64,000 bases of DNA from Streptomyces halstedii (GTDB taxonomy: Bacteria > Actinomycetota > Actinomycetes > Streptomycetales > Streptomycetaceae), in assembly GCA_000720535.1 (NCBI GenBank), contig JOAZ01000007.1, positions 186,001 through 250,000 of the forward strand, written 5' to 3'. Numbering within the stretch: position 1 is the stretch's first letter; each line of letters begins with the position of its first letter. Shown piece by piece: positions 1 through 64,000 of the stretch. Made by a program: the position numbers and the translations under genes. The notes beneath the pieces are model-generated. The model was given only the letters and a program-made list of their open reading frames with translations, did no database searches and had not been told where the DNA came from.

Positions 1-1634
1 TCCCGCACGAGGTCCTGCTGAGGGTGCTGGAGGCCGCGCACACCGCGCCCAGCGTCGGCCACTCGCAGCCCTGGGACTTCGTCGTCATCCGCTCCGCCGA
101 GACCCGCCGTTCCATGCACGAACTGGCCCAGCGTCAGCGCGAGGCGTACGCCAAGTCGCTGCCCAAGGCGCGGGCCAAGCAGTTCAAGGAACTGAAGATC
201 GAGGCCATCCTCGACACCCCGGTGAACATCGTCGTCACCGCCGACCCCACCCGTGGCGGCCGGCACACCCTCGGCCGGCACACCCAGCCGCAGATGGCCC
301 CGTACTCCTCGGCGCTCGCCGTCGAGAACCTGTGGCTCGCCGCCCGTGCCGAAGGGCTCGGTGTCGGCTGGGTGAGCTTCTTCGACGAGCGGGAGATGGT
401 CCGCGCCCTGGGCCTGCCCGAACACCTGGAAGTCGTGGCCTACCTCTGCGTCGGTTACGTGGACGAGTTCCCCGAGGAGCCCGAGCTGATGCAGGCGGGC
501 TGGTCCAAGCGCCGCCCGCTGTCCTGGGTCGTGCACGAGGAGACGTACGGCCGCCGCGCCCTGCCCGGCGAGGCCCCGCACGACCTGCTCCAGGAGACCA
601 TCGCCAACATCCGCCCCCTGGACGCCAAGGCGCTCGGCGAGGCCTGGGAACGCCAGAAGCGGATGACGAAGCCCGCGGGCGCCCTCGGCATGCTGGAGAT
701 CATCTCCGCCCAGCTGTCCGGGCTCTCCCGGATGTGCCCGCCGCCGATCCCGGAGCCCGCGGCCGTGGCGATCTTCGCGGGGGACCACGGGGTGCACGCC
801 CAGGGCGTCACCGCGTGGCCGCAGGAGGTCACCGCCCAGATGGTCGCCAACTTCCTGGGCGGCGGCGCCGTCTGCAACGCCTTCGCCGCCCAGGTGGGCG
901 CCGAGGTGTGTGTGGTCGACGTGGGTGTGGCGACCGACCTCCCGGCGTCCCCCGGACTGCTGCCCCGGAAGGTCCGTCCCGGTACGGCGGACTTCACCAC
1001 CGGCCCGGCACTGACCCGTGAAGAGGTGCTCGCCGCGATCGAGGTCGGCATCGAGACCGCCCGGGACCTGGTAGCGGCCGGGAACAAGGCCCTCGTCACC
1101 GGTGAGATGGGCATCGCCAACACCACCGCGTCCGCCGCGCTGATCTGCGTGTACACGGGCATGGACCCGGCCGAGGTCACCGGCCGGGGCACCGGCATCA
1201 ACGACGAGATGCACGCGCGCAAGGTGGACGTGGTCCGCCGCGCCCTGGAACTGCACCAGCCCGACCCGGCGGACCCGATCGGGGTGCTGGCCGCGGTCGG
1301 CGGCCTGGAGCACGCAGCGATGGCGGGCTTCCTGCTGGGCGGCGCGTCCCTGCGTACGCCGGTGATCCTGGACGGCGTGAGCGCCGGTGCCTCGGCACTG
1401 GTGGCGCGGGCCGTCGCCCCCGAGGCGCTCGCCGCGTGCGTCGCCGGACACCGCAGCGCCGAACCCGGCCATGTGGCGGCCCTCAACAAGCTGGGCCTGC
1501 GTCCGCTGGTCGACCTGGACCTCCGCCTCGGCGAAGGCACCGGGGCCCTGCTGGCACTCCCCATCGTCCAGAGCGCGGCCCGCGCCATGCACGAGGTCGC
1601 GACGTTCGACGCGGCGGGCGTGACGGAGAAGTAG
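1..1634 (+). CDS. cobT: BluB-CobT fusion (DMB synthase / DMB phosphoribosyltransferase), 5' end missing
   Basis: The reading frame is already open at base 3, so the true start lies left of the window; the first internal GTG is at 24. Counted from that GTG, residues 1 to about 185 look like BluB, the flavin-destroying nitroreductase-like enzyme that makes 5,6-dimethylbenzimidazole (AAHTAPSVGHSQPWDF near the start, typical of the FMN fold). Residues about 187-536 are CobT, which attaches ribose phosphate from nicotinate mononucleotide to that base for the lower ligand of cobalamin. FAGDHGV, GEMGIANTTASAA and the catalytic-Glu segment LGEGTGALLALP are visible. The two halves catalyse consecutive steps, which fits a fusion. 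A hairpin terminator follows at 1691. Confidence is high for both domains; only the N-terminus is unseen. Confidence 0.93.
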   Translation, partial: PHEVLLRVLEAAHTAPSVGHSQPWDFVVIRSAETRRSMHELAQRQREAYAKSLPKARAKQFKELKIEAILDTPVNIVVTADPTRGGRHTLGRHTQPQMAPYSSALAVENLWLAARAEGLGVGWVSFFDEREMVRALGLPEHLEVVAYLCVGYVDEFPEEPELMQAGWSKRRPLSWVVHEETYGRRALPGEAPHDLLQETIANIRPLDAKALGEAWERQKRMTKPAGALGMLEIISAQLSGLSRMCPPPIPEPAAVAIFAGDHGVHAQGVTAWPQEVTAQMVANFLGGGAVCNAFAAQVGAEVCVVDVGVATDLPASPGLLPRKVRPGTADFTTGPALTREEVLAAIEVGIETARDLVAAGNKALVTGEMGIANTTASAALICVYTGMDPAEVTGRGTGINDEMHARKVDVVRRALELHQPDPADPIGVLAAVGGLEHAAMAGFLLGGASLRTPVILDGVSAGASALVARAVAPEALAACVAGHRSAEPGHVAALNKLGLRPLVDLDLRLGEGTGALLALPIVQSAARAMHEVATFDAAGVTEK

Positions 1635-1690
1635 CGAAGCGACCGGGCCCCGGCCGCGCGGACCGGCCGAACCGGCCGGGCGGGAGCCCC

Positions 1691-1733
1691 GGGTACGGGA
1701 GGGACGGCGAGGACGCCCGCCCCTCCCGTACCC
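1691..1733. terminator. Hairpin after bluB-cobT
   Basis: A 13-bp perfect inverted repeat (1691-1703 with 1721-1733) with a 17-nt loop lies 57 nt after the cobT stop. There is no U-tract, which is normal for Streptomyces terminators. It separates cobT from the cysG-like gene. Confidence 0.6.
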
Positions 1734-1910
1734 CTTCCCACCACCCCGTATCGTGGTCCCACGCCGTACGGCCGCGCCGCGCGCGTACGACACGATGACA
1801 CGACGACCTACCGAGAAGGCGCCGACGGGCGGGTCCCGGCGGCCACACCGCCGCTCCACCGCCGCAGCGGCCCGCAGCACACCGCACCCGCACGAGGAGC
1901 CGCACGAGCC

Positions 1911-3161
1911 ATGGCCGAGTACGACGATCACCCCGCCTACCCCGTCGGACTGCGTCTGACCGGTCGCCGCGTCGTCGTCGTGGGCGGCGGCCAGGTCGCT
2001 CAGCGCAGGCTCCCCGCCCTCGTCGCGGCCGGGGCGGACATCACCCTGGTCTCCCCGTCGGCCACCCCGTCCGTCGAGGCGATGGCCGACGCGGGCGAGA
2101 TCCGCTGGGAGCGCCGCCGGTACCAGGACGGCGACCTCGCCGACACCTGGTACGCCCTGATCGCGACCACCGACGCCGCCGCCAACGACGCCGCCTCCGC
2201 CGAGGCCGAACGCACCCGCACCTGGTGCGTCCGCAGCGACGACGCGGAGGCCGCGACCGCGTGGACCCCGGCCACCGGCCGCAGCGAGGGCATCACGGTC
2301 GCCGTCCTCACCACCACCTCGCACGGCCGGGACCCCCGCCACTCCGCCGCCGTACGGGACGCCATCGTCGAGGGCCTGCGCGACGGCACCCTCGCCGCCC
2401 CGCACCACCGCACCCGCGCCCCCGGTGTCGCCCTGGTCGGCGGCGGCCCCGGCGACCCGGACCTGATCACCGTCCGCGGCCGCCGCCTCCTGGCCGAGGC
2501 CGACGTCGTCATCGCGGACCGGCTCGGCCCCCGTGCCCTGCTCGACGAACTCCCCCCGCACGTCGAGGTGATCGACGCCGCGAAGATCCCCTACGGCCGC
2601 TTCATGGCCCAGGAGGCGATCAACCAGGCGCTGATCGACCACGCCAAGGCGGGCAAGGCCGTCGTCCGCCTCAAGGGCGGCGACCCGTACGTCTTCGGCC
2701 GGGGCATGGAGGAGGCGCGGGCGCTGGCCGCCGAGGGCATCCCGTGCACCGTCGTCCCCGGCATCTCCAGCACCATCTCCGTGCCCGGAGCGGCCGGTAT
2801 CCCCGTCACCCACCGCGGGGTCGCCCATGAGTTCACCGTGGTCAGCGGCCACGTCGCCCCGGACGACCCGCGCTCCCTGGTCGACTGGGAGGCCCTGGCC
2901 CGGCTGCGGGGCACCCTGGTCCTGCTGATGGCCGTCGACAAGATCGGCCCCATCGCCCAGGCGCTCATCGCCCACGGCAAGTCCCCGGACACCCCGGTCG
3001 CCCTGGTCCAGGAGGGCACCACCGCCGCCCAGCGCAGGGTCGACGCCACCCTCGCCACGGTGGGGGAGCGGGCCGTCGCCGAGGACGTACGCCCCCCGGC
3101 GGTCATCGTCGTCGGAGAGGTCGTCGCCGTGCGCGCCGACCTCGGGGGCGCCCGGCCCTGA
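1911..3161 (+). CDS. cobA: CysG-like siroheme synthase / uroporphyrinogen-III C-methyltransferase
   Basis: This 416-residue protein has two parts. Residues 1 to about 140 form a Rossmann-type precorrin-2 dehydrogenase-like domain, with GGGQVAQRR at about 25-33. Residues about 170-416 form the SAM-dependent methyltransferase, with GGGPGDPDLIT, the KGGDPYVFGRG loop and VVPGISS. It methylates uroporphyrinogen III at C2 and C7 to precorrin-2 and may oxidise it towards siroheme. E. coli CysG is slightly longer (457 residues), and I do not see its full ferrochelatase segment. The ATG at 1911 opens directly on the conserved N-domain. It sits beside the cobalamin lower-ligand gene, so precorrin-2 could feed either cobalamin or siroheme. 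Confidence 0.9.
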   Translation: MAEYDDHPAYPVGLRLTGRRVVVVGGGQVAQRRLPALVAAGADITLVSPSATPSVEAMADAGEIRWERRRYQDGDLADTWYALIATTDAAANDAASAEAERTRTWCVRSDDAEAATAWTPATGRSEGITVAVLTTTSHGRDPRHSAAVRDAIVEGLRDGTLAAPHHRTRAPGVALVGGGPGDPDLITVRGRRLLAEADVVIADRLGPRALLDELPPHVEVIDAAKIPYGRFMAQEAINQALIDHAKAGKAVVRLKGGDPYVFGRGMEEARALAAEGIPCTVVPGISSTISVPGAAGIPVTHRGVAHEFTVVSGHVAPDDPRSLVDWEALARLRGTLVLLMAVDKIGPIAQALIAHGKSPDTPVALVQEGTTAAQRRVDATLATVGERAVAEDVRPPAVIVVGEVVAVRADLGGARP

Positions 3162-3240
3162 TCGGCCGGACACCCCCTGGCGGGCCGGCCGTCCTCCCCT
3201 CCTCCCGCTCCTCCCGACCGGAAACAAGGCAGTACGACCC

Positions 3241-4065
3241 GTGGCTGAACTCCTCACCGTCGACGACCCCGACGACCCGCGTCTGAGCGACTACACGGAC
3301 CTGACCGACGTCCAGCTCCGGCGCCGGCGCGAACCCGCCGAAGGTCTCTTCATCGCCGAGGGCGAGAAGGTCATCCGGCGGGCCAGGAACGCCGGGTACG
3401 CGATGCGGTCCATGATGCTGACCGCCAAGTGGTTCGACGTCATGCGCGACGTCATCGACGAGGAACACGCCCCGGTCTACGCGGTCACCCCGGAACTCGC
3501 CGAACGCGTCACCGGCTACCACGTCCACCGCGGGGCGCTCGCCGCCATGGGACGCCGGCCCCTGCCCACCGTGGACGCCCTCCTGGACCCCGCCCACGGG
3601 GACGTACGCCGAGTCGCCGTGTTCGAGGACATGGTCGACCACGCCAACCTGGGCGCCGCCTTCCGCAACGCCGCCGCGCTCGGCGTCGACGCCGTCCTGC
3701 TCACCCCGCGCTGCGCCGACCCGCTCTACCGGCGGGCCGTGAAGGTGTCGATGGGGTCCGTCTTCCACGTCCCCTGGACCCGGCTGGAATCCTGGCCCCA
3801 GGACCTCACGTCACTCCGTGCGGCCGGGTTCACCACCGCCGCGCTGTGCCTGAGCGACCGTTCGATCACCCTGGACGCGCTCGCCGCACGCCAGGACGGG
3901 AAGCTGGCCCTTCTCTTCGGTACGGAGGGCGACGGGCTGACGCCCCAGGCCCTCGCCGCGGCCGACCTGCACGTCCGCATCCCGATGGACGCCGGGGTCG
4001 ACTCGCTCAACGTGGCCGCCGCCTCCGCCGTCGCCTTCTACGCGACCCGCGTCACACGGCCCTGA
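3241..4065 (+). CDS. TrmH/SpoU-family RNA 2'-O-methyltransferase
   Basis: A 274-residue SPOUT methyltransferase starting at GTG 3241. The N-terminal ~110 residues are an RNA-binding substrate domain (EGLFIAEGEKVIRRA). The catalytic knot shows NLGAAFRNAAALG (Asn about 136), SMGSVFHVPW, LLFGTEGDGLT (about 225) and a C-terminal SLNVAAASAVAFY loop that binds SAM. It should methylate a 2'-hydroxyl in rRNA or tRNA; the exact target cannot be read from sequence. Its last 14 bases overlap, tail to tail, the end of the kinase gene on the other strand. Confidence 0.88.
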   Translation: MAELLTVDDPDDPRLSDYTDLTDVQLRRRREPAEGLFIAEGEKVIRRARNAGYAMRSMMLTAKWFDVMRDVIDEEHAPVYAVTPELAERVTGYHVHRGALAAMGRRPLPTVDALLDPAHGDVRRVAVFEDMVDHANLGAAFRNAAALGVDAVLLTPRCADPLYRRAVKVSMGSVFHVPWTRLESWPQDLTSLRAAGFTTAALCLSDRSITLDALAARQDGKLALLFGTEGDGLTPQALAAADLHVRIPMDAGVDSLNVAAASAVAFYATRVTRP

Positions 4066-5413
4066 CCCCGTCCGGCCCGTGCCCGTGCACCGGCGCGACG
4101 ACGGCCGCGCCCGTGTACGGGGACGGCGGTGTGCCGCCCATCCCACGCGCCGGGCCCTGGCAGCCCTGGGCGGCCGCGATCCCCAGCGCCACCAGCAACG
4201 TCACCACGACGAACACCACGAGCCGCTGCCGCAGCAACCGGGGATTGGCGGGCCGCCGCACACCGCCGCGGCCGGTCGCCGTCGCCCGCGCCCCGGGGCG
4301 GGTGCCCGGACGGCGGCCCGTACCGGGCACACCGCCCGTCGCACCGGTGGAGTGCGGGCGCTTGGCCGGGCGCGAGCCGCCCCGGGCGGCCTGAGGCCGC
4401 GACCCGCCCGTACGGGGGGACGCCCCCGACCGCGACGCGGCGGGCCGCCTGACCGGCGAACGCGGGGCCGGGGCGGGCCCACCGTCGGACCGCCGGGTCT
4501 GCTGCTCGGCGTACGGGCTCTCCAGCCGCCCGGTCGGCCGGTCCAGCTCCCGCTCACCGCGCTGGACGGGAGGCCGCCGCTCGTGCAGCCCCTGCGCCTC
4601 GCGCGCGGCGATCTCCTTCAGCCGCATGGACAGTTGCAGGGTGCTCGGCCGCTCCTCGGGGTCCTTCGCGAGACAGGCCCGCACCAGCGGGGCGAGCGCG
4701 TCGTGCACGTCGAAGAGATACGGCTCCTCGTGCACCACGCGGTAGAGCATCACCTCGGAACTGCCGTGTCCGAACGGCGAGTCGGCCATCGCCGCGTACG
4801 CCAGGGTGGCGCCCAGCGAGAACACGTCCGTGGCCGGTGTCACCGCGGCGCCCCGCACCTGTTCCGGCGCGAGGAAGCCGGGGGAGCCGACGGCGGTCCC
4901 GACGTGGGTGAGCGTGCTGGCCCCGGTCGCCCAGGCGATACCGAAGTCGATGATCCGGGGGCCCTTGGGGGAGAGGAGGATGTTCGACGGCTTCAGGTCG
5001 CGGTGGACGACCCCCGCCTCGTGCACCGCCACGAGCCCCTCGGACAGCGCCGCCCCGATGGAGGCCACCTCGGCGGCCGGGAGCGGCCCCTCCTCGGCGA
5101 CCTTGTCGTGCAACGACGGTCCGGGGACGTACTGGGTCGCGAACCACGGGCGGTCCGCCTCCAGGTCGGCCGCCACCAGACGGGCCGTGCACCCGCCGCG
5201 GATCCGCCGGGCGGCGGACACCTCGCGGGCGAAGCGGGACCGGAACTCCTGGTCCTCGGCGAGGTCGGGCCTGATCACCTTCAGCGCCACCCGCTGGCCC
5301 CTGCGGTCGGACCCCAGGTAGACGACGCCCATGCCGCCCGCGCCGAGCCGCCGGTGGAGCCTGAACGAGCCGACGACACGCGGGTCCTCGCGCCGGAGCC
5401 GCATCATCGCCAT
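4052..5413 (-). CDS. Membrane-anchored Ser/Thr protein kinase (PknB-like)
   Basis: A 453-residue Hanks-type kinase if started at the ATG at 5413; the frame stays open to 5590, but the upstream part does not resemble a kinase N-terminus. Visible features are the glycine loop LGAGGMGVVYLG, VALKVI (Lys about 45), HRDLKPSN (catalytic Asp about 139), IIDFG (Asp about 156) and APEQ (about 182). A long Arg/Pro/Gly-rich linker follows, then one hydrophobic segment near the C-terminus (VVFVVVTLLVALGIAA) and about 40 external residues, so the catalytic domain faces the cytoplasm. There is no PASTA repeat, so it is not the cell-wall PknB itself. Its 3' end overlaps the methyltransferase gene by 14 bp with no room for a separate terminator. 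Confidence 0.92.
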   Translation of the reverse strand: MAMMRLRREDPRVVGSFRLHRRLGAGGMGVVYLGSDRRGQRVALKVIRPDLAEDQEFRSRFAREVSAARRIRGGCTARLVAADLEADRPWFATQYVPGPSLHDKVAEEGPLPAAEVASIGAALSEGLVAVHEAGVVHRDLKPSNILLSPKGPRIIDFGIAWATGASTLTHVGTAVGSPGFLAPEQVRGAAVTPATDVFSLGATLAYAAMADSPFGHGSSEVMLYRVVHEEPYLFDVHDALAPLVRACLAKDPEERPSTLQLSMRLKEIAAREAQGLHERRPPVQRGERELDRPTGRLESPYAEQQTRRSDGGPAPAPRSPVRRPAASRSGASPRTGGSRPQAARGGSRPAKRPHSTGATGGVPGTGRRPGTRPGARATATGRGGVRRPANPRLLRQRLVVFVVVTLLVALGIAAAQGCQGPARGMGGTPPSPYTGAAVVAPVHGHGPDGVRAV

Positions 5414-6053
5414 CGTCTGCCCATCCCCGCTGCCTGGTCCGCCTGACGAGGCACAGCTTACGTACCCGTGGCGCGGCGCGCTCAGAGGCCGCGCCCTCGT
5501 CCCGCGACCGATTGCCGTTGCCACGCACGGGAGGTGAGCCGGGATCAGGAAGTCGCGGCGGTACGGCCGACGGCCGGTGAGCGGCCCCAAAGCGCGTCCA
5601 TGGCCAGGTGGTTGGATCAGTGGCGGTTCATCAGTTCGTTACCTCTTCCGAGGGGGTCCCCACCATCCGAACCGGCGGCCCGGGGACGTCCGGGAGGGGC
5701 CGCGGAAGGGGGACGGGCCCCCGCCCGGAGGCCCTGGACGTGAGTGAAGTCACCCCGTGCCCCGGCCTCCCGGGGCCCACGGCGGCCGGGTGCCGCCCCG
5801 CACCCGGCGGGCCCGCCCACGGAGGCCTTCCCCCTGCGACCCCTCCGGGAAGTCCCCGGGATCCGGCGCCTCGTCTCCACCCAGGGGAGTACGCCCGCGG
5901 GAGTCGCTCATCCTCCGGGAGGCCCGGCAATCGGTACGCGGGCATGACGCCGGGCGGTCGCCGCTTCCCTAATGTTGAGGTCAAGCGGCGGGCGTGGAAC
6001 TCGTCCCCCGAGGCCAGACGCCCGCCGCTCCGGAACATGTCAGGAGAGGAACC
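5414..6053. other. 640-bp gene-free stretch between kinase and small membrane gene
   Basis: This holds the kinase promoter side and the leader of the 68-residue gene. Open frames here have poor codon patterns and no recognisable motif, so I call no gene. A possible -10 TAATGT sits at 5970-5975, with TGACGC 19 bases upstream as a poor -35, which would give a leader of about 70 nt for the gene at 6054. Confidence 0.5.
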
Positions 6054-6260
6054 ATGGCGGACACGGCTACGCGGACCATGATCCGCGCACGGAGCCGCAG
6101 GGCGTACGCCGCCTTCGGCGCACGCCCGTCCGGCCGTCGCCACCCGGTGGTGGCGACGGCCATGGTCCTTCCCCTGGCGGCCCTGCTCGTCGTCGTCTTC
6201 GGCGGCTGGGAAGCAGTGGTCACACAGGCGTCGTCCGTGGGCGTGATGCTGGGGCGCTGA
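6054..6260 (+). CDS. Small single-pass membrane protein (68 aa), unknown function
   Basis: The ATG at 6054 is preceded by a strong ribosome site (GGAGAGG, 5 nt before). The product has an Arg-rich first half (RARSRR and GRRHP) and one hydrophobic helix at about 35-52 (VATAMVLPLAALLVVVF), then a short tail ending GVMLGR. The basic N-terminus followed by one helix suggests the N-terminus stays in the cytoplasm. I do not recognise a family. The gene stands alone, with a perfect hairpin 88 nt downstream. The good ribosome site and the membrane helix are the reasons to believe it. Confidence 0.6.
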   Translation: MADTATRTMIRARSRRAYAAFGARPSGRRHPVVATAMVLPLAALLVVVFGGWEAVVTQASSVGVMLGR

Positions 6261-6638
6261 GCGGCGCCCCGGGTCCGGAAGAGCGGTCCGGACCGGGACA
6301 TCCGGCCAACAACCCCGTGGGGACGGGGGTGCGGCGGACGGCAGCGTTTGTCCGGCCAGCTGGGGAGCTGGCCGGACATCGCGCTGTCCGGGGCCTGTGC
6401 GCCGCCTGTCCGGGGCCCGCGCGGGACGGGCGTCCGGCCCCGGAGGGACGCCGTACGGCGGGCCGGGCCGGTACCGGGCCTGCTCCGGGGGTACGCGGGA
6501 CGGCCGTGCGGCGGAAGAGCCGGTCCCACGGGGCACCGGGCCCGCGGAACGTGAGCGCCACGGCCGGCCCCGCCCCGCGTAGGCTCGCGTCCGGCCCGCC
6601 GTACGGTCGGCCGGTCGCCGTCCGGGGGAGCCTCACCG
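6261..6638. other. 378-bp gene-free stretch
   Basis: It contains the hairpin at 6349-6378, scattered copies of TGTCCGG and GGTCCGGACC-like palindromes, and a possible -10 TAGGCT at 6580-6585 for the downstream phosphotransferase gene. I see no convincing gene. Confidence 0.5.
6349..6378. terminator. Perfect 13-bp hairpin with GGGG loop
   Basis: Bases 6349-6361 pair perfectly with 6366-6378 around a GGGG tetraloop. It probably terminates the small membrane gene, but a repeat of TGTCCGG follows it and another role, such as an operator, is possible. Confidence 0.55.
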
Positions 6639-7649
6639 ATGACCACCGCCTCCGTCGCGCGTGCGCTGGGCGGCCTGGCGCACCAGGGGGCCCATCCGCC
6701 CGCCTCGTGCGACTGCGCGCCCCCCGAGGTCCTCGCGGACCGCCCCGACGGCACGGTGGTCCGCAGCGGGCCGGTGGTCGCCAAGGCGCACGCCCCGGAC
6801 GCGGACCCCTCGGACCTCGCGGCCCGGCTGGCGCTCGCGGCCTCGCCCCGGACGGCGGGCATCCTGCTCCCGCCGCTCGGCGCACCGCCCGCCCCGCCCG
6901 CCCCGCCCGGCGACGCGCGGGCCGCCCGCACCGTCGAAGGCCGCGCCGTGACCCTCTGGCCCTACGGCCGCCCCGTCGATCCCGCGGACCCCGACGCCGC
7001 CCCCTGGGAGGAGGCCGCCGTCCTCCTGGCCCGGCTGCACCGCACCCCGCCACCGGACCCGTTCCCGCCGATGCGGGGCCCGGCCAAGGCGGCCCGCGCC
7101 GTCGCCCGTATGCGCGCCGCCGGGCCACCGCCGGGCGGGGACCCGGACGCCGGACGGACGGTCCTCGCGGCCTGGCGCTCACTGCCCGGCTGGGCGCGCG
7201 GCGAGGCGCCCGCCCCCGCGCACCGGGCCGGTTTCCTCTGCCACGGCGACCTGCACCTCGGCCAGCTCGTCCGGCATCCCGTCCGGGACGGCACGCCGGA
7301 CGGCCGCTGGCTGCTCATCGACGTCGACGACGCGGGCCTCGGCGACCCCGCCTGGGACCTCGCCCGCCCCGCCGCCTGGTACGCGGCCGGGCTGCTGGGC
7401 ACCGGGGTCTGGCTGCGCTTCCTGGACGCCTACCGCGCCGAGGGCGGCCCCGCCGTACGCGCCGCCGGCGATCCGTGGCCCGAGCTGGACGTCCCGGCGC
7501 GCGCCCTCACCGTGCAGACGGCCGCGCTCGCGCTCGCCAAGTCCGCCGCGGAAGGCCGCGGTCCGGACGAGGTGGAACGGCTGATGCTCGACGCCTGTGC
7601 CCGAATCGCCTCTCTCCCGGGCGAGTTGGCCGCGCCATCCGCGTCGTAG
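6639..7649 (+). CDS. Aminoglycoside-phosphotransferase-family kinase-like protein
   Basis: A 336-residue protein of the APH/choline-kinase fold. The catalytic loop HGDLHLGQLV (about 204-213) and the metal site LLIDVDDAGLGDPAWDLA (about 226-243) are intact; the nucleotide-binding N-lobe is divergent and Pro/Ala-rich. The substrate is unknown: family members phosphorylate aminoglycosides, macrolides, sugars or choline, and the genome context gives no resistance signal. ATG 6639 follows a GGGGGAG ribosome site by 9 nt. Confidence 0.8.
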   Translation: MTTASVARALGGLAHQGAHPPASCDCAPPEVLADRPDGTVVRSGPVVAKAHAPDADPSDLAARLALAASPRTAGILLPPLGAPPAPPAPPGDARAARTVEGRAVTLWPYGRPVDPADPDAAPWEEAAVLLARLHRTPPPDPFPPMRGPAKAARAVARMRAAGPPPGGDPDAGRTVLAAWRSLPGWARGEAPAPAHRAGFLCHGDLHLGQLVRHPVRDGTPDGRWLLIDVDDAGLGDPAWDLARPAAWYAAGLLGTGVWLRFLDAYRAEGGPAVRAAGDPWPELDVPARALTVQTAALALAKSAAEGRGPDEVERLMLDACARIASLPGELAAPSAS

Positions 7650-7714
7650 GGTGAACCGGCGGACGCCGGGCACGCATTCCGGCGACGTCGACGCGACGGT
7701 GAGGAGCCGACCCG

Positions 7715-8026
7715 ATGTTCCAGTGCCCCAAGTGCCATGGCCAGATGCACACGTACAACCGCAACGGTGTCCAGATCGAGCAGTGCGGCGGCTGTCGCGG
7801 GATATTCCTGGACTACGGCGAGCTGGAGTCCCTGACCCGCCTGGAATCGCAGTGGACGCAGCAGGCGCCGCCCGCCCCGCCCGCGCCGCAGGCCTACCCG
7901 CCCGCGCAGCAGCAGCCCTACCCCGCCGCCCCGGGCCCCGCCTGGGGCGCCGCCCCCCACCAGGGCGGCCACTACGGCGGGCACCACCGCCACAAGAGCT
8001 TCGGCCGGATGCTCTTCTCCTCCTGA
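7715..8026 (+). CDS. zf-TFIIB-type zinc-ribbon protein
   Basis: A 103-residue protein with an N-terminal zinc ribbon: CPKC at 4-7 and CGGCRGIFLDYGELE at about 24-38, the classic zf-TFIIB pattern in which the Gly-Ile-Phe-Leu-Asp segment follows the second Cys pair. The rest is Pro/Gln/Ala-rich, then a His/Gly-rich tail (GGHYGGHHRHK) ending in a basic motif, FGRMLFSS. Function is unknown; it could bind nucleic acid or metal. Confidence 0.82.
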   Translation: MFQCPKCHGQMHTYNRNGVQIEQCGGCRGIFLDYGELESLTRLESQWTQQAPPAPPAPQAYPPAQQQPYPAAPGPAWGAAPHQGGHYGGHHRHKSFGRMLFSS

Positions 8027-8113
8027 ACCCCGCGTCCGCGCGGGTACGGACCGCCGAGCCCGGTCCGTACCCGCGCGGGCCAACGGTCCCCGAAAGCGCT
8101 TGCGTCCATGATC

Positions 8114-8142
8114 TGGTCACGGGAGCGGCCGATGCCTAGAGT
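8114..8142 (+). promoter_or_regulatory. Candidate promoter of the OFA transporter, leaderless
   Basis: TGGTCA (8114-8119), a 17-nt spacer and TAGAGT (8137-8142), with the transporter ATG eight bases later at 8151. The expected transcription start falls on or next to the start codon, so the mRNA would be leaderless, and no ribosome site is seen. Confidence 0.5.
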
Positions 8143-8150
8143 GCGGCCCC

Positions 8151-9521
8151 ATGAACTTCCTGGACAGGTCCCGCACCGTCGCACCCCCGGGCTGGAGCCG
8201 GTGGCTCGTACCACCCGCCGCGCTCGCCGTGCACCTCTCCATCGGTCAGGCCTACGCCTGGAGCGTCTTCAAACCCCCGCTCGAATCCGCCCTGGACCTC
8301 TCCGGCACCGCCAGCGCCCTCCCGTTCCAGCTGGGCATCGTCATGCTCGGCCTCTCCGCGGCCTTCGGCGGCACCCTCGTCGAGCGGAACGGCCCGCGCT
8401 GGGCGATGTTCGTCTCGCTCGTCTGCTTCTCGTCCGGCTTCCTCGTCGCGGCCCTCGGCGCCGCCACCGGCCAGTTCTGGCTCGTCGTCCTCGGCTACGG
8501 GTTCATCGGCGGCATCGGGCTCGGCATCGGCTACATCTCGCCGGTCTCCACCCTGATCAAGTGGTTCCCCGACCGCCCCGGCATGGCGACCGGCATCGCC
8601 ATCATGGGATTCGGCGGCGGAGCCCTCATCGCCTCCCCCTGGTCCACCGGCATGCTGGACGGCTTCGGCACCGACCGCTCCGGCATCGCCACCGCCTTCC
8701 TCGTGCACGGAGTCGTCTACGCGGCGTTCATGGCGCTCGGCGTCCTTCTCGTGCGGATACCGCCCGAGGGCTGGCTCCCCGCCGGATGGCAGCCGAAGCG
8801 GGAGACCCGCAGGCTCGTCACCACCGCCCAGGTCTCCGCCCGCAACGCCCTGCGCACCCCGCAGTTCTGGTGCCTGTGGGTGGTGCTCTGCATGAACGTC
8901 ACCGCGGGCATCGGCATCCTGGAGAAGGCCGCCCCGATGATCACGGACTTCTTCGGCGAGACCTCCGTACCGGTCAGCACCTCCGCCGCCGCGGGCTTCG
9001 TCGCCCTGCTCTCGCTCGCCAACATGGGCGGCCGGCTCCTGTGGTCCTCCACCTCGGACCTGATCGGCCGCAAGAACATGTACCGCGTCTACCTCGGCGC
9101 CGGGGCCCTGATGTACGTCGTGATCGCCCGGCTCGGCAACGACTCCAAGCCTCTCTTCGTCTGCTGCGCGCTGCTGATCCTGTCCTTCTACGGAGGCGGC
9201 TTCGCGACCGCGCCCGCCTACCTCAGGGACCTCTTCGGCACCTACCAGGTCGGCGCCATCCACGGCCGGCTCCTCACCGCGTGGTCCACCGCCGGTGTGC
9301 TCGGCCCGCTGATCGTCAACCGGGTCGCCGACGCGGGGGAGCGGGCCGGTCACAGCGGGCCCGGCCTCTACACGACGTCCCTCGTCGTGATGACCGTGCT
9401 GCTGGCCGTCGGTTTCGTCGCCAACGAATGCATCCGCCCGGTCCACGCCCGCTTCCACGAGACGCCGCGAGGCCACGAGGCACCGGAAGGAGGGACCGCC
9501 CGTGTCCACCAGGACTCGTAA
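8151..9521 (+). CDS. OFA-family MFS transporter (oxalate/formate antiporter-like)
   Basis: A 456-residue, 12-helix major facilitator. The start AALAVHLSIGQAYAWSVFKPPLE is the recognised opening helix of the OFA family, and GGIGLGIGYISPVSTLIKWFPDRPGMATGIA is its signature loop. OxlT exchanges oxalate for formate, but most actinobacterial members have unknown substrates, likely small monocarboxylates. The stop overlaps the start of a 38-residue gene that belongs with it. Expression is probably leaderless (see the promoter entry). Confidence 0.88.
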   Translation: MNFLDRSRTVAPPGWSRWLVPPAALAVHLSIGQAYAWSVFKPPLESALDLSGTASALPFQLGIVMLGLSAAFGGTLVERNGPRWAMFVSLVCFSSGFLVAALGAATGQFWLVVLGYGFIGGIGLGIGYISPVSTLIKWFPDRPGMATGIAIMGFGGGALIASPWSTGMLDGFGTDRSGIATAFLVHGVVYAAFMALGVLLVRIPPEGWLPAGWQPKRETRRLVTTAQVSARNALRTPQFWCLWVVLCMNVTAGIGILEKAAPMITDFFGETSVPVSTSAAAGFVALLSLANMGGRLLWSSTSDLIGRKNMYRVYLGAGALMYVVIARLGNDSKPLFVCCALLILSFYGGGFATAPAYLRDLFGTYQVGAIHGRLLTAWSTAGVLGPLIVNRVADAGERAGHSGPGLYTTSLVVMTVLLAVGFVANECIRPVHARFHETPRGHEAPEGGTARVHQDS

Positions 9522-9618
9522 GCCGCTCATGGCGTTCGTCTGGCTCTGGGTCGCCGTACCGTTCGCCTACGGCCTGTACGAACTCGTCCGCAAGGCCACC
9601 CAGCTCTTCACCGGCTGA
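9502..9618 (+). CDS. MFS transporter small subunit (38 aa)
   Basis: GTG at 9502 lies inside the last codons of the transporter gene, with an excellent ribosome site AAGGAGGGA at 9487-9495. The product starts basic (STRTRK), has one aromatic-rich membrane helix (FVWLWVAVPFAYGLYELV) and ends LFTG. From memory, databases hold a family of such one-helix partners found only after OFA transporter genes. The 20-bp overlap implies translational coupling and roughly equal expression. It most likely packs against the 12-helix protein, though this is inferred from position. Confidence 0.8.
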   Translation: MSTRTRKPLMAFVWLWVAVPFAYGLYELVRKATQLFTG

Positions 9619-9643
9619 CCCGCCCCCGTCCGCGCACACACGA

Positions 9644-9676
9644 CGAAGCCCCGGTCATGACATGACCGGGGCTTCG
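9644..9676. terminator. Bidirectional terminator between transporter and tRNA cluster
   Basis: A perfect palindrome of 16 base pairs around the single base 9660 (9644-9659 with 9661-9676), carrying AAGCCCC/GGGGCTT arms. It serves the transporter operon from the left and the minus-strand tRNA operon from the right. Confidence 0.8.
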
Positions 9677-9684
9677 GACGGTGG

Positions 9685-9756
9685 TGCGCGATACTGGGAT
9701 TGAACCAGTGACCTCTTCCGTGTCAGGGAAGCGCTCTCCCGCTGAGCTAATCGCGC
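9685..9756 (-). tRNA. tRNA-Val(GAC), copy 3 of cluster
   Basis: 72 nt. Acceptor GCGCGAT/ATCGCGC, anticodon stem CTTCC/GGAAG with loop CTGACAC (anticodon GAC), and T-arm CTGGTTCAATCCCAG. The 3' CCA is encoded in the DNA (9682-9684). It is last in the minus-strand cluster and sits next to the terminator. Confidence 0.97.
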
Positions 9757-9778
9757 AGGTGAACCTGCGTGAACCGCG

Positions 9779-9850
9779 TGCGCGATACTGGGATTGAACC
9801 AGTGACCTCTTCCGTGTCAGGGAAGCGCTCTCCCGCTGAGCTAATCGCGC
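9779..9850 (-). tRNA. tRNA-Val(GAC), copy 2 of cluster
   Basis: Identical in its 72 mature bases to the copy at 9685-9756, with anticodon GAC. CCA is not encoded. The 22-nt spacer to the next copy is too short for a separate promoter, so it is co-transcribed. Confidence 0.97.
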
Positions 9851-9884
9851 GGGGATCCTTGCGGACCAGATCCTTCCGGATCAG

Positions 9885-9956
9885 TGGACGATACTGGGAT
9901 TGAACCAGTGACCTCTTCCGTGTCAGGGAAGCGCTCTCCCGCTGAGCTAATCGTCC
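9885..9956 (-). tRNA. tRNA-Val(GAC), variant acceptor stem
   Basis: Same body as the two neighbours, but the acceptor stem is GGACGAT/ATCGTCC: pairs 2-71 and 3-70 differ with both strands changed, so pairing is kept. Anticodon GAC. CCA is not encoded. Confidence 0.97.
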
Positions 9957-9960
9957 TTGG

Positions 9961-10031
9961 AGGTGGAGACGGGATTTGAACCCGTGTAGACGGCTTTGCA
10001 GGCCGTTGCCTCGCCTCTCGGCCACTCCACC
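9961..10031 (-). tRNA. tRNA-Cys(GCA)
   Basis: 71 nt. Acceptor GGTGGAG/CTCCACC with discriminator U73 as expected for Cys; anticodon loop CTGCAAA (GCA). CCA is encoded (9958-9960). Only four bases separate it from the Val copy downstream. Confidence 0.96.
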
Positions 10032-10068
10032 AGGGATGGGGGCTCGGGAAGATCCCCCATCTTCTGCG

Positions 10069-10141
10069 AGCGGACGACCAGGTTCGAACTGGCGACCTCA
10101 ACCTTGGCAAGGTTGCGCTCTACCAACTGAGCTACGTCCGC
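10069..10141 (-). tRNA. tRNA-Gly(GCC)
   Basis: 73 nt. Acceptor GCGGACG/CGTCCGC, discriminator U73, anticodon loop TTGCCAA (GCC). It is the first gene of the minus-strand Gly-Cys-Val-Val-Val cluster, and the promoter should lie between 10142 and about 10200. CCA is not encoded. Confidence 0.97.
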
Positions 10142-10308
10142 TTGTCTTTCCCGGTCCGCTTGCGCGTCCCGGCGACGTGATGAACTCTAGCGGATTCCCG
10201 GGCCAGCACAAAAACGCGTTTGTGCAGCGTGCTGCGCCGCCGTCGCCCCGCCGCAGGTCACCCGCCGCCCGCGCCGGCCGGCCGGAGGGCCGTCCTACAC
10301 TCGTCCAC

Positions 10309-11385
10309 GTGCACGACCACGCCCCCCTGGCCCGCTTCGGCGGCCTCGTCGCCTCCGGTCTGAAGGACGTCACCAGCGACCCCGCCGCCCTCGAATCGTC
10401 CGGCTTCTGGGCCGTGTGCGCCGACTTCGAAGGCCGTCTGACCTGCGCGCGCTTCGCCACCGTACGGACCGAGCCGGTACCGCCGCCGGTCCCCGGCGCC
10501 TGGCGCGGACCGGCCCCCCGGGACTGGACCTCATCACTGGACGAGGACGCCTACACGGCGGGTGTGCGGCGGATCCGTGAACACATCGCGGCCGGCGAGG
10601 TCTACCAGGCCAACCTCTGCCGCGTCCTGACCGCGCCGCTGCCCGACCCGGCCGCCGACGTGGACGCCCTCACCGCCCTGCTCGCCCGCGGCAACCCCGC
10701 CCCGTACGCCGGAACGATCCGGCTGCCCGCGCACGGTGTGGAGGTCGCCACCGCGTCCCCCGAACTCTTCCTCCGGCGTGACGGCCGCACCGTGGAGTCC
10801 GGGCCGATCAAGGGCACCGGGCGGACCGAGGGCGACCTGCTGGAGAAGGACCACGCGGAGAACGTGATGATCGTGGACCTCGTCCGCAACGACCTCGGCC
10901 GCGTCTGCGCGACCGGCAGCGTCACCGTCCCCGACCTCTGCGTGGTGGAGAAGCACCCCGGGCTCGTCCACCTCGTCTCCACGGTCCGGGGGCGGCTCGC
11001 GGACGGCGCCGGATGGCCCGGACTGCTCGGTGCCGCCTTCCCGCCCGGCTCCGTGACCGGCGCCCCCAAGTCCAGCGCGCTGCGCGTCATCCGCGCCCTG
11101 GAGACCGCGCCGCGCGGCCCCTACTGCGGAGGCGTCGGGTGGGTGGACGCCGACCGGGGCACCGCCTCGCTGGCCGTCGGCATACGGACCTTCTGGATCG
11201 ACCGCGCCGGACCCGCGCCCCTGCTCCGCTTCGGTACCGGCGCCGGCATCACCTGGGGGTCCGACCCGGGGCGCGAATGGGCGGAGACCGAACTCAAGGC
11301 GTCCCGCCTGCTGGCTGTAGCGTCGGGCGCGTACGACCCCGTCACCTGCGGGGACGACGCGGACACGGGAAGGACCGGCGCATGA
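10309..11385 (+). CDS. pabB: Aminodeoxychorismate synthase component I
   Basis: A 358-residue chorismate-binding enzyme. Visible motifs are GEVYQANLCR, ESGPIKGTGRTEGD, ENVMIVDLVRNDLGR, PPGSVTGAPK and GIRTFW. The Lys in PIKGT is the form found in PabB rather than the PIAGT of anthranilate synthase, so I prefer para-aminobenzoate (folate) synthesis. The amidotransferase partner PabA is not in the window. The frame is open upstream through the tRNA genes, but GTG 10309 follows TACACT (10296-10301) by seven bases, suggesting a leaderless start there. It overlaps the next gene by ATGA. Confidence 0.85.
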   Translation: MHDHAPLARFGGLVASGLKDVTSDPAALESSGFWAVCADFEGRLTCARFATVRTEPVPPPVPGAWRGPAPRDWTSSLDEDAYTAGVRRIREHIAAGEVYQANLCRVLTAPLPDPAADVDALTALLARGNPAPYAGTIRLPAHGVEVATASPELFLRRDGRTVESGPIKGTGRTEGDLLEKDHAENVMIVDLVRNDLGRVCATGSVTVPDLCVVEKHPGLVHLVSTVRGRLADGAGWPGLLGAAFPPGSVTGAPKSSALRVIRALETAPRGPYCGGVGWVDADRGTASLAVGIRTFWIDRAGPAPLLRFGTGAGITWGSDPGREWAETELKASRLLAVASGAYDPVTCGDDADTGRTGA

Positions 11386-12203
11386 GGATTTGGGTCGACG
11401 GCGGACTGCGGGACGCCGATGACGCACGGGTGTCCGTGCTCGACCACGGACTCACCGTGGGGGACGGCGTCTTCGAGACGGTCAAGATCACCCGGGGCCG
11501 CCCCTTCGCCCTCACCCGGCACCTGGACCGGCTGACCCGCTCCGCACGCGGTCTGGGCCTGCCCGACCCCGACACGGACGAGGTCCGCCGCGCGGTGGCC
11601 GCCGTCGTCGAGGCCAACCCCGTGCCCCTCGCCCGGCTGCGGATCACCTACACCGGAGGTCTCTCCCCGCTCGGATCCGACCGGGGCGACGCGGGCCCCG
11701 GCCTGTTCGTCGCCCTGGGCGAGGCCGCACGCCGCCCCGACAGCACGGCGGTGATCACTGTCCCCTGGACCCGCAACGAGCGCGGCGCGCTGACCGGCCT
11801 CAAGACCACCTCCTACGCCGAGAACGTCGTCGCCCTGGCCCGCGCCCACGAGCGGGGGGCCACCGAGGCGCTGTTCCCCAACACCGCCGGGCGGCTCTGC
11901 GAGGGCACCGGCTCCAACGTCTTCGTCGTCCTCGACGGGGAGCTCCACACACCCCCGGTCTCCTCCGGCTGCCTCGCCGGCATCACCCGCGCCCTGGTCG
12001 CCGGCTGGACCGGGGCCAGGGAGACCGACCTCCCGCAGGACGTCCTGGAACGGGCCGACGAGATCTTCCTGACCTCCACGCTCCGCGACGTCCAGGCCGT
12101 CCACGCGGTCGACGGGCGCGCGGTCCCGGGCGCCCCCGGGCCCGTCACGGCGAAGGCCATGCGGATCTTCGACGAGCGCGCGGCGGACGATCTCGACCCC
12201 TGA
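11382..12203 (+). CDS. pabC: Class IV aminotransferase fold enzyme, probable aminodeoxychorismate lyase
   Basis: A 273-residue PLP enzyme. It opens IWVDGGL..DADDARVSVLDHGLTVGDGVFET, the class IV hallmark; the PLP lysine is in LKTTSYAEN (Lys about 141), followed by EALFPNTAGRLCEGTGSNVFVV and SGCLAGITR. ATGA overlap with pabB indicates translational coupling and supports the PabC role: releasing pyruvate from aminodeoxychorismate to give p-aminobenzoate. A branched-chain or D-amino-acid aminotransferase is the alternative from sequence alone. Confidence 0.82.
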   Translation: MRIWVDGGLRDADDARVSVLDHGLTVGDGVFETVKITRGRPFALTRHLDRLTRSARGLGLPDPDTDEVRRAVAAVVEANPVPLARLRITYTGGLSPLGSDRGDAGPGLFVALGEAARRPDSTAVITVPWTRNERGALTGLKTTSYAENVVALARAHERGATEALFPNTAGRLCEGTGSNVFVVLDGELHTPPVSSGCLAGITRALVAGWTGARETDLPQDVLERADEIFLTSTLRDVQAVHAVDGRAVPGAPGPVTAKAMRIFDERAADDLDP

Positions 12204-12252
12204 AATCGGAAAACCGGATGACGGGCGGCCGTCCGGCGGATAGAAAGCCCTG

Positions 12253-13092
12253 ATGACCACCACACTCCGGCCGACCGGGCCGATCGAAGAAGGCACCGAC
12301 GGCACGCGCGTACGCACGTACGACGTGTGCGACAACGGGCGTCCCGTCGGCGCCGTCGAGATCGGCACCGACCCGCGCTTCGGCCCCTCGGCGGCCGTAC
12401 TGCGCCGCCTGCGGATCGACGAGCCGGACCGCAGGCGGGGCCGGGGCACGATCGCCGCGCTCGCCGCCGAGGAGGTGCTGCGCGGCTGGGGCTGCACCCA
12501 GGTCCGCCTGGTGGCGCTCGCCGACGACCCCGGCGCGCGGGGGTTCGCCACCGCGCTCGGCTACACCGCGCGCAGCCGGAACATGGTCAAGGACCTCGGG
12601 GAACCCGCCCCCGCACTGCCCGGGGATCTCGTCGGACGCCCCATGACCGAGGGGGAGTTCGACGTCTGGAGGAGCACCGCCGTGGAGACGTACGCGCGGG
12701 AGTGGACGGAGCGCGGCGTCCCCGAGGACCAGGCCCGCCACAAGTCGGAGACCGACCACGCCGCGCATCTGCCGGACGGCCTGGCCACCGAGGGCATGAG
12801 CTTCGACGTCCTGGCCCGGGGGGACGACGTCATCGGCCACGTCTGGGTGGCACGCCACAGCGACCCGCCGGGCGCCGAGCCGATCGGCTACGTCTTCGAC
12901 GTCGAGGTGCGCGAGGACCAACGCGGGCACGGGTACGGCCGCGCGCTGATGCACCGGGCCGAGCAGCTCACCCGCGACCAGGGCCTGGACCGGCTGGGCC
13001 TGCACGTCTTCGAGACCAACACCCCCGCGCTGCGGCTGTACGAGTCGCTCGGCTACGCCACGACGCAGTACAACCTGGCCAAGGCCCTGTGA
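12253..13092 (+). CDS. Tandem GNAT acetyltransferase
   Basis: 279 residues with two GNAT modules. The first (about 1-115) has RRRGRGTIAALAAEEVLRGWG and ends GFATALGYT; the second (about 130-279) has the canonical acetyl-CoA loop QRGHGYGRALM and NTPALRLYESLGY. The first loop is less standard and may be non-catalytic or regulatory. The substrate is not known. It faces the DsbA-like gene, with a strong hairpin between them. Confidence 0.83.
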   Translation: MTTTLRPTGPIEEGTDGTRVRTYDVCDNGRPVGAVEIGTDPRFGPSAAVLRRLRIDEPDRRRGRGTIAALAAEEVLRGWGCTQVRLVALADDPGARGFATALGYTARSRNMVKDLGEPAPALPGDLVGRPMTEGEFDVWRSTAVETYAREWTERGVPEDQARHKSETDHAAHLPDGLATEGMSFDVLARGDDVIGHVWVARHSDPPGAEPIGYVFDVEVREDQRGHGYGRALMHRAEQLTRDQGLDRLGLHVFETNTPALRLYESLGYATTQYNLAKAL

Positions 13093-13179
13093 CGGCCGAC
13101 CGGGGGGACGGCCCGGCCGGGGGCACGGTGGCCGGAGGCCGCGCCGACCAGGGGTGACCGGCGGCCACGCCGGGTGACG

Positions 13180-13213
13180 GCCCGGGGCCGGGGGCTCACC
13201 CCCGGCCCCGGGC
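13180..13213. terminator. Bidirectional terminator
   Basis: A 15-bp perfect G/C hairpin (13180-13194 with 13199-13213) with a CTCA loop, between the converging GNAT and DsbA-like genes. Confidence 0.75.
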
Positions 13214-13221
13214 GCTCCTCC

Positions 13222-13737
13222 TCAGCCCCGGCCGGCCAGCAGCCGGTCGGCGATCTCCTCGATCCGCTCCCGCAGCCCCTCCTGGCTCTTCCCACCGTCC
13301 AGCCGCTCGTCACCGATCACATACGTCGGTGTGCCGGTGACGCCGATCGCCTTCCCCTCGGCATGGTCCGCGTCCACGATCAGCAGGTGCCGCCCGTCGA
13401 TCAGGGCCGTGTCGAACTCCTCGGCGTCCAGCCCCAGTTCCCGGGCCACGTCGAGCAGCACCGGCTCACCGTCGCGCCCGAGACCGTCGGTGCGCCCGAG
13501 CAGGGCCTCGACGTACGGCCACCCCTGGCCCTGGACGGCGGCCTCCTCGGCGGCCTGCGCCGCGGCGTAGGCGTGCTTGTGCTTGTCCAGCGGGAAGTGG
13601 CGCAGCCGGACCTCCAGCCGGCCGTCGTAGCGGGCGCGCAGGGCGTGGACGTCGGAGAGGGCCAGATGGCAGTCGGGGCATTCGAGGTCGCACCAGACGT
13701 CGAGGACGACCGGTGCCGCGGAGGTGGAATCGCTCAT
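13222..13737 (-). CDS. DsbA/FrnE-family thioredoxin-fold protein
   Basis: A 171-residue protein with the redox motif CPDC at 20-23 in the FrnE-like context VWCDLECPDCHLA, an all-alpha insertion, and the cis-Pro loop GVTGTPTYVIGDERLDG. There is no signal peptide, so it acts in the cytoplasm. FrnE-type proteins are oxidoreductases or isomerases, and the substrate here is unknown. The start is the ATG at 13737; the frame runs open upstream through the neighbouring gene, but only as a shadow. Confidence 0.85.
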   Translation of the reverse strand: MSDSTSAAPVVLDVWCDLECPDCHLALSDVHALRARYDGRLEVRLRHFPLDKHKHAYAAAQAAEEAAVQGQGWPYVEALLGRTDGLGRDGEPVLLDVARELGLDAEEFDTALIDGRHLLIVDADHAEGKAIGVTGTPTYVIGDERLDGGKSQEGLRERIEEIADRLLAGRG

Positions 13738-13760
13738 GCGGCCAGTCTTCCAGGCCGCGC

Positions 13761-13829
13761 GACGGTTCCGGAACCCGGACCGTGACGGTTCCCGGACCCG
13801 GACCGCGACGGTTCCCGCACCCGCCCCGA
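13761..13829. repeat. 23-bp tandem repeat, about three copies
   Basis: Units 13761-13783 and 13784-13806 differ at two bases; a third, decayed unit is at 13807-13829. All begin GACGGTTCC. They fill the space between the divergent DsbA-like gene and the membrane gene at 13981, 24 bases upstream of the DsbA-like start, so they may lie in its promoter. Confidence 0.75.
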
Positions 13830-13980
13830 CCTGGGCAGGAGGGCCGGCCGGGAGGGCGGCCCGGCAGTCCTCAGGGAGGAGCGGAGCCCTGAGAAGTCCC
13901 TGATCTGGGGCCGGGACGTGGCCCCGAGGGGGCAAACCGGTGCACGATGGAAGGGACGTTCCCGATGCGCTGGAGGCCTG

Positions 13981-14439
13981 ATGCTTGCCGAGACCATCTG
14001 TTCCGCGGTGTCGGCGGCCGGCCTGGGCATCGCCGCGATCACCGCGTACCGCAGGCGTTTCCTCACGGCGACCCGGATCGCCGCCTACTCGCTGGTGCCG
14101 GTCGGACTGGTGATGACCGGTGTCGTCGCCTGGGTCTCCGGCATCGTCTTCAAGCCGACCGTGTGGGCGGGCTTCGGGCTGCTGGCGATCGCCTGGCTGC
14201 TGTTCATGACGACCCGTGCCGTCGAACGCAGAGGCGGCACCACCCGCGAGGAGCGCAAGGCCGCGCGGGCGGCCTCCTCGGAGACGGCCGTCGCCCCGGG
14301 CTCCTCGTCCCCCGCCCTCACGCGCGGGAACCCGGCGGCGGACACCCGGCAACGGGGTGCGGCCAGGAAGAAGGAGACCGCGGCGGGCGGGGAGGACTTC
14401 AGCGACATCGAGGCGATCCTCAAGAAGCACGGCATCTGA
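13981..14439 (+). CDS. Conserved small membrane protein
   Basis: 152 residues from ATG 13981, four bases after the ribosome site CTGGAGG. Three hydrophobic stretches fill residues 1-85 (ICSAVSAAGLGIAAI, LVPVGLVMTGVVAW, GFGLLAIAWLLF); then comes a charged cytoplasmic tail ending SDIEAILKKHGI. The ending is a pattern I associate with a conserved Streptomyces family, which is sometimes mislabelled cellulose synthase. No enzymatic motif is present. Function unknown. Confidence 0.75.
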   Translation: MLAETICSAVSAAGLGIAAITAYRRRFLTATRIAAYSLVPVGLVMTGVVAWVSGIVFKPTVWAGFGLLAIAWLLFMTTRAVERRGGTTREERKAARAASSETAVAPGSSSPALTRGNPAADTRQRGAARKKETAAGGEDFSDIEAILKKHGI

Positions 14440-14719
14440 CACGGCCCACCGGCTCCTGGAGGCGGCCCGCGCCGCTTCAGGGCGGCCGGGCTGCCGTCCG
14501 GCGCCACCGCGGTGTGGTGCTCCGCCCCGGACCGGTCGTCGGCGCCTCCGGCGCCGCCCCGCGAGGGCCGGGCATCTCACCCTTTGACCAACCGGCCGGA
14601 AACATGATCGACTTCCCGACGCCGGAGCGAATCCACACCGCCTGGAGAGAGTGAACTCACCGCCCACGGACCGATGTTGGCCATGAGTAGGGGGCTGCCT
14701 GCGTCATGATCGTTCCGAG

Positions 14720-14875
14720 ATGGTGGACACATTCCGGGGCGAGGCCCCCGCACCCCCTGCCGAAGAGCCGCGCGGCTGCCTCTTCGCGCTGTCCCAGCCG
14801 CCGCTGATGATCTTCCTCACGGTGGTCGGAAGCCTGCTGCTGATGGCCGCGCTGCACGACCTCTTCCTGCTGTGA
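14720..14875 (+). CDS. Tiny membrane protein (51 aa), unknown function
   Basis: ATG 14720 opens an acidic, Pro-rich head (GEAPAPPAEEPRG), a single Cys at 20 and one long hydrophobic helix (LMIFLTVVGSLLLMAAL), ending HDLFLL. The composition is that of a real tail-anchored protein. There is no strong ribosome site, so the start is uncertain. It sits alone between the membrane gene and the CGNR gene, facing the latter. Confidence 0.5.
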   Translation: MVDTFRGEAPAPPAEEPRGCLFALSQPPLMIFLTVVGSLLLMAALHDLFLL

Positions 14876-14959
14876 GCGGGCGGGGCGCGTGGGGACCCGC
14901 GGGTCCCCGCCGTGAACGGGCGTGCGAGGGCCTGCGGGCACGCGGGCCCGGTACCGCGG

Positions 14960-15517
14960 TCAGCGCGCCGCCTCCCGGCGGCGGGCCCGGTACGCGGCGA
15001 CGTGGAGCCGGTTGCCGCAGGTGCGGCTGGAGCAGTAGCGGCGCGAACGGTTCCGGGAGAGGTCGACGAACGCGTGCCGGCAGTCCGGGGCCTCGCAGCG
15101 CCGCAGCCTCTCCTGCTCGCCCGCCACGACGATGAAGGCCAGTGCCATGCCGCAGTCCGCCGCGAGGTGGTCCGCGAGCGAGGCGTCCGGCGCGAAGTAG
15201 TGCACGTGCCAGTCGTATCCGTCATGGTTCGTGAGCTGCGGCGTGGTGCCCGCGGCGGCCACGAGCCGGTTGACCAGCGCGGCGGCGACGGGGGCGTCCG
15301 CCGCGGCGAATATCTCCGCGAACCGGGCGCGCACCTCGTGCACGGCGTGCAGGTCCTTCCCGGTGAGCACGCCGACGCCGCTGATGTGGTGCCGCTCGGC
15401 GAAGGCGTGGAGCGCCCCGGTGTCCGGGAGGCCGTCGCCGTGCTCGCCCTCCGGTGCCGTGTTCACCAGCTCCACCACCGTGTCGAGGGCGATCCGGGTG
15501 TCGTGTGGGATCAGCAC
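14960..15517 (-). CDS. CGNR zinc-finger (ABATE-domain) regulator
   Basis: A 185-residue protein. The N-terminal two thirds are the ABATE-type domain, thought to sense stress or a ligand; the C-terminus is the CGNR finger with Cys at 141, 146, 162 and 167 (CEAPDC and CSSRTCGNR) and a basic helix after it that should bind DNA. The ATG at 15517 has an AGGGAG ribosome site, and a TAGAGT -10 candidate lies on this strand at 15571-15566. The target genes are unknown. Confidence 0.88.
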   Translation of the reverse strand: MLIPHDTRIALDTVVELVNTAPEGEHGDGLPDTGALHAFAERHHISGVGVLTGKDLHAVHEVRARFAEIFAAADAPVAAALVNRLVAAAGTTPQLTNHDGYDWHVHYFAPDASLADHLAADCGMALAFIVVAGEQERLRRCEAPDCRHAFVDLSRNRSRRYCSSRTCGNRLHVAAYRARRREAAR

Positions 15518-15858
15518 GCTTCGCTCCCTGGCCTCCGGCGGGCGGGCGCCCGCCGATGGCGGATGACTCTACTGGCTCACCGGAGCCCCTCACGGCCCGG
15601 TGCGGGCCCGGTGGCGGCGTGGCGGCCAAACTCCGTCCGGAAAGCGCCGCCGGCCCTCCAGCTGCCCGTGAGGGCCGTCCAGGCGGGCCGTCCGGGTGGG
15701 ACGGGGCGGGCGGGACGGGGCGGGCGGCGCCCCGGACACGCACCGGTGCCGTCGCCGCGGTGGCTTCCGCGGCGACGGCACCGGTGTCCGCCGTATGAGG
15801 TTGTCCGCGCGACGCCGTCTCCCCGAGTCGGACGGCGTCCCGCAGCTCTCGGCCTGGC
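15518..15858. other. 341-bp gene-free stretch
   Basis: It carries the CGNR promoter region on the left and the ssgB terminator hairpin on the right. The middle is G/C-rich, with GGGACGGGGCGGGC-like runs and no gene I can support. Confidence 0.6.
15741..15786 (-). terminator. Terminator downstream of ssgB
   Basis: A 20-bp perfect stem (15741-15760 with 15767-15786) with a 6-nt TGGCTT loop, 72 bases beyond the ssgB stop. It is among the strongest hairpins in the window. Confidence 0.78.
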
Positions 15859-16272
15859 TCAGCTCTCGGCCAGGATGTGTGAGAGCTCCGTATCGAGGTC
15901 GAAGTGACGATGCTCGGTGCCGGGTGGGACCGCGGCGTCGGTCCTCTTCAGGAACGACTCCAGGGCCCTCGCCGGGGCTTCCAGCAGTGCTTCGCCCTCC
16001 GGGGAGCTCAGCGCGATACAGACGACGCCTTGGCCGTGACTCCGTGAAGGCCAGACGCGGACGTCTCCGGTGCCGGTGGGCCGGTGCAGCCCCTCGGCGA
16101 GGAGGTCGCGGGCGAAAACCCACTCGACCGTCTCCTCCGCTCCGGTATGGAAGGTGGCGTGCACGGCATAGGGATCGGCCGTGTCATACCGCAGGCCCGC
16201 GGGAACAGGCAGTGAGGACTCGCTCGACACAACGAGGCGCAGGTGCAGCTCGCAGCTGACCGTGGTGTTCAT
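15859..16272 (-). CDS. ssgB: SsgB sporulation-specific cell division activator
   Basis: 137 residues from the ATG at 16272, the normal length, opening MNTTVSCELHLRLVV and containing YDTADPYAVHATF, WVFARDLLAEGL and VRVWPSRSHGQG; it ends LSHILAES. The sequence agrees with my memory of S. coelicolor SsgB almost residue for residue. SsgB marks future septation sites in aerial hyphae and recruits FtsZ, with SsgA. It is monocistronic with its own terminator. From the literature, its transcription depends on developmental control including the stress sigma factor SigH; I could not place that promoter with confidence in 16273-16462. Confidence 0.96.
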   Translation of the reverse strand: MNTTVSCELHLRLVVSSESSLPVPAGLRYDTADPYAVHATFHTGAEETVEWVFARDLLAEGLHRPTGTGDVRVWPSRSHGQGVVCIALSSPEGEALLEAPARALESFLKRTDAAVPPGTEHRHFDLDTELSHILAES

Positions 16273-16462
16273 AAGCGCCAGGGCCTTTCGCTCAGTGTGC
16301 GCTCGGGGATTCGCACGTCGGCGAAATCGACATGCCACCTACGGTGCCGATGTAAACCCCTCTGACCTATTTGTGATGCTTCGGCTCCCTCGTCCAGCGG
16401 TGTGTAACTTTGCGTCATGCGTCCATTCCGGTGACGGAGGCCGTTCCGGTAGGTTGGTCAGC

Positions 16463-16918
16463 ATGAACGCGGAGAGTGACGAGGAGGGCAGGGCGACCGC
16501 GTCGGTGGCGTCGGGCTCCTCGGCGGCGGACGGGCGGACGGCGGACCGGGCGCTGGGGTCGCGGGCACCCGCGTACATCCGGTCGTCCCGGGTGCTGCAC
16601 CTGAGCTGGCAGGCCGGGATCTTCGTCGTCGGCCTCGCGGTCGTGGCCGCGGGCATCGTGATGCTCCCGCTGCCCGGACCGGGCTGGCTGGTGATCTTCG
16701 GCGGCATGGCGATCTGGGCGACCGAGTTCGTCTGGGCGCAGCTCGTCCTGCGCTGGACGAAGCGCAAGGTCACCGCGGCCACCCAGCGCGCCCTCGACCC
16801 CAAGGTGCGCCGCCGCAACGTCATCCTCACCACCGTGGGGCTCGTGATCATCGCGGTGCTGGTCGGGATCTACGTGTGGAACTTCGGCATCGTCATGCCG
16901 TGGAAGATCGACCGGTGA
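16463..16918 (+). CDS. TIGR02611-type PGPGW membrane protein
   Basis: A 151-residue protein. A disordered acidic head of about 40 residues is followed by two membrane hairpins: GIFVVGLAVVAAGIVMLPLPGPGWLVIFGGMAIWATEF contains the PGPGW motif at the turn, and VILTTVGLVIIAVLVGIYVW is the last helix. A basic loop (RWTKRKV, KVRRR) joins them. Function unknown. TAGGTT (16450-16455) ends seven bases before ATG 16463, so the mRNA is probably leaderless. It diverges from ssgB. Confidence 0.85.
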   Translation: MNAESDEEGRATASVASGSSAADGRTADRALGSRAPAYIRSSRVLHLSWQAGIFVVGLAVVAAGIVMLPLPGPGWLVIFGGMAIWATEFVWAQLVLRWTKRKVTAATQRALDPKVRRRNVILTTVGLVIIAVLVGIYVWNFGIVMPWKIDR

Positions 16919-16972
16919 CCCGGAGACGGTCCTGGAGCATCGCTGACATGGGGTAATGTGTGCGGTGCGCGG

Positions 16973-17044
16973 GGGCGATTAGCTCAGTGGGAGAGCGCTT
17001 CGTTCACACCGAAGAGGTCACTGGTTCGAACCCAGTATCGCCCA
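16973..17044 (+). tRNA. tRNA-Val(CAC), copy 1
   Basis: 72 nt. Acceptor GGGCGAT/ATCGCCC, anticodon stem CTTCG/CGAAG with loop TTCACAC (anticodon CAC). CCA is not encoded. A TAATGT hexamer ends 13 nt before the mature 5' end. It is identical to the copy at 20201. Confidence 0.97.
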
Positions 17045-17051
17045 CCCCGAC

Positions 17052-17088
17052 CGAGGGCCGGAAGCTTCACCGAAGCTTCCGGCCCTCG
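17052..17088 (+). terminator. Terminator of tRNA-Val copy 1
   Basis: A 17-bp perfect stem (17052-17068 with 17072-17088) with an ACC loop, followed by CGTTT. It begins eight bases after the tRNA. Confidence 0.85.
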
Positions 17089-17164
17089 GCGTTTCCATGA
17101 CGCCCGCGCGGTCCGGCCCGGTCCCGCCGGGCCGCCCGCGCGACGGCCCGAGACCCGCCATGGC

Positions 17165-19621
17165 CTACCGCATCCGGCCGAGCGACCTCCGTACCCGGCG
17201 CGCGTCACGCAACCGCTGCTCGTACGTCGCGCCGATCGCCAGCAGCAGCAGTCCGGCGAGCGCCGGGAACGCCCAGCGGGGGAGCGCCGCGAACACCTGC
17301 GCCACCTGCGGGGCCAGCTCGTGCAGCGCGTCCAGCGCCAGCACCGAGCCGCCCAGGACCAGGGGCGCCTGGAGCCGGCGCGCGGCCCCGAGCAGCGTCA
17401 CCGCGAGTGCAGCCACCCCCAGCAGCAGCGGACGCGGCCACTGCGTGTCGCCCCACGCCACCACGAGGCTCGGCACCAGCGTCAGGGCAGTCCCGGGACC
17501 GTAGGCCGCCCACGAGGACAGTGCCGGGTCTCTACGGCTCCGCAGGTACCCGACGGCGCAGGCGACCACCGAGAGCGGCAGGGTGTACGCCTCCACGTCC
17601 GGCACCCCGGAAGCCGCCAGCCGCACCCAGGCCGCCGCCACGAACAGCCCCGCCGCCAGATACCCCGCGCCGGGCCGGCGCTCCGGCCGCAGCGCGGTCG
17701 TCGCCGCCAGGACGCCGCAGGACGCCAGCACCAGCGCGAGGAACGGCGCGTCCGCCACCGACATGCCCAGCGCCACCAGCGCGCCGAACGCCCCCGCGCC
17801 CTCCAGCGACAGCGACACCGCGAGCGGCAGCGCCGGTGGCCCCGACCGCAGCCCGGCCGCCACCGTCACCGCCGGGACCACCAGGACGACCAGGGCGGCC
17901 CGGGGCGCGCTCCACTCCAGCGACACCCCCGCCGCCACGGCCACCACGAGCGCGCACAGCACCGAGGCGACGGCCGCGAGCGACCGGACCGCGACCACCC
18001 GCGACACGGCCGCGGTCCACCCGAACAGGACCACCAGCGCGCCCGACACGGCGTACGTGGCGGGCTCCGAGGGCAGGGCGAGCAGCCCCGCGCCCACCGC
18101 CCCGGCGACGGCACAGCCCAGCGCCGTCCACATCGGGCCGTCGGGCGCCCGGCGCGCCGCCACCCCCAGCAGGCCCGCCACCACCGCCACGTCCACCGCG
18201 ACCGCCACCGCGTACGGCGCGTCCGCCACCGCGAGCAGCACCGGCACCGCCGCCCAGCCCAGCCCCAGCGACCCCGCACCGGCGGCCGCCCACCACCCCG
18301 GCACGGGCCCGGCCGTCCGGGGCCGTGCCGCGTACCGGGCGCCCAGCAGCGCCGCGACCACCAGCAGCACCACCGGCGCGGGCGCCACGTCACGCCACGG
18401 CATCGACGCGCCCAGCGCCTCCCGCACACCCTCCGGAGCCCCGGACCACACCCCGGCAGGCAGGGCCACCGGGCCCAGCAGCGCGGCGGCCACGACGGGC
18501 AGCACCAGCAGCACCGCACCCGCCGCCACCGCGGCCGACGCCCCCAGCGCACCCCGGACCACCGGACGCGGCACGGCCCGCAGCCGCTCCACCGCCGACA
18601 GCGCCGCCGCGCACAGCAGATACACCACGACCGCCCAGCTCCACGGGACGGCCGCACGCGGCATCCCGCCCACCGCGGCCACCGCCGCCGCACCCGCCAC
18701 CGCGCCCCCGGCCACGGCCCACTCCGTCGGGGCCCGCCACCCGGCGGCGGCCACCGCCACCGCACCGGTCAGCAACAGCGCCGCCGGACCCGCGGCGGAG
18801 AGCACGCCGTCCGCCGACAGGGAAGCCGTCAGGCCGATCAGCAGCGCCACCGCCCCGGTCACGGCCGCCCAGGACCAGGCCGTGACCCGCACCGCGAGAC
18901 CCCCGCACCGCGCGGCCACCACGGCGTCCGCCGCCGCCGTCACCAGCAGCGCCCACCCGAAGACCACCGCGGGCGCCCCCGCGGACCACGCCCACAGCAC
19001 CAGCGGGAGCTGCGCCGCCGTCACCGCGGCGGGCAGCGGGACCCTCAGCCGCCCCAGCCACAGCCCGTACGCCGCCCACAGCGAGGCGAGGACCACCGAG
19101 GCGGCCGCCGCGTACCCGGCGCCGTCCGCACCGGGCAGCGCCACCGCGTGCAGCGCGTACGCGTCCAGCACCGTCAGCACCAGCGCCGGTGCGGCCAGCG
19201 CCTCCGCCGTCGAGGACAGGCCCCGGCGCAGCAGCGCGGCGGGCGCCGCCAGCGCACCGGCCGTCACCGCTGCCAGCACCGCCGAGCGGCCCGCGATCCC
19301 CATCTCGCCCCAGCTCAGCAGGGTGAAGGCGATCGCGGCGACCGCCAGCAGCAGACCGCCCAGGACCAGCAGCACGTTCTGCGCACCCCTCGCGCCGGAG
19401 ACGGACGCGGCGGGCGCGGTCCTCGGCGGAGGGCCCCAGGCGAACGGGGCGGCCTGCCGCCGGACACCGGGCGGCGGGAACGGCGGCGGGGCGGCCGCCG
19501 GCCGCACCACGGTCAGCAGCCAGGCGCGGCGGTGGAGCAACTGGGTCCGGCGGGCGTCCAGCCGGGCCAGTTCACGGTCGAGGAGCGCCAATTCCTCGGC
19601 GGGCGGCGGCACATGTTCCAT
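17165..19621 (-). CDS. Very large polytopic membrane protein (SCO7613-C-terminal-like)
   Basis: 818 residues from the ATG at 19621 (an alternative start at 19657 adds 12). The first ~75 residues are a soluble, zinc-free Glu/Arg/Leu-rich coiled segment (LALLDRELARLDARRTQLL), then a Pro-rich linker, then from about residue 90 to the end an almost unbroken series of Ala/Val/Leu-rich membrane helices, probably twenty or more. The last residues are basic (EQRLRDARRVRRSLGRMR). The architecture matches a Streptomyces family I know only as SCO7613 C-terminal domain membrane proteins. No transporter motif is visible and the function is unknown. It is enclosed by the two tRNA-Val(CAC) genes. Confidence 0.75.
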   Translation of the reverse strand: MEHVPPPAEELALLDRELARLDARRTQLLHRRAWLLTVVRPAAAPPPFPPPGVRRQAAPFAWGPPPRTAPAASVSGARGAQNVLLVLGGLLLAVAAIAFTLLSWGEMGIAGRSAVLAAVTAGALAAPAALLRRGLSSTAEALAAPALVLTVLDAYALHAVALPGADGAGYAAAASVVLASLWAAYGLWLGRLRVPLPAAVTAAQLPLVLWAWSAGAPAVVFGWALLVTAAADAVVAARCGGLAVRVTAWSWAAVTGAVALLIGLTASLSADGVLSAAGPAALLLTGAVAVAAAGWRAPTEWAVAGGAVAGAAAVAAVGGMPRAAVPWSWAVVVYLLCAAALSAVERLRAVPRPVVRGALGASAAVAAGAVLLVLPVVAAALLGPVALPAGVWSGAPEGVREALGASMPWRDVAPAPVVLLVVAALLGARYAARPRTAGPVPGWWAAAGAGSLGLGWAAVPVLLAVADAPYAVAVAVDVAVVAGLLGVAARRAPDGPMWTALGCAVAGAVGAGLLALPSEPATYAVSGALVVLFGWTAAVSRVVAVRSLAAVASVLCALVVAVAAGVSLEWSAPRAALVVLVVPAVTVAAGLRSGPPALPLAVSLSLEGAGAFGALVALGMSVADAPFLALVLASCGVLAATTALRPERRPGAGYLAAGLFVAAAWVRLAASGVPDVEAYTLPLSVVACAVGYLRSRRDPALSSWAAYGPGTALTLVPSLVVAWGDTQWPRPLLLGVAALAVTLLGAARRLQAPLVLGGSVLALDALHELAPQVAQVFAALPRWAFPALAGLLLLAIGATYEQRLRDARRVRRSLGRMR

Positions 19622-19714
19622 GTACCGGAGTGTCGCGGCGGACACCGGTGCGTACATGCGCTCGGGTACTCAGTTCCCCGGCTGAGTAGGTCCCGTCACG
19701 CGCACACTGGGACC

Positions 19715-20161
19715 ATGGACTGGAACCACTACCGCTTCCGCACCGTCTGGGACCTCCCCGCGCCGCCCGGCGCCGTCTACACCGCGCTCGAACAGGCCGA
19801 GGACTACCCGCGTTGGTGGCCTCAGGTCCGCGAGATCGCCCGCGTCGACGACACCACCGCGACGGCGCGCTTCCGCTCCGTCCTCCCGTACGACCTCGTC
19901 CTGACGCTCCGTCAGAAACGGCACGACCCCGCCGCGCGCGTCCTGGAGGCCGCCCTGAGCGGCGATCTCGACGGCTGGGCCCGCTGGACCGTCACCCCGC
20001 ACGGCGGCGGCAGCCGGGTCGTCTACGAGCAGGAGGTCCATGTGCGGGCCGCGCCACTGCGCCGGCTGGCCGTCCCCGGGCGCCCCTTCTTCCGCGCCAA
20101 CCACGCCCTGATGATGCGGGCCGGACGGCGCGGGCTGGCGGCACGGCTCCGAGCGGTTTGA
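19715..20161 (+). CDS. SRPBCC-superfamily (polyketide cyclase/dehydrase-like) protein
   Basis: 148 residues with the START-like opening [36 protein letters not shown], the beta-strand [11 protein letters not shown] and the long C-terminal helix [16 protein letters not shown]. The fold binds hydrophobic ligands in a cavity. The ligand is not deducible, and nothing nearby is a polyketide gene. It diverges from the giant membrane protein gene. Confidence 0.8.
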
Positions 20162-20200
20162 ACACAGCCCGCCGGGCCCTGTATGGTTCAACCCGTTCCC

Positions 20201-20272
20201 GGGCGATTAGCTCAGTGGGAGAGCGCTTCGTTCACACCGAAGAGGTCACTGGTTCGAACCCAGTATCGCCCA
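20201..20272 (+). tRNA. tRNA-Val(CAC), copy 2
   Basis: Identical over all 72 bases, plus the following CCCCG, to the gene at 16973. A TATGGT hexamer ends 13 nt upstream, the same spacing as copy 1, so each copy has its own promoter. Confidence 0.97.
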
Positions 20273-20282
20273 CCCCGGGGAG

Positions 20283-20315
20283 AGCCGGTCCGTCAGCACC
20301 ACCGACGGACCGGCT
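20283..20315. terminator. Terminator of tRNA-Val copy 2
   Basis: A 12-bp perfect stem (20283-20294 with 20304-20315) with a 9-nt loop, followed by TT. It also lies just beyond the end of the minus-strand exonuclease-like gene. Confidence 0.78.
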
Positions 20316-20334
20316 TTCGCGTACCCGCCCCACC

Positions 20335-21063
20335 TCAGGCGGCGGCGGGCAGCGCCGGGCGCAACGGCCACGCGGGATCGACGGGTTGCGGGGAGCCGCC
20401 GCCCGTGTCGAACCACGCCTGGGGGCCCCGGGCCTGCGCCGCGTGCCACTCCTCCTGCAAGGAGTGCAGCTCCGGCGGGCTCAGCCGCTCCAGCCGGGCC
20501 GCGTACCGGTGGCCCATCGCGCGCACCAGCTCCAGCGCCGCCGCCGCGTCGGCCGCGGCGTCGTGCGCGCTCTCCAGCTCCACCCCGTACAGCGCGCACA
20601 GATCGCCCAGGGCGCGGGGCCCCTCGCGGTGGCGGTCCAGATGCCTGTCCAGGACCCGGGGGTCCAGCACGCACAGCGGGGTGTCGCCGAGATACCCGGC
20701 GAGCGACGACGCCCGGTGCCGCCTCAGCTCACGGTCCAGCAGCGTCAGGCCGAACGGCGCGTCCGTCACCACGACCGGCCGGCGCGTCACACACTGCTCG
20801 GCCAGCGCCCGGCCCAGCTCCTCCATCACCGGCGCGGGCCACCGGCCGTTGCGCTGGAGATGGTCGTCGGTCAGCCCGTGTACCTCCGTCGCCCGGCCGG
20901 GCACCGGGATCCCCGGGCTGACCAGCCAGCGGGTGACCCGGAAACGTCCGCCGGCGGCGTCCTGGAGGACGAGGGCGGCCGAAACGATCCGGTCCTCCTC
21001 CGCGTCCGGTCCCGTCGTCTGGGTGTCCAAAGCGGCCAGTGGGCCGTCGAACCAGTGCATCAT
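20335..21063 (-). CDS. DnaQ-like DEDDh exonuclease fold with altered active site
   Basis: A 242-residue protein from the ATG at 21063 (GGAG ribosome site). The fold is clearly that of the DNA polymerase III epsilon-like nucleases: ALDTQTTG at 11-18, VHGLTDDHL, a central [20 protein letters not shown] and [15 protein letters not shown]. However, the usual D-x-E of motif I is D-x-Q (Asp13, Gln15), and motif II ends PFG where the family has (N/H)A-x-FD. Two of the four metal-binding acids are therefore missing, while the motif III His and Asp remain. It may be non-catalytic or have altered chemistry. The downstream tail is Pro/Ala-rich. Confidence 0.82.
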
Positions 21064-21396
21064 CACCGAACTCCTCGCCCCTGGGCGGCAGATGGCGGCA
21101 TTCCTCTCGGTTCCGTGATAGATACCCGGACGCCCCGCCCGGTACGCCGTCCAGGGCCGCCAGGACCCCGGCGGCGCGGCCTCCGCGCCCGCGGACCGGC
21201 GGCGGCCCGCCCCCGGGGCGGCCGGGACCCACGCGTCCGGGCGGCCTCCGCCCCGCTGCGGACGGCCCTGACGCGTACCGTCCGTGACCACCGGGCGGCC
21301 CCGCCGGACAACCCTTTCGCGTCCGGGGCCCGTCGCTCGGTACGATTCCCCTTGCGTCCGCGACAGGCGGCGCGCCCCCTCAGTCAGGAGAGACCG
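21064..21396. other. 333-bp gene-free stretch upstream of thrS
   Basis: It contains a likely thrS promoter (-10 TACGAT at 21341-21346) and a roughly 50-nt leader ending in the CAGGAGAG ribosome site. I looked for a T-box or attenuator with a threonine specifier and did not find one. No gene is supported. Confidence 0.5.
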
Positions 21397-23373
21397 GTGT
21401 CAGACGTCCGTGTGATCATCCAACGCGATTCCGAGCGGGAAGAGCACGTGGTGACGACGGGCACGACGGCCGCCGAACTCTTCCCCGGACAGCGCACCGT
21501 CGTGGCCGCCCGGATCGACGGCGAGCTGCGGGACCTCGCGTACGCGCTCAAGGACGGCGAGGTCGTCGAGCCCGTCGAGATCACCTCCCAGGACGGCCTG
21601 GACATCCTGCGGCACTCCACCGCGCACGTGATGGCCCAGGCCGTGCAGGAGCTCTTCCCCGAGGCCAAGCTGGGCATCGGCCCGCCGGTCAAGGACGGCT
21701 TCTACTACGACTTCGACGTCGAGAAGCCGTTCACGCCCGAGGACCTCAAGGCCGTCGAGAAGAAGATGCAGGAGATCCAGAAGCGCGGCCAGCGCTTCTC
21801 CCGCCGCGTCGTCACCGACGAGGCCGCCCGCGAGGAGCTGGCCGACGAGCCGTACAAGCTGGAGCTCATCGGCATCAAGGGCTCCGCGTCCTCGGACGAC
21901 GGCGCGGACGTCGAGGTGGGCGGCGGCGAGCTGACCATCTACGACAACCTCGACCCCAAGACCGGCGACCTGTGCTGGAAGGACCTCTGCCGGGGCCCGC
22001 ACCTGCCCACCACCCGCTTCATCCCCGCGTTCAAGCTGATGCGGAACGCGGCCGCGTACTGGCGGGGCAGCGAGAAGAACCCGATGCTCCAGCGGATCTA
22101 CGGCACCGCCTGGCCGACCAAGGACCAGCTCAAGGCGCACCTGGAGTTCCTGGAGGAGGCCGCCAAGCGCGACCACCGCAAGCTCGGCAGCGAGCTGGAC
22201 CTCTTCTCCTTCCCGGACGAGATCGGCCCCGGCCTCGCCGTCTTCCACCCCAAGGGCGGCGTCGTCCGCCGGGCCATGGAGGACTACTCGCGGCGCCGCC
22301 ACGAGGAGGAGGGGTACGAGTTCGTCTACAGCCCCCACGCCACCAAGGGCAAGCTCTTCGAGAAGTCCGGCCACCTCGACTGGTACGCCGACGGCATGTA
22401 CCCGCCCATGCAGCTCGACGACGGGGTGGACTACTACCTCAAGCCGATGAACTGCCCGATGCACAACCTGATCTTCGACGCGCGCGGCCGCTCCTACCGT
22501 GAACTCCCGCTGCGCCTCTTCGAGTTCGGCACGGTCTACCGGTACGAGAAGTCGGGCGTCGTGCACGGCCTGACCCGCTCGCGCGGCTTCACCCAGGACG
22601 ACGCGCACATCTACTGCACCCGCGAGCAGATGGCCGAGGAACTGGACCGGACGCTCACCTTCGTCCTGAACCTCCTGCGCGACTACGGGCTGACCGACTT
22701 CTACCTGGAGCTGTCCACCAAGGACCCGGAGAAGTTCGTCGGCTCGGACGAGGCCTGGGACGAGGCCACCGAGACGCTGCGCCAGGTCGCCGAGAAGCAG
22801 GGCCTCCCGCTCGTCCCGGACCCGGGCGGCGCCGCCTTCTACGGCCCGAAGATCTCCGTGCAGTGCAAGGACGCCATCGGCCGCACCTGGCAGATGTCGA
22901 CCGTGCAGCTCGACTTCAACCTGCCGGAGCGCTTCGACCTGGAGTACACCGGCCCGGACGGCACCAAGCAGCGCCCGGTCATGATCCACCGCGCGCTGTT
23001 CGGCTCCATCGAGCGCTTCTTCGCGGTGCTCCTGGAGCACTACGCGGGCGCCTTCCCGGTGTGGCTGGCCCCGGTCCAGGCCGTCGGCATCCCGATCGGC
23101 GACACGCACATCCCCTACCTCCAGGAGTTCGCCGCCGAGGCGCGGAAGAAGGGCCTGCGGGTCGAGGTGGACGCCTCCTCGGACCGGATGCAGAAGAAGA
23201 TCAGGAACCACCAGAAGGCCAAGGTCCCGTTCATGGTCATCGTCGGTGACGACGACATGAACGCGGGCACGGTGTCCTTCCGCCACCGCGACGGCTCGCA
23301 GGAGAACGGCATCCCCCGCGACGAGGCCATCGCCAAGCTGGTGGACCTGGTGGAGCGCCGCGTACAGGTCTGA
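21397..23373 (+). CDS. thrS: Threonine--tRNA ligase
   Basis: 658 residues from GTG 21397. Residues 1-60 form the TGS domain; the editing domain has [11 protein letters not shown] and [12 protein letters not shown]; the class II core has MKPMNCPMH, ...[24 protein letters not shown] and [16 protein letters not shown]; the anticodon-binding domain is about 555-658. It charges tRNA-Thr and edits mischarged Ser. The length is normal. It is followed by a bidirectional terminator. Confidence 0.97.
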
Positions 23374-23386
23374 TCCGCGGTCGTGG

Positions 23387-23427
23387 ACGAGGCCCCCGGA
23401 GAGCTACCGGCTCCCCGGGGGCCTCGT
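23387..23427. terminator. Bidirectional terminator thrS / K+ channel
   Basis: A 13-bp outer stem (23387-23399 with 23415-23427) and an inner 4-bp stem (23401-23404 with 23410-23413). The right half lies inside the last codons of the minus-strand channel gene (stop at 23404). Confidence 0.75.
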
Positions 23428-24081
23428 GCCGTCCTGCCGGGCGAACACCTGCACCAGCCACGACGAGAACGACCCCGTCACCGCCCCCAGCAGCGCCAGC
23501 CCGCACGCCATCAGCGCCGCCGCGATCACCCGCCCCAGCGGCGTCACCGGCACCGCGTCGCCGTACCCGACCGTGGTCAGCGTCGCGCACGCCCACCACA
23601 CCGAGTCGCCGAACGTACGGATCGTGGAGCCCGGGGCGTCGCGCTCCTGCTGGTAGACGGCCAGCGACGCGGTGAAGCCCAGCACGAGCGCCGAGGTGCC
23701 CGCGTACGCCATGACCCGCCCGTACAGACTGAGCCGGGGCCGCTCCCGGTGCAGCTGGACACGGGTGAGGAGCTGGACCACACGCAGCGGGCGCAGCGGC
23801 GGCAGCACGAGGACCAGGGTGTCCAGCCAGTGGACGCGGACGAAGCGCCGGCCCAGGCCGCTGAGGCGGAGCCGTACGCCGTAGTCCAGGGCGAACAGGA
23901 ACCAGGTGACACCGATCAGGACGAGGGCGGCGTCGCTCCAGGGCTCGGTGCGGGGCGGGACCAGGACGCGGACCGCGTACCCGGCGAGGTAGAGCAGGGA
24001 CGCGACGAGCAGCGGTAAGTCCGTACGGCGCTCCCACTCCGTGAGCCGGCGGGGGGCGGGGGCGGTCGCGCGGTCGCTCAT
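23404..24081 (-). CDS. Voltage-gated-type potassium channel
   Basis: 225 residues. Six hydrophobic segments are arranged as in a Kv channel: an S1-S4-like part ([54 protein letters not shown]) with Arg residues, then the pore with the selectivity filter TTVGYGD and the final helix [21 protein letters not shown]. There is no cytoplasmic RCK domain. The start is the ATG at 24081. Confidence 0.9.
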
Positions 24082-24159
24082 GGCGCCAGCATCGCGGTGC
24101 GCCGCCGTGGGCGGCCCCGGCGACACGCGCGGCCTGGGCCAAGCCATATGCTGACCGGC

Positions 24160-24705
24160 ATGACGAGTGAGCCGGAACAGCAGATCGGAGTGGGGACGCC
24201 CGACGCGTTCCAGCGCCTGTGGACGCCCCACCGGATGGCCTACATCCAGGGTGAGAACAAGCCGAGCGGTCCGGACGCCGGGGACGGCTGTCCGTTCTGT
24301 GTGATCCCGTCGAAGTCGGACGAGGACGGGCTCGTCGTCGCGCGCGGCGAGAGGGTGTACGCCGTGCTGAACCTCTACCCGTACAACGGCGGCCACCTGA
24401 TGGTGGTGCCCTACCGGCACGTCGCCGACTACACGGACCTGGACGGTCCGGAGACCGTGGAGCTGGCCGACTTCACCAAGCGCGCGATGGTCGCGCTCAG
24501 GGCGGCGTCCGGGGCGCACGGCTTCAACATCGGGATGAACCAGGGCGAGTCCGCCGGTGCCGGGATCGCCGCCCATCTGCACCAGCACGTGGTACCGCGC
24601 TGGGGCGGGGACACCAACTTCATGCCGGTGGTCGGGCACACCAAGGTGCTGCCGCAACTGCTGGGGGACACCAGGACGATGCTGGCCGGGGTGTGGCCCG
24701 CGTAG
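24160..24705 (+). CDS. HIT-family protein (AP4A hydrolase-like)
   Basis: 181 residues from ATG 24160; an in-frame ATG also exists at 24148, but TATGCT (24147-24152) ends seven bases before 24160, favouring a leaderless start there. Zinc Cys pair [21 protein letters not shown] and the HIT triad HLHQHVV are present. Family members cleave dinucleoside polyphosphates or AMP-amides. In M. tuberculosis an equivalent HIT gene sits between thrS and pgsA1 (from memory), as here. Confidence 0.9.
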
Positions 24706-24726
24706 CCGGCCGTCCGGCACGGTGCG

Positions 24727-24750
24727 CGGGGTGCCCCGGAGGGCACCCCG
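24727..24750. terminator. Bidirectional terminator
   Basis: A 10-bp perfect stem (24727-24736 with 24741-24750) with a CGGA loop between the converging HIT and membrane-protein genes. Confidence 0.7.
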
Positions 24751-24759
24751 TCCCGTCCG

Positions 24760-26424
24760 TCAGGCGTCGTAGACGTCGGCCTTCTTCGGCGCCGCCTCCT
24801 GGACCGCGCCGCTGAGGGCCATGGAGCGGCTGTTGAAGCGCTCGGTGTCCACGCCGTGCTCCTTGAGCACCCGCATGGCCGCGGAGTGCACGACCCGCAG
24901 GACCGGAGCGGCCGTCCGCATGGCGTCGTCCGCCATGAAGCGGTGCCCCCAGGGCTTGGCCGCCCAGGCGTGGCGCAGGCCGAAGGGCTCCGGAAGCACC
25001 ATCTTCCCGCCGAAGTACTCCAGCAGCGGCGGATACCAGGTCAGCGGCGCGCGCAGGGCGAGCCTGACGACCTCCTCCGCCTTGACCAGGGGGAGCGAGA
25101 TGCTCCGGGTCTCCCAGAACCGCACCGCCTTCTTGACCGTCTTGGTCCGGGCGGCCGGCTTCGTCAGGAAGAGCGGGTGGACCGGGCCCAGCGCGTGGCC
25201 CGTGACCTCGATGCGCAGGGTCTCGTGGAGCACGGTGACGGTGATCATCATGGTGAGGACGAGCTGGCCCTCCCAGAGGGTGAACTGCACCCCCAGGTAG
25301 TGCCGGTCGCCGCTGCCGAACTGCTGGTGGTTGCAGATCCGCTGGATCTCGTGGGGCTTGATCTGGAAGGTGGCGACGTCCTCGCCCTCGGGGCGCGAGA
25401 CGGACCCGGCGTCCTCCCCGACGGGGGAGACGATCCAGTGCTTCACGGACGGGGGGGTGAAGCCGCCGGTGTTCAGCGGACCGCGCTCCAGCAGCTTGAG
25501 CTGGTCGTGGATGGCCCGCACCACGTCCCAGCTGCGGAACTGGTGGATCTCCTTGGCGGGGTCCGCGGAGACCAGCTCCTCGGCGAGCTGCCAGCTGCCC
25601 CAGCGGGTGCCCATGCCGAGGATGCCCTTGGGCCCGGCGTAGAAGACGGAGTTGGACTGCTGCTCGGCGGAGAGCTTCTCCAGGCCCTGGCGCAGGGACT
25701 CCCGGGCCGTCTCGTTCGGGTTCTTCGGGGCCGCCTCCGGGATCTTGGCGATGACCCCGGAGCCGCTCAGCAGCCCTTCCCAGCGGACCCGCATGTCCTT
25801 GGCGGACGACTCGGCGATCCGTTTGGCGAGCAGCCAGCCGAGGACCGGGGCGACGACCGCGGCGCGCAGGTAGAGCGCGATGAGCCCGGTGAGCGGCATG
25901 ACGACCAGGAACACCACCGCGAGGCCGGCGACGACCAGGAGCAGGACCGTCCCGAGCGAGCGGAAGGCCACGTCCTTGGACTTGTTGAAGGAGTCGCGCA
26001 GCCGGAAGACCAGCACCCACAGCAGGAAGCCGGGCAGGAAGAGCACCCCGAAGAGGACCGTGACCAGGGTGAGCTTGCGGTCCCGCGCCCTGCGGAGCCC
26101 GCTCGCGGACAGGCAGTGCTCCACCACCGTCTGCGGATCCAGGCCGAAGGACTGGATGAGCGCGCCGCGGCCGCCGCCGAGCATGCGGTCCTGGACCGCC
26201 CGGCAGAAGGCCTCACCGAGATTCGGCTTGAAGTACTCGGACTTGAACAGCTTGGAGCTGCCGGTCTTCACCTCGGACTTGTGCCACTCGCTGTTGGCCT
26301 TGAGGATCTCCGTCACATCGCTGTCGCGGTACGCGGCGGAGGCCAGGGCGTTGGTCGCCACCGCCTGCCCGCCCGAACCCTGAAGCGGGATCTGCGCTCC
26401 GGGAGAGAAATCGAATCCGTCCAT
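24760..26424 (-). CDS. Conserved actinomycete membrane protein (554 aa), unknown function
   Basis: From the ATG at 26424 (opening DGFDFSPGAQIPLQG). Residues about 1-125 are soluble; four hydrophobic segments follow between about 130 and 230 (LVTVLFGVLFLPGFLLWVLVF, VLLLVVAGLAVVFLVVMPLTG, then ALYLRAAVVAPVLGWLL); the remaining 320 residues are a large cytoplasmic domain with FRSWDVVRAIHDQLKLLE and MMITVTVLHETLRIEV. It contains no known catalytic motif. The gene is transcribed alone, away from the PIM operon. Function unknown. Confidence 0.75.
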   Translation of the reverse strand: MDGFDFSPGAQIPLQGSGGQAVATNALASAAYRDSDVTEILKANSEWHKSEVKTGSSKLFKSEYFKPNLGEAFCRAVQDRMLGGGRGALIQSFGLDPQTVVEHCLSASGLRRARDRKLTLVTVLFGVLFLPGFLLWVLVFRLRDSFNKSKDVAFRSLGTVLLLVVAGLAVVFLVVMPLTGLIALYLRAAVVAPVLGWLLAKRIAESSAKDMRVRWEGLLSGSGVIAKIPEAAPKNPNETARESLRQGLEKLSAEQQSNSVFYAGPKGILGMGTRWGSWQLAEELVSADPAKEIHQFRSWDVVRAIHDQLKLLERGPLNTGGFTPPSVKHWIVSPVGEDAGSVSRPEGEDVATFQIKPHEIQRICNHQQFGSGDRHYLGVQFTLWEGQLVLTMMITVTVLHETLRIEVTGHALGPVHPLFLTKPAARTKTVKKAVRFWETRSISLPLVKAEEVVRLALRAPLTWYPPLLEYFGGKMVLPEPFGLRHAWAAKPWGHRFMADDAMRTAAPVLRVVHSAAMRVLKEHGVDTERFNSRSMALSGAVQEAAPKKADVYDA

Positions 26425-26821
26425 CGCTGCTGTCGCCCCCACTCGCCCGCACGGTCTGCTCCTGCGGCTGTTCCCAACTACCGTATGTCGCACACCCGCT
26501 GAGCTGGGGTCAACAGCGTAGCGTCCAGAACGTGCCACCGCCCGTGATTGAGGGCGCGGGGCGGGCGGGAATGCCACCCGACTGTTGCCTTATGGGGTGT
26601 TGATCCCGTTCTGTGCCGATATCGGGCGGTGGTCGGTGTGCCGGTGCGGAGCGGTGCCCGCCGGACGCGCGCCCGGCCGGAGCGGCCCGCGCCGGGGCCC
26701 GGCCGGCGGACGGCACCGGCCGGGGACGGGGTGCCCCGCCGTGCGGCGGCACGGCTCGTGACTACGATGGGCCCGCCGGTGGCCGAAGGGGCCGCACGGC
26801 CCGCCGAACCTCGGGAAGGCC
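26425..26821. other. 397-bp divergent promoter region
   Basis: Between the membrane-protein gene and the PIP synthase gene. TACGGT on the minus strand (26485-26480) and TACGAT on the plus strand (26763-26768) are the best -10 candidates. An A/T-richer island around 26581-26630 (TTGCCTTATGGGGTGTTGATCC) stands out from the surrounding GC. No gene is supported. Confidence 0.45.
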
Positions 26822-27502
26822 ATGCTGAACAAGTACGCGCGTGCATTTTTTACGCGTGTCCTCACACCGTTCGCCGCTCTGCTGCTCCGGCTCGGGGTCA
26901 GCCCCGACGCGGTCACGCTCGTCGGTACGGCCGGAGTGATGGCAGGAGCGCTGGTCTTCTTCCCGATGGGGGAGTTCTTCTGGGGCACGATCGTCATCAC
27001 CGTCTTCGTCTTCTCCGACCTGGTCGACGGGAACATGGCCCGGCAGGCCGGGATCTCCAGCCGGTGGGGCGCGTTCCTGGACTCGACCCTCGACCGTGTC
27101 GCGGACGGGGCGATCTTCGCGGGCTTCGCGCTCTGGTACGCGGGCCGCGGCGACGACAACGTGATGTGCGCGGTCGCGATCTTCTGCCTCGCCAGCGGCC
27201 AGGTGGTCTCGTACACCAAGGCCCGCGGTGAGTCGATCGGACTGCCGGTCGCGGTCAACGGCCTGGTGGAGCGCGCCGAGCGGCTGGTGATCTCGCTGGT
27301 GGCCGCCGGATTCGCCGGACTGCACGCCTTCGGGGTGCCCGGCATCCAGGTCCTGCTGCCCGTCGCCCTGTGGGTCGTGGCCGCGGGGAGCCTGGTCACG
27401 CTGGTCCAGCGCGTGGTGACCGTGCGCCGGGAGTCCGCCGAGGCCGACGCCGTGGCGGCGGCCGGCGGGACGGCGGAACAGGGGAGCGAGGCCGACCGGT
27501 GA
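26822..27502 (+). CDS. pgsA: Phosphatidylinositol phosphate synthase
   Basis: A 226-residue CDP-alcohol phosphatidyltransferase. The signature is complete: Asp66, Asp69-Gly70, Ala73-Arg74, Gly83, Asp87 and Asp91 (DLVDGNMAR then WGAFLDSTLD). It transfers a phosphatidyl group from CDP-diacylglycerol to inositol phosphate, the first step to PI and PIMs, in the membrane. It is first in a three-gene operon and overlaps the acyltransferase gene by GTGA. Confidence 0.92.
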   Translation: MLNKYARAFFTRVLTPFAALLLRLGVSPDAVTLVGTAGVMAGALVFFPMGEFFWGTIVITVFVFSDLVDGNMARQAGISSRWGAFLDSTLDRVADGAIFAGFALWYAGRGDDNVMCAVAIFCLASGQVVSYTKARGESIGLPVAVNGLVERAERLVISLVAAGFAGLHAFGVPGIQVLLPVALWVVAAGSLVTLVQRVVTVRRESAEADAVAAAGGTAEQGSEADR

Positions 27503-28416
27503 GCGGCGGCGGTCTCAGGGACCGGCTGACCGACGGGCTGTACGGGCTCGGCTGGGGCGCCGTGAAGACCCTGCCCGAACCGGTCGCCCAGGCGCTCTTC
27601 CGGACCCTGGCCGACCAGGTGTGGAAGCGGCGCGGGAAGTCCGTGCTGCGGCTGGAGTCGAACCTCGCCCGGGTGGTCCCCGACGCGGACGCCGCACGCC
27701 TCGCGGAGCTGTCGAAGGCCGGGATGCGCTCGTACATGCGCTACTGGATGGAGTCCTTCCGGCTGCCGACCTGGAGCGCGGAGCGGATCAGGGCCTCGAT
27801 AGAGGTGGACGGCGTCCAGCGGCTCACCGAGGGGCTCGACGCGGGCAAGGGGGTCGTCCTGGCCCTGCCGCACCTGGGGAACTGGGACCTGGCCGGGGCG
27901 TGGGTCACCACGGACCTCAAGGTGCCCTTCACCACGGTCGCCGAGCGGCTCAAGCCGGAGAGCCTGTACGACCGGTTCGTGGCCTACCGCGAGGGCCTCG
28001 GCATGGAGGTCCTGCCGCACAGCGGAGGGGCCGCCTTCGGGACGCTGGCCCGGCGGCTGCGCTCCGGCGGCCTGGTCTGCCTGGTCGCCGACCGCGACCT
28101 GTCCGCGTCCGGCGTCGAGGTGACCTTCTTCGGCGACACCGCCCGGATGCCGGCCGGACCCGCCCTGCTCGCCCAGCAGACCGGCGCGCTGCTGCTGCCC
28201 GTCACCCTCCGGTACGACGGCACACCCGTCATGCGGGCCCGGATCCATCCGGCGGTGCCCGTGCCCACCACGGGCACCCGGGCCGAGAAGACGTCCTCCA
28301 TGACCCAGGCGCTGGCCGACGCCTTCGCCGCCGGGATCGCCGAGCATCCGCAGGACTGGCACATGCTCCAGCGGCTCTGGCTCTCCGACCTGGAACCCCG
28401 AGGGGAAGCGCCGTGA
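27499..28416 (+). CDS. Phosphatidylinositol mannoside acyltransferase
   Basis: A 305-residue protein of the lysophospholipid/LpxL acyltransferase family. The catalytic HxxxxD is in LPHLGNWDLAG, with FTTVAERLKPESLYDRF and LVADRDLSASGVEVTFFG following. It acylates the mannose of PIM1/PIM2 (PatA in mycobacteria). GTG 27499 overlaps the pgsA stop, and its own stop overlaps pimA, so the three are translationally coupled. Confidence 0.9.
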   Translation: MSGGGLRDRLTDGLYGLGWGAVKTLPEPVAQALFRTLADQVWKRRGKSVLRLESNLARVVPDADAARLAELSKAGMRSYMRYWMESFRLPTWSAERIRASIEVDGVQRLTEGLDAGKGVVLALPHLGNWDLAGAWVTTDLKVPFTTVAERLKPESLYDRFVAYREGLGMEVLPHSGGAAFGTLARRLRSGGLVCLVADRDLSASGVEVTFFGDTARMPAGPALLAQQTGALLLPVTLRYDGTPVMRARIHPAVPVPTTGTRAEKTSSMTQALADAFAAGIAEHPQDWHMLQRLWLSDLEPRGEAP

Positions 28417-29576
28417 AGATCGGCATCGTCTGCCCGTACTCCTGGGACGTACCGGGCGGAGTGCAGTTCCACATCAGGGACCTGGCCGAACACCTGATCC
28501 GCCTCGGGCACGACGTCTCCGTCCTGGCCCCGGCCGACGACGAGACGCCGCTGCCGCCGTACGTGGTGTCCGCGGGCCGGGCCGTCCCCGTCCCGTACAA
28601 CGGCTCCGTCGCCCGGCTCAACTTCGGGTTCCTGTCCGCCGCGCGGGTACGGCGCTGGCTGCACGACGGCACCTTCGACGTCATCCACATCCACGAACCG
28701 ACCTCGCCCTCGCTCGGCCTGCTGACCTGCTGGGCGGCGCGCGGACCGATCGTCGCCACCTTCCACACCTCGAACCCCCGGTCCCGGGCGATGATCGCCG
28801 CGTACCCGATCCTCCAGCCCGCCCTGGAGAAGATCAGCGCGCGGATCGCGGTCAGCGAGTACGCCCGGCGGACCCTGGTGGAACACCTCGGCGGGGACGC
28901 GGTGGTCATCCCCAACGGCGTGGACGTGGACTTCTTCGCACGGGCCGAACCCAAGACCGCCTGGCAGGGCGGCACACTCGGCTTCATAGGCCGCATCGAC
29001 GAACCCCGCAAGGGGCTGCCCGTCCTGATGAAGGCCCTCCCCGCGATCCTCGCCGCCCGTCCGGAGACCCGGCTGCTGGTCGCGGGGAGGGGCGACGAGG
29101 AGGAGGCCGTCGCCTCACTGCCCGGGGCGATGCGCGAACGCGTCGAGTTCCTCGGCATGGTGAGCGACGAGGACAAGGCGCGGCTGCTGCGCAGCGTCGA
29201 CGTGTACGTCGCGCCGAACACCGGCGGCGAGAGCTTCGGCATCATCCTGGTCGAGGCCCTGTCGGCGGGCGCCCCCGTGCTCGCCAGCGACCTCGACGCG
29301 TTCGCCCAGGTGCTGGACCACGGTACCGCCGGGGACCTCTTCGCCAACGAGGACGCCGACGCCCTGGCCGCGGCGGCGATCCGGCTGCTGGGCGACCCGG
29401 AGCGGCGGGACGGCCTGCGCGCACGCGGCAGCGCCCACGTACGCCGCTTCGACTGGTCCACGGTCGGGGCGGACATCCTCGCGGTGTACGAGACGGTGAC
29501 GGACGGCGCCGCCGCCGTGGACACCGACGAACGCACGGGCCTGCGCGCCCGCTTCGGGCTGACCGCCCGGGACTGA
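28413..29576 (+). CDS. pimA: Phosphatidyl-myo-inositol mannosyltransferase PimA
   Basis: A 387-residue GT4 glycosyltransferase with GT-B fold. N-lobe: CPYSWDVPGGVQFHI and IHIHEPTSPSLGLL. C-lobe: FIGRIDEPRKGLPVL and the GDP-mannose E-x7-E in GGESFGIILVEAL. It adds the first mannose to phosphatidylinositol on the inner membrane face. GTG 28413 overlaps the acyltransferase stop. Confidence 0.94.
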   Translation: MKIGIVCPYSWDVPGGVQFHIRDLAEHLIRLGHDVSVLAPADDETPLPPYVVSAGRAVPVPYNGSVARLNFGFLSAARVRRWLHDGTFDVIHIHEPTSPSLGLLTCWAARGPIVATFHTSNPRSRAMIAAYPILQPALEKISARIAVSEYARRTLVEHLGGDAVVIPNGVDVDFFARAEPKTAWQGGTLGFIGRIDEPRKGLPVLMKALPAILAARPETRLLVAGRGDEEEAVASLPGAMRERVEFLGMVSDEDKARLLRSVDVYVAPNTGGESFGIILVEALSAGAPVLASDLDAFAQVLDHGTAGDLFANEDADALAAAAIRLLGDPERRDGLRARGSAHVRRFDWSTVGADILAVYETVTDGAAAVDTDERTGLRARFGLTARD

Positions 29577-29613
29577 GCCCGCCGGGGGCCCGGCGACGGT
29601 AGCCTTGCCGCCC

Positions 29614-30159
29614 GTGATCGAAACCCTCATCTGGATCGCCGTCGCCCTCCTCGCGGCCGGCCTGTACCTCAGCTGGACCGCCGGCCGGCTCGACCGGCTC
29701 CACGCCCGCATCGACGCGGCGCGCGCGGCCCTGGACGCCCAACTGCTGCGCCGCGCCTCGGTCACCCAGGAGCTCGCCACCTCGGGCGTCCTGGACCCGG
29801 CGGCCTCGATCGTCCTGTACGAGGCGGCGCACGCCGCCCGGCAGGCCGAGGAGGAGCGGCGCGAGGTCGCCGAGAGCGAACTGAGCACCGCGCTGCGGGC
29901 CGTCTTCGGCGAGCCCGCCCAGGTCGGGGCGGTGAAGGAGTACCCCGGCGGGGAGGACGCGGCGGGCGAACTGGCCGCCGCCGTACGCCGCGTACCGATG
30001 GCCCGGCGCTTCCACAACGACGCCGTGCGGGCCGCCCGCGCGCTGCGCCGGCACCGCACGGTACGGCTGTTCCGGCTCGCCGGGCACGCGCCGTTCCCGC
30101 TGGCGTTCGAGATGGACGACGAGCCGCCGGTGGCCCTGGCGGACCGGCCCGTCAGCTGA
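29614..30159 (+). CDS. LemA-like membrane-anchored protein
   Basis: 181 residues from GTG 29614. An N-terminal helix ([17 protein letters not shown]) anchors an all-alpha cytoplasmic domain: [49 protein letters not shown] and [18 protein letters not shown], ending [15 protein letters not shown]. The NDAV and P-x-AFE pieces recall LemA, but the match is partial. TAGCCT ends eight bases before the start, so it may be leaderless and independent of pimA. Function unknown. Confidence 0.6.
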
Positions 30160-30293
30160 GAGGCCCGTCCAGGAAGCGGACAGCGGGGCCCGGAACGATC
30201 CACCGGCTCCTCATTGGCCCTTGTCGTGGACCGGTCCCGGGGCGTTTGCTCGGAGTTGCACCGTCCCGTGTCGTTCACCCCAGTGAGGTCCTC

Positions 30294-31214
30294 GTGTCCA
30301 CGCTTCCCAGCACCCCGCAGTCCACCGGCGCCCCGGCCACCGGCACCGCCCGCGTCAAGCGCGGCATGGCCGAGCAGTTGAAGGGCGGCGTGATCATGGA
30401 CGTCGTCGACGCCGAGCAGGCGCGGATCGCCGAGGACGCGGGCGCCGTGGCCGTCATGGCCCTGGAGCGGGTGCCCGCCGACATCCGCAAGGACGGCGGG
30501 GTCGCCCGGATGTCCGACCCGAACATGATCGAGGAGATCATCGGGGCCGTCTCCATCCCGGTCATGGCCAAGTCCCGCATCGGCCACTTCGTCGAGGCCC
30601 AGGTCCTCCAGGCCCTCGGCGTCGACTACATCGACGAGTCCGAGGTGCTCACCCCGGCCGACGAGGTCAACCACAGCGACAAGTTCGCCTTCACCACCCC
30701 CTTCGTCTGCGGCGCCACCAACCTGGGCGAGGCCCTGCGCCGCGTCGCCGAGGGCGCGGCGATGATCCGCTCCAAGGGCGAGGCCGGCACCGGGAACGTC
30801 GTCGAGGCCGTCCGCCACCTGCGCCAGATCAAGAACGAGATCGCCCGTCTGCGCGGCTTCGACACGAACGAGCTGTACGCCGCCGCCAAGGACCTCCGCG
30901 CCCCCTACGAACTGGTCAAGGAGGTCGCCGAGCTCGGCAGGCTGCCCGTCGTCCTGTTCTCGGCCGGCGGCGTCGCGACCCCGGCCGACGCGGCGCTGAT
31001 GCGCCAGCTCGGCGCCGAGGGCGTCTTCGTGGGCTCCGGCATCTTCAAGTCCGGCGACCCCGCCAAGCGCGCCGCGGCCATCGTCAAGGCCACCACCTTC
31101 TACGACGACCCGAAGGTGATCGCGGACGCCTCCCGCAACCTCGGCGAGGCCATGGTCGGCATCGACTGCGACACGCTGCCCGAGGGCGAGCGCTACGCCA
31201 ACCGCGGCTGGTAG
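30294..31214 (+). CDS. pdxS: Pyridoxal 5'-phosphate synthase lyase subunit
   Basis: 306 residues. [39 protein letters not shown] (Schiff-base Lys), [13 protein letters not shown] and [30 protein letters not shown] are all typical. It joins ribose 5-phosphate, glyceraldehyde 3-phosphate and ammonia into PLP, as a 12-mer decorated with PdxT. GTG 30294 places a 20-residue Thr/Ser/Pro extension before the conserved part. Confidence 0.97.
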
Positions 31215-31221
31215 GCCCGCG

Positions 31222-31815
31222 ATGACCGGCAGCCCCGTCGTCGGCGTCCTGGCCCTCCAGGGCGACGTACGGGAGCACTTGGCCGCCCTGGCCGCGGCGG
31301 ACACCGCGGCCAGGCCGGTCCGGCGGCCCGAGGAACTCGCCGAGGTGGACGGGCTGGTCCTGCCCGGCGGCGAGTCCACCACGATGTCCAGGCTGGCCGT
31401 CCTCTTCGGCCTGCTGGAACCGCTGCGCGAGCGGGTCGCCGCGGGGATGCCGGTCTACGGCACCTGCGCCGGGATGATCCTGCTCGCCGACAAGATCCTC
31501 GACCCCCGCTCGGGGCAGGAGACCGTCGGCGGCATCGACATGATCGTGCGCCGCAACGCCTTCGGCCGCCAGAACGAGTCCTTCGAGGCCGCCGTGGACG
31601 TCGCGTCGGTGCCCGGCGGGCCGGTGGAGGGCCTCTTCATCCGGGCCCCCTGGGTGGAGTCGGTGGGTGCCCGCGCCGAGGTCCTCGCCGAGTACGACGG
31701 CCACGTCGTCGCCGTCCGCCAGCGGAACGCCCTGGCCACGTCCTTCCACCCCGAGCTGACCGGGGACCACCGCCTGCACGCGCTCTTCGCCGACATGGTG
31801 CGCGCCGTGAACTGA
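31222..31815 (+). CDS. pdxT: Pyridoxal 5'-phosphate synthase glutaminase subunit
   Basis: A 197-residue class I glutaminase: [19 protein letters not shown] (nucleophile Cys) and the His/Glu of [10 protein letters not shown]. It supplies ammonia to PdxS, whose gene ends seven bases upstream, so the pair is one operon. Confidence 0.96.
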
Positions 31816-31876
31816 CTCGATCCCGGTAGGATCTCTCGGGTTCGGATCGATTTTGGTGACGCGAAGGAGAAGGCAG

Positions 31877-32629
31877 ATGTCCGGCCACTCTAAATGGGCT
31901 ACGACGAAGCACAAGAAGGCCGTGATCGATGCCAAGCGCGGCAAGCTCTTCGCGAAGCTGATCAAGAACATCGAGGTCGCGGCCCGTACCGGCGGTGTGG
32001 ACCTCGACGGGAACCCGACCCTCGTCGACGCCGTCCAGAAGGCGAAGAAGAGCTCCGTCCCGAACAAGAACATCGACTCCGCGGTCAAGCGCGGAGGCGG
32101 TCTTGAGGCGGGCGGCGTCGACTACCAGACGATCATGTACGAGGGGTACGGCCCCAACGGTGTCGCGGTGCTCATCGAGTGCCTCACCGACAACCGCAAC
32201 CGCGCCGCTTCCGACGTGCGTGTCGCGATGACCCGCAACGGCGGCTCCATGGCCGACCCGGGCTCGGTCTCGTACCTGTTCAACCGCAAGGGCGTCGTCA
32301 TCGTCCCCAAGGGCGAACTGGGCGAGGACGACGTCCTCGACGCGGTCCTCGAAGCGGGCGCCGAGGAGGTCAACGACCTCGGTGACACCTTCGAGGTCGT
32401 CAGCGAGGCCACCGACATGGTCGCGGTCCGCACCGCGCTCCAGGCGGCCGGCATCGACTACGACTCGGCCGAGGCCAACTTCCTGCCCACCATGCAGGTG
32501 GACCTCGACGAGGAGGGGGCGCGGAAGATCTTCAAGCTGATCGACGCGCTGGAGGACAGCGACGACGTGCAGAACGTCTTCGCCAACTTCGACGTCTCCG
32601 ACGAGGTCATGGAGAAGGTCGACGCCTGA
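31877..32629 (+). CDS. YebC/PmpR/TACO1-family protein
   Basis: 250 residues opening [21 protein letters not shown], the universal YebC start, with [14 protein letters not shown] and [13 protein letters not shown] in the middle. It has been described as a transcription regulator of ruvC and quorum genes, and more recently as a translation factor for proline-rich stretches. It sits directly before ruvC, as in many bacteria. Ribosome site GAAGGAGAAGG. Confidence 0.94.
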
Positions 32630-32766
32630 GGGCACGGACGGCACGGCACGGTTCCGGACGGGCCGGCGGGGACACACCCCGTCGGCCCGTCGCATTGTCC
32701 GAGCGAGCCGATAGCCTGCCTGAACAGGTGACCGAACGGTACGGGCAGCGAGACGAGGGGGGCGCC

Positions 32767-33300
32767 ATGCGGGTGCTCGGCGTGGACCCGGGGCTGACCC
32801 GGTGCGGTGTGGGGGTCGTCGAGGGGGTCGCGGGCCGCCCGCTGACCATGGTCGGCGTCGGGGTGGTGCGCACACCCGCCGACGCGGAGCTCGGCCACCG
32901 GCTGGTCGAGGTCGAGCGCGGCATCGAGCGGTGGCTCGACGAGTACCGGCCCGAATGCGTCGCGGTGGAGCGGGTCTTCAGCCAGCACAACGTCCGCACC
33001 GTGATGGGCACCGCCCAGGCCAGCGCGGTCGCCATGCTCTGCGCCGCCCGCCGCGGCCTGCCGGTCGCCCTGCACACCCCCAGCGAGGTCAAGGCCGCCG
33101 TCACCGGCTCAGGACGCGCCGACAAGGCCCAGGTCGGGGCCATGGTGACCCGGCTGCTCCGGCTCGACGCCCCACCCAAGCCGGCCGACGCCGCCGACGC
33201 CCTCGCCCTCGCCATCTGCCACATCTGGCGCGCGCCCGCACAGAACCGGCTCCAGCGGGCCGTCGCCGCCCACCGCACGCTGAAAGGCCGCACCGCATGA
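32767..33300 (+). CDS. ruvC: Holliday junction resolvase RuvC
   Basis: 177 residues with [12 protein letters not shown] (Asp7), [10 protein letters not shown] (Glu), and the C-terminal acidic pair in [11 protein letters not shown]. It resolves Holliday junctions with RuvAB. The start is ATG 32767; the frame is open further upstream but without similarity. It overlaps ruvA by ATGA. Confidence 0.97.
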
Positions 33301-33920
33301 TCGCCTTCGTCTCCGGCCCGGTGGCCGCCCTCGCCCCGGCCACGGCCGTGATCGAGGTGGGCGGCATCGGCATGGCCGTCCAGTGCACGCCCGGCACCCT
33401 CTCCGGCCTGCGGATCGGCCAGGACGCCCGGCTCGCCACCTCCCTCGTCGTACGCGAGGACTCCCTCACCCTCTACGGCTTCGCCGACGACGACGAACGG
33501 CAGGTCTTCGAACTCCTCCAGACCGCCAGCGGCGTCGGCCCCCGGCTCGCCCAGGCCATGCTCGCCACACACAGCCCCGACGCCCTGCGCCTCGCCGTCG
33601 CCACCGGGGACGAGAAGGCGCTCACCGCCGTGTCCGGCATCGGGAAGAAGGGCGCCCAGAAGCTCCTCCTGGAGCTCAAGGACCGGCTCGGCGAACCGGT
33701 CGGCACCCACATCGGCCGGCAGGCCGCGCCCAGCGGGCCGGCGTCCTGGAGCGACCAGCTGCACGCCGCCCTCGTCGGCCTCGGCTACACCCCGCGCGAC
33801 GCCGAGGAAGCGGTGGCCGCCGTGGCCCCGCAGGCCGAGGCCGCCACCGCCGACGGCGCGCGGCCGCCGGTGCCCCAACTGCTGCGCGCCGCGCTGCAGA
33901 CGCTCAACCGCGCACGCTGA
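33297..33920 (+). CDS. ruvA: Holliday junction DNA-binding protein RuvA
   Basis: 207 residues. OB-fold N-domain ([19 protein letters not shown]), two helix-hairpin-helix motifs ([31 protein letters not shown]) and the C-terminal RuvB-contacting domain [16 protein letters not shown]. It is coupled to ruvC by overlap. Confidence 0.97.
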
Positions 33921-33997
33921 CCCCGGGGCGCGACGCCCCCGTACGCCGGCCGGGACACCGCGCGGCCGGGCACCGAACACCCGAGGCGGGACACGAG

Positions 33998-35083
33998 ATG
34001 AACTGGGACGAGACCGGGCCCCACACCGGCGACCTGAGCGACGAGCGGTCGGCGGACCGGCTGGTCGCCGCCGGCGCCGACGGCGAGGACACCGCGGTGG
34101 AGGCCGCGCTGCGCCCCAAGGACCTGGAGGAGTTCGTCGGCCAGGAGAAGGTCCGCGCCCAGCTCGACCTGGTCCTCAAGGCCGCCCGCGCCCGCGGCGC
34201 CACCGCCGACCACGTCCTGCTCTCCGGCGCCCCCGGCCTCGGCAAGACCACCCTGTCCATGATCATCGCCGCCGAGATGAACGCGCCGATCAGGATCACC
34301 TCCGGCCCCGCCATCCAGCACGCCGGAGACCTCGCCGCCATCCTCTCCTCCCTCCAGGAGGGCGAGGTGCTCTTCCTCGACGAGATCCACCGCATGTCCC
34401 GGCCCGCCGAGGAGATGCTCTACATGGCCATGGAGGACTTCCGGGTCGACGTCATCGTCGGCAAGGGCCCCGGAGCCACCGCCATCCCGCTGGAACTGCC
34501 GCCCTTCACCCTCGTCGGCGCCACCACCCGGGCCGGACTCCTGCCGCCCCCGCTGCGCGACCGCTTCGGCTTCACCGGCCACATGGAGTTCTACGCCCCC
34601 CGCGAACTGGAACGCGTGGTGCACCGCTCGGCCGGACTCCTCGACGTGGCCATAGACACCGACGGCGCCGCGGAGATCGCCGGACGCTCCCGCGGCACCC
34701 CCCGCATCGCCAACCGGCTGCTGCGCCGCGTACGCGACTACGCCCAGGTCAGGGCCGACGGCCGGATCGACCGCGAGATCGCCGCCGCCGCCCTGAAGGT
34801 CTACGAGGTCGACGAGCGGGGCCTGGACCGGCTGGACCGCGCGGTCCTCGAAGCCCTGCTGAAACTCTTCGGCGGCGGACCCGTCGGCCTGTCCACCCTC
34901 GCGGTCGCGGTGGGGGAGGAGCGCGAGACGGTCGAGGAGGTCGCCGAACCCTTCCTCGTACGCGAAGGCCTGCTGGCCAGGACGCCGCGCGGACGGGTCG
35001 CCACCCCCGCAGCCTGGGCACATCTGGGACTCGTTCCGCCGCAACACGCGGCAAAGGGACAACAGGGCCTCTTCGGGGCGTGA
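33998..35083 (+). CDS. ruvB: Holliday junction branch-migration ATPase RuvB
   Basis: 361 residues. Walker [10 protein letters not shown] (about 77-85), Walker [10 protein letters not shown], sensor [10 protein letters not shown], arginine finger [12 protein letters not shown] and a winged-helix C-terminus. It is longer than E. coli RuvB by an acidic 25-residue N-terminal extension. It comes 77 bases after ruvA in the same operon. Confidence 0.97.
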
Positions 35084-35130
35084 TGCGTCACAGGTTTTCC
35101 ACAAGGGGAACCAGGGTGTCATGCTGGGCG

Positions 35131-35160
35131 TTGTTCCAATGATGCGGACTCGCTTAGACT
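35131..35160 (+). promoter_or_regulatory. Housekeeping-type promoter of yajC-secD-secF-apt
   Basis: TTGTTC (35131-35136), an 18-nt spacer and TAGACT (35155-35160): the best match in the window to the Streptomyces HrdB consensus. The predicted start is near 35167, giving an 86-nt leader. Confidence 0.62.
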
Positions 35161-35252
35161 CCGCCGATGCCGCCCGTATACAGGGCCGGTGTACCCACCC
35201 CCGTAGTCCAGGCCGCATTCGCAGCGCGGTCGTGCGAAGGAAGTACCGTCCC

Positions 35253-35711
35253 GTGAGTATCGTGACCCTCCTCCCCTTCATCGTGCTCATCGGGGCCATG
35301 TTCCTGATGACCCGGTCCGCCAAGAAGAAGCAGCAGGCGGCTGCGCAGATGCGCGACGACATGCAGCCCGGCACCGGCGTGCGCACGATCGGAGGCATGT
35401 ACGCCACCGTCAAGGAGATCCAGACGGACACGGTCCTCCTTGAGGTGGCGCCGGGCGTCCACGCCGTCTACGCCAAGAACGCCATCGGCGCCGTCCTGGA
35501 CGACGCGGAGTACAACCGCATCGTCCACGGTGACGACGACCTGGACGTCGAGGGCACGGTCGTGCCGGACGACGCCTCCTCCCTCACCGAGGGCCACGCG
35601 GCCGACGACGACGCGAAGATCGACCTGGACAAGAAGGCCGAGAGCGACGCCGCCCCGAAGGAGGCCGGAGCCGAAGAGGCCAAGGCCGACGGCGAGGGCG
35701 ACGCCAAGTAG
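35253..35711 (+). CDS. yajC: Preprotein translocase subunit YajC
   Basis: 152 residues. One N-terminal helix (VTLLPFIVLIGAMFLM), then RSAKKKQQ, the YajC core MQPGTGVRTIGGMYATV and an unusually long acidic Glu/Asp/Ala tail of about 60 residues. It is an auxiliary part of the SecDF-YajC complex. The GTG at 35253 is the likely start, with a second in-frame GTG at 35262. Confidence 0.93.
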   Translation: MSIVTLLPFIVLIGAMFLMTRSAKKKQQAAAQMRDDMQPGTGVRTIGGMYATVKEIQTDTVLLEVAPGVHAVYAKNAIGAVLDDAEYNRIVHGDDDLDVEGTVVPDDASSLTEGHAADDDAKIDLDKKAESDAAPKEAGAEEAKADGEGDAK

Positions 35712-35858
35712 TTCCACGATCCAGGGACGCCGGGCACCCCTGGGTGTCCGGCGTCCCGCGGGCCGTGAGGTCTTCTGCGGGGCGGGGTCCCCACAACACT
35801 TCATGGCCGCTCGGGCGCGTACCCGGCGCGCGGCGGTTGGACAGGGAGAAACGAGAAG

Positions 35859-37598
35859 GTGCCAGCACCGAAGAAGGGCAAAGGGCGCGCCGGCGGCCAG
35901 AGCAGGCCGGGGCGCGCCCTGGCCCTGATCCTGATCGCCATGGTCGCGCTCACCGGCGGGATGTTCCTGTCGGGCAACACCAAGCCCCGGCTTGGTATCG
36001 ACTTGGCGGGCGGGACCTCGATCACGCTCCAGGCCAAGAACCAGCCCGGCAAGCCGAACGCCATCAACAAGACCAACATGGACACCGCGGTCAGCATCAT
36101 CGAACGCCGTGTCAATGGTCTCGGCGTTTCCGAGGCGGAGGTTCAGACCCAGGGCGATCGCAACATCATCGTCAACATTCCCAAGGGGACGGACTCCAAA
36201 CAGGCCCAGGAACAGGTCGGCACGACGGCCCAGCTCTACTTCCGCCCCGTCCTCACGGTCACGGACGGAGGAGCCACGCCCACCGGGACCGAGAGCCCTT
36301 CCGCCACGGGTTCCGAGGAGCCGGACGCCACGCCCAGCGCGAAGGCGAGCTCCGACGAGACGGCCTCCGACTCCGGGTCCACGCCCTCGGCGAGCGCCAC
36401 CACCCAGGGACGCGCGGTCACCGGTGCGTTGAAAGAGGACGGCACCCCGACCCCGGGCGCCTCCGACAGCTCCGCCGCCACCGAGACGCCGGACCCCGCC
36501 ACCGCGGCGCTGGAGAAGAAGTTCACGGAGCTCGACTGCTCCGACCCCTCCGCCCGCGCCAAGGCCGGTGAGGGCGTCGCGCCCGAGGACCCCACGGTCG
36601 CGTGCAGCTCCGAGGGCGACGCGAAGTACATCCTCGGCCCGGCCGAGGTCTCCGGCACGGACGTCGACGACGCGAAGGCCCAGTTCGACCAGCAGCGCGG
36701 CATCTGGCTCGTCTCCATGGAGTTCACCGACAAGGGCTCCAAGAAGTTCCAGACGATCACCAAGAAGCTGTCCGCGCAGCAGTCCCCGCAGAACCAGTTC
36801 GCGATCTCCCTCGACGGTGAGGTCGTCTCCGCCCCGCAGGTGAACTCGACCCTCACCGGCAGCGCCGAGATCTCCGGCAGCTTCACCCAGCAGTCCGCCG
36901 AGGACCTGGCCAACGTGCTCTCCTACGGCGCGCTCCCGCTCTCCTTCCAGGAGCAGAGCGTCACGACCGTCAGCGCCGCGCTCGGCGGCGACCAGCTGCG
37001 GGCCGGCCTGATCGCCGGCGCCATCGGCCTGGCCCTCGTGGTGATCTACCTGGTGGCCTACTACCGCGGCCTGGCGTTCATCGCGCTCCTCAGCCTCGGC
37101 GTCTCCGGTGTGCTGTCCTACACGATCATGGCGCTGCTCGGCCCGGCCATCGGCTTCGCCCTGAACCTGCCCGCGGTCTGCGGTGCGATCGTGGCGATCG
37201 GTATCACCGCGGACTCCTTCATCGTGTACTTCGAGCGCGTACGGGACGAGATCCGCGAGGGCCGCACGCTGCGTCCCGCGATCGAGCGGGGCTGGCCGCG
37301 TGCCCGCCGCACCATCCTGGTCTCCGACTTCGTGTCGTTCCTCGCCGCCGCGGTGCTCTTCCTGGTCACGGTCGGCAAGGTCCAGGGATTCGCGTTCACG
37401 CTCGGCCTGACCACACTGCTCGACGTCGTCGTGGTGTTCTTCTTCACCAAGCCCGTCCTGACGATGATGGGCGGCACGAAGTTCTTCTCCAGCGGCCATC
37501 CCTGGTCCGGTCTGGACCCCAAGCGGCTCGGCGCCAAGCCGCCGCTGCGCCGCTCGCGCCGTGTCAACGCCCCCATCGACCACCCGAAGGAGGCGTGA
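35859..37598 (+). CDS. secD: Protein translocase subunit SecD
   Basis: 579 residues. TM1 (RALALILIAMVALTGGMFL), the GIDLAGGTSITLQ motif, a large periplasmic head, then five membrane helices with GADSF-like IGITADSFIVYFERVRDEIREG. The head carries a Ser/Thr/Ala/Pro/acid-rich insertion at about 130-215 that is typical of actinobacteria and probably unstructured. With SecF it uses the proton gradient to pull exported proteins out of the channel. Confidence 0.96.
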   Translation: MPAPKKGKGRAGGQSRPGRALALILIAMVALTGGMFLSGNTKPRLGIDLAGGTSITLQAKNQPGKPNAINKTNMDTAVSIIERRVNGLGVSEAEVQTQGDRNIIVNIPKGTDSKQAQEQVGTTAQLYFRPVLTVTDGGATPTGTESPSATGSEEPDATPSAKASSDETASDSGSTPSASATTQGRAVTGALKEDGTPTPGASDSSAATETPDPATAALEKKFTELDCSDPSARAKAGEGVAPEDPTVACSSEGDAKYILGPAEVSGTDVDDAKAQFDQQRGIWLVSMEFTDKGSKKFQTITKKLSAQQSPQNQFAISLDGEVVSAPQVNSTLTGSAEISGSFTQQSAEDLANVLSYGALPLSFQEQSVTTVSAALGGDQLRAGLIAGAIGLALVVIYLVAYYRGLAFIALLSLGVSGVLSYTIMALLGPAIGFALNLPAVCGAIVAIGITADSFIVYFERVRDEIREGRTLRPAIERGWPRARRTILVSDFVSFLAAAVLFLVTVGKVQGFAFTLGLTTLLDVVVVFFFTKPVLTMMGGTKFFSSGHPWSGLDPKRLGAKPPLRRSRRVNAPIDHPKEA

Positions 37599-37599
37599 G

Positions 37600-38718
37600 A
37601 TGTCGCGACTCGGCAATCTCGGCGCCCGGCTCTACCGCGGCGAGGTCGGCTACGACTTCATCGGCAACCGCAAGATCTGGTACGGCGTCTCGATCCTGAT
37701 CACCATCACGGCCATCGTCGGCCTGGCGGTCAGCGGGCTCAACATGGGCATCGAGTTCAAGGGCGGCGCGGTCTTCACGACCGACGAGAAGCCCAAGATC
37801 TCCGTCTCCCAGGCCCACGAGAGCGCCGTCGAGGCCTCCGGCCACGAGGCCATCGTCCAGGGGCTGGGCGACGGCAACATGCGTATCCAGATCACCGAGG
37901 TCGACACCGCCACGGCCAACGCGGTCAAGACGCAGCTCTCCCACGACCTGGGCATCCCCGAGTCGAAGATCAACGCGGACCTGGTCGGCCCCAGCTGGGG
38001 TGAGCAGATCGCCAACAAGGCCTGGACCGGCCTCGGCATCTTCATGGTCCTCGTGGTGGTCTACCTGGCCATCGCCTTCGAGTGGCGCATGGCCATCGCC
38101 GCCCTGGTCGCGCTGATCCACGACATCACCATCACGGTCGGCGTCTACGCCCTGGTCGGCTTCGAGGTCACCCCGGGCACCGTGATCGGTCTGCTGACCA
38201 TCCTCGGTTACTCCCTGTACGACACCGTCGTGGTCTTCGACAGTCTCAAGGAGAGCACCGTCGGGATCACCCGGCAGACCCGCTGGACCTACAGCGAGAT
38301 CGCCAACCGGTCCATCAACGGCACGCTGGTGCGTTCCATCAACACCACCGTGGTGGCGCTGCTGCCGGTCGCCGGCCTGCTGTTCATCGGCGGCGGTGTG
38401 CTCGGCGCGGGCATGCTGAACGACATCTCGCTGTCGCTCTTCGTCGGCCTCGCCGCCGGCGCGTACTCCTCGATCTTCATCGCCACCCCGCTCGTCGCCG
38501 ACCTCAAGGAACGCGACCCGCAGATGAAGGCGCTGAAGAAGCGGATCCTCGCCAAGCGGGCCGCCGCGGCGGCCAAGGGCGAGGACGGCGAGGACGAGGA
38601 CCGCGACCGCGACGACGAGCGGGACCTCGGCGCCGGGACCCCGGAGACCGCCGGTGCCGTCGTCGGCCAGCGTGAGCGGCCCCGGGGCCAGGGCCGGACG
38701 CCGGGGAACCGGCGATGA
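37600..38718 (+). CDS. secF: Protein translocase subunit SecF
   Basis: 372 residues from ATG 37600, two bases after the secD stop, with AAGGAGGCG as the ribosome site inside secD. YDFIGNRKIWYGVS, GIEFKGGAVF and LTILGYSLYDTVVVFDSLKE are characteristic. There is a long charged cytoplasmic tail (Glu/Asp/Arg blocks) after residue 325. The stop overlaps apt by ATGA. Confidence 0.96.
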   Translation: MSRLGNLGARLYRGEVGYDFIGNRKIWYGVSILITITAIVGLAVSGLNMGIEFKGGAVFTTDEKPKISVSQAHESAVEASGHEAIVQGLGDGNMRIQITEVDTATANAVKTQLSHDLGIPESKINADLVGPSWGEQIANKAWTGLGIFMVLVVVYLAIAFEWRMAIAALVALIHDITITVGVYALVGFEVTPGTVIGLLTILGYSLYDTVVVFDSLKESTVGITRQTRWTYSEIANRSINGTLVRSINTTVVALLPVAGLLFIGGGVLGAGMLNDISLSLFVGLAAGAYSSIFIATPLVADLKERDPQMKALKKRILAKRAAAAAKGEDGEDEDRDRDDERDLGAGTPETAGAVVGQRERPRGQGRTPGNRR

Positions 38719-39272
38719 CCGGCGCCACCGCCACCGAGGCCGTCCGGGAGCTCCTGCTCGCCCGGATCCGCGACGTACCGGACTACCCGAAGCCGGGGGT
38801 GGTGTTCAAGGACATCACCCCGCTGCTCGCGGACCCGGTCGCCTTCACCGCGCTCACCGGCCTCTTCGCGGACCAGTGCGTCCGGTACGGCGCCACGAAG
38901 GTCGTCGGCCTGGAGGCCCGCGGCTTCATCCTGGCGGCCCCCGTCTCCGTGCGCGCGGGGCTCGGGTTCGTACCCGTCCGCAAGGCCGGAAAGCTGCCCG
39001 GGGCGACCCTCGGGCAGGCGTACGAGCTGGAGTACGGCACCGCCGAGGTCGAGATCCACGCCGAGGACCTGTCCGCCGACGACCGGGTCATGGTCATCGA
39101 CGACGTCCTCGCCACCGGCGGCACCGCACAGGCCTCGCTGGAGCTGATCCGCCGGGCCGGTGCCCAGGTCGCGGGGGTGTCGGTCCTCATGGAGCTCGGC
39201 TTCCTCGCCGGCCGCGCCCGGCTGGAGACCGCGCTGGCGGGCGCCCCGCTGGAGGCAGTGATCACGCTCTGA
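38715..39272 (+). CDS. apt: Adenine phosphoribosyltransferase
   Basis: 185 residues. PGVVFKDITPLLADP, GLEARGFILAAPVS and the PRPP loop VMVIDDVLATGGTA. It salvages adenine to AMP. ATGA overlap with secF makes it the end of the yajC-secD-secF-apt operon; a hairpin follows. The secDF-apt-relA order is shared by many actinobacteria. Confidence 0.96.
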   Translation: MTGATATEAVRELLLARIRDVPDYPKPGVVFKDITPLLADPVAFTALTGLFADQCVRYGATKVVGLEARGFILAAPVSVRAGLGFVPVRKAGKLPGATLGQAYELEYGTAEVEIHAEDLSADDRVMVIDDVLATGGTAQASLELIRRAGAQVAGVSVLMELGFLAGRARLETALAGAPLEAVITL

Positions 39273-39322
39273 TCCGCCCCGGGCGCCCCGGGCGGGCGCG
39301 CAGGGCGGTGTGAGACACCACA

Positions 39323-39356
39323 GGACGGGCACCCGGGAACACCTGGGTGCCCGTCC
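39323..39356 (+). terminator. Terminator after apt
   Basis: A 12-bp perfect stem (39323-39334 with 39345-39356) that could extend through a G-T pair. It isolates apt from relA, so relA needs its own promoter in 39357-39455. Confidence 0.72.
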
Positions 39357-39455
39357 CGCGTTGTCAGGGGATCCACTCCGTCCCCGCGAGAGGCCCGACC
39401 GGGGGGTCGATACCATGGGCCTTCCGGGGAGCCCGGATCCGCACGAGGAGCGCTC

Positions 39456-42096
<2,641 letters not shown>

Positions 42097-42113
<17 letters not shown>

Positions 42114-42151
42114 TCCGGCACGGCGCCCGTAGTCCGGCACGGCGCCCGTAG
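42097..42151. repeat. 19-bp tandem repeat across the relA stop codon
   Basis: Two perfect copies (42097-42115, 42116-42134) of CGGCACGGCGCCCGTAGTC, and a third 17-base copy (42135-42151). The first contains the relA codons for A-R-R-P and the TAG stop, so each copy carries a potential stop. Confidence 0.9.
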
Positions 42152-42177
42152 GGCAGCCGGGCACCGCGTCCGCGGGA

Positions 42178-42234
42178 CGGCATACGGAAGGGGCTCCGGT
42201 ACATGACACGTACCGGAGCCCCTTCCGTATGCCG
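42178..42234. terminator. Bidirectional terminator relA / DUF349
   Basis: A 25-bp perfect stem (42178-42202 with 42210-42234) and a 7-nt ATGACAC loop, the longest hairpin in the window, between two converging genes. Confidence 0.88.
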
Positions 42235-42243
42235 CGGCCCGGC

Positions 42244-43473
42244 TCAGCCGCCGAACTCCTCCAGACCCTTCAACGCCTGGTCCAGCAGCGCCTGCCGGCC
42301 CTCCAGCTCACGCGACAGCTTGTCCGCGCGGGAGTTGTTGCCCGAGGCCCGCGCGGTGTCGATCTGTGTGCGCAGCTTGTCGACGGCCGCCTGGAGCTGG
42401 CCGGTCAGACCCTCGGCACGCGCCCGCGCCTCCGGGTTCGTCCGGCGCCACTCGGTCTCCTCGGCCTCCTTCAGCGCCCGCTCCACCGCGTGCAGCCGGC
42501 CCTCGACCTTCCCACGGGCGTCACGCGGCACGTGGCCGATGGCCTCCCAGCGCTCGTTGACCGAACGGAACGCGGCACGGGCCGCCTTCAGATCCGTCAC
42601 CGGCACCAGCGTCTCGGCCTCGGCGGCGAGCTCCTCCTTCAGCTTGAGGTTCTCGCCCTGCTCGGCGTCCCGCTCAGCGAACACACCGCCGCGCGCCGCG
42701 AAGAACACGTCCTGCGCCCCGCGGAAACGGTTCCACAGGTCGTCCTCCGCCTCGCGCTGGGCACGGCCCGCGGCCTTCCACTCGGTCATCAGGTCGCGGT
42801 AACGCGCCGCCGTCGCCCCCCAGTCCGTCGACCCGGACAGCGACTCGGCCTCGGCGACCAGCTTCTCCTTGGCCTTGCGGGCCTCCTCGCGCTGGGCGTC
42901 CAGCGCGGCGAAGTGCGCCTTGCGGCGCTTGGAGAAGGCGGACCGGGCATGCGAGAAGCGGTGCCACAGCTCGTCGTCCGACTTGCGGTCCAGCCGGGGA
43001 AGGCCCTTCCACGTGTCGACCAGCGCCCGCAGCCGCTCACCGGCGGAACGCCACTGCTCGCTCCGCGCCAGCTCCTCCGCCTCGACGACGAGCGCCTCCT
43101 TGGCCCGCCGGGCCTCGTCGGTCTGCTTCGCCTTCTGGACCTTGCGCTCCTCGCGCCGCGCCTCGACCGTCGCGACGAGCGCGTCCAGCCGGGTGCCGAG
43201 CGCGGCGAGATCACCGACGGCATGGTGCTCGTCGACCTGCTGACGCAGATGATCGATCGCGGCCGTCGCGTCCTTCGCCGCCAGGTCGGTGGTCTTCACC
43301 CGACGTTCGAGGAGGCCGATCTCGACCACCAAGCCCTCGTACTTGCGCTCGAAATAGGCCAGTGCCTCCTCGGGGGAACCGGCCTGCCACGATCCGACGA
43401 CCTGCTCGCCGTCGGCCGTACGCACGTACACGGTGCCTGTCTCGTCGACACGGCCCCACGGGTCGCTGCTCAC
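42244..43473 (-). CDS. DUF349 coiled-coil protein
   Basis: 409 residues, starting GTG 43473 after a strong GGAGGAG site. A short head (SSDPWGRVDETGTVYVRTADGEQVVGSW) precedes three tandem DUF349 helical repeats, each with the W-(R/K)-x(n)-D-x-LW-x-RF pattern (DTWKGLPRLDRKSDDELWHRF; EWKAAGRAQREAEDDLWNRF), and a C-terminal helix. It is rich in Glu/Arg/Ala and entirely soluble. The function of the family is unknown, although nucleotide or RNA binding has been proposed. Confidence 0.88.
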   Translation of the reverse strand: MSSDPWGRVDETGTVYVRTADGEQVVGSWQAGSPEEALAYFERKYEGLVVEIGLLERRVKTTDLAAKDATAAIDHLRQQVDEHHAVGDLAALGTRLDALVATVEARREERKVQKAKQTDEARRAKEALVVEAEELARSEQWRSAGERLRALVDTWKGLPRLDRKSDDELWHRFSHARSAFSKRRKAHFAALDAQREEARKAKEKLVAEAESLSGSTDWGATAARYRDLMTEWKAAGRAQREAEDDLWNRFRGAQDVFFAARGGVFAERDAEQGENLKLKEELAAEAETLVPVTDLKAARAAFRSVNERWEAIGHVPRDARGKVEGRLHAVERALKEAEETEWRRTNPEARARAEGLTGQLQAAVDKLRTQIDTARASGNNSRADKLSRELEGRQALLDQALKGLEEFGG

Positions 43474-43537
43474 AGCGCCTCCTCCACCTGATGCCCGCGA
43501 GGGGGTTCGCCCCCCTGGCATCGTCCACAGTTTCCTG

Positions 43538-43556
43538 GGGCGGGCAGCGCCCGCCC
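43538..43556 (-). terminator. Short hairpin downstream of the cyclophilin gene
   Basis: An 8-bp GGGCGGGC stem with an AGC loop, 106 bases after the minus-strand cyclophilin stop and upstream of the DUF349 start. It is a modest terminator candidate. Confidence 0.45.
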
Positions 43557-43661
43557 TGCACAACGCCAATCTAGGCGACCGGCCGCCCGGCTGTCCGCAC
43601 TCAGCGCGGCCGAAATTATCCGGCCCGCGCGGGGCGGTGCCGGGCGGACCGGCGCCGGGGG

Positions 43662-44447
43662 TCAGGAGGTGGCGACGGCGAGCTTCTCGACCGTGACCGC
43701 CTTCTTCGGCGCACCGTCGGGGGCGCCGCCCTCGGCACCCGCCTCGGCGATCTTCTTGACGGTCTTCAGGCCCGCCTTGTCCATCGTCCCGAACGGCGTG
43801 TAGGTGGGCGGCAGTTGGGTGTCCTTGTACACCAGGAAGAACTGGCTTCCGCCGCTGTCCGGCTGGCCCGTGTTCGCCATCGCGACCGAGCCCGCCGGGT
43901 AGGTCACCGCGCCGTCGTCGCCCGCCTTGCCCAGGGCGGTGAGGTTCTCGTCCGGGATCGTGTAGCCAGGACCGCCCTGCCCGTTGCCCTCGGGGTCGCC
44001 GCACTGGAGCACGAAGATGCCCTCCGTGGTCAGCCGGTGACACTTCGTGCCGTCGAAGAAGCCCTTGTCCGCGAGGGACTTGAAGGAGTTGGTGGTGTGC
44101 GGGGTCTTCGCCGCGTCCATCGCGATGCCGATGTCGCCCTGGCTCGTCTTCATCGACATCGTGTACTTCGCGTTCTTGTCGATGCTCATCGCCGGCTCGG
44201 GCGCGCTGCTCTCGGTCTCCTCCGGGCTCTCGCTCGGGCTCGCCGCCGCCTCCGCGGTGTCCTTGGAGTCGTCGTCGCCGTCGAGCGAGAGGTACGCGCC
44301 CACGCCGATGACCGCGACCACGGCCACCGAGGACGCGATGATCGCGGTCAGGCGCCGTGTCCGCCGGCGCGCCTCCTCCCGGCGCTGCTGCTGCCGCTCG
44401 AACTTCTCCCGGGCGAGCTGCCGCCGCCGCTGATCGCTGCTGACCAC
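43662..44447 (-). CDS. Membrane-anchored cyclophilin-type peptidyl-prolyl isomerase
   Basis: 261 residues from GTG 44447 (AAGGAG site). A very basic cytoplasmic head (QQQRREEARRRTRR) is followed by one membrane helix at about 34-53, a Ser/Glu/Pro linker, and an extracytoplasmic cyclophilin domain from about 105: GDIGIAMDAAKTPHTTNSF, FFDGTKCHRLT, FVLQCGDPEGNGQGGPGY, GGSQFFLVYKD. The usual catalytic Phe-Met-x-Gln-Gly-Gly is VLQCGDP here, common in actinobacterial membrane cyclophilins. It probably folds exported proteins. In M. tuberculosis the equivalent (Rv2582) is also next to relA (from memory). Confidence 0.9.
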   Translation of the reverse strand: MVSSDQRRRQLAREKFERQQQRREEARRRTRRLTAIIASSVAVVAVIGVGAYLSLDGDDDSKDTAEAAASPSESPEETESSAPEPAMSIDKNAKYTMSMKTSQGDIGIAMDAAKTPHTTNSFKSLADKGFFDGTKCHRLTTEGIFVLQCGDPEGNGQGGPGYTIPDENLTALGKAGDDGAVTYPAGSVAMANTGQPDSGGSQFFLVYKDTQLPPTYTPFGTMDKAGLKTVKKIAEAGAEGGAPDGAPKKAVTVEKLAVATS

Positions 44448-44597
44448 CGGTTGATCTCCTTGTACGTCGTGTGAACGGGCCTGGATTGCCCCGTACGGTA
44501 TATGGGTTAGCTGTGGAATGAGGAGCGCCGGTAGGCTCTGTGTCTGCCGCATCCCTCTCCGCGGCCCGTTCCCGTCGGACGAACACTAAGGACGAAC

Positions 44598-45284
44598 GTG
44601 CTGATTGCCGGGTTCCCCGCCGGGGCCTGGGGGACCAACTGCTATCTGGTCGCCCCCGCCGCCGGCGAGGAGTGCGTGATCATCGACCCGGGCCACCAGG
44701 CCGCCCAGGGAGTCGAGGACGCGCTGAAGAAGCATCGGCTCAAGCCCGTCGCCGTCGTGCTCACCCACGGCCACATCGACCATGTCGCCTCGGTCGTCCC
44801 GGTGTGCGGCGCGCACGACGTGCCCGCGTGGATCCACCCCGAGGACCGCTTCATGATGAGCGACCCGGAGAAGGCGCTCGGCCGCTCCATCGGGATGCCG
44901 CTCATGGGCGAGCTGACCGTGGGCGAGCCCGACGACGTCCGCGAACTGGACGACGGCGCGGTGCTGGAGCTGGCGGGTCTCCGGTTCGGCGTCGCGCACG
45001 CGCCCGGCCATACGAAGGGGTCGGTGACGTATCGGATGCCCGAGGCCGCGGACGTACCGCAGATCCTCTTCTCGGGCGACCTGATCTTTGCCGGCTCCGT
45101 CGGACGCACCGACCTGCCCGGCGGCGACCACGCCGAACTCCTCGACTCGCTGGCCCGCGTGTGCCTGCCGCTCGACGACTCGACCGTGGTGCTGTCCGGC
45201 CACGGACCCCAGACGACCATCGGCCGCGAGCGCGCCTCCAATCCGTATCTGCACGGGCTGGACGCGCCCCGCCGAGGAATGTGA
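44598..45284 (+). CDS. Metallo-beta-lactamase-fold hydrolase (glyoxalase II-like)
   Basis: 228 residues. THGHIDHVAS gives the HxHxDH site; later metal ligands are HAPGHTKGS and FSGDLIFAGSVGRTDL, with GHGPQTTIGRE at the end. This resembles glyoxalase II or a thioesterase. GTG 44598, with TAGGCT (44532-44537) as a -10 candidate. The gene ends 15 bases before hisS, so the two are probably co-transcribed. Confidence 0.9.
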   Translation: MLIAGFPAGAWGTNCYLVAPAAGEECVIIDPGHQAAQGVEDALKKHRLKPVAVVLTHGHIDHVASVVPVCGAHDVPAWIHPEDRFMMSDPEKALGRSIGMPLMGELTVGEPDDVRELDDGAVLELAGLRFGVAHAPGHTKGSVTYRMPEAADVPQILFSGDLIFAGSVGRTDLPGGDHAELLDSLARVCLPLDDSTVVLSGHGPQTTIGRERASNPYLHGLDAPRRGM

Positions 45285-45299
45285 CGAGAGAAAGACCCC

Positions 45300-46562
45300 G
45301 TGAGCACCTTCCAGGCCCCCAAGGGCACGTACGACCTGATCCCGCCGGACTCCGCGACGTACCTGGCGGTACGCGAGGCCCTGTCCGCGCCCCTGCGCAA
45401 CTCCGGTTACGGCTACATCGAGACGCCCGGTTTCGAGGACGTCGCCCTGTTCGCGCGCGGCGTCGGGGAGTCCACCGACATCGTCTCCAAGGAGATGTAC
45501 GCCTTCGAGACCAAGGGCGGCGACAAGCTCGCCCTGCGTCCCGAGGGCACCGCCTCCGTGCTGCGCGCCGCGCTGGAGGCCAACCTGCACAAGGGGGGCA
45601 ACCTCCCCGTCAAACTCTGGTACTCCGGCTCGTACTACCGCTACGAGCGCCCGCAGAAGGGCCGTTACCGCCACTTCTCGCAGGTGGGTGCCGAGGCCGT
45701 CGGGACCGAGGACCCGGCGCTGGACGCCGAACTGATCATCCTGGCCGACCAGGCGTACCGCGCCCTCGGGCTCCGCCGGTTCCGCATCCTGCTCAACTCG
45801 CTGGGCGACAAGGAGTGCCGTCCCGTCTACCGGGAGGCGCTCCAGGGCTTCCTGCGCGATCTCGACCTGGACGAGGAGACCCGCCGCCGCGTCGAGATCA
45901 ACCCGCTGCGGGTGCTCGACGACAAGCGGTCCGAGGTCCAGAAGCAGCTGACCGGCGCCCCGATGCTGCGCGACTACCTCTGCGACGCCTGCAAGGCGTA
46001 CCACGACGAGGTCCGCGCGCTGCTGACGGCGGCGGGCGTGGCGTACGAGGACGACGAGAAGCTGGTCCGCGGCCTGGACTACTACACGCGCACCACCTTC
46101 GAGTTCGTGCACGACGGGCTCGGCTCGCAGTCCGCGGTGGGCGGCGGCGGCCGCTACGACGGGCTGTCCGAGATGATCGGCGGCCCCGCGCTGCCGTCCG
46201 TCGGCTGGGCCCTCGGTGTGGACCGCACGGTGCTCGCCCTGGAGGCGGAGGGCGTCACGCTCGACATCCCTGCCACCACCAGCGTGTACGCGGTGCCGCT
46301 CGGGGAGGAGGCGCGGCGCGTGCTCTTCGGCCTGGTCACCGAGTTGCGCAAGGCCGGGGTCGCCACGGACTTCGCGTTCGGCGGCCGGGGTCTCAAGGGC
46401 GCGATGAAGAGCGCGAACCGCTCCGGTGCCCGCTACACCGTCGTGGCCGGCGAGCGGGATCTCGCCGAGGGCAACGTGCAGGTGAAGGACATGGAGTCCG
46501 GCGAGCAGCAGGCCGTCGCGGTCGGTGACCTCGTAGCCGTCGTCCAGGGCAAGCTGGCCTGA
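45300..46562 (+). CDS. hisS: Histidine--tRNA ligase
   Basis: 420 residues. Class II core with [42 protein letters not shown], the histidine-A motif [24 protein letters not shown] and an anticodon-binding domain after residue 325. Normal length. It lies after the glyoxalase-II-like gene, and a hairpin follows at 46625. Confidence 0.97.
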
Positions 46563-47131
46563 CCGGGCCTGGGCCGGGGCCGCCGTGCGGTTCCGCCCCG
46601 GCCGCCCGGACCTGATACGCCCCCGTGCCCGCCCGGTTCCTCCGGGCGGGCACCGCGCGTTCCGGCGCCCTTCCTTCCCGGCGGGGCCGCCGAGCGGAGC
46701 GGGGAACACCGCCCCGCCGTCAACGCGGCACACCTGAATTCATCCTGCCGGAGGGTTCCGGCGCGAAACCGTCCGGCAGCGGCGGAGGCCGGATGCGTGC
46801 TCAGGACACCTACACGTGCCGGTCGCCGTGGCCCGACGCCCGGAGGATCCGCGCGGCGGCGCTCTCGCCGACCGCGTCCCGACCGGGGAGCCGGCACCCT
46901 TCCGCCGGGCGAATCCGCAGGTCGAGGCCGTCCACGGAGCCCGGCGGGCGGTACCGCCCGGAGACACCCCGGACACCGGCCGCCGGTCGCGCCAGGGCGG
47001 AAGGGTCTCCCGGAGTGCCCAGGGCGAGGAGCCGGTGGGCGAACACCGATATCGCCGTCGAACGATTGAGCGGACCGGTGATGCGGCAGAATGACCGTGC
47101 CCGGCTGGCTACTCAGTGATGGAACGGCGAT
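46563..47131. other. 569-bp gene-free stretch after hisS
   Basis: It contains the hisS terminator and about 440 bases with no assignable content. Short overlapping frames run on both strands, but none has a ribosome site, a motif or actinobacterial codon bias. The final 30 bases hold the weak GGAACGG ribosome site of the VKOR gene. A promoter is needed here, but I cannot pick one. Confidence 0.5.
46625..46653 (+). terminator. Terminator after hisS
   Basis: A 12-bp perfect G/C stem (46625-46636 with 46642-46653) with a TTCCT loop, 62 bases after the stop. Confidence 0.75.
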
Positions 47132-47770
47132 ATGACGATGGCAGCGGTAGACCACGCCTCCTCCCGGCGAGACGACGAGGACGGCGGGACGAGGACCTTC
47201 GGCGGCGGTCGCGCGCTCGCGCTGCTCCTGGTGATCACGGGAGCGGCCGGGCTGCTCGCCGCCTGGGTGATCACCATCGACAAGTTCAAGCTGCTGGAGG
47301 ACCCGAGCTTCACCCCGGGCTGCAGCCTGAACCCCGTCGTCGCCTGCGGCAACATCATGAAGAGCGAGCAGGCCTCCGCCTTCGGCTTCCCCAACCCGAT
47401 GCTCGGCATCGCCACCTACTCGGTGGTCATCGGCATCGGCATGGCCCTGCTGGCCGGAGCCCGCTTCCGCGCCTGGTACTGGCTCGGTCTGAACGCGGGC
47501 ACGCTGTTCGGCGTCGGGTTCTGCACCTGGCTCCAGTACCAGTCGCTGTACAACATCAACTCCCTCTGCCTCTGGTGCTGCCTGGCCTGGGTCGCCACGA
47601 TCGTCATGTTCTGCTACGTCACCGCGCACAACGTCAAGAACCGCGTCCTGCCCGCCCCGGCCTGGCTCAGGAACGGCCTGGCCGAGTTCCACTGGGTCCC
47701 GCCGGTGCTCTGGATCGGGGTCATCGGCATGCTGATCCTGACCCGCTGGTGGGACTTCTGGACCAGCTGA
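47132..47770 (+). CDS. Vitamin K epoxide reductase (VKOR) family protein
   Basis: 212 residues. Five membrane helices. The loop cysteines are C64 and C72 ([14 protein letters not shown]) and the active-site CxxC is C146/C149 in NSLCLWCC. Actinobacterial VKOR regenerates extracytoplasmic DsbA-type oxidases using menaquinone, replacing DsbB. No dedicated DsbA partner is beside it; the FrnE-like protein in this window is cytoplasmic. ATG 47132, with a second possible ATG at 47138. Confidence 0.92.
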
Positions 47771-47813
47771 GCGGCCGGGGGCGCTGTCAGTGGGGTGGCA
47801 TAGGCTTCCCCCT

Positions 47814-49187
47814 GTGGAGCCCGACCTCTTTACCGCAGCCGCCGAAGACCGCCAGGAGAAGGACCCGTCCAGCAGCCCCCTCGCTGTCCGGATGCGTCCC
47901 CGTACGCTCGACGAGGTCGTGGGCCAGCGGCATCTGCTCAAGCCGGGCTCACCGCTGCGCCGCCTCGTCGGCGGGGGCGACGGGGGACCGGCGGGCGCCT
48001 CCTCGGTGCTGCTATGGGGTCCGCCGGGCACCGGCAAGACGACCCTGGCGTACGTGGTCAGCAAGGCCACCGACAAGCGCTTCGTCGAGCTGTCCGCGAT
48101 CACGGCGGGCGTCAAGGAGGTCCGCGCCGTCATCGACGGGGCGCGCCGCGCCACCGGGGGCTTCGGCAAGGAGACCGTCCTCTTCCTCGACGAGATCCAC
48201 CGCTTCTCCAAGGCCCAGCAGGACTCCCTGCTCCCCGCCGTGGAGAACCGCTGGGTGACGCTGATCGCCGCCACCACCGAGAACCCGTACCACTCGATCA
48301 TCTCCCCGCTGCTGTCGCGCTCCCTGCTGCTGACCCTGGAGCCGCTCACCGACGAGGACCTGCGCGGGCTGCTGCGCCGGGCCGTGGCCGACGAGCGCGG
48401 TCTGACCGGCGCGGTCACCCTGCCCGAGGACGCCGAGGCACACCTGCTGCGGATCGCGGGCGGCGACGCCCGGCGCGCGCTGACCGCGCTGGAGGCGGCC
48501 GCCGGAGCGGCTCTGGCCAAGCGCGAGCCGGAGGTCACGCTGGAGACGCTGGAGGAGACCGTCGACCGGGCCGCCGTGAAGTACGACCGGGACGGCGACC
48601 AGCACTACGACGTGGCGAGCGCCCTGATCAAGTCGATCCGCGGATCGGACGTGGACGCGGCCCTGCACTATCTGGCCCGGATGATCGAGGCGGGGGAGGA
48701 CCCGAGGTTCATCGCCCGGCGGCTGATGATCTCCGCCAGCGAGGACATCGGGCTCGCGGATCCCACGGCGCTGCCCACCGCCGTGGCGGCGGCCCAGGCC
48801 GTCGCCTTGATCGGCTTCCCGGAGGCCGCGCTCACCCTGAGCCACGCCACGATCGCGCTGGCGCTGGCCCCCAAGTCCAACGCCGCGACGCTGGCGATCT
48901 CCGCCGCGCGGGAGGACGTGCGCCGGGGGCTGGCCGGCCCGGTCCCGGCCCATCTGCGTGACGGCCACTACCAGGGCGCCGCCAAGCTGGGCCACGCCCA
49001 GGGCTACATCTACCCGCACGACGTGCCCGGCGGAATCGCCGCCCAGGAGTACGCCCCGGAGGCCGTCCGGGGCAGGACCTACTACGAGCCCACGCGGTAC
49101 GGCGCGGAGGCGCGGTACGCGGACGTGGTGGAACGGGTCCGCGAGCGGCTCGGCCGAGGGGAGCCGGGCGGCACCACCCCGTCGTGA
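47814..49187 (+). CDS. rarA: Replication-associated recombination protein RarA (MgsA)
   Basis: 457 residues from GTG 47814. Opens [11 protein letters not shown], then [17 protein letters not shown], Walker [11 protein letters not shown], Walker [23 protein letters not shown], sensor [11 protein letters not shown] and the tetramerisation C-terminus ([23 protein letters not shown]). It acts at stalled replication forks. TAGGCT (47801-47806) ends seven bases before the start, so it is probably leaderless. Confidence 0.95.
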
Positions 49188-49313
49188 CGCCGGTGGCCGG
49201 GATCGGTCACCCCGTGCCGGGGCGTTCGGCACCGGGGGCGTTCCGGGCTCGGTGCTCCATGGCCGGGGTGTCTCGGGCCCGGCGGGCCGCGCTTCCCGGC
49301 GGTCCGCCGCCCC

Positions 49314-50147
49314 TCAGTGGGCCGCCGCCTCGAAGAGGGTGTGCATCGCGCGGCGCAGCTCCCCGATGTCCCGTACGGGATCGGGGAATTCGAAGCGTGC
49401 GTCGAAGCAGGCCGCCTCGCTCTCGATGAACCGGACCCGCAGGCCGAAGCGGTCCAGCGCGACCGGCACCGCGCGCGGCGCGCCCGTCGCCCGGCCGTTC
49501 GCGGTCCGCTCACCGAGCAGGGTGGCGAGGGTGGCCATCTGCTCGCCGTGGGCGGCGTGCAGATGCTGGAGCAGCTCCGCCTCATGGGTGACCAGCGGAT
49601 CCGCGACGGCGTCCCGGAAGGCGTCCGGTCCGACCATCTCCGCGCCCCAGAGGTCGTCGACGGAGGCCTCACCGAACTCCAGCCGGAGCGTCATCCGGCC
49701 GGGTCCCGCGAGCCCCGGAACGGCGGTGAGCCACCCGGTGACCCTGGCCCGCCCCCGGATCCGGTGCGGGACGGAGACCGGAGCCACGTCGGTGAGTTCC
49801 AGCGCCGCGGTCAGCTCGTCGCCCTGGGCGTGGGTGGCGGCCCGCACGGCGGGGGAGCCGGCGGCGAAGCCGAGGAACAGATCCCCGTCCGGACCGACCG
49901 CCCGGCTGTCCGGCATGAGCTGCACCGGGTGGACCACCTGGAGCCCTGGTACGAGCAGCACGGACGAGCAGGTACTCTGTACGAGAGTTCGTGTGCGCTC
50001 GGCTGCTGACGGCAGCCGGGTGGTTTCTGGCCCGCTGGGACGCGGCTGACCACGATCAGATCGGCCTTCCGTCATCGCGGCGCCTTCGTGTGCGCCGTCG
50101 CTGTCTGTGCTGTCCGTGACGTGAGTGGTGTTCCCAGGGCGAGACAT
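49314..50147 (-). CDS. DUF2470-containing protein (HugZ-like, heme/iron related)
   Basis: 277 residues from the ATG at 50147 (AAGGAG site). The N-terminal part (about 50-170) resembles the split-barrel flavin/heme-binding fold; the C-terminus (about 185-277) is DUF2470, with HEAELLQHLHAAHGEQMATLA and LDRFGLRVRF, found at the end of heme-utilisation proteins of the HugZ group. A near-consensus iron box lies 15 bases upstream of the start, so iron-dependent repression is likely. Whether it binds or degrades heme is unproven. Confidence 0.78.
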   Translation of the reverse strand: MSRPGNTTHVTDSTDSDGAHEGAAMTEGRSDRGQPRPSGPETTRLPSAAERTRTLVQSTCSSVLLVPGLQVVHPVQLMPDSRAVGPDGDLFLGFAAGSPAVRAATHAQGDELTAALELTDVAPVSVPHRIRGRARVTGWLTAVPGLAGPGRMTLRLEFGEASVDDLWGAEMVGPDAFRDAVADPLVTHEAELLQHLHAAHGEQMATLATLLGERTANGRATGAPRAVPVALDRFGLRVRFIESEAACFDARFEFPDPVRDIGELRRAMHTLFEAAAH

Positions 50148-50161
50148 GCGATCTCCTTGAG

Positions 50162-50180
50162 TAAGGTAAGCCTAACCTAA
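50162..50180. promoter_or_regulatory. DtxR/DmdR-type iron box
   Basis: The 19 bases TAAGGTAAGCCTAACCTAA match the DtxR palindrome TTAGGTTAGSCTAACCTAA at 17 of 19 positions. The box lies between the divergent DUF2470 gene (start 50147) and rpsD (start 50204), overlapping the likely -10 region (TAGGCT on the minus strand) of the former. Iron-loaded DmdR should repress at least the DUF2470 gene. Confidence 0.82.
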
Positions 50181-50203
50181 CCTACAACGGAGGTCTGGAG
50201 AAC

Positions 50204-50818
50204 GTGCCTAACCAGTCGCGTCCCAAGGTCAAGAAGTCGCGTGCCCTCGGCATCGCCCTGACGCCGAAGGCTGTCAAGTACTTCGAGGCGCGCCCCTACC
50301 CGCCGGGCGAGCACGGCCGTGGCCGCAAGCAGAACTCGGACTACAAGGTCCGTCTGCTGGAGAAGCAGCGCCTGCGCGCCCAGTACGACATCAGCGAGCG
50401 CCAGATGGCGCGCGCCTACGACCGCGCCCGTAAGGCCGAGGGCAAGACGGGCGAGGCGCTGGTCGTCGAGCTGGAGCGCCGCCTCGACGCCCTGGTCCTG
50501 CGTTCGGGCATCGCCCGCACCATCTACCAGGCCCGTCAGATGGTCGTCCACGGCCACATCGAGGTCAACGGCGGCAAGGTCGACAAGCCGTCCTTCCGCG
50601 TGCGTCCCGACGACGTCGTGCAGGTCCGCGAGCGCAGCCGCTCCAAGGTCCCCTTCCAGGTGGCCCGCGAGGGTGGTTACGACACCGACGGCGAGACGCC
50701 GCGCTACCTCCAGGTGAACCTGAAGGCCCTGGCCTTCCGCCTGGACCGTGACCCGAACCGCAAGGAAATTCCGGTCATCTGCGACGAGCAGCTCGTCGTC
50801 GAGTACTACGCCCGCTGA
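50204..50818 (+). CDS. rpsD: 30S ribosomal protein S4
   Basis: 204 residues from GTG 50204. [28 protein letters not shown], then the S4 RNA-binding domain [34 protein letters not shown]. The N-terminus lacks the CxxC zinc ribbon seen in some S4 proteins, so it is the zinc-free type. It stands outside any ribosomal-protein operon, in front of a convergent regulator gene, with the iron box in its upstream region. Confidence 0.96.
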
Positions 50819-50835
50819 TCCAGGCGTAGTCACCG

Positions 50836-53091
50836 TCAGAGCTCGGGCCCGCCCCTCCCTGTCGTCCGGGAGGTGGCGGGCCTTCGCGCGTCCGGGCCCG
50901 CCCCCTCCCCGCCGTCCGCCTCCCCCGCGTCCGCCTCCGCGCCGGCGGCCCCCGCGCCCGTCCCGCGCGGTGTCTGCCCGCCGTCCCGTCCGCCGGGCAT
51001 CCGGGCGCCCACCGCCCGCGCCACGGCGTCCTCCGCGGCCAGCCGGCGTCCGGCGCGCCTCGCCGCCTCGTACCGCTCGCCGCCGAGCGCCTCCCGGGCC
51101 AGCTCCGCGCACCGCGTCCGGGGCCGCCCGTAATGGACCGACCCGAACAGCGGGAGCCCCACCGACGGCCAGATCCGCTCCGCCGCCCCCTGGAGCACCG
51201 CACCCTCGGCCGCGTCCCCCTCGACCGCCGTGACCAGGGCGAGCAGTTCCAGCGAGAGCACCGTGCCCAGCAGGTCGTGGAAGGTGTGCGCGATGGTCAG
51301 GCACTCCCGCAGCATCCGCCGGGCCCGCCCGCCGTGCCCGTGGTGCAGGGCGGTGTAGGCCAGGACGTACAGGGCGTAGGCCAGGGTCCAGCGCTCCCCG
51401 TGGTCCTCGCAGATCTCCCGGACCTCCTGGCAGATCCGTGCCGCCTCGTCCAGATCGCCCTCGAACCCCACCGTCATCGCCAGCTCGACCCGGGCCATCA
51501 GCACGGTGCTGTTCAGCTCACCGGCCTCCTGGTAGCGGTCCAGCGCCTCCCGCAGCAGCTCCCGCGCGCGCGGCAGGTCGTCGGTCACCAGCGCCAGGCA
51601 CCCGGTGCGGTGCACCGCGTACGCCACGGCGGCCGCGTCCCCCGAGAGCTCACCGGCCTCACGGCACTCCAGCAGGGCCGGGACCGCGCCGGCCGGGTCG
51701 CCCTGGAGCACCGCCACGTATCCGAGCACCCACAGCGCCTTCAGCCGGGACGTGTCGTGCCCCGACTCCTCCTCCAGCACGTGGTCCAGCCAGTGGCGGC
51801 CCTCCGCGAGACGGCCGCAGCCCGCCCAGTAGAACCAGAGCGCGCCCGCCAGGTGCTGGGCGAGGCGGACCTCCTCCGGGCTCTCCATCGAGTACTCCAT
51901 CGCCCGGCGCAGATTGGGCAGCTCGCGGTCGACCCGGGCCGCCGCCTCCGCCTGCCGGGGGCCGAACCAGTCCAGCTCGCACCAGGTCGCGAGCCCCAGG
52001 AACCAGTCCCGGTGCCTGCGGCGCATCCGCCCGGTGTCCCCGGCCGCCTCCAGCCACTGGGCGCCGTACTCCCGCACGGTGTCCAGCAGCCGGTAGCGGC
52101 CGGCCGCCCCGGTGTCCTCGCGCATCACCACGGACTGCGCGAGGAGGTCGTCGAGCACGTCGAGCACCGACCCGGCCGGCAGACCGCGGCCGCCGCAGAC
52201 GTACTCCGCGGCCTCCAGGTCGAACGACCCGGCGAACACCGACAACCGCGCCCAGAGCAGCCGGTGCCCGGGTTCGCACAGCTCATGGCTCCAGCCGACC
52301 GCCGTCCGCAGGGTCTGGTGGCGGGGGAGCGCGGCGCGGCCGCCCCCGGTCAGCAGCCGGAACCGGTCGTCCAGCCGGTGCAGCACCTGCTCCATCGACA
52401 GGGCGCGCATCCGCCCCGCCGCCAGTTCCACGGCGAGCGGGATGCCGTCGAGGCGCCGGCACAGGTCCCGGGCGGTGTCCCGGTCCGCGCCGGTCAGCGT
52501 GAAGTCCGGCCGCACGGCGCGGGCCCGCCGGGCGAGGAGCTCCACCGCGTCCTCGTCCGCCATCGGCGCCAGCGTGAACGTGTGCTCGCCCTCCACCCGC
52601 AGTGGGCACCGGCCCGCCGCGAGGACCGTCAGCCCGGGCGCCCGGAGCAGCAACTCCCGTACCAGTCCGGCGCAGGCCGCGGCCAGATGCTCGAACCCGT
52701 CGATCACCAGCAGGAGTCGGCGTTCGGCGCAGTACTCCAGCAGTGCCGTGCGCGGGGGTCTGCGGGTGTGGTCTGTGAGGCCCACCGCCTCGGCCACGGC
52801 GTGGTCGAGCAGCGCCGGTTCGCGGACGGTTGAGAGCCCGGCGAGCCGCACCCCGTCGCAGTACCGTTTCTCCACGCGGGCCGCGATCCTGGTGGCGCAA
52901 CGGGTCTTGCCGATCCCGGCCCCGCCCGTCACCGTCACCAGCCGGGACTCTCCGAGGAGCGCTTCGAGCCGGGTCAGTTCCGCCACGCGCCCCACGAACG
53001 CGTCCAGTTCGGCGGGGAGGCTCCCACGGCCCCGCGCGGACGGGGATTCCGCGTCGTCGGGCAGGGGAGAGGGGTGCTGAGGGTGTCGCAT
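50836..53091 (-). CDS. STAND-type ATPase regulator with TPR-like repeats, no HTH seen
   Basis: 751 residues from the ATG at 53091. P-loop VTGGAGIGKT (about 54-63), Walker B-like LLLVIDGFEHL, then RLDGIPLAVELAAGRM and VGWSHELC of the NB-ARC/STAND fold, followed by TPR-like helical repeats (RRAMEYSMESPEEVRLAQHLAGALWF; ARELLREALDRYQEAGELN). This is the architecture of LuxR- and AfsR-type actinobacterial regulators, but the C-terminal LuxR helix-turn-helix is absent; the last 80 residues are Gly/Ala/Glu/Asp-rich low complexity. There is no SARP domain at the front. A 30-bp palindrome sits just before the start. Confidence 0.85.
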   Translation of the reverse strand: MRHPQHPSPLPDDAESPSARGRGSLPAELDAFVGRVAELTRLEALLGESRLVTVTGGAGIGKTRCATRIAARVEKRYCDGVRLAGLSTVREPALLDHAVAEAVGLTDHTRRPPRTALLEYCAERRLLLVIDGFEHLAAACAGLVRELLLRAPGLTVLAAGRCPLRVEGEHTFTLAPMADEDAVELLARRARAVRPDFTLTGADRDTARDLCRRLDGIPLAVELAAGRMRALSMEQVLHRLDDRFRLLTGGGRAALPRHQTLRTAVGWSHELCEPGHRLLWARLSVFAGSFDLEAAEYVCGGRGLPAGSVLDVLDDLLAQSVVMREDTGAAGRYRLLDTVREYGAQWLEAAGDTGRMRRRHRDWFLGLATWCELDWFGPRQAEAAARVDRELPNLRRAMEYSMESPEEVRLAQHLAGALWFYWAGCGRLAEGRHWLDHVLEEESGHDTSRLKALWVLGYVAVLQGDPAGAVPALLECREAGELSGDAAAVAYAVHRTGCLALVTDDLPRARELLREALDRYQEAGELNSTVLMARVELAMTVGFEGDLDEAARICQEVREICEDHGERWTLAYALYVLAYTALHHGHGGRARRMLRECLTIAHTFHDLLGTVLSLELLALVTAVEGDAAEGAVLQGAAERIWPSVGLPLFGSVHYGRPRTRCAELAREALGGERYEAARRAGRRLAAEDAVARAVGARMPGGRDGGQTPRGTGAGAAGAEADAGEADGGEGAGPDARRPATSRTTGRGGPEL
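50846..50882. terminator. Bidirectional terminator rpsD / STAND regulator
   Basis: A 14-bp stem with a single bulged T (50846-50859 with 50868-50882) and an 8-nt loop, 28 bases after rpsD and inside the last codons of the converging regulator gene. Confidence 0.68.
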
Positions 53092-53096
53092 GGGAC

Positions 53097-53126
53097 ACGC
53101 AGCGTACGCGTACGCGTGCGCTGCGT
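53097..53126. promoter_or_regulatory. Near-perfect 30-bp palindrome at the STAND regulator start
   Basis: Arms 53097-53111 and 53112-53126 pair at 14 of 15 positions (only 53105/53118 mismatch), with ACGCAGCG/CGCTGCGT outer and ACGCGT inner blocks. It begins five bases upstream of the start codon, covering where a ribosome site would be. It is a probable operator, possibly autoregulatory. Confidence 0.65.
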
Positions 53127-53307
53127 ACAAACGCCCCCTCCCCGACGCCGCCTCGCCCACCGGAAACGGGGTACGGGGCGCGACGTCCGGCGCGATAGGC
53201 TCAAGGGAGGACGACGACCGGCCGCGGTGGCGGTACACCCGGGCCGGGCGTCGCGGCCAAGGACGAAGCCCCGTCCGGGGCGATCGACGAGCAGAGAGCG
53301 GTGCGCT

Positions 53308-53763
53308 GTGTCCGGTGGAGAGGTGGCCGGGATCCTGGTGGCCGTCTTCTGGGCGATCCTGGTGTCCTTCCTCGCCGTGGTGCTGGTGAGGCTGGCCCAG
53401 ACGCTCAAGGCGACCACCGCGCTGGTGGCGGACGTGACCGAACAGGCCGTGCCGCTGCTCGCCGACGCCTCCGCGACACTGCGCTCCGCGCAGACCCAGC
53501 TCGACAAGGTGGACGCCATCGCGAGTGACGTGCAGGAGGTCACCTCCAACGCCTCCGCGCTCTCCACCACCGTCGCCTCGACCTTCGGCGGGCCGCTCGT
53601 GAAGGTCGCCGCGTTCGGCTACGGGGTGCGGCAGGCGCTCGGCCGCCGCACCGAGCCGGAGCCGGACCGTCGGACCCCCCGCCGCACGGTGATCGTCGGC
53701 CGTACCGTGCCGTCCGCCCGCAAGAAGCGGAACGCCCGAAACCCCCGCGGACAGAAGGACTGA
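53308..53763 (+). CDS. DUF948-family membrane protein
   Basis: 151 residues from GTG 53308. One N-terminal helix (GILVAVFWAILVSFLAVVLVRLAQTL) and a coiled segment (ATTALVADVTEQAVPLLADASATLRSAQTQLDKVD), then FGGPLVKVAAFGYGVRQAL and a basic tail (KKRNARNPRG). DUF948 proteins are general membrane-associated stress proteins of unknown role. TAGGCT at 53196-53201 may be its -10. It is seven bases from the next gene. Confidence 0.85.
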   Translation: MSGGEVAGILVAVFWAILVSFLAVVLVRLAQTLKATTALVADVTEQAVPLLADASATLRSAQTQLDKVDAIASDVQEVTSNASALSTTVASTFGGPLVKVAAFGYGVRQALGRRTEPEPDRRTPRRTVIVGRTVPSARKKRNARNPRGQKD

Positions 53764-53770
53764 CCCAGCG

Positions 53771-54115
53771 ATGTTCCGCCGTACGTTCTGGTTCACCGCC
53801 GGCGCAGCCGCCGGCGTCTGGGCCACCACCAAGGTCAACGCCAAGATCAGGCGGCTCACCCCCGAGAGCCTCGCGGCGCAGGCCGCCGACAAGGCGGTCG
53901 AGACGGGTCACCGGCTGAAGGACTTCGCCCTCGACGTGCGCGAGGGCATGGTCCGGCGGGAGGCCGAACTGGGCGGCGCGCTGGGCCTGGAGGCACCGGT
54001 CGACCGCGACCTCCCGGTGCGCGGACACCTCGCCGTCGAGGGCTCCGAACCGCACCGCGTCACCCCCCGTCGCACCCTCCCCTACAACTCGGACAACCGG
54101 AATGAGGACCACTGA
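53771..54115 (+). CDS. DUF6167-like membrane protein
   Basis: 114 residues. The start [41 protein letters not shown] has a single short hydrophobic helix and a conserved basic turn, followed by a soluble helix ([16 protein letters not shown]) and a His/Arg-rich tail. Function unknown. Found between DUF948 and alaS; its stop overlaps the alaS start (TGATG). Confidence 0.75.
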
Positions 54116-56784
54116 TGGAGTCGGCTGAAATTCGCCGCCGCTGGCTGAGCTTCTTCGAGGAGCGTGGCCACACCGCCGTGCCCTCGGCGTCGCTCATCGC
54201 GGACGACCCGACTCTGCTGCTGGTCCCCGCGGGCATGGTTCCCTTCAAGCCGTACTTCCTCGGCGAGGTCAAGCCGCCCGCCCCGCGCGTCACCAGCGTG
54301 CAGAAGTGCGTCCGCACGCCGGACATCGAAGAGGTCGGCAAGACCACCCGGCACGGCACGTTCTTCCAGATGTGCGGCAACTTCTCCTTCGGCGACTACT
54401 TCAAGGAAGGGGCCATCCGGTTCGCCTGGGAGGCCCTGACGAACTCCGTCGCCGAGGGCGGTTACGGCCTCGACCCCGAGCGCCTGTGGATCACCGTCTA
54501 CCTCGACGACGACGAGGCCGAGGAGATCTGGCGCGAGAAGATCGGCGTCCCGGCCGAGCGCATCCAGCGCCTGGGCAAGGCGGACAACTTCTGGTCCATG
54601 GGCGTCCCCGGCCCCTGCGGCCCGTGCTCGGAGATCAACTACGACCGCGGCCCCGAGTTCGGCGCCGAGGGCGGCCCCGCCGTCAACGACGAGCGGTACG
54701 TGGAGATCTGGAACCTGGTCTTCATGCAGTACGAGCGCGGTGCCGGCGAGGGCAAGGACGACTTCCCGATCCTGGGCGACCTCCCCTCCAAGAACATCGA
54801 CACCGGTCTCGGCCTGGAACGCCTCGCGATGATCCTCCAGGGCGTCCAGAACATGTACGAGACCGACACCCTGCGCGTCGTCATGGACAAGGCCACCGAG
54901 CTCACCGGTGTCCGCTACGGCGCCGAGCACGGCTCCGACGTCTCGCTGCGCGTCGTCGCCGACCACATCCGTACGTCGGTCATGCTCATCGGCGACGGCG
55001 TCACCCCCGGCAACGAGGGCCGCGGCTACGTGCTGCGCCGCATCATGCGCCGCGCCATCCGCAACATGCGGCTGCTGGGCGCCACCGGGCACGTCGTCAA
55101 GGACCTGGTCGACGTGGTGGTCGACACGATGGGGCAGCAGTACCCGGAGCTGATCACCGACCGCAGGCGCATCGAGACGGTCGCCCTCGCCGAGGAGGCC
55201 GCCTTCCTCAAGGCCCTCAAGGGCGGTACGAACATCCTCGACACCGCCGTCACCGAGACCAAGGCCGCCGGCGGCAGGGTCCTGGCCGGCGACAAGGCGT
55301 TCCTGCTCCACGACACCTGGGGCTTCCCGATCGACCTCACCCTGGAGATGGCCGCCGAACAGGGCCTCTCGGTGGACGAGGACGGCTTCCGCCGCCTGAT
55401 GAAGGAGCAGCGGGAGCGCGCCAAGGCCGACGCCAGGGCCAAGAAGACCGGCCACGCCGACCTGTCCGCCTACCGCGCGGTCGCCGACGCCTCCGGGACC
55501 ACCGAGTTCACCGGCTACACCTCCACCCAGGACGAGACGAGCGTCGTCGGCCTGCTCGTGGACGGCCTGCCCTCGCCCGCCGCCACCGAGGGCGACGACG
55601 TCGAGGTCGTCCTGGACCGCACCCCGTTCTACGCCGAGGGCGGCGGCCAGCTCGCGGACCAGGGCCGCATCCGGCTCGACACCGGCGCCGTGATCCGGGT
55701 CCACGACGTGCAGCAGCCGGTCCCGGGCGTCACCGTCCACAAGGGCACGGTGCAGGTCGGCGAGGTGACGGTCGGCGCCTCCGCCTACGCCTCCATCGAC
55801 GTCACCCGCCGCCGCGCCATCGCCCGCGCCCACAGCGCCACCCACCTCACCCACCAGGCGCTGCGCGACGCGCTGGGCCCGACCGCCGCCCAGGCCGGCT
55901 CGGAGAACTCCCCCGGCCGCTTCCGCTTCGACTTCGGCTCGCCCGCCGCTGTACCCGGCACGGTCCTCACCGACGTCGAGCAGAAGATCAACGAGGTCCT
56001 CGCCCGGGAGCTCGACGTCCAGGCCGAGGTCATGTCCATCGACGAGGCCAAGAAGCAGGGCGCCATCGCGGAGTTCGGGGAGAAGTACGGCGAGCGGGTC
56101 CGCGTCGTGACCATCGGTGACTTCTCCAAGGAGCTGTGCGGCGGCACGCACGTCCACAACACCGCCCAGCTGGGTCTGGTCAAGCTGCTCGGGGAGTCGT
56201 CCATCGGCTCCGGGGTGCGCCGCATCGAGGCCCTGGTCGGCGTCGACGCGTACAGCTTCCTCGCCAAGGAGCACACGGTCCTCGCCCAGCTCCAGGAGCT
56301 GGTCAAGGGCCGTCCCGAGGAGCTTCCCGAGAAGATCTCCGGCATGCTCGGCAAGCTGAAGGACGCCGAGAAGGAGATCGAGAAGTTCCGCGCGGAGAAG
56401 GTGCTCCAGGCCGCCGCCGGACTCGTGGAGTCCGCCAAGGACGTGCGCGGAGTCGCCCTGGTCACCGGCCAGGTGCCGGACGGCACCACGGCCGACGACC
56501 TGCGCAAGCTCGTCCTGGACGTGCGCGGCCGGATCCAGGGCGGCCGGCCGGCCGTCGTGGCCCTGTTCACCACGGCCAACGGCCGTCCGCTGACGGTCAT
56601 CGCCACCAACGAGGCCGCCCGCGAACGCGGCCTCAAGGCCGGTGACCTCGTCCGTACCGCCGCCAAGACCCTCGGCGGCGGAGGCGGCGGCAAGCCGGAC
56701 GTCGCCCAGGGCGGCGGCCAGAACCCGGACGCCGTCGGGGACGCCGTCGCCGCCGTCGAGCGCCTCGTCATCGAGACGGCGTGA
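54115..56784 (+). CDS. alaS: Alanine--tRNA ligase
   Basis: 889 residues. Class II core ([18 protein letters not shown]-like, [20 protein letters not shown]-like [12 protein letters not shown]), [27 protein letters not shown], editing domain zinc site [12 protein letters not shown] and [11 protein letters not shown], and the C-terminal C-Ala domain with [18 protein letters not shown]. It is coupled to DUF6167 and to ruvX by overlaps (its stop TGA lies in GTGA). Confidence 0.97.
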
Positions 56785-57266
56785 CGGCGGGGACGACGCG
56801 GATGCGCCGCGGACGCCGACTGGCGATCGACGTCGGGGACGCCCGGATCGGGGTCGCCTCCTGCGACCCCGACGGGATCCTCGCCACGCCGGTGGAGACC
56901 GTGCCGGGACGTGACGTCCCGGCCGCCCACCGGCGGCTCGGCCGGATCGTCGAGGAGTACGAGCCGATCGAGGTCGTCGTCGGGCTGCCCCGCTCGCTGG
57001 GCGGCGGCGAAGGCCCTGCGGCCGTCAAGGTCCGCGCCTTCGCCCAGGTGCTCGCCCGGGGGATCGCCCCGGTCCCGGTGCGCCTGGTCGACGAGAGGAT
57101 GACCACAGTGACGGCCAGTCAGGGGCTGCGCGCTTCGGGCGTGACGTCCAAGAAGGGCCGTTCCGTGATCGACCAGGCTGCCGCTGTGGTGATCCTCCAG
57201 AACGCTCTGGAGTCCGAACGGGCGTCAGGCACCGCCCCTGGTGAGGGCGTCGAAGTGGTTGCCTGA
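56781..57266 (+). CDS. ruvX: Putative pre-16S rRNA nuclease / Holliday junction resolvase-like YqgF (RuvX)
   Basis: 161 residues from GTG 56781 (alternative ATG 56802). RNase H fold: [18 protein letters not shown] (motif Asp), [27 protein letters not shown] (Glu) and the last Asp in [13 protein letters not shown]. Known in E. coli to finish 16S rRNA processing. GTGA overlap with alaS: the alaS-yqgF-mltG-aroE order is shared with mycobacteria. Confidence 0.92.
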
Positions 57267-57366
57267 TCGCGATACGGTAACGTTCCGCGCGATGCGCCGG
57301 TGTTCGAACAGACACCGCACAGCCAAGCGAAGAGACGGAACGTCGTCTCGCGGCTCTAGGGGATCG

Positions 57367-59196
57367 ATGACTGAGTATGGCCGGGGCCCCGGCTCCGAAC
57401 CGTGGCACCCTGAGGACCCGTTGTACGGGGACCAGGGCTGGGACGGCCGTCAGGCTGTCCAGGGCCACGGCCAGGGCCAGGTGCCGTACGAAGGCCAGCA
57501 GCAGCCCTACGCGCAGGACCCGTACGCCCAGCAGGGCTACGCGCAGGACCCGTACGGGCAGCAGCAGGACCCGTACGCCCAGCAGCAGTACGGGCACCAG
57601 CAGGACCCGTACGCGCAGCAGCAGCACCAGCAGCAGGACCCGTACGCCCAGCAGCACCAGCAGCAGCAGTACTACGGGAACCCGCAGGACCCCTACGGCC
57701 AGCAGCCGCAGTCCCAGCCGCAGTACGACGGCGGCTGGGACACCGGCCGGCAGGCCACGATGCCGTACGACCCCCAGGCCGCCTCGTACGACGCCGGTCA
57801 GGGCGGCGGCTACGGCGAACAGCCCGACCACTACGGCACTCCCGAGGCCTACCCCCCGCCGCAGCCCCCCGGGCACCGGGCCCAGCAGCCGGAACCGGAG
57901 CCCGAGCGGCGGCCGGACCCCGCACGCGAGAACCCGGACTGGGACCCGGACGCCCCGCAGGAGGAGACGCACCCCTTCTTCACGGGCGCGGACGAACCGG
58001 GCGACGACACCCGTACCCGCCCCCGCCGGGACGAGGGCGAGGACGAGGACGGCGACCTGGAGGACGGCTCCCGCGCCTCCCGCAGGGGCGGTGGCGAGCG
58101 TCGCGGCAAAGGGAAGAAGAAGAGCCGCAACGGCTGCGCCTGTCTCGGCGTCGCGGTGGTCCTCGTCGGCGGTCTCGGCGGGGTGGCCTATGTCGGCTAC
58201 TCGTACTACCAGGACCGGTTCGGCGCCGCCCCCGACTTCGCGGGCGACGGATCGGGCTCGGTGGAGGTCGAGATCCCCGAGGGCGCGTACGGGAACGAGA
58301 TCGCGAACATCCTGAAGAAGGCCGGCGTCGTGAAATCGACCGACGCCTTCATTTCGGCGCAGAACGGGAATCCCAAGGGGAAGTCCCTCCAGGCGGGCGT
58401 CTATCTCCTGAAGAAGGAGATGTCGGCGAAGAGCGCCGTCGAACTGATGCTGGACCCCAACAGCCAGAACGGTCTGATGGTCCGCCCCGGCCAACGCAAC
58501 GACACCGTGTACGCGGCCATCGACAAACAGCTGGGCCTCAAGGAGGGAACGACCGCGGAGGTCGCCAAGACGAACGCGGGCAGCCTCGGACTTCCCGAAT
58601 GGGCGGACAACGACCCTGTCATAAAGGATCCGCTGGAGGGCTTCCTCTACCCGGCCACCTACGCGGTCGCCAAGGGCACGAAACCCGAGGCCGTCCTGAA
58701 GAAGATGGTGAGCCGGGCCAACGCGGAGTACAACAAGCTCGACCTGGAAGACGCCGCCAAGAAGTACGACCTCGACGGTCCGTGGCAGGTGATCACCGTG
58801 GCCAGTCTGGTGCAGGCGGAGGGTCTCACGCACGACGACTTCCGGAAGATGGCCGAGGTCGTCTACAACCGTCTGAAGCCGGACAACACGGTCACCAACC
58901 GCAAGCTCGAATTCGACTCCGCCTTCAACTATCTGAAGAAGCAGAGCGAAATCAAGATCACCTCGAAGGAGATCCGCACCAACAACGACCCGTACAACAC
59001 CTATTACCACACGGGTCTGCCTCCGGGGCCCATCAGTAATCCTGGTGACGACGCCCTGCGGGCCGCGCTCAATCCCACCGGTGACGGGTGGATGTTCTTC
59101 ATCTCGCTCGACGGGAAGAAGACCGACTTCACCAAGACGGTGGCCGAACATGAAAAGCTCAACGAGAAGTTCAGGGAATTGCATGGCCTCGGCTGA
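57367..59196 (+). CDS. mltG: Endolytic murein transglycosylase MltG
   Basis: 609 residues from ATG 57367. A cytoplasmic Gln/Pro/Tyr-rich repeat head (six DPY(A/G)QQ copies) and a charged Asp/Glu-rich stretch precede the membrane helix (about 255-278, ACLGVAVVLVGGLGGVAYVGY). The extracellular YceG domain has VASLVQAEGLTHDDF, with the catalytic Glu at 485, and ends with LPPGPISNPGDDALRAALNP. It terminates glycan-strand growth. It is roughly 260 residues longer than E. coli MltG, nearly all of it the head. Confidence 0.93.
   Translation: MTEYGRGPGSEPWHPEDPLYGDQGWDGRQAVQGHGQGQVPYEGQQQPYAQDPYAQQGYAQDPYGQQQDPYAQQQYGHQQDPYAQQQHQQQDPYAQQHQQQQYYGNPQDPYGQQPQSQPQYDGGWDTGRQATMPYDPQAASYDAGQGGGYGEQPDHYGTPEAYPPPQPPGHRAQQPEPEPERRPDPARENPDWDPDAPQEETHPFFTGADEPGDDTRTRPRRDEGEDEDGDLEDGSRASRRGGGERRGKGKKKSRNGCACLGVAVVLVGGLGGVAYVGYSYYQDRFGAAPDFAGDGSGSVEVEIPEGAYGNEIANILKKAGVVKSTDAFISAQNGNPKGKSLQAGVYLLKKEMSAKSAVELMLDPNSQNGLMVRPGQRNDTVYAAIDKQLGLKEGTTAEVAKTNAGSLGLPEWADNDPVIKDPLEGFLYPATYAVAKGTKPEAVLKKMVSRANAEYNKLDLEDAAKKYDLDGPWQVITVASLVQAEGLTHDDFRKMAEVVYNRLKPDNTVTNRKLEFDSAFNYLKKQSEIKITSKEIRTNNDPYNTYYHTGLPPGPISNPGDDALRAALNPTGDGWMFFISLDGKKTDFTKTVAEHEKLNEKFRELHGLG
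57499..57720 (+). repeat. DPY(A/G)QQ codon repeat in the mltG head
   Basis: Six copies of a CAGGACCCGTACGCCCAGCAG-like block separated by Gln runs. The protein repeat is a low-complexity, prion-like Gln/Tyr/Pro sequence in the cytoplasm. Confidence 0.85.
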
Positions 59197-60022
59197 AGGG
59201 CATCGTCGCGCCGCCGTCCTCGGCTCGCCCATCGCCCACTCCCTCTCCCCGGTCCTGCACCGGGCCGCCTACGCCGAACTCGGCCTCGACACCTGGTCGT
59301 ACGACCGGTTCGAGATCGACGAGGCGGCGCTGCCCGGCTTCGTCGAGGGCCTGGACGCCTTGTGGGCGGGGCTGTCCCTGACCATGCCGCTCAAGCGGGC
59401 GGTCATCCCGCTGCTGGACCGGATCAGCGAGACCGCCGCCTCCGTCGAGGCCGTCAACACCGTCGTCCTCACCGAGGACGGCCGCCGGACCGGCGACAAC
59501 ACCGACATCCCCGGCATGGTCGCCGCCCTGCGTGAGCGCGGTGTGGAGAAGGTGGAGTCCGCCGCGATCCTCGGGGCAGGCGCCACCGCCTCCTCCGCGC
59601 TGGCCGCCCTCGCCGAGATCTGCGCCGGGCCCGTCACCGCGTACGTCCGCAGCGCGGCCCGCGCCGACGAGATGCGCGGCTGGGGCGAACGCCTCGGTGT
59701 GGACGTCCGCACCGCCGACTGGGCCGACGCCGCACAGGGTCTGCGGGCCCCGCTGGTGATCGCCACCACCCCGGCCGGCACGACGGACACGCTGGCCGAC
59801 GCCGTGCCCGGGTCACCCGGCACGCTGTTCGACGTGCTGTACGAGCCCTGGCCGACCGTGCTGGCGTCCCGCTGGGCGGGGGCGGGAGCGGCCGTGGTGG
59901 GCGGCCTCGACCTCCTCGTGCACCAGGCCGTCCTCCAGGTGGAACAGATGACCGGGCGCGACGCGCCCCTCGCCGTGATGCGCGCGGCCGGTGAAGCGGC
60001 GCTGGCCGCCCGTGAGCGGTAG
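59183..60022 (+). CDS. aroE: Shikimate dehydrogenase
   Basis: 279 residues from ATG 59183, overlapping the mltG 3' end by 14 bp. AVLGSPIAHSLSPVLHRAAY, LTMPLKRAVIPL (catalytic Lys), VNTVVLTEDGRRTGDNTDI (Asp), the NADP site ILGAGATASSA and GLDLLVHQAVLQVEQMTG. Reduces 3-dehydroshikimate to shikimate. The downstream aro genes are 126 bases away. Confidence 0.93.
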   Translation: MASAEGHRRAAVLGSPIAHSLSPVLHRAAYAELGLDTWSYDRFEIDEAALPGFVEGLDALWAGLSLTMPLKRAVIPLLDRISETAASVEAVNTVVLTEDGRRTGDNTDIPGMVAALRERGVEKVESAAILGAGATASSALAALAEICAGPVTAYVRSAARADEMRGWGERLGVDVRTADWADAAQGLRAPLVIATTPAGTTDTLADAVPGSPGTLFDVLYEPWPTVLASRWAGAGAAVVGGLDLLVHQAVLQVEQMTGRDAPLAVMRAAGEAALAARER

Positions 60023-60148
60023 CGGCGTCCGTCTGCTGGACCGGCGGCCGGTGCGCCCCCGGGGTCGTGGGAGGATCAGGGGTGGCGGGCCAGGGCCGCG
60101 CACCCGGTCGCGCCGTCGCAGTTTCAGGCGCGAGCATGAGGAGCACCG

Positions 60149-63416
<3,268 letters not shown>

Positions 63417-63443
63417 CAGGGATCGGCCACCGGGCACCTCAGG

Positions 63444-63481
63444 CCGCCCCCGGACGTTCACCCCTTGACGTCCGGGGGCGG
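63444..63481 (+). terminator. Terminator after aroQ
   Basis: A 14-bp perfect stem (63444-63457 with 63468-63481) with a 10-nt loop, 27 bases after the aroQ stop. Confidence 0.78.
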
Positions 63482-63535
63482 TACCGTTGCCCCTCGACCC
63501 GCGCCAGTTGCCTGTACGAGACGGAGTGGCACCGG

Positions 63536-64000
63536 ATGCAGCACGCAGTGGGGGCCCCGCTGCCGCCGCCCCACGTTCCCCGAGGCGGACCGTGGACGGA
63601 CCAGGCCCCGCACACAGGCCACCCCGGTCCCCTGCCGGGACAGCCGCCCGTACCGCCCCCGGGAGTGGGGAGCGCACCGGTGCCCGGACCGGCGGGATGG
63701 ACGGGCCCCGCGCCCCAGCACGCCCCCGGCCCTCCCGCCAGGGAGACCACCGGACACGTCCAGCTCCCGCCCGGCGGGCCCGTCCCGCTGCCCGCGCCGC
63801 CCGCCGAACCCGGCACCGGCACGGCCACCCTCGCGGTGCTGCTGATCGGACCGGCCGGCGCCGGCAAGACCACGGTCGCCAAGCTGTGGGCCGGCCGCCG
63901 CCGCGTCCCCACGGCGCACGTCTCCCTGGACGACGTCCGCGAATGGGTCTGCTCCGGCTTCGCCGACCCCCAGACCGGGTGGAACGACCACTCCGAGGCC
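63536..64000 (+). CDS. P-loop ATPase/kinase-like protein, 3' end missing
   Basis: Starts at ATG 63536 and runs off the window. The first ~100 residues are extremely Pro/Gly-rich (PPPHVPRGG, GHPGPLPGQPPVPPPG) and likely disordered; then LAVLLIGPAGAGKTTVAKLWAG is a Walker A loop, followed by SLDDVREWVCSGFADPQTGW, a pattern like AAA_33/zeta-type kinases that phosphorylate small molecules. Only 155 residues are visible, so the function is not set. Confidence 0.7.
   Translation, partial: MQHAVGAPLPPPHVPRGGPWTDQAPHTGHPGPLPGQPPVPPPGVGSAPVPGPAGWTGPAPQHAPGPPARETTGHVQLPPGGPVPLPAPPAEPGTGTATLAVLLIGPAGAGKTTVAKLWAGRRRVPTAHVSLDDVREWVCSGFADPQTGWNDHSEA

Follow-up and report, generated by a model that had tools for sequence, protein, structure and literature searches.

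The 19-bp iron box between rpsD and a divergent DUF2470 gene in the 64,000-nucleotide stretch of Streptomyces halstedii DNA analysed here (the window) appears to be a relic of an old switch of ribosomal protein S4, and the S4 that was exchanged probably holds an iron-sulfur cluster. Taken together, the sequence patterns make it fairly likely that the best overall explanation is an iron-controlled swap between an S4 with four N-terminal cysteines (C+) and the cysteine-free form found in the window (C-), with the box in the window now serving chiefly the DUF2470 gene. For Actinomycetes more broadly, we lean towards the view that many of them exchange a [4Fe-4S] S4 for a cluster-free S4 in iron starvation, together with a gene for heme-iron recovery. 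The reading is built on the site itself, its pattern of conservation, a cysteine motif, and a repressor gene, all of which were observed directly.

The box occupies positions 50162 to 50180 of the window (no strand assigned) and reads TAAGGTAAGCCTAACCTAA. Compared with TTAGGTTAGGCTAACCTAA, the 19-bp palindromic DtxR/DmdR iron-box consensus, it has two mismatches on the minus strand (17/19) and three on the plus strand (16/19), and from this fit we predict that it is the operator at which a DtxR/DmdR1-type iron repressor would bind. The whole assembly (7.74 Mb) contains 12 distinct sites with at most three mismatches, and the box is one of seven with at most two (7.7 Mb). Pfam scans of the proteins beside 10 of these 12 sites assigned nine to families: five are Peripla_BP_2 proteins, and the other four are a siderophore-interacting protein, an esterase, a Lys/Orn monooxygenase, and a paralogue of the DUF2470 gene. 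The tenth frame matched no family. The paralogue, located outside the window, has its own 17/19 iron box directly 5' of it (G000:C7:81221-81239; L213). One PF02742 (DtxR-type) gene is present in the genome; queried as a stretch only, it gave a partial match to the NCBIfam actinobacterial DtxR model, below the whole-protein cut-off. A PF02742 repressor was also found in 11 of 12 other genomes checked, the exception being G472 (see below). A scan of positions 49950 to 50260 for sigma-70-like promoters found none, and Rfam at gathering scores returned only tRNAs across the window.

The two genes flanking the box start 56 bp apart. On the plus strand, rpsD (50204 to 50818) encodes the C- form of S4 and is preceded by a Shine-Dalgarno-like GGAGG, read from the sequence at 50189 to 50193; on the minus strand, the DUF2470 gene (49314 to 50147; 277 aa; Pfam PF10615) has a Shine-Dalgarno-like AAGGAG at 50153 to 50158, also read from the sequence, and its start codon is 14 bp from the box. 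The original prediction had both starts (50147 and 50204) right, and its claim that the DUF2470 protein belongs to a heme-utilisation fold was borne out at the level of predicted fold. The AlphaFold2 model of this protein (36 sequences; mean pLDDT 84, with residues 1-28 below 50) had as its best solved Foldseek match the heme-binding MSMEG_6519 (5bnc; E 5.1e-14, TMq 0.57); next came At3g03890 (6m0a), a heme-bound protein of the chloroplast, with the Dri1 heme domain lower down. Because these best matches are heme proteins, and with a PF10615 domain on a split-barrel fold, the modelled protein can be called HugZ-like/DUF2470 at fold level; its likeness to the three heme proteins is one of predicted fold, identity to them is only 14-23%, and a heme function is predicted. 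A DUF2470 gene with a DmdR1-like motif has been reported from S. griseus in passages of PMC8914203. We regard the DUF2470 gene as the probable client of the box in the window's genome.

Within the genus sample, an S4 match was found in 60 of 61 genomes, and the DNA 5' of rpsD was read in 59 of them (G028, with no match, and G032, with the gene cut at a contig end, were left out). The box scored 15-17 of 19 in 38 of these 59 loci and at most 12 in 21, which answers the question, raised with the original prediction, of its conservation in other Streptomyces: it is present in 38 of the 59. Box and divergent DUF2470 gene, the latter detected by tblastn, agree in 57 of the 59 loci; the exceptions, L060 and L061, carry a 15/19 box 24 bp before rpsD and no DUF2470 gene, and in L061 rarA lies upstream of rpsD on the same strand.

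The N-terminus of the window's S4 contains no cysteine and so lacks the four-cysteine motif of uS4, and no second, C+ S4 was found in its genome, where the C- rpsD is the one S4. Six genomes of the genus sample do have a second S4 of the C+ kind, 45-47% identical to the C- form. In a gap-free alignment, the cysteines C9, C12, C26, and C31 of these relatives' C+ S4 match those of Thermus thermophilus uS4, on which an Fe4S4 cluster was confirmed by long-wavelength diffraction according to excerpts of PMC6555806, and sections of PMC10450194 give CxxC...CxxxxC as the spacing that classes uS4 as C+. By analogy, the actinobacterial C+ S4 would hold an iron-sulfur cluster and not zinc. An S11-like frame, recognised by eye, precedes the C+ S4 in all 19 C+ loci inspected (of 35), as in the alpha operon, and in a tree of 144 rows all copies of the C- lineage fall on one side against 11 alpha-operon S4 (SH-aLRT 100). 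C+/C- paralogue pairs were found in 65 genomes with two S4, the window's own not among them.

These two-S4 genomes came in part from an order sample (119 genomes) and a class sample (393 genomes; at most seven candidates scored per genome). The order sample added 16 two-S4 genomes of the genus, one of family code f2, and six of f3, and all 23 second copies were read. For the class sample, we re-searched the 64 genomes outside the order that had a C+ best match and at least two matches, which yielded a full-length C- copy in 36 and partial copies in two; some two-S4 genomes were possibly missed, because class genomes with a single match, C+ best, were left out of the re-search. With a box counted at 15/19 or more within 150 bp of the start, it stands before the C- gene (rpsD2) in 64 of the 65 two-S4 genomes and in 10 of 11 family codes (f1, f3, f4, f17, f18, f26, f29, f34, f37, and f45). 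The one exception is G061 (f2), which has two S4 and no iron box; about 33-56 bp before its rpsD2 start (L084) another palindrome, TTATGCGGGTAATTATCCGTATAA, was read by eye and may serve some other metal regulator as its operator. No box was found at the two partial C- copies, at any of the 35 C+ copies (best 10/19), or at any of the 20 alpha-operon C- copies read from single-S4 lineages (of 42 genomes; best 10/19). In other words, a site fitting the operator of a metal repressor accompanies the C- copy and not the C+ copy (64/65 versus 0/35), the operator at rpsD2 being assigned by its fit to the iron-box consensus.

The one-S4 genomes of the C- lineage have the box in 42 of 103 cases, this set comprising 53 genomes of the genus sample and 50 of 63 from a further set, with one-S4 genomes seen only in the order or class samples left out. 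The difference in box frequency between two-S4 and one-S4 genomes gave a Fisher p of 2.3e-16, a value that ignores kinship; a tree-aware test of C+ presence against the box, with only four independent pairs, was not significant, so the pattern within families partly reflects shared ancestry. The 1.9-Mb genome G472 (L122) yielded no PF02742 repressor. It has an 18/19 box 33 bp ahead of rpsD2, where a tRNA gene is the upstream neighbour, and a perfect 19/19 box elsewhere.

A further set of named genomes was chosen without regard to the box, by a protein search with an alignment of one C- type from which the best 80 of 180 relatives were kept (Nonomuraea, Streptosporangium, Microbispora, Planomonospora, Herbidospora, and related genera). 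In the 120 bp leading up to the start, every one of these best 80 of 180 has a box scoring 14/19 or higher (78 of them at least 15), whereas 3 of 1476 windows drawn at random from these loci reach 12/19 or better. Of the 80 genomes, 32 were checked for the two S4 forms, and all 32 contain both. Because some genomes are shared with f17 (identical contig places), the named and G-coded sets are not summed. The boxes 5' of rpsD2 in these loci (L241-L320) are tandem, with a second site of at least 12/19 in 78 of 80, mostly 15 or 20 bp further on.

The question is then which of the two neighbours the box serves. The explanation that survives best beside the S4 switch is that the box serves only the DUF2470 gene, with rpsD next to it unregulated and transcribed from a separate promoter farther upstream; we consider it unlikely overall, and it is the strong and main rival for one-S4 genomes such as the window's own. 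The genus sample had favoured the box as a property of DUF2470 alone, an account that the two-S4 survey rejected as a full explanation. When DUF2470 was scored in the loci with a profile built from 36 neighbours, the two-S4 genomes divided into 56 with DUF2470 and box, eight with the box and no DUF2470, and one with neither, and the one-S4 genomes into 42 with both and 61 with neither, the remaining cells being zero. Box (at least 15/19) and DUF2470 thus agree in all 103 one-S4 genomes, the DUF2470 paralogue of the window's genome has a box of its own, and the S. griseus gene carries the motif mentioned above (passages of PMC8914203), all of which favour DUF2470 as the only client. Against this, among genomes without DUF2470 nearby the box is present in 8 of 9 with two S4 versus 0 of 61 with one, these eight spanning four family codes, and in L089 and L090 (f3), both counted among the 56, the box comes first, then rpsD2, and then DUF2470, which shares the strand of rpsD2 and lies 48 and 27 bp past its stop. 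The cell counts imply that the box is kept where there is a DUF2470 gene or a coexisting C+ S4 and is absent where there is neither, G061 being the exception. The cut-off makes a difference in a single group, ten one-S4 f17 genomes without DUF2470, in which decayed boxes score 12-14/19. Nine f18 genomes among the 56 have a neighbour that is only remotely DUF2470-like (E 1e-5 to 1e-10), and the number of boxed two-S4 genomes without any DUF2470 is eight, or 17 if these neighbours are not taken as kin. An assignment of f18 and of L089 and L090 as lacking DUF2470, based on tblastn and on Pfam for two f18 proteins, was overturned by the profile search.

S4 was most likely an original target, because 64 of 65 two-S4 genomes have the box in front of the C- gene, eight of them without DUF2470 nearby and two with DUF2470 downstream. 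The original prediction had named the DUF2470 gene as the natural target, which holds for one-S4 genomes (all 42 that have DUF2470 also have the box, and none of the 61 that lack it do) and fails as a full account; its suggestion that iron could affect S4 through mere proximity proved too weak in view of the two-S4 genomes. In the window's genome, control of S4 may be incidental, since the presence of the box tracks DUF2470, and not S4, wherever there is a single S4. An effect of iron on S4 there is plausible given the short distance between the start codons, and its present-day size would depend on where rpsD transcription starts.

For the swap, we infer repressor binding, a response to iron, a cluster on the actinobacterial C+ S4, exchange in the ribosome, and loss of C+ as the direction of change. 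When iron is plentiful, a DtxR/DmdR1-type repressor would keep the C- rpsD2 (and DUF2470) off, and ribosomes would carry the C+ S4 of the alpha operon with its N-terminal iron-sulfur cluster. When iron is short, the repressor would release the box, rpsD2 would be expressed, and ribosomes would be built with the iron-free S4; the HugZ-like DUF2470 gene, usually divergent, would be derepressed along with it and help to reclaim heme iron. Where the C+ S4 is lost, the C- gene would have to serve under all conditions, and the box would decay unless kept by DUF2470. The window's genome would be in this C+-less state, with rpsD2 as its sole S4 and the box kept chiefly for DUF2470.

An iron counterpart of the Zur swap is, by analogy, our best reading. 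In the sections of PMC10450194 on the zinc-dependent exchange of ribosomal paralogues by Zur, a metal-binding C+ protein is likewise paired with a metal-free C- paralogue, and the C- copy has an operator fitting a metal repressor; the present system differs in its iron-box operator, in the protein (S4), and in the likely cofactor, an iron-sulfur cluster. A second alternative, which strikes us as quite improbable, accepts that rpsD2 is iron-regulated and has the C+ S4 hold zinc, so that the swap would spare no cluster and would instead alter ribosome function or give S4 another role during iron starvation. The four-cysteine site was indeed modelled with zinc in earlier Thermus structures ("Zn-finger of uS4"), but the long-wavelength data place Fe4S4 on Thermus uS4 (both from excerpts of PMC6555806), and in Actinomycetes it is an iron box that forms the control site. 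That the 19-mer is a chance match has next to no probability and is ruled out by 100 dinucleotide shuffles of the window (0 matches at three or fewer mismatches), by a reversed control pattern (0 such matches in the whole 7.7-Mb assembly), and by its conservation in the same place in ten families, which confirms the original prediction that a 17/19 match goes beyond chance.

A literature search, with supplements and most subscription papers outside its range, did not turn up any account of an S4 paralogue under iron control, or of a Zur-type swap of S4 that answers to an iron repressor. The DmdR1/DtxR/IdeR regulons described in parts of PMC12161575 share the 19-bp operator type, and the other boxes of the window's genome lie by siderophore and iron-uptake genes; 25 unique locations are given there for S. 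coelicolor DmdR1, and a term search of its main text found neither rpsD nor SCO1505 named. The only paper found to name both rpsD and DtxR is PMC524172. Its consulted sections include rpsD of C. diphtheriae in the predicted DtxR-controlled operons, where the gene lies distally in a long secY-to-truA operon predicted with the alpha-operon order, and they describe neither a second S4 nor a box directly at this gene. PMC8464063 contains no S4 or DUF2470 terms, and the passages of PMC13061897 and PMC8141631 have nothing on the subject. Ribosomal paralogue swaps are known for zinc, and the S4 case would be the iron version, giving a physiological reason for the puzzling iron-sulfur cluster of some uS4 proteins. 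If it is true, the S4 cluster is a regulated, dispensable cofactor, ribosome composition is tied to iron supply in antibiotic-producing bacteria, and C+-less Streptomyces carry the fossil of a switch. The swap predicts genomes with a working switch and others with a relic only, and is directly testable in two-S4 genera, e.g., Nonomuraea and Streptosporangium.

In the Streptomyces loci without a box, the region leading up to rpsD contains some 190 nt of strongly conserved sequence (L042:1532-1761, minus strand; also L015, L016, L032, L038, and L043-L058), which can be folded as a multi-branched structure closed by GGAG/CTCC and is possibly an S4 autoregulatory leader. Its core 23-mer occurs with at most one mismatch in 20 of 21 box-less loci and is absent (at least six mismatches) from the 38 box-bearing ones. 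Covariation is weak, with two-sided changes in 3 of 48 pairs in an alignment of 20 of the 21 loci (without L052), and four such loci scanned with Rfam gave no match. A ScbR2 site reported upstream of S. coelicolor rpsD (SCO1505), TGACAAGCCGGAAACCCAGAAAAGAGA (PMC4595836), is similar to the bases immediately preceding rpsD in L053 and the like among the box-less loci, and this likeness points to S. coelicolor as a member of that group.
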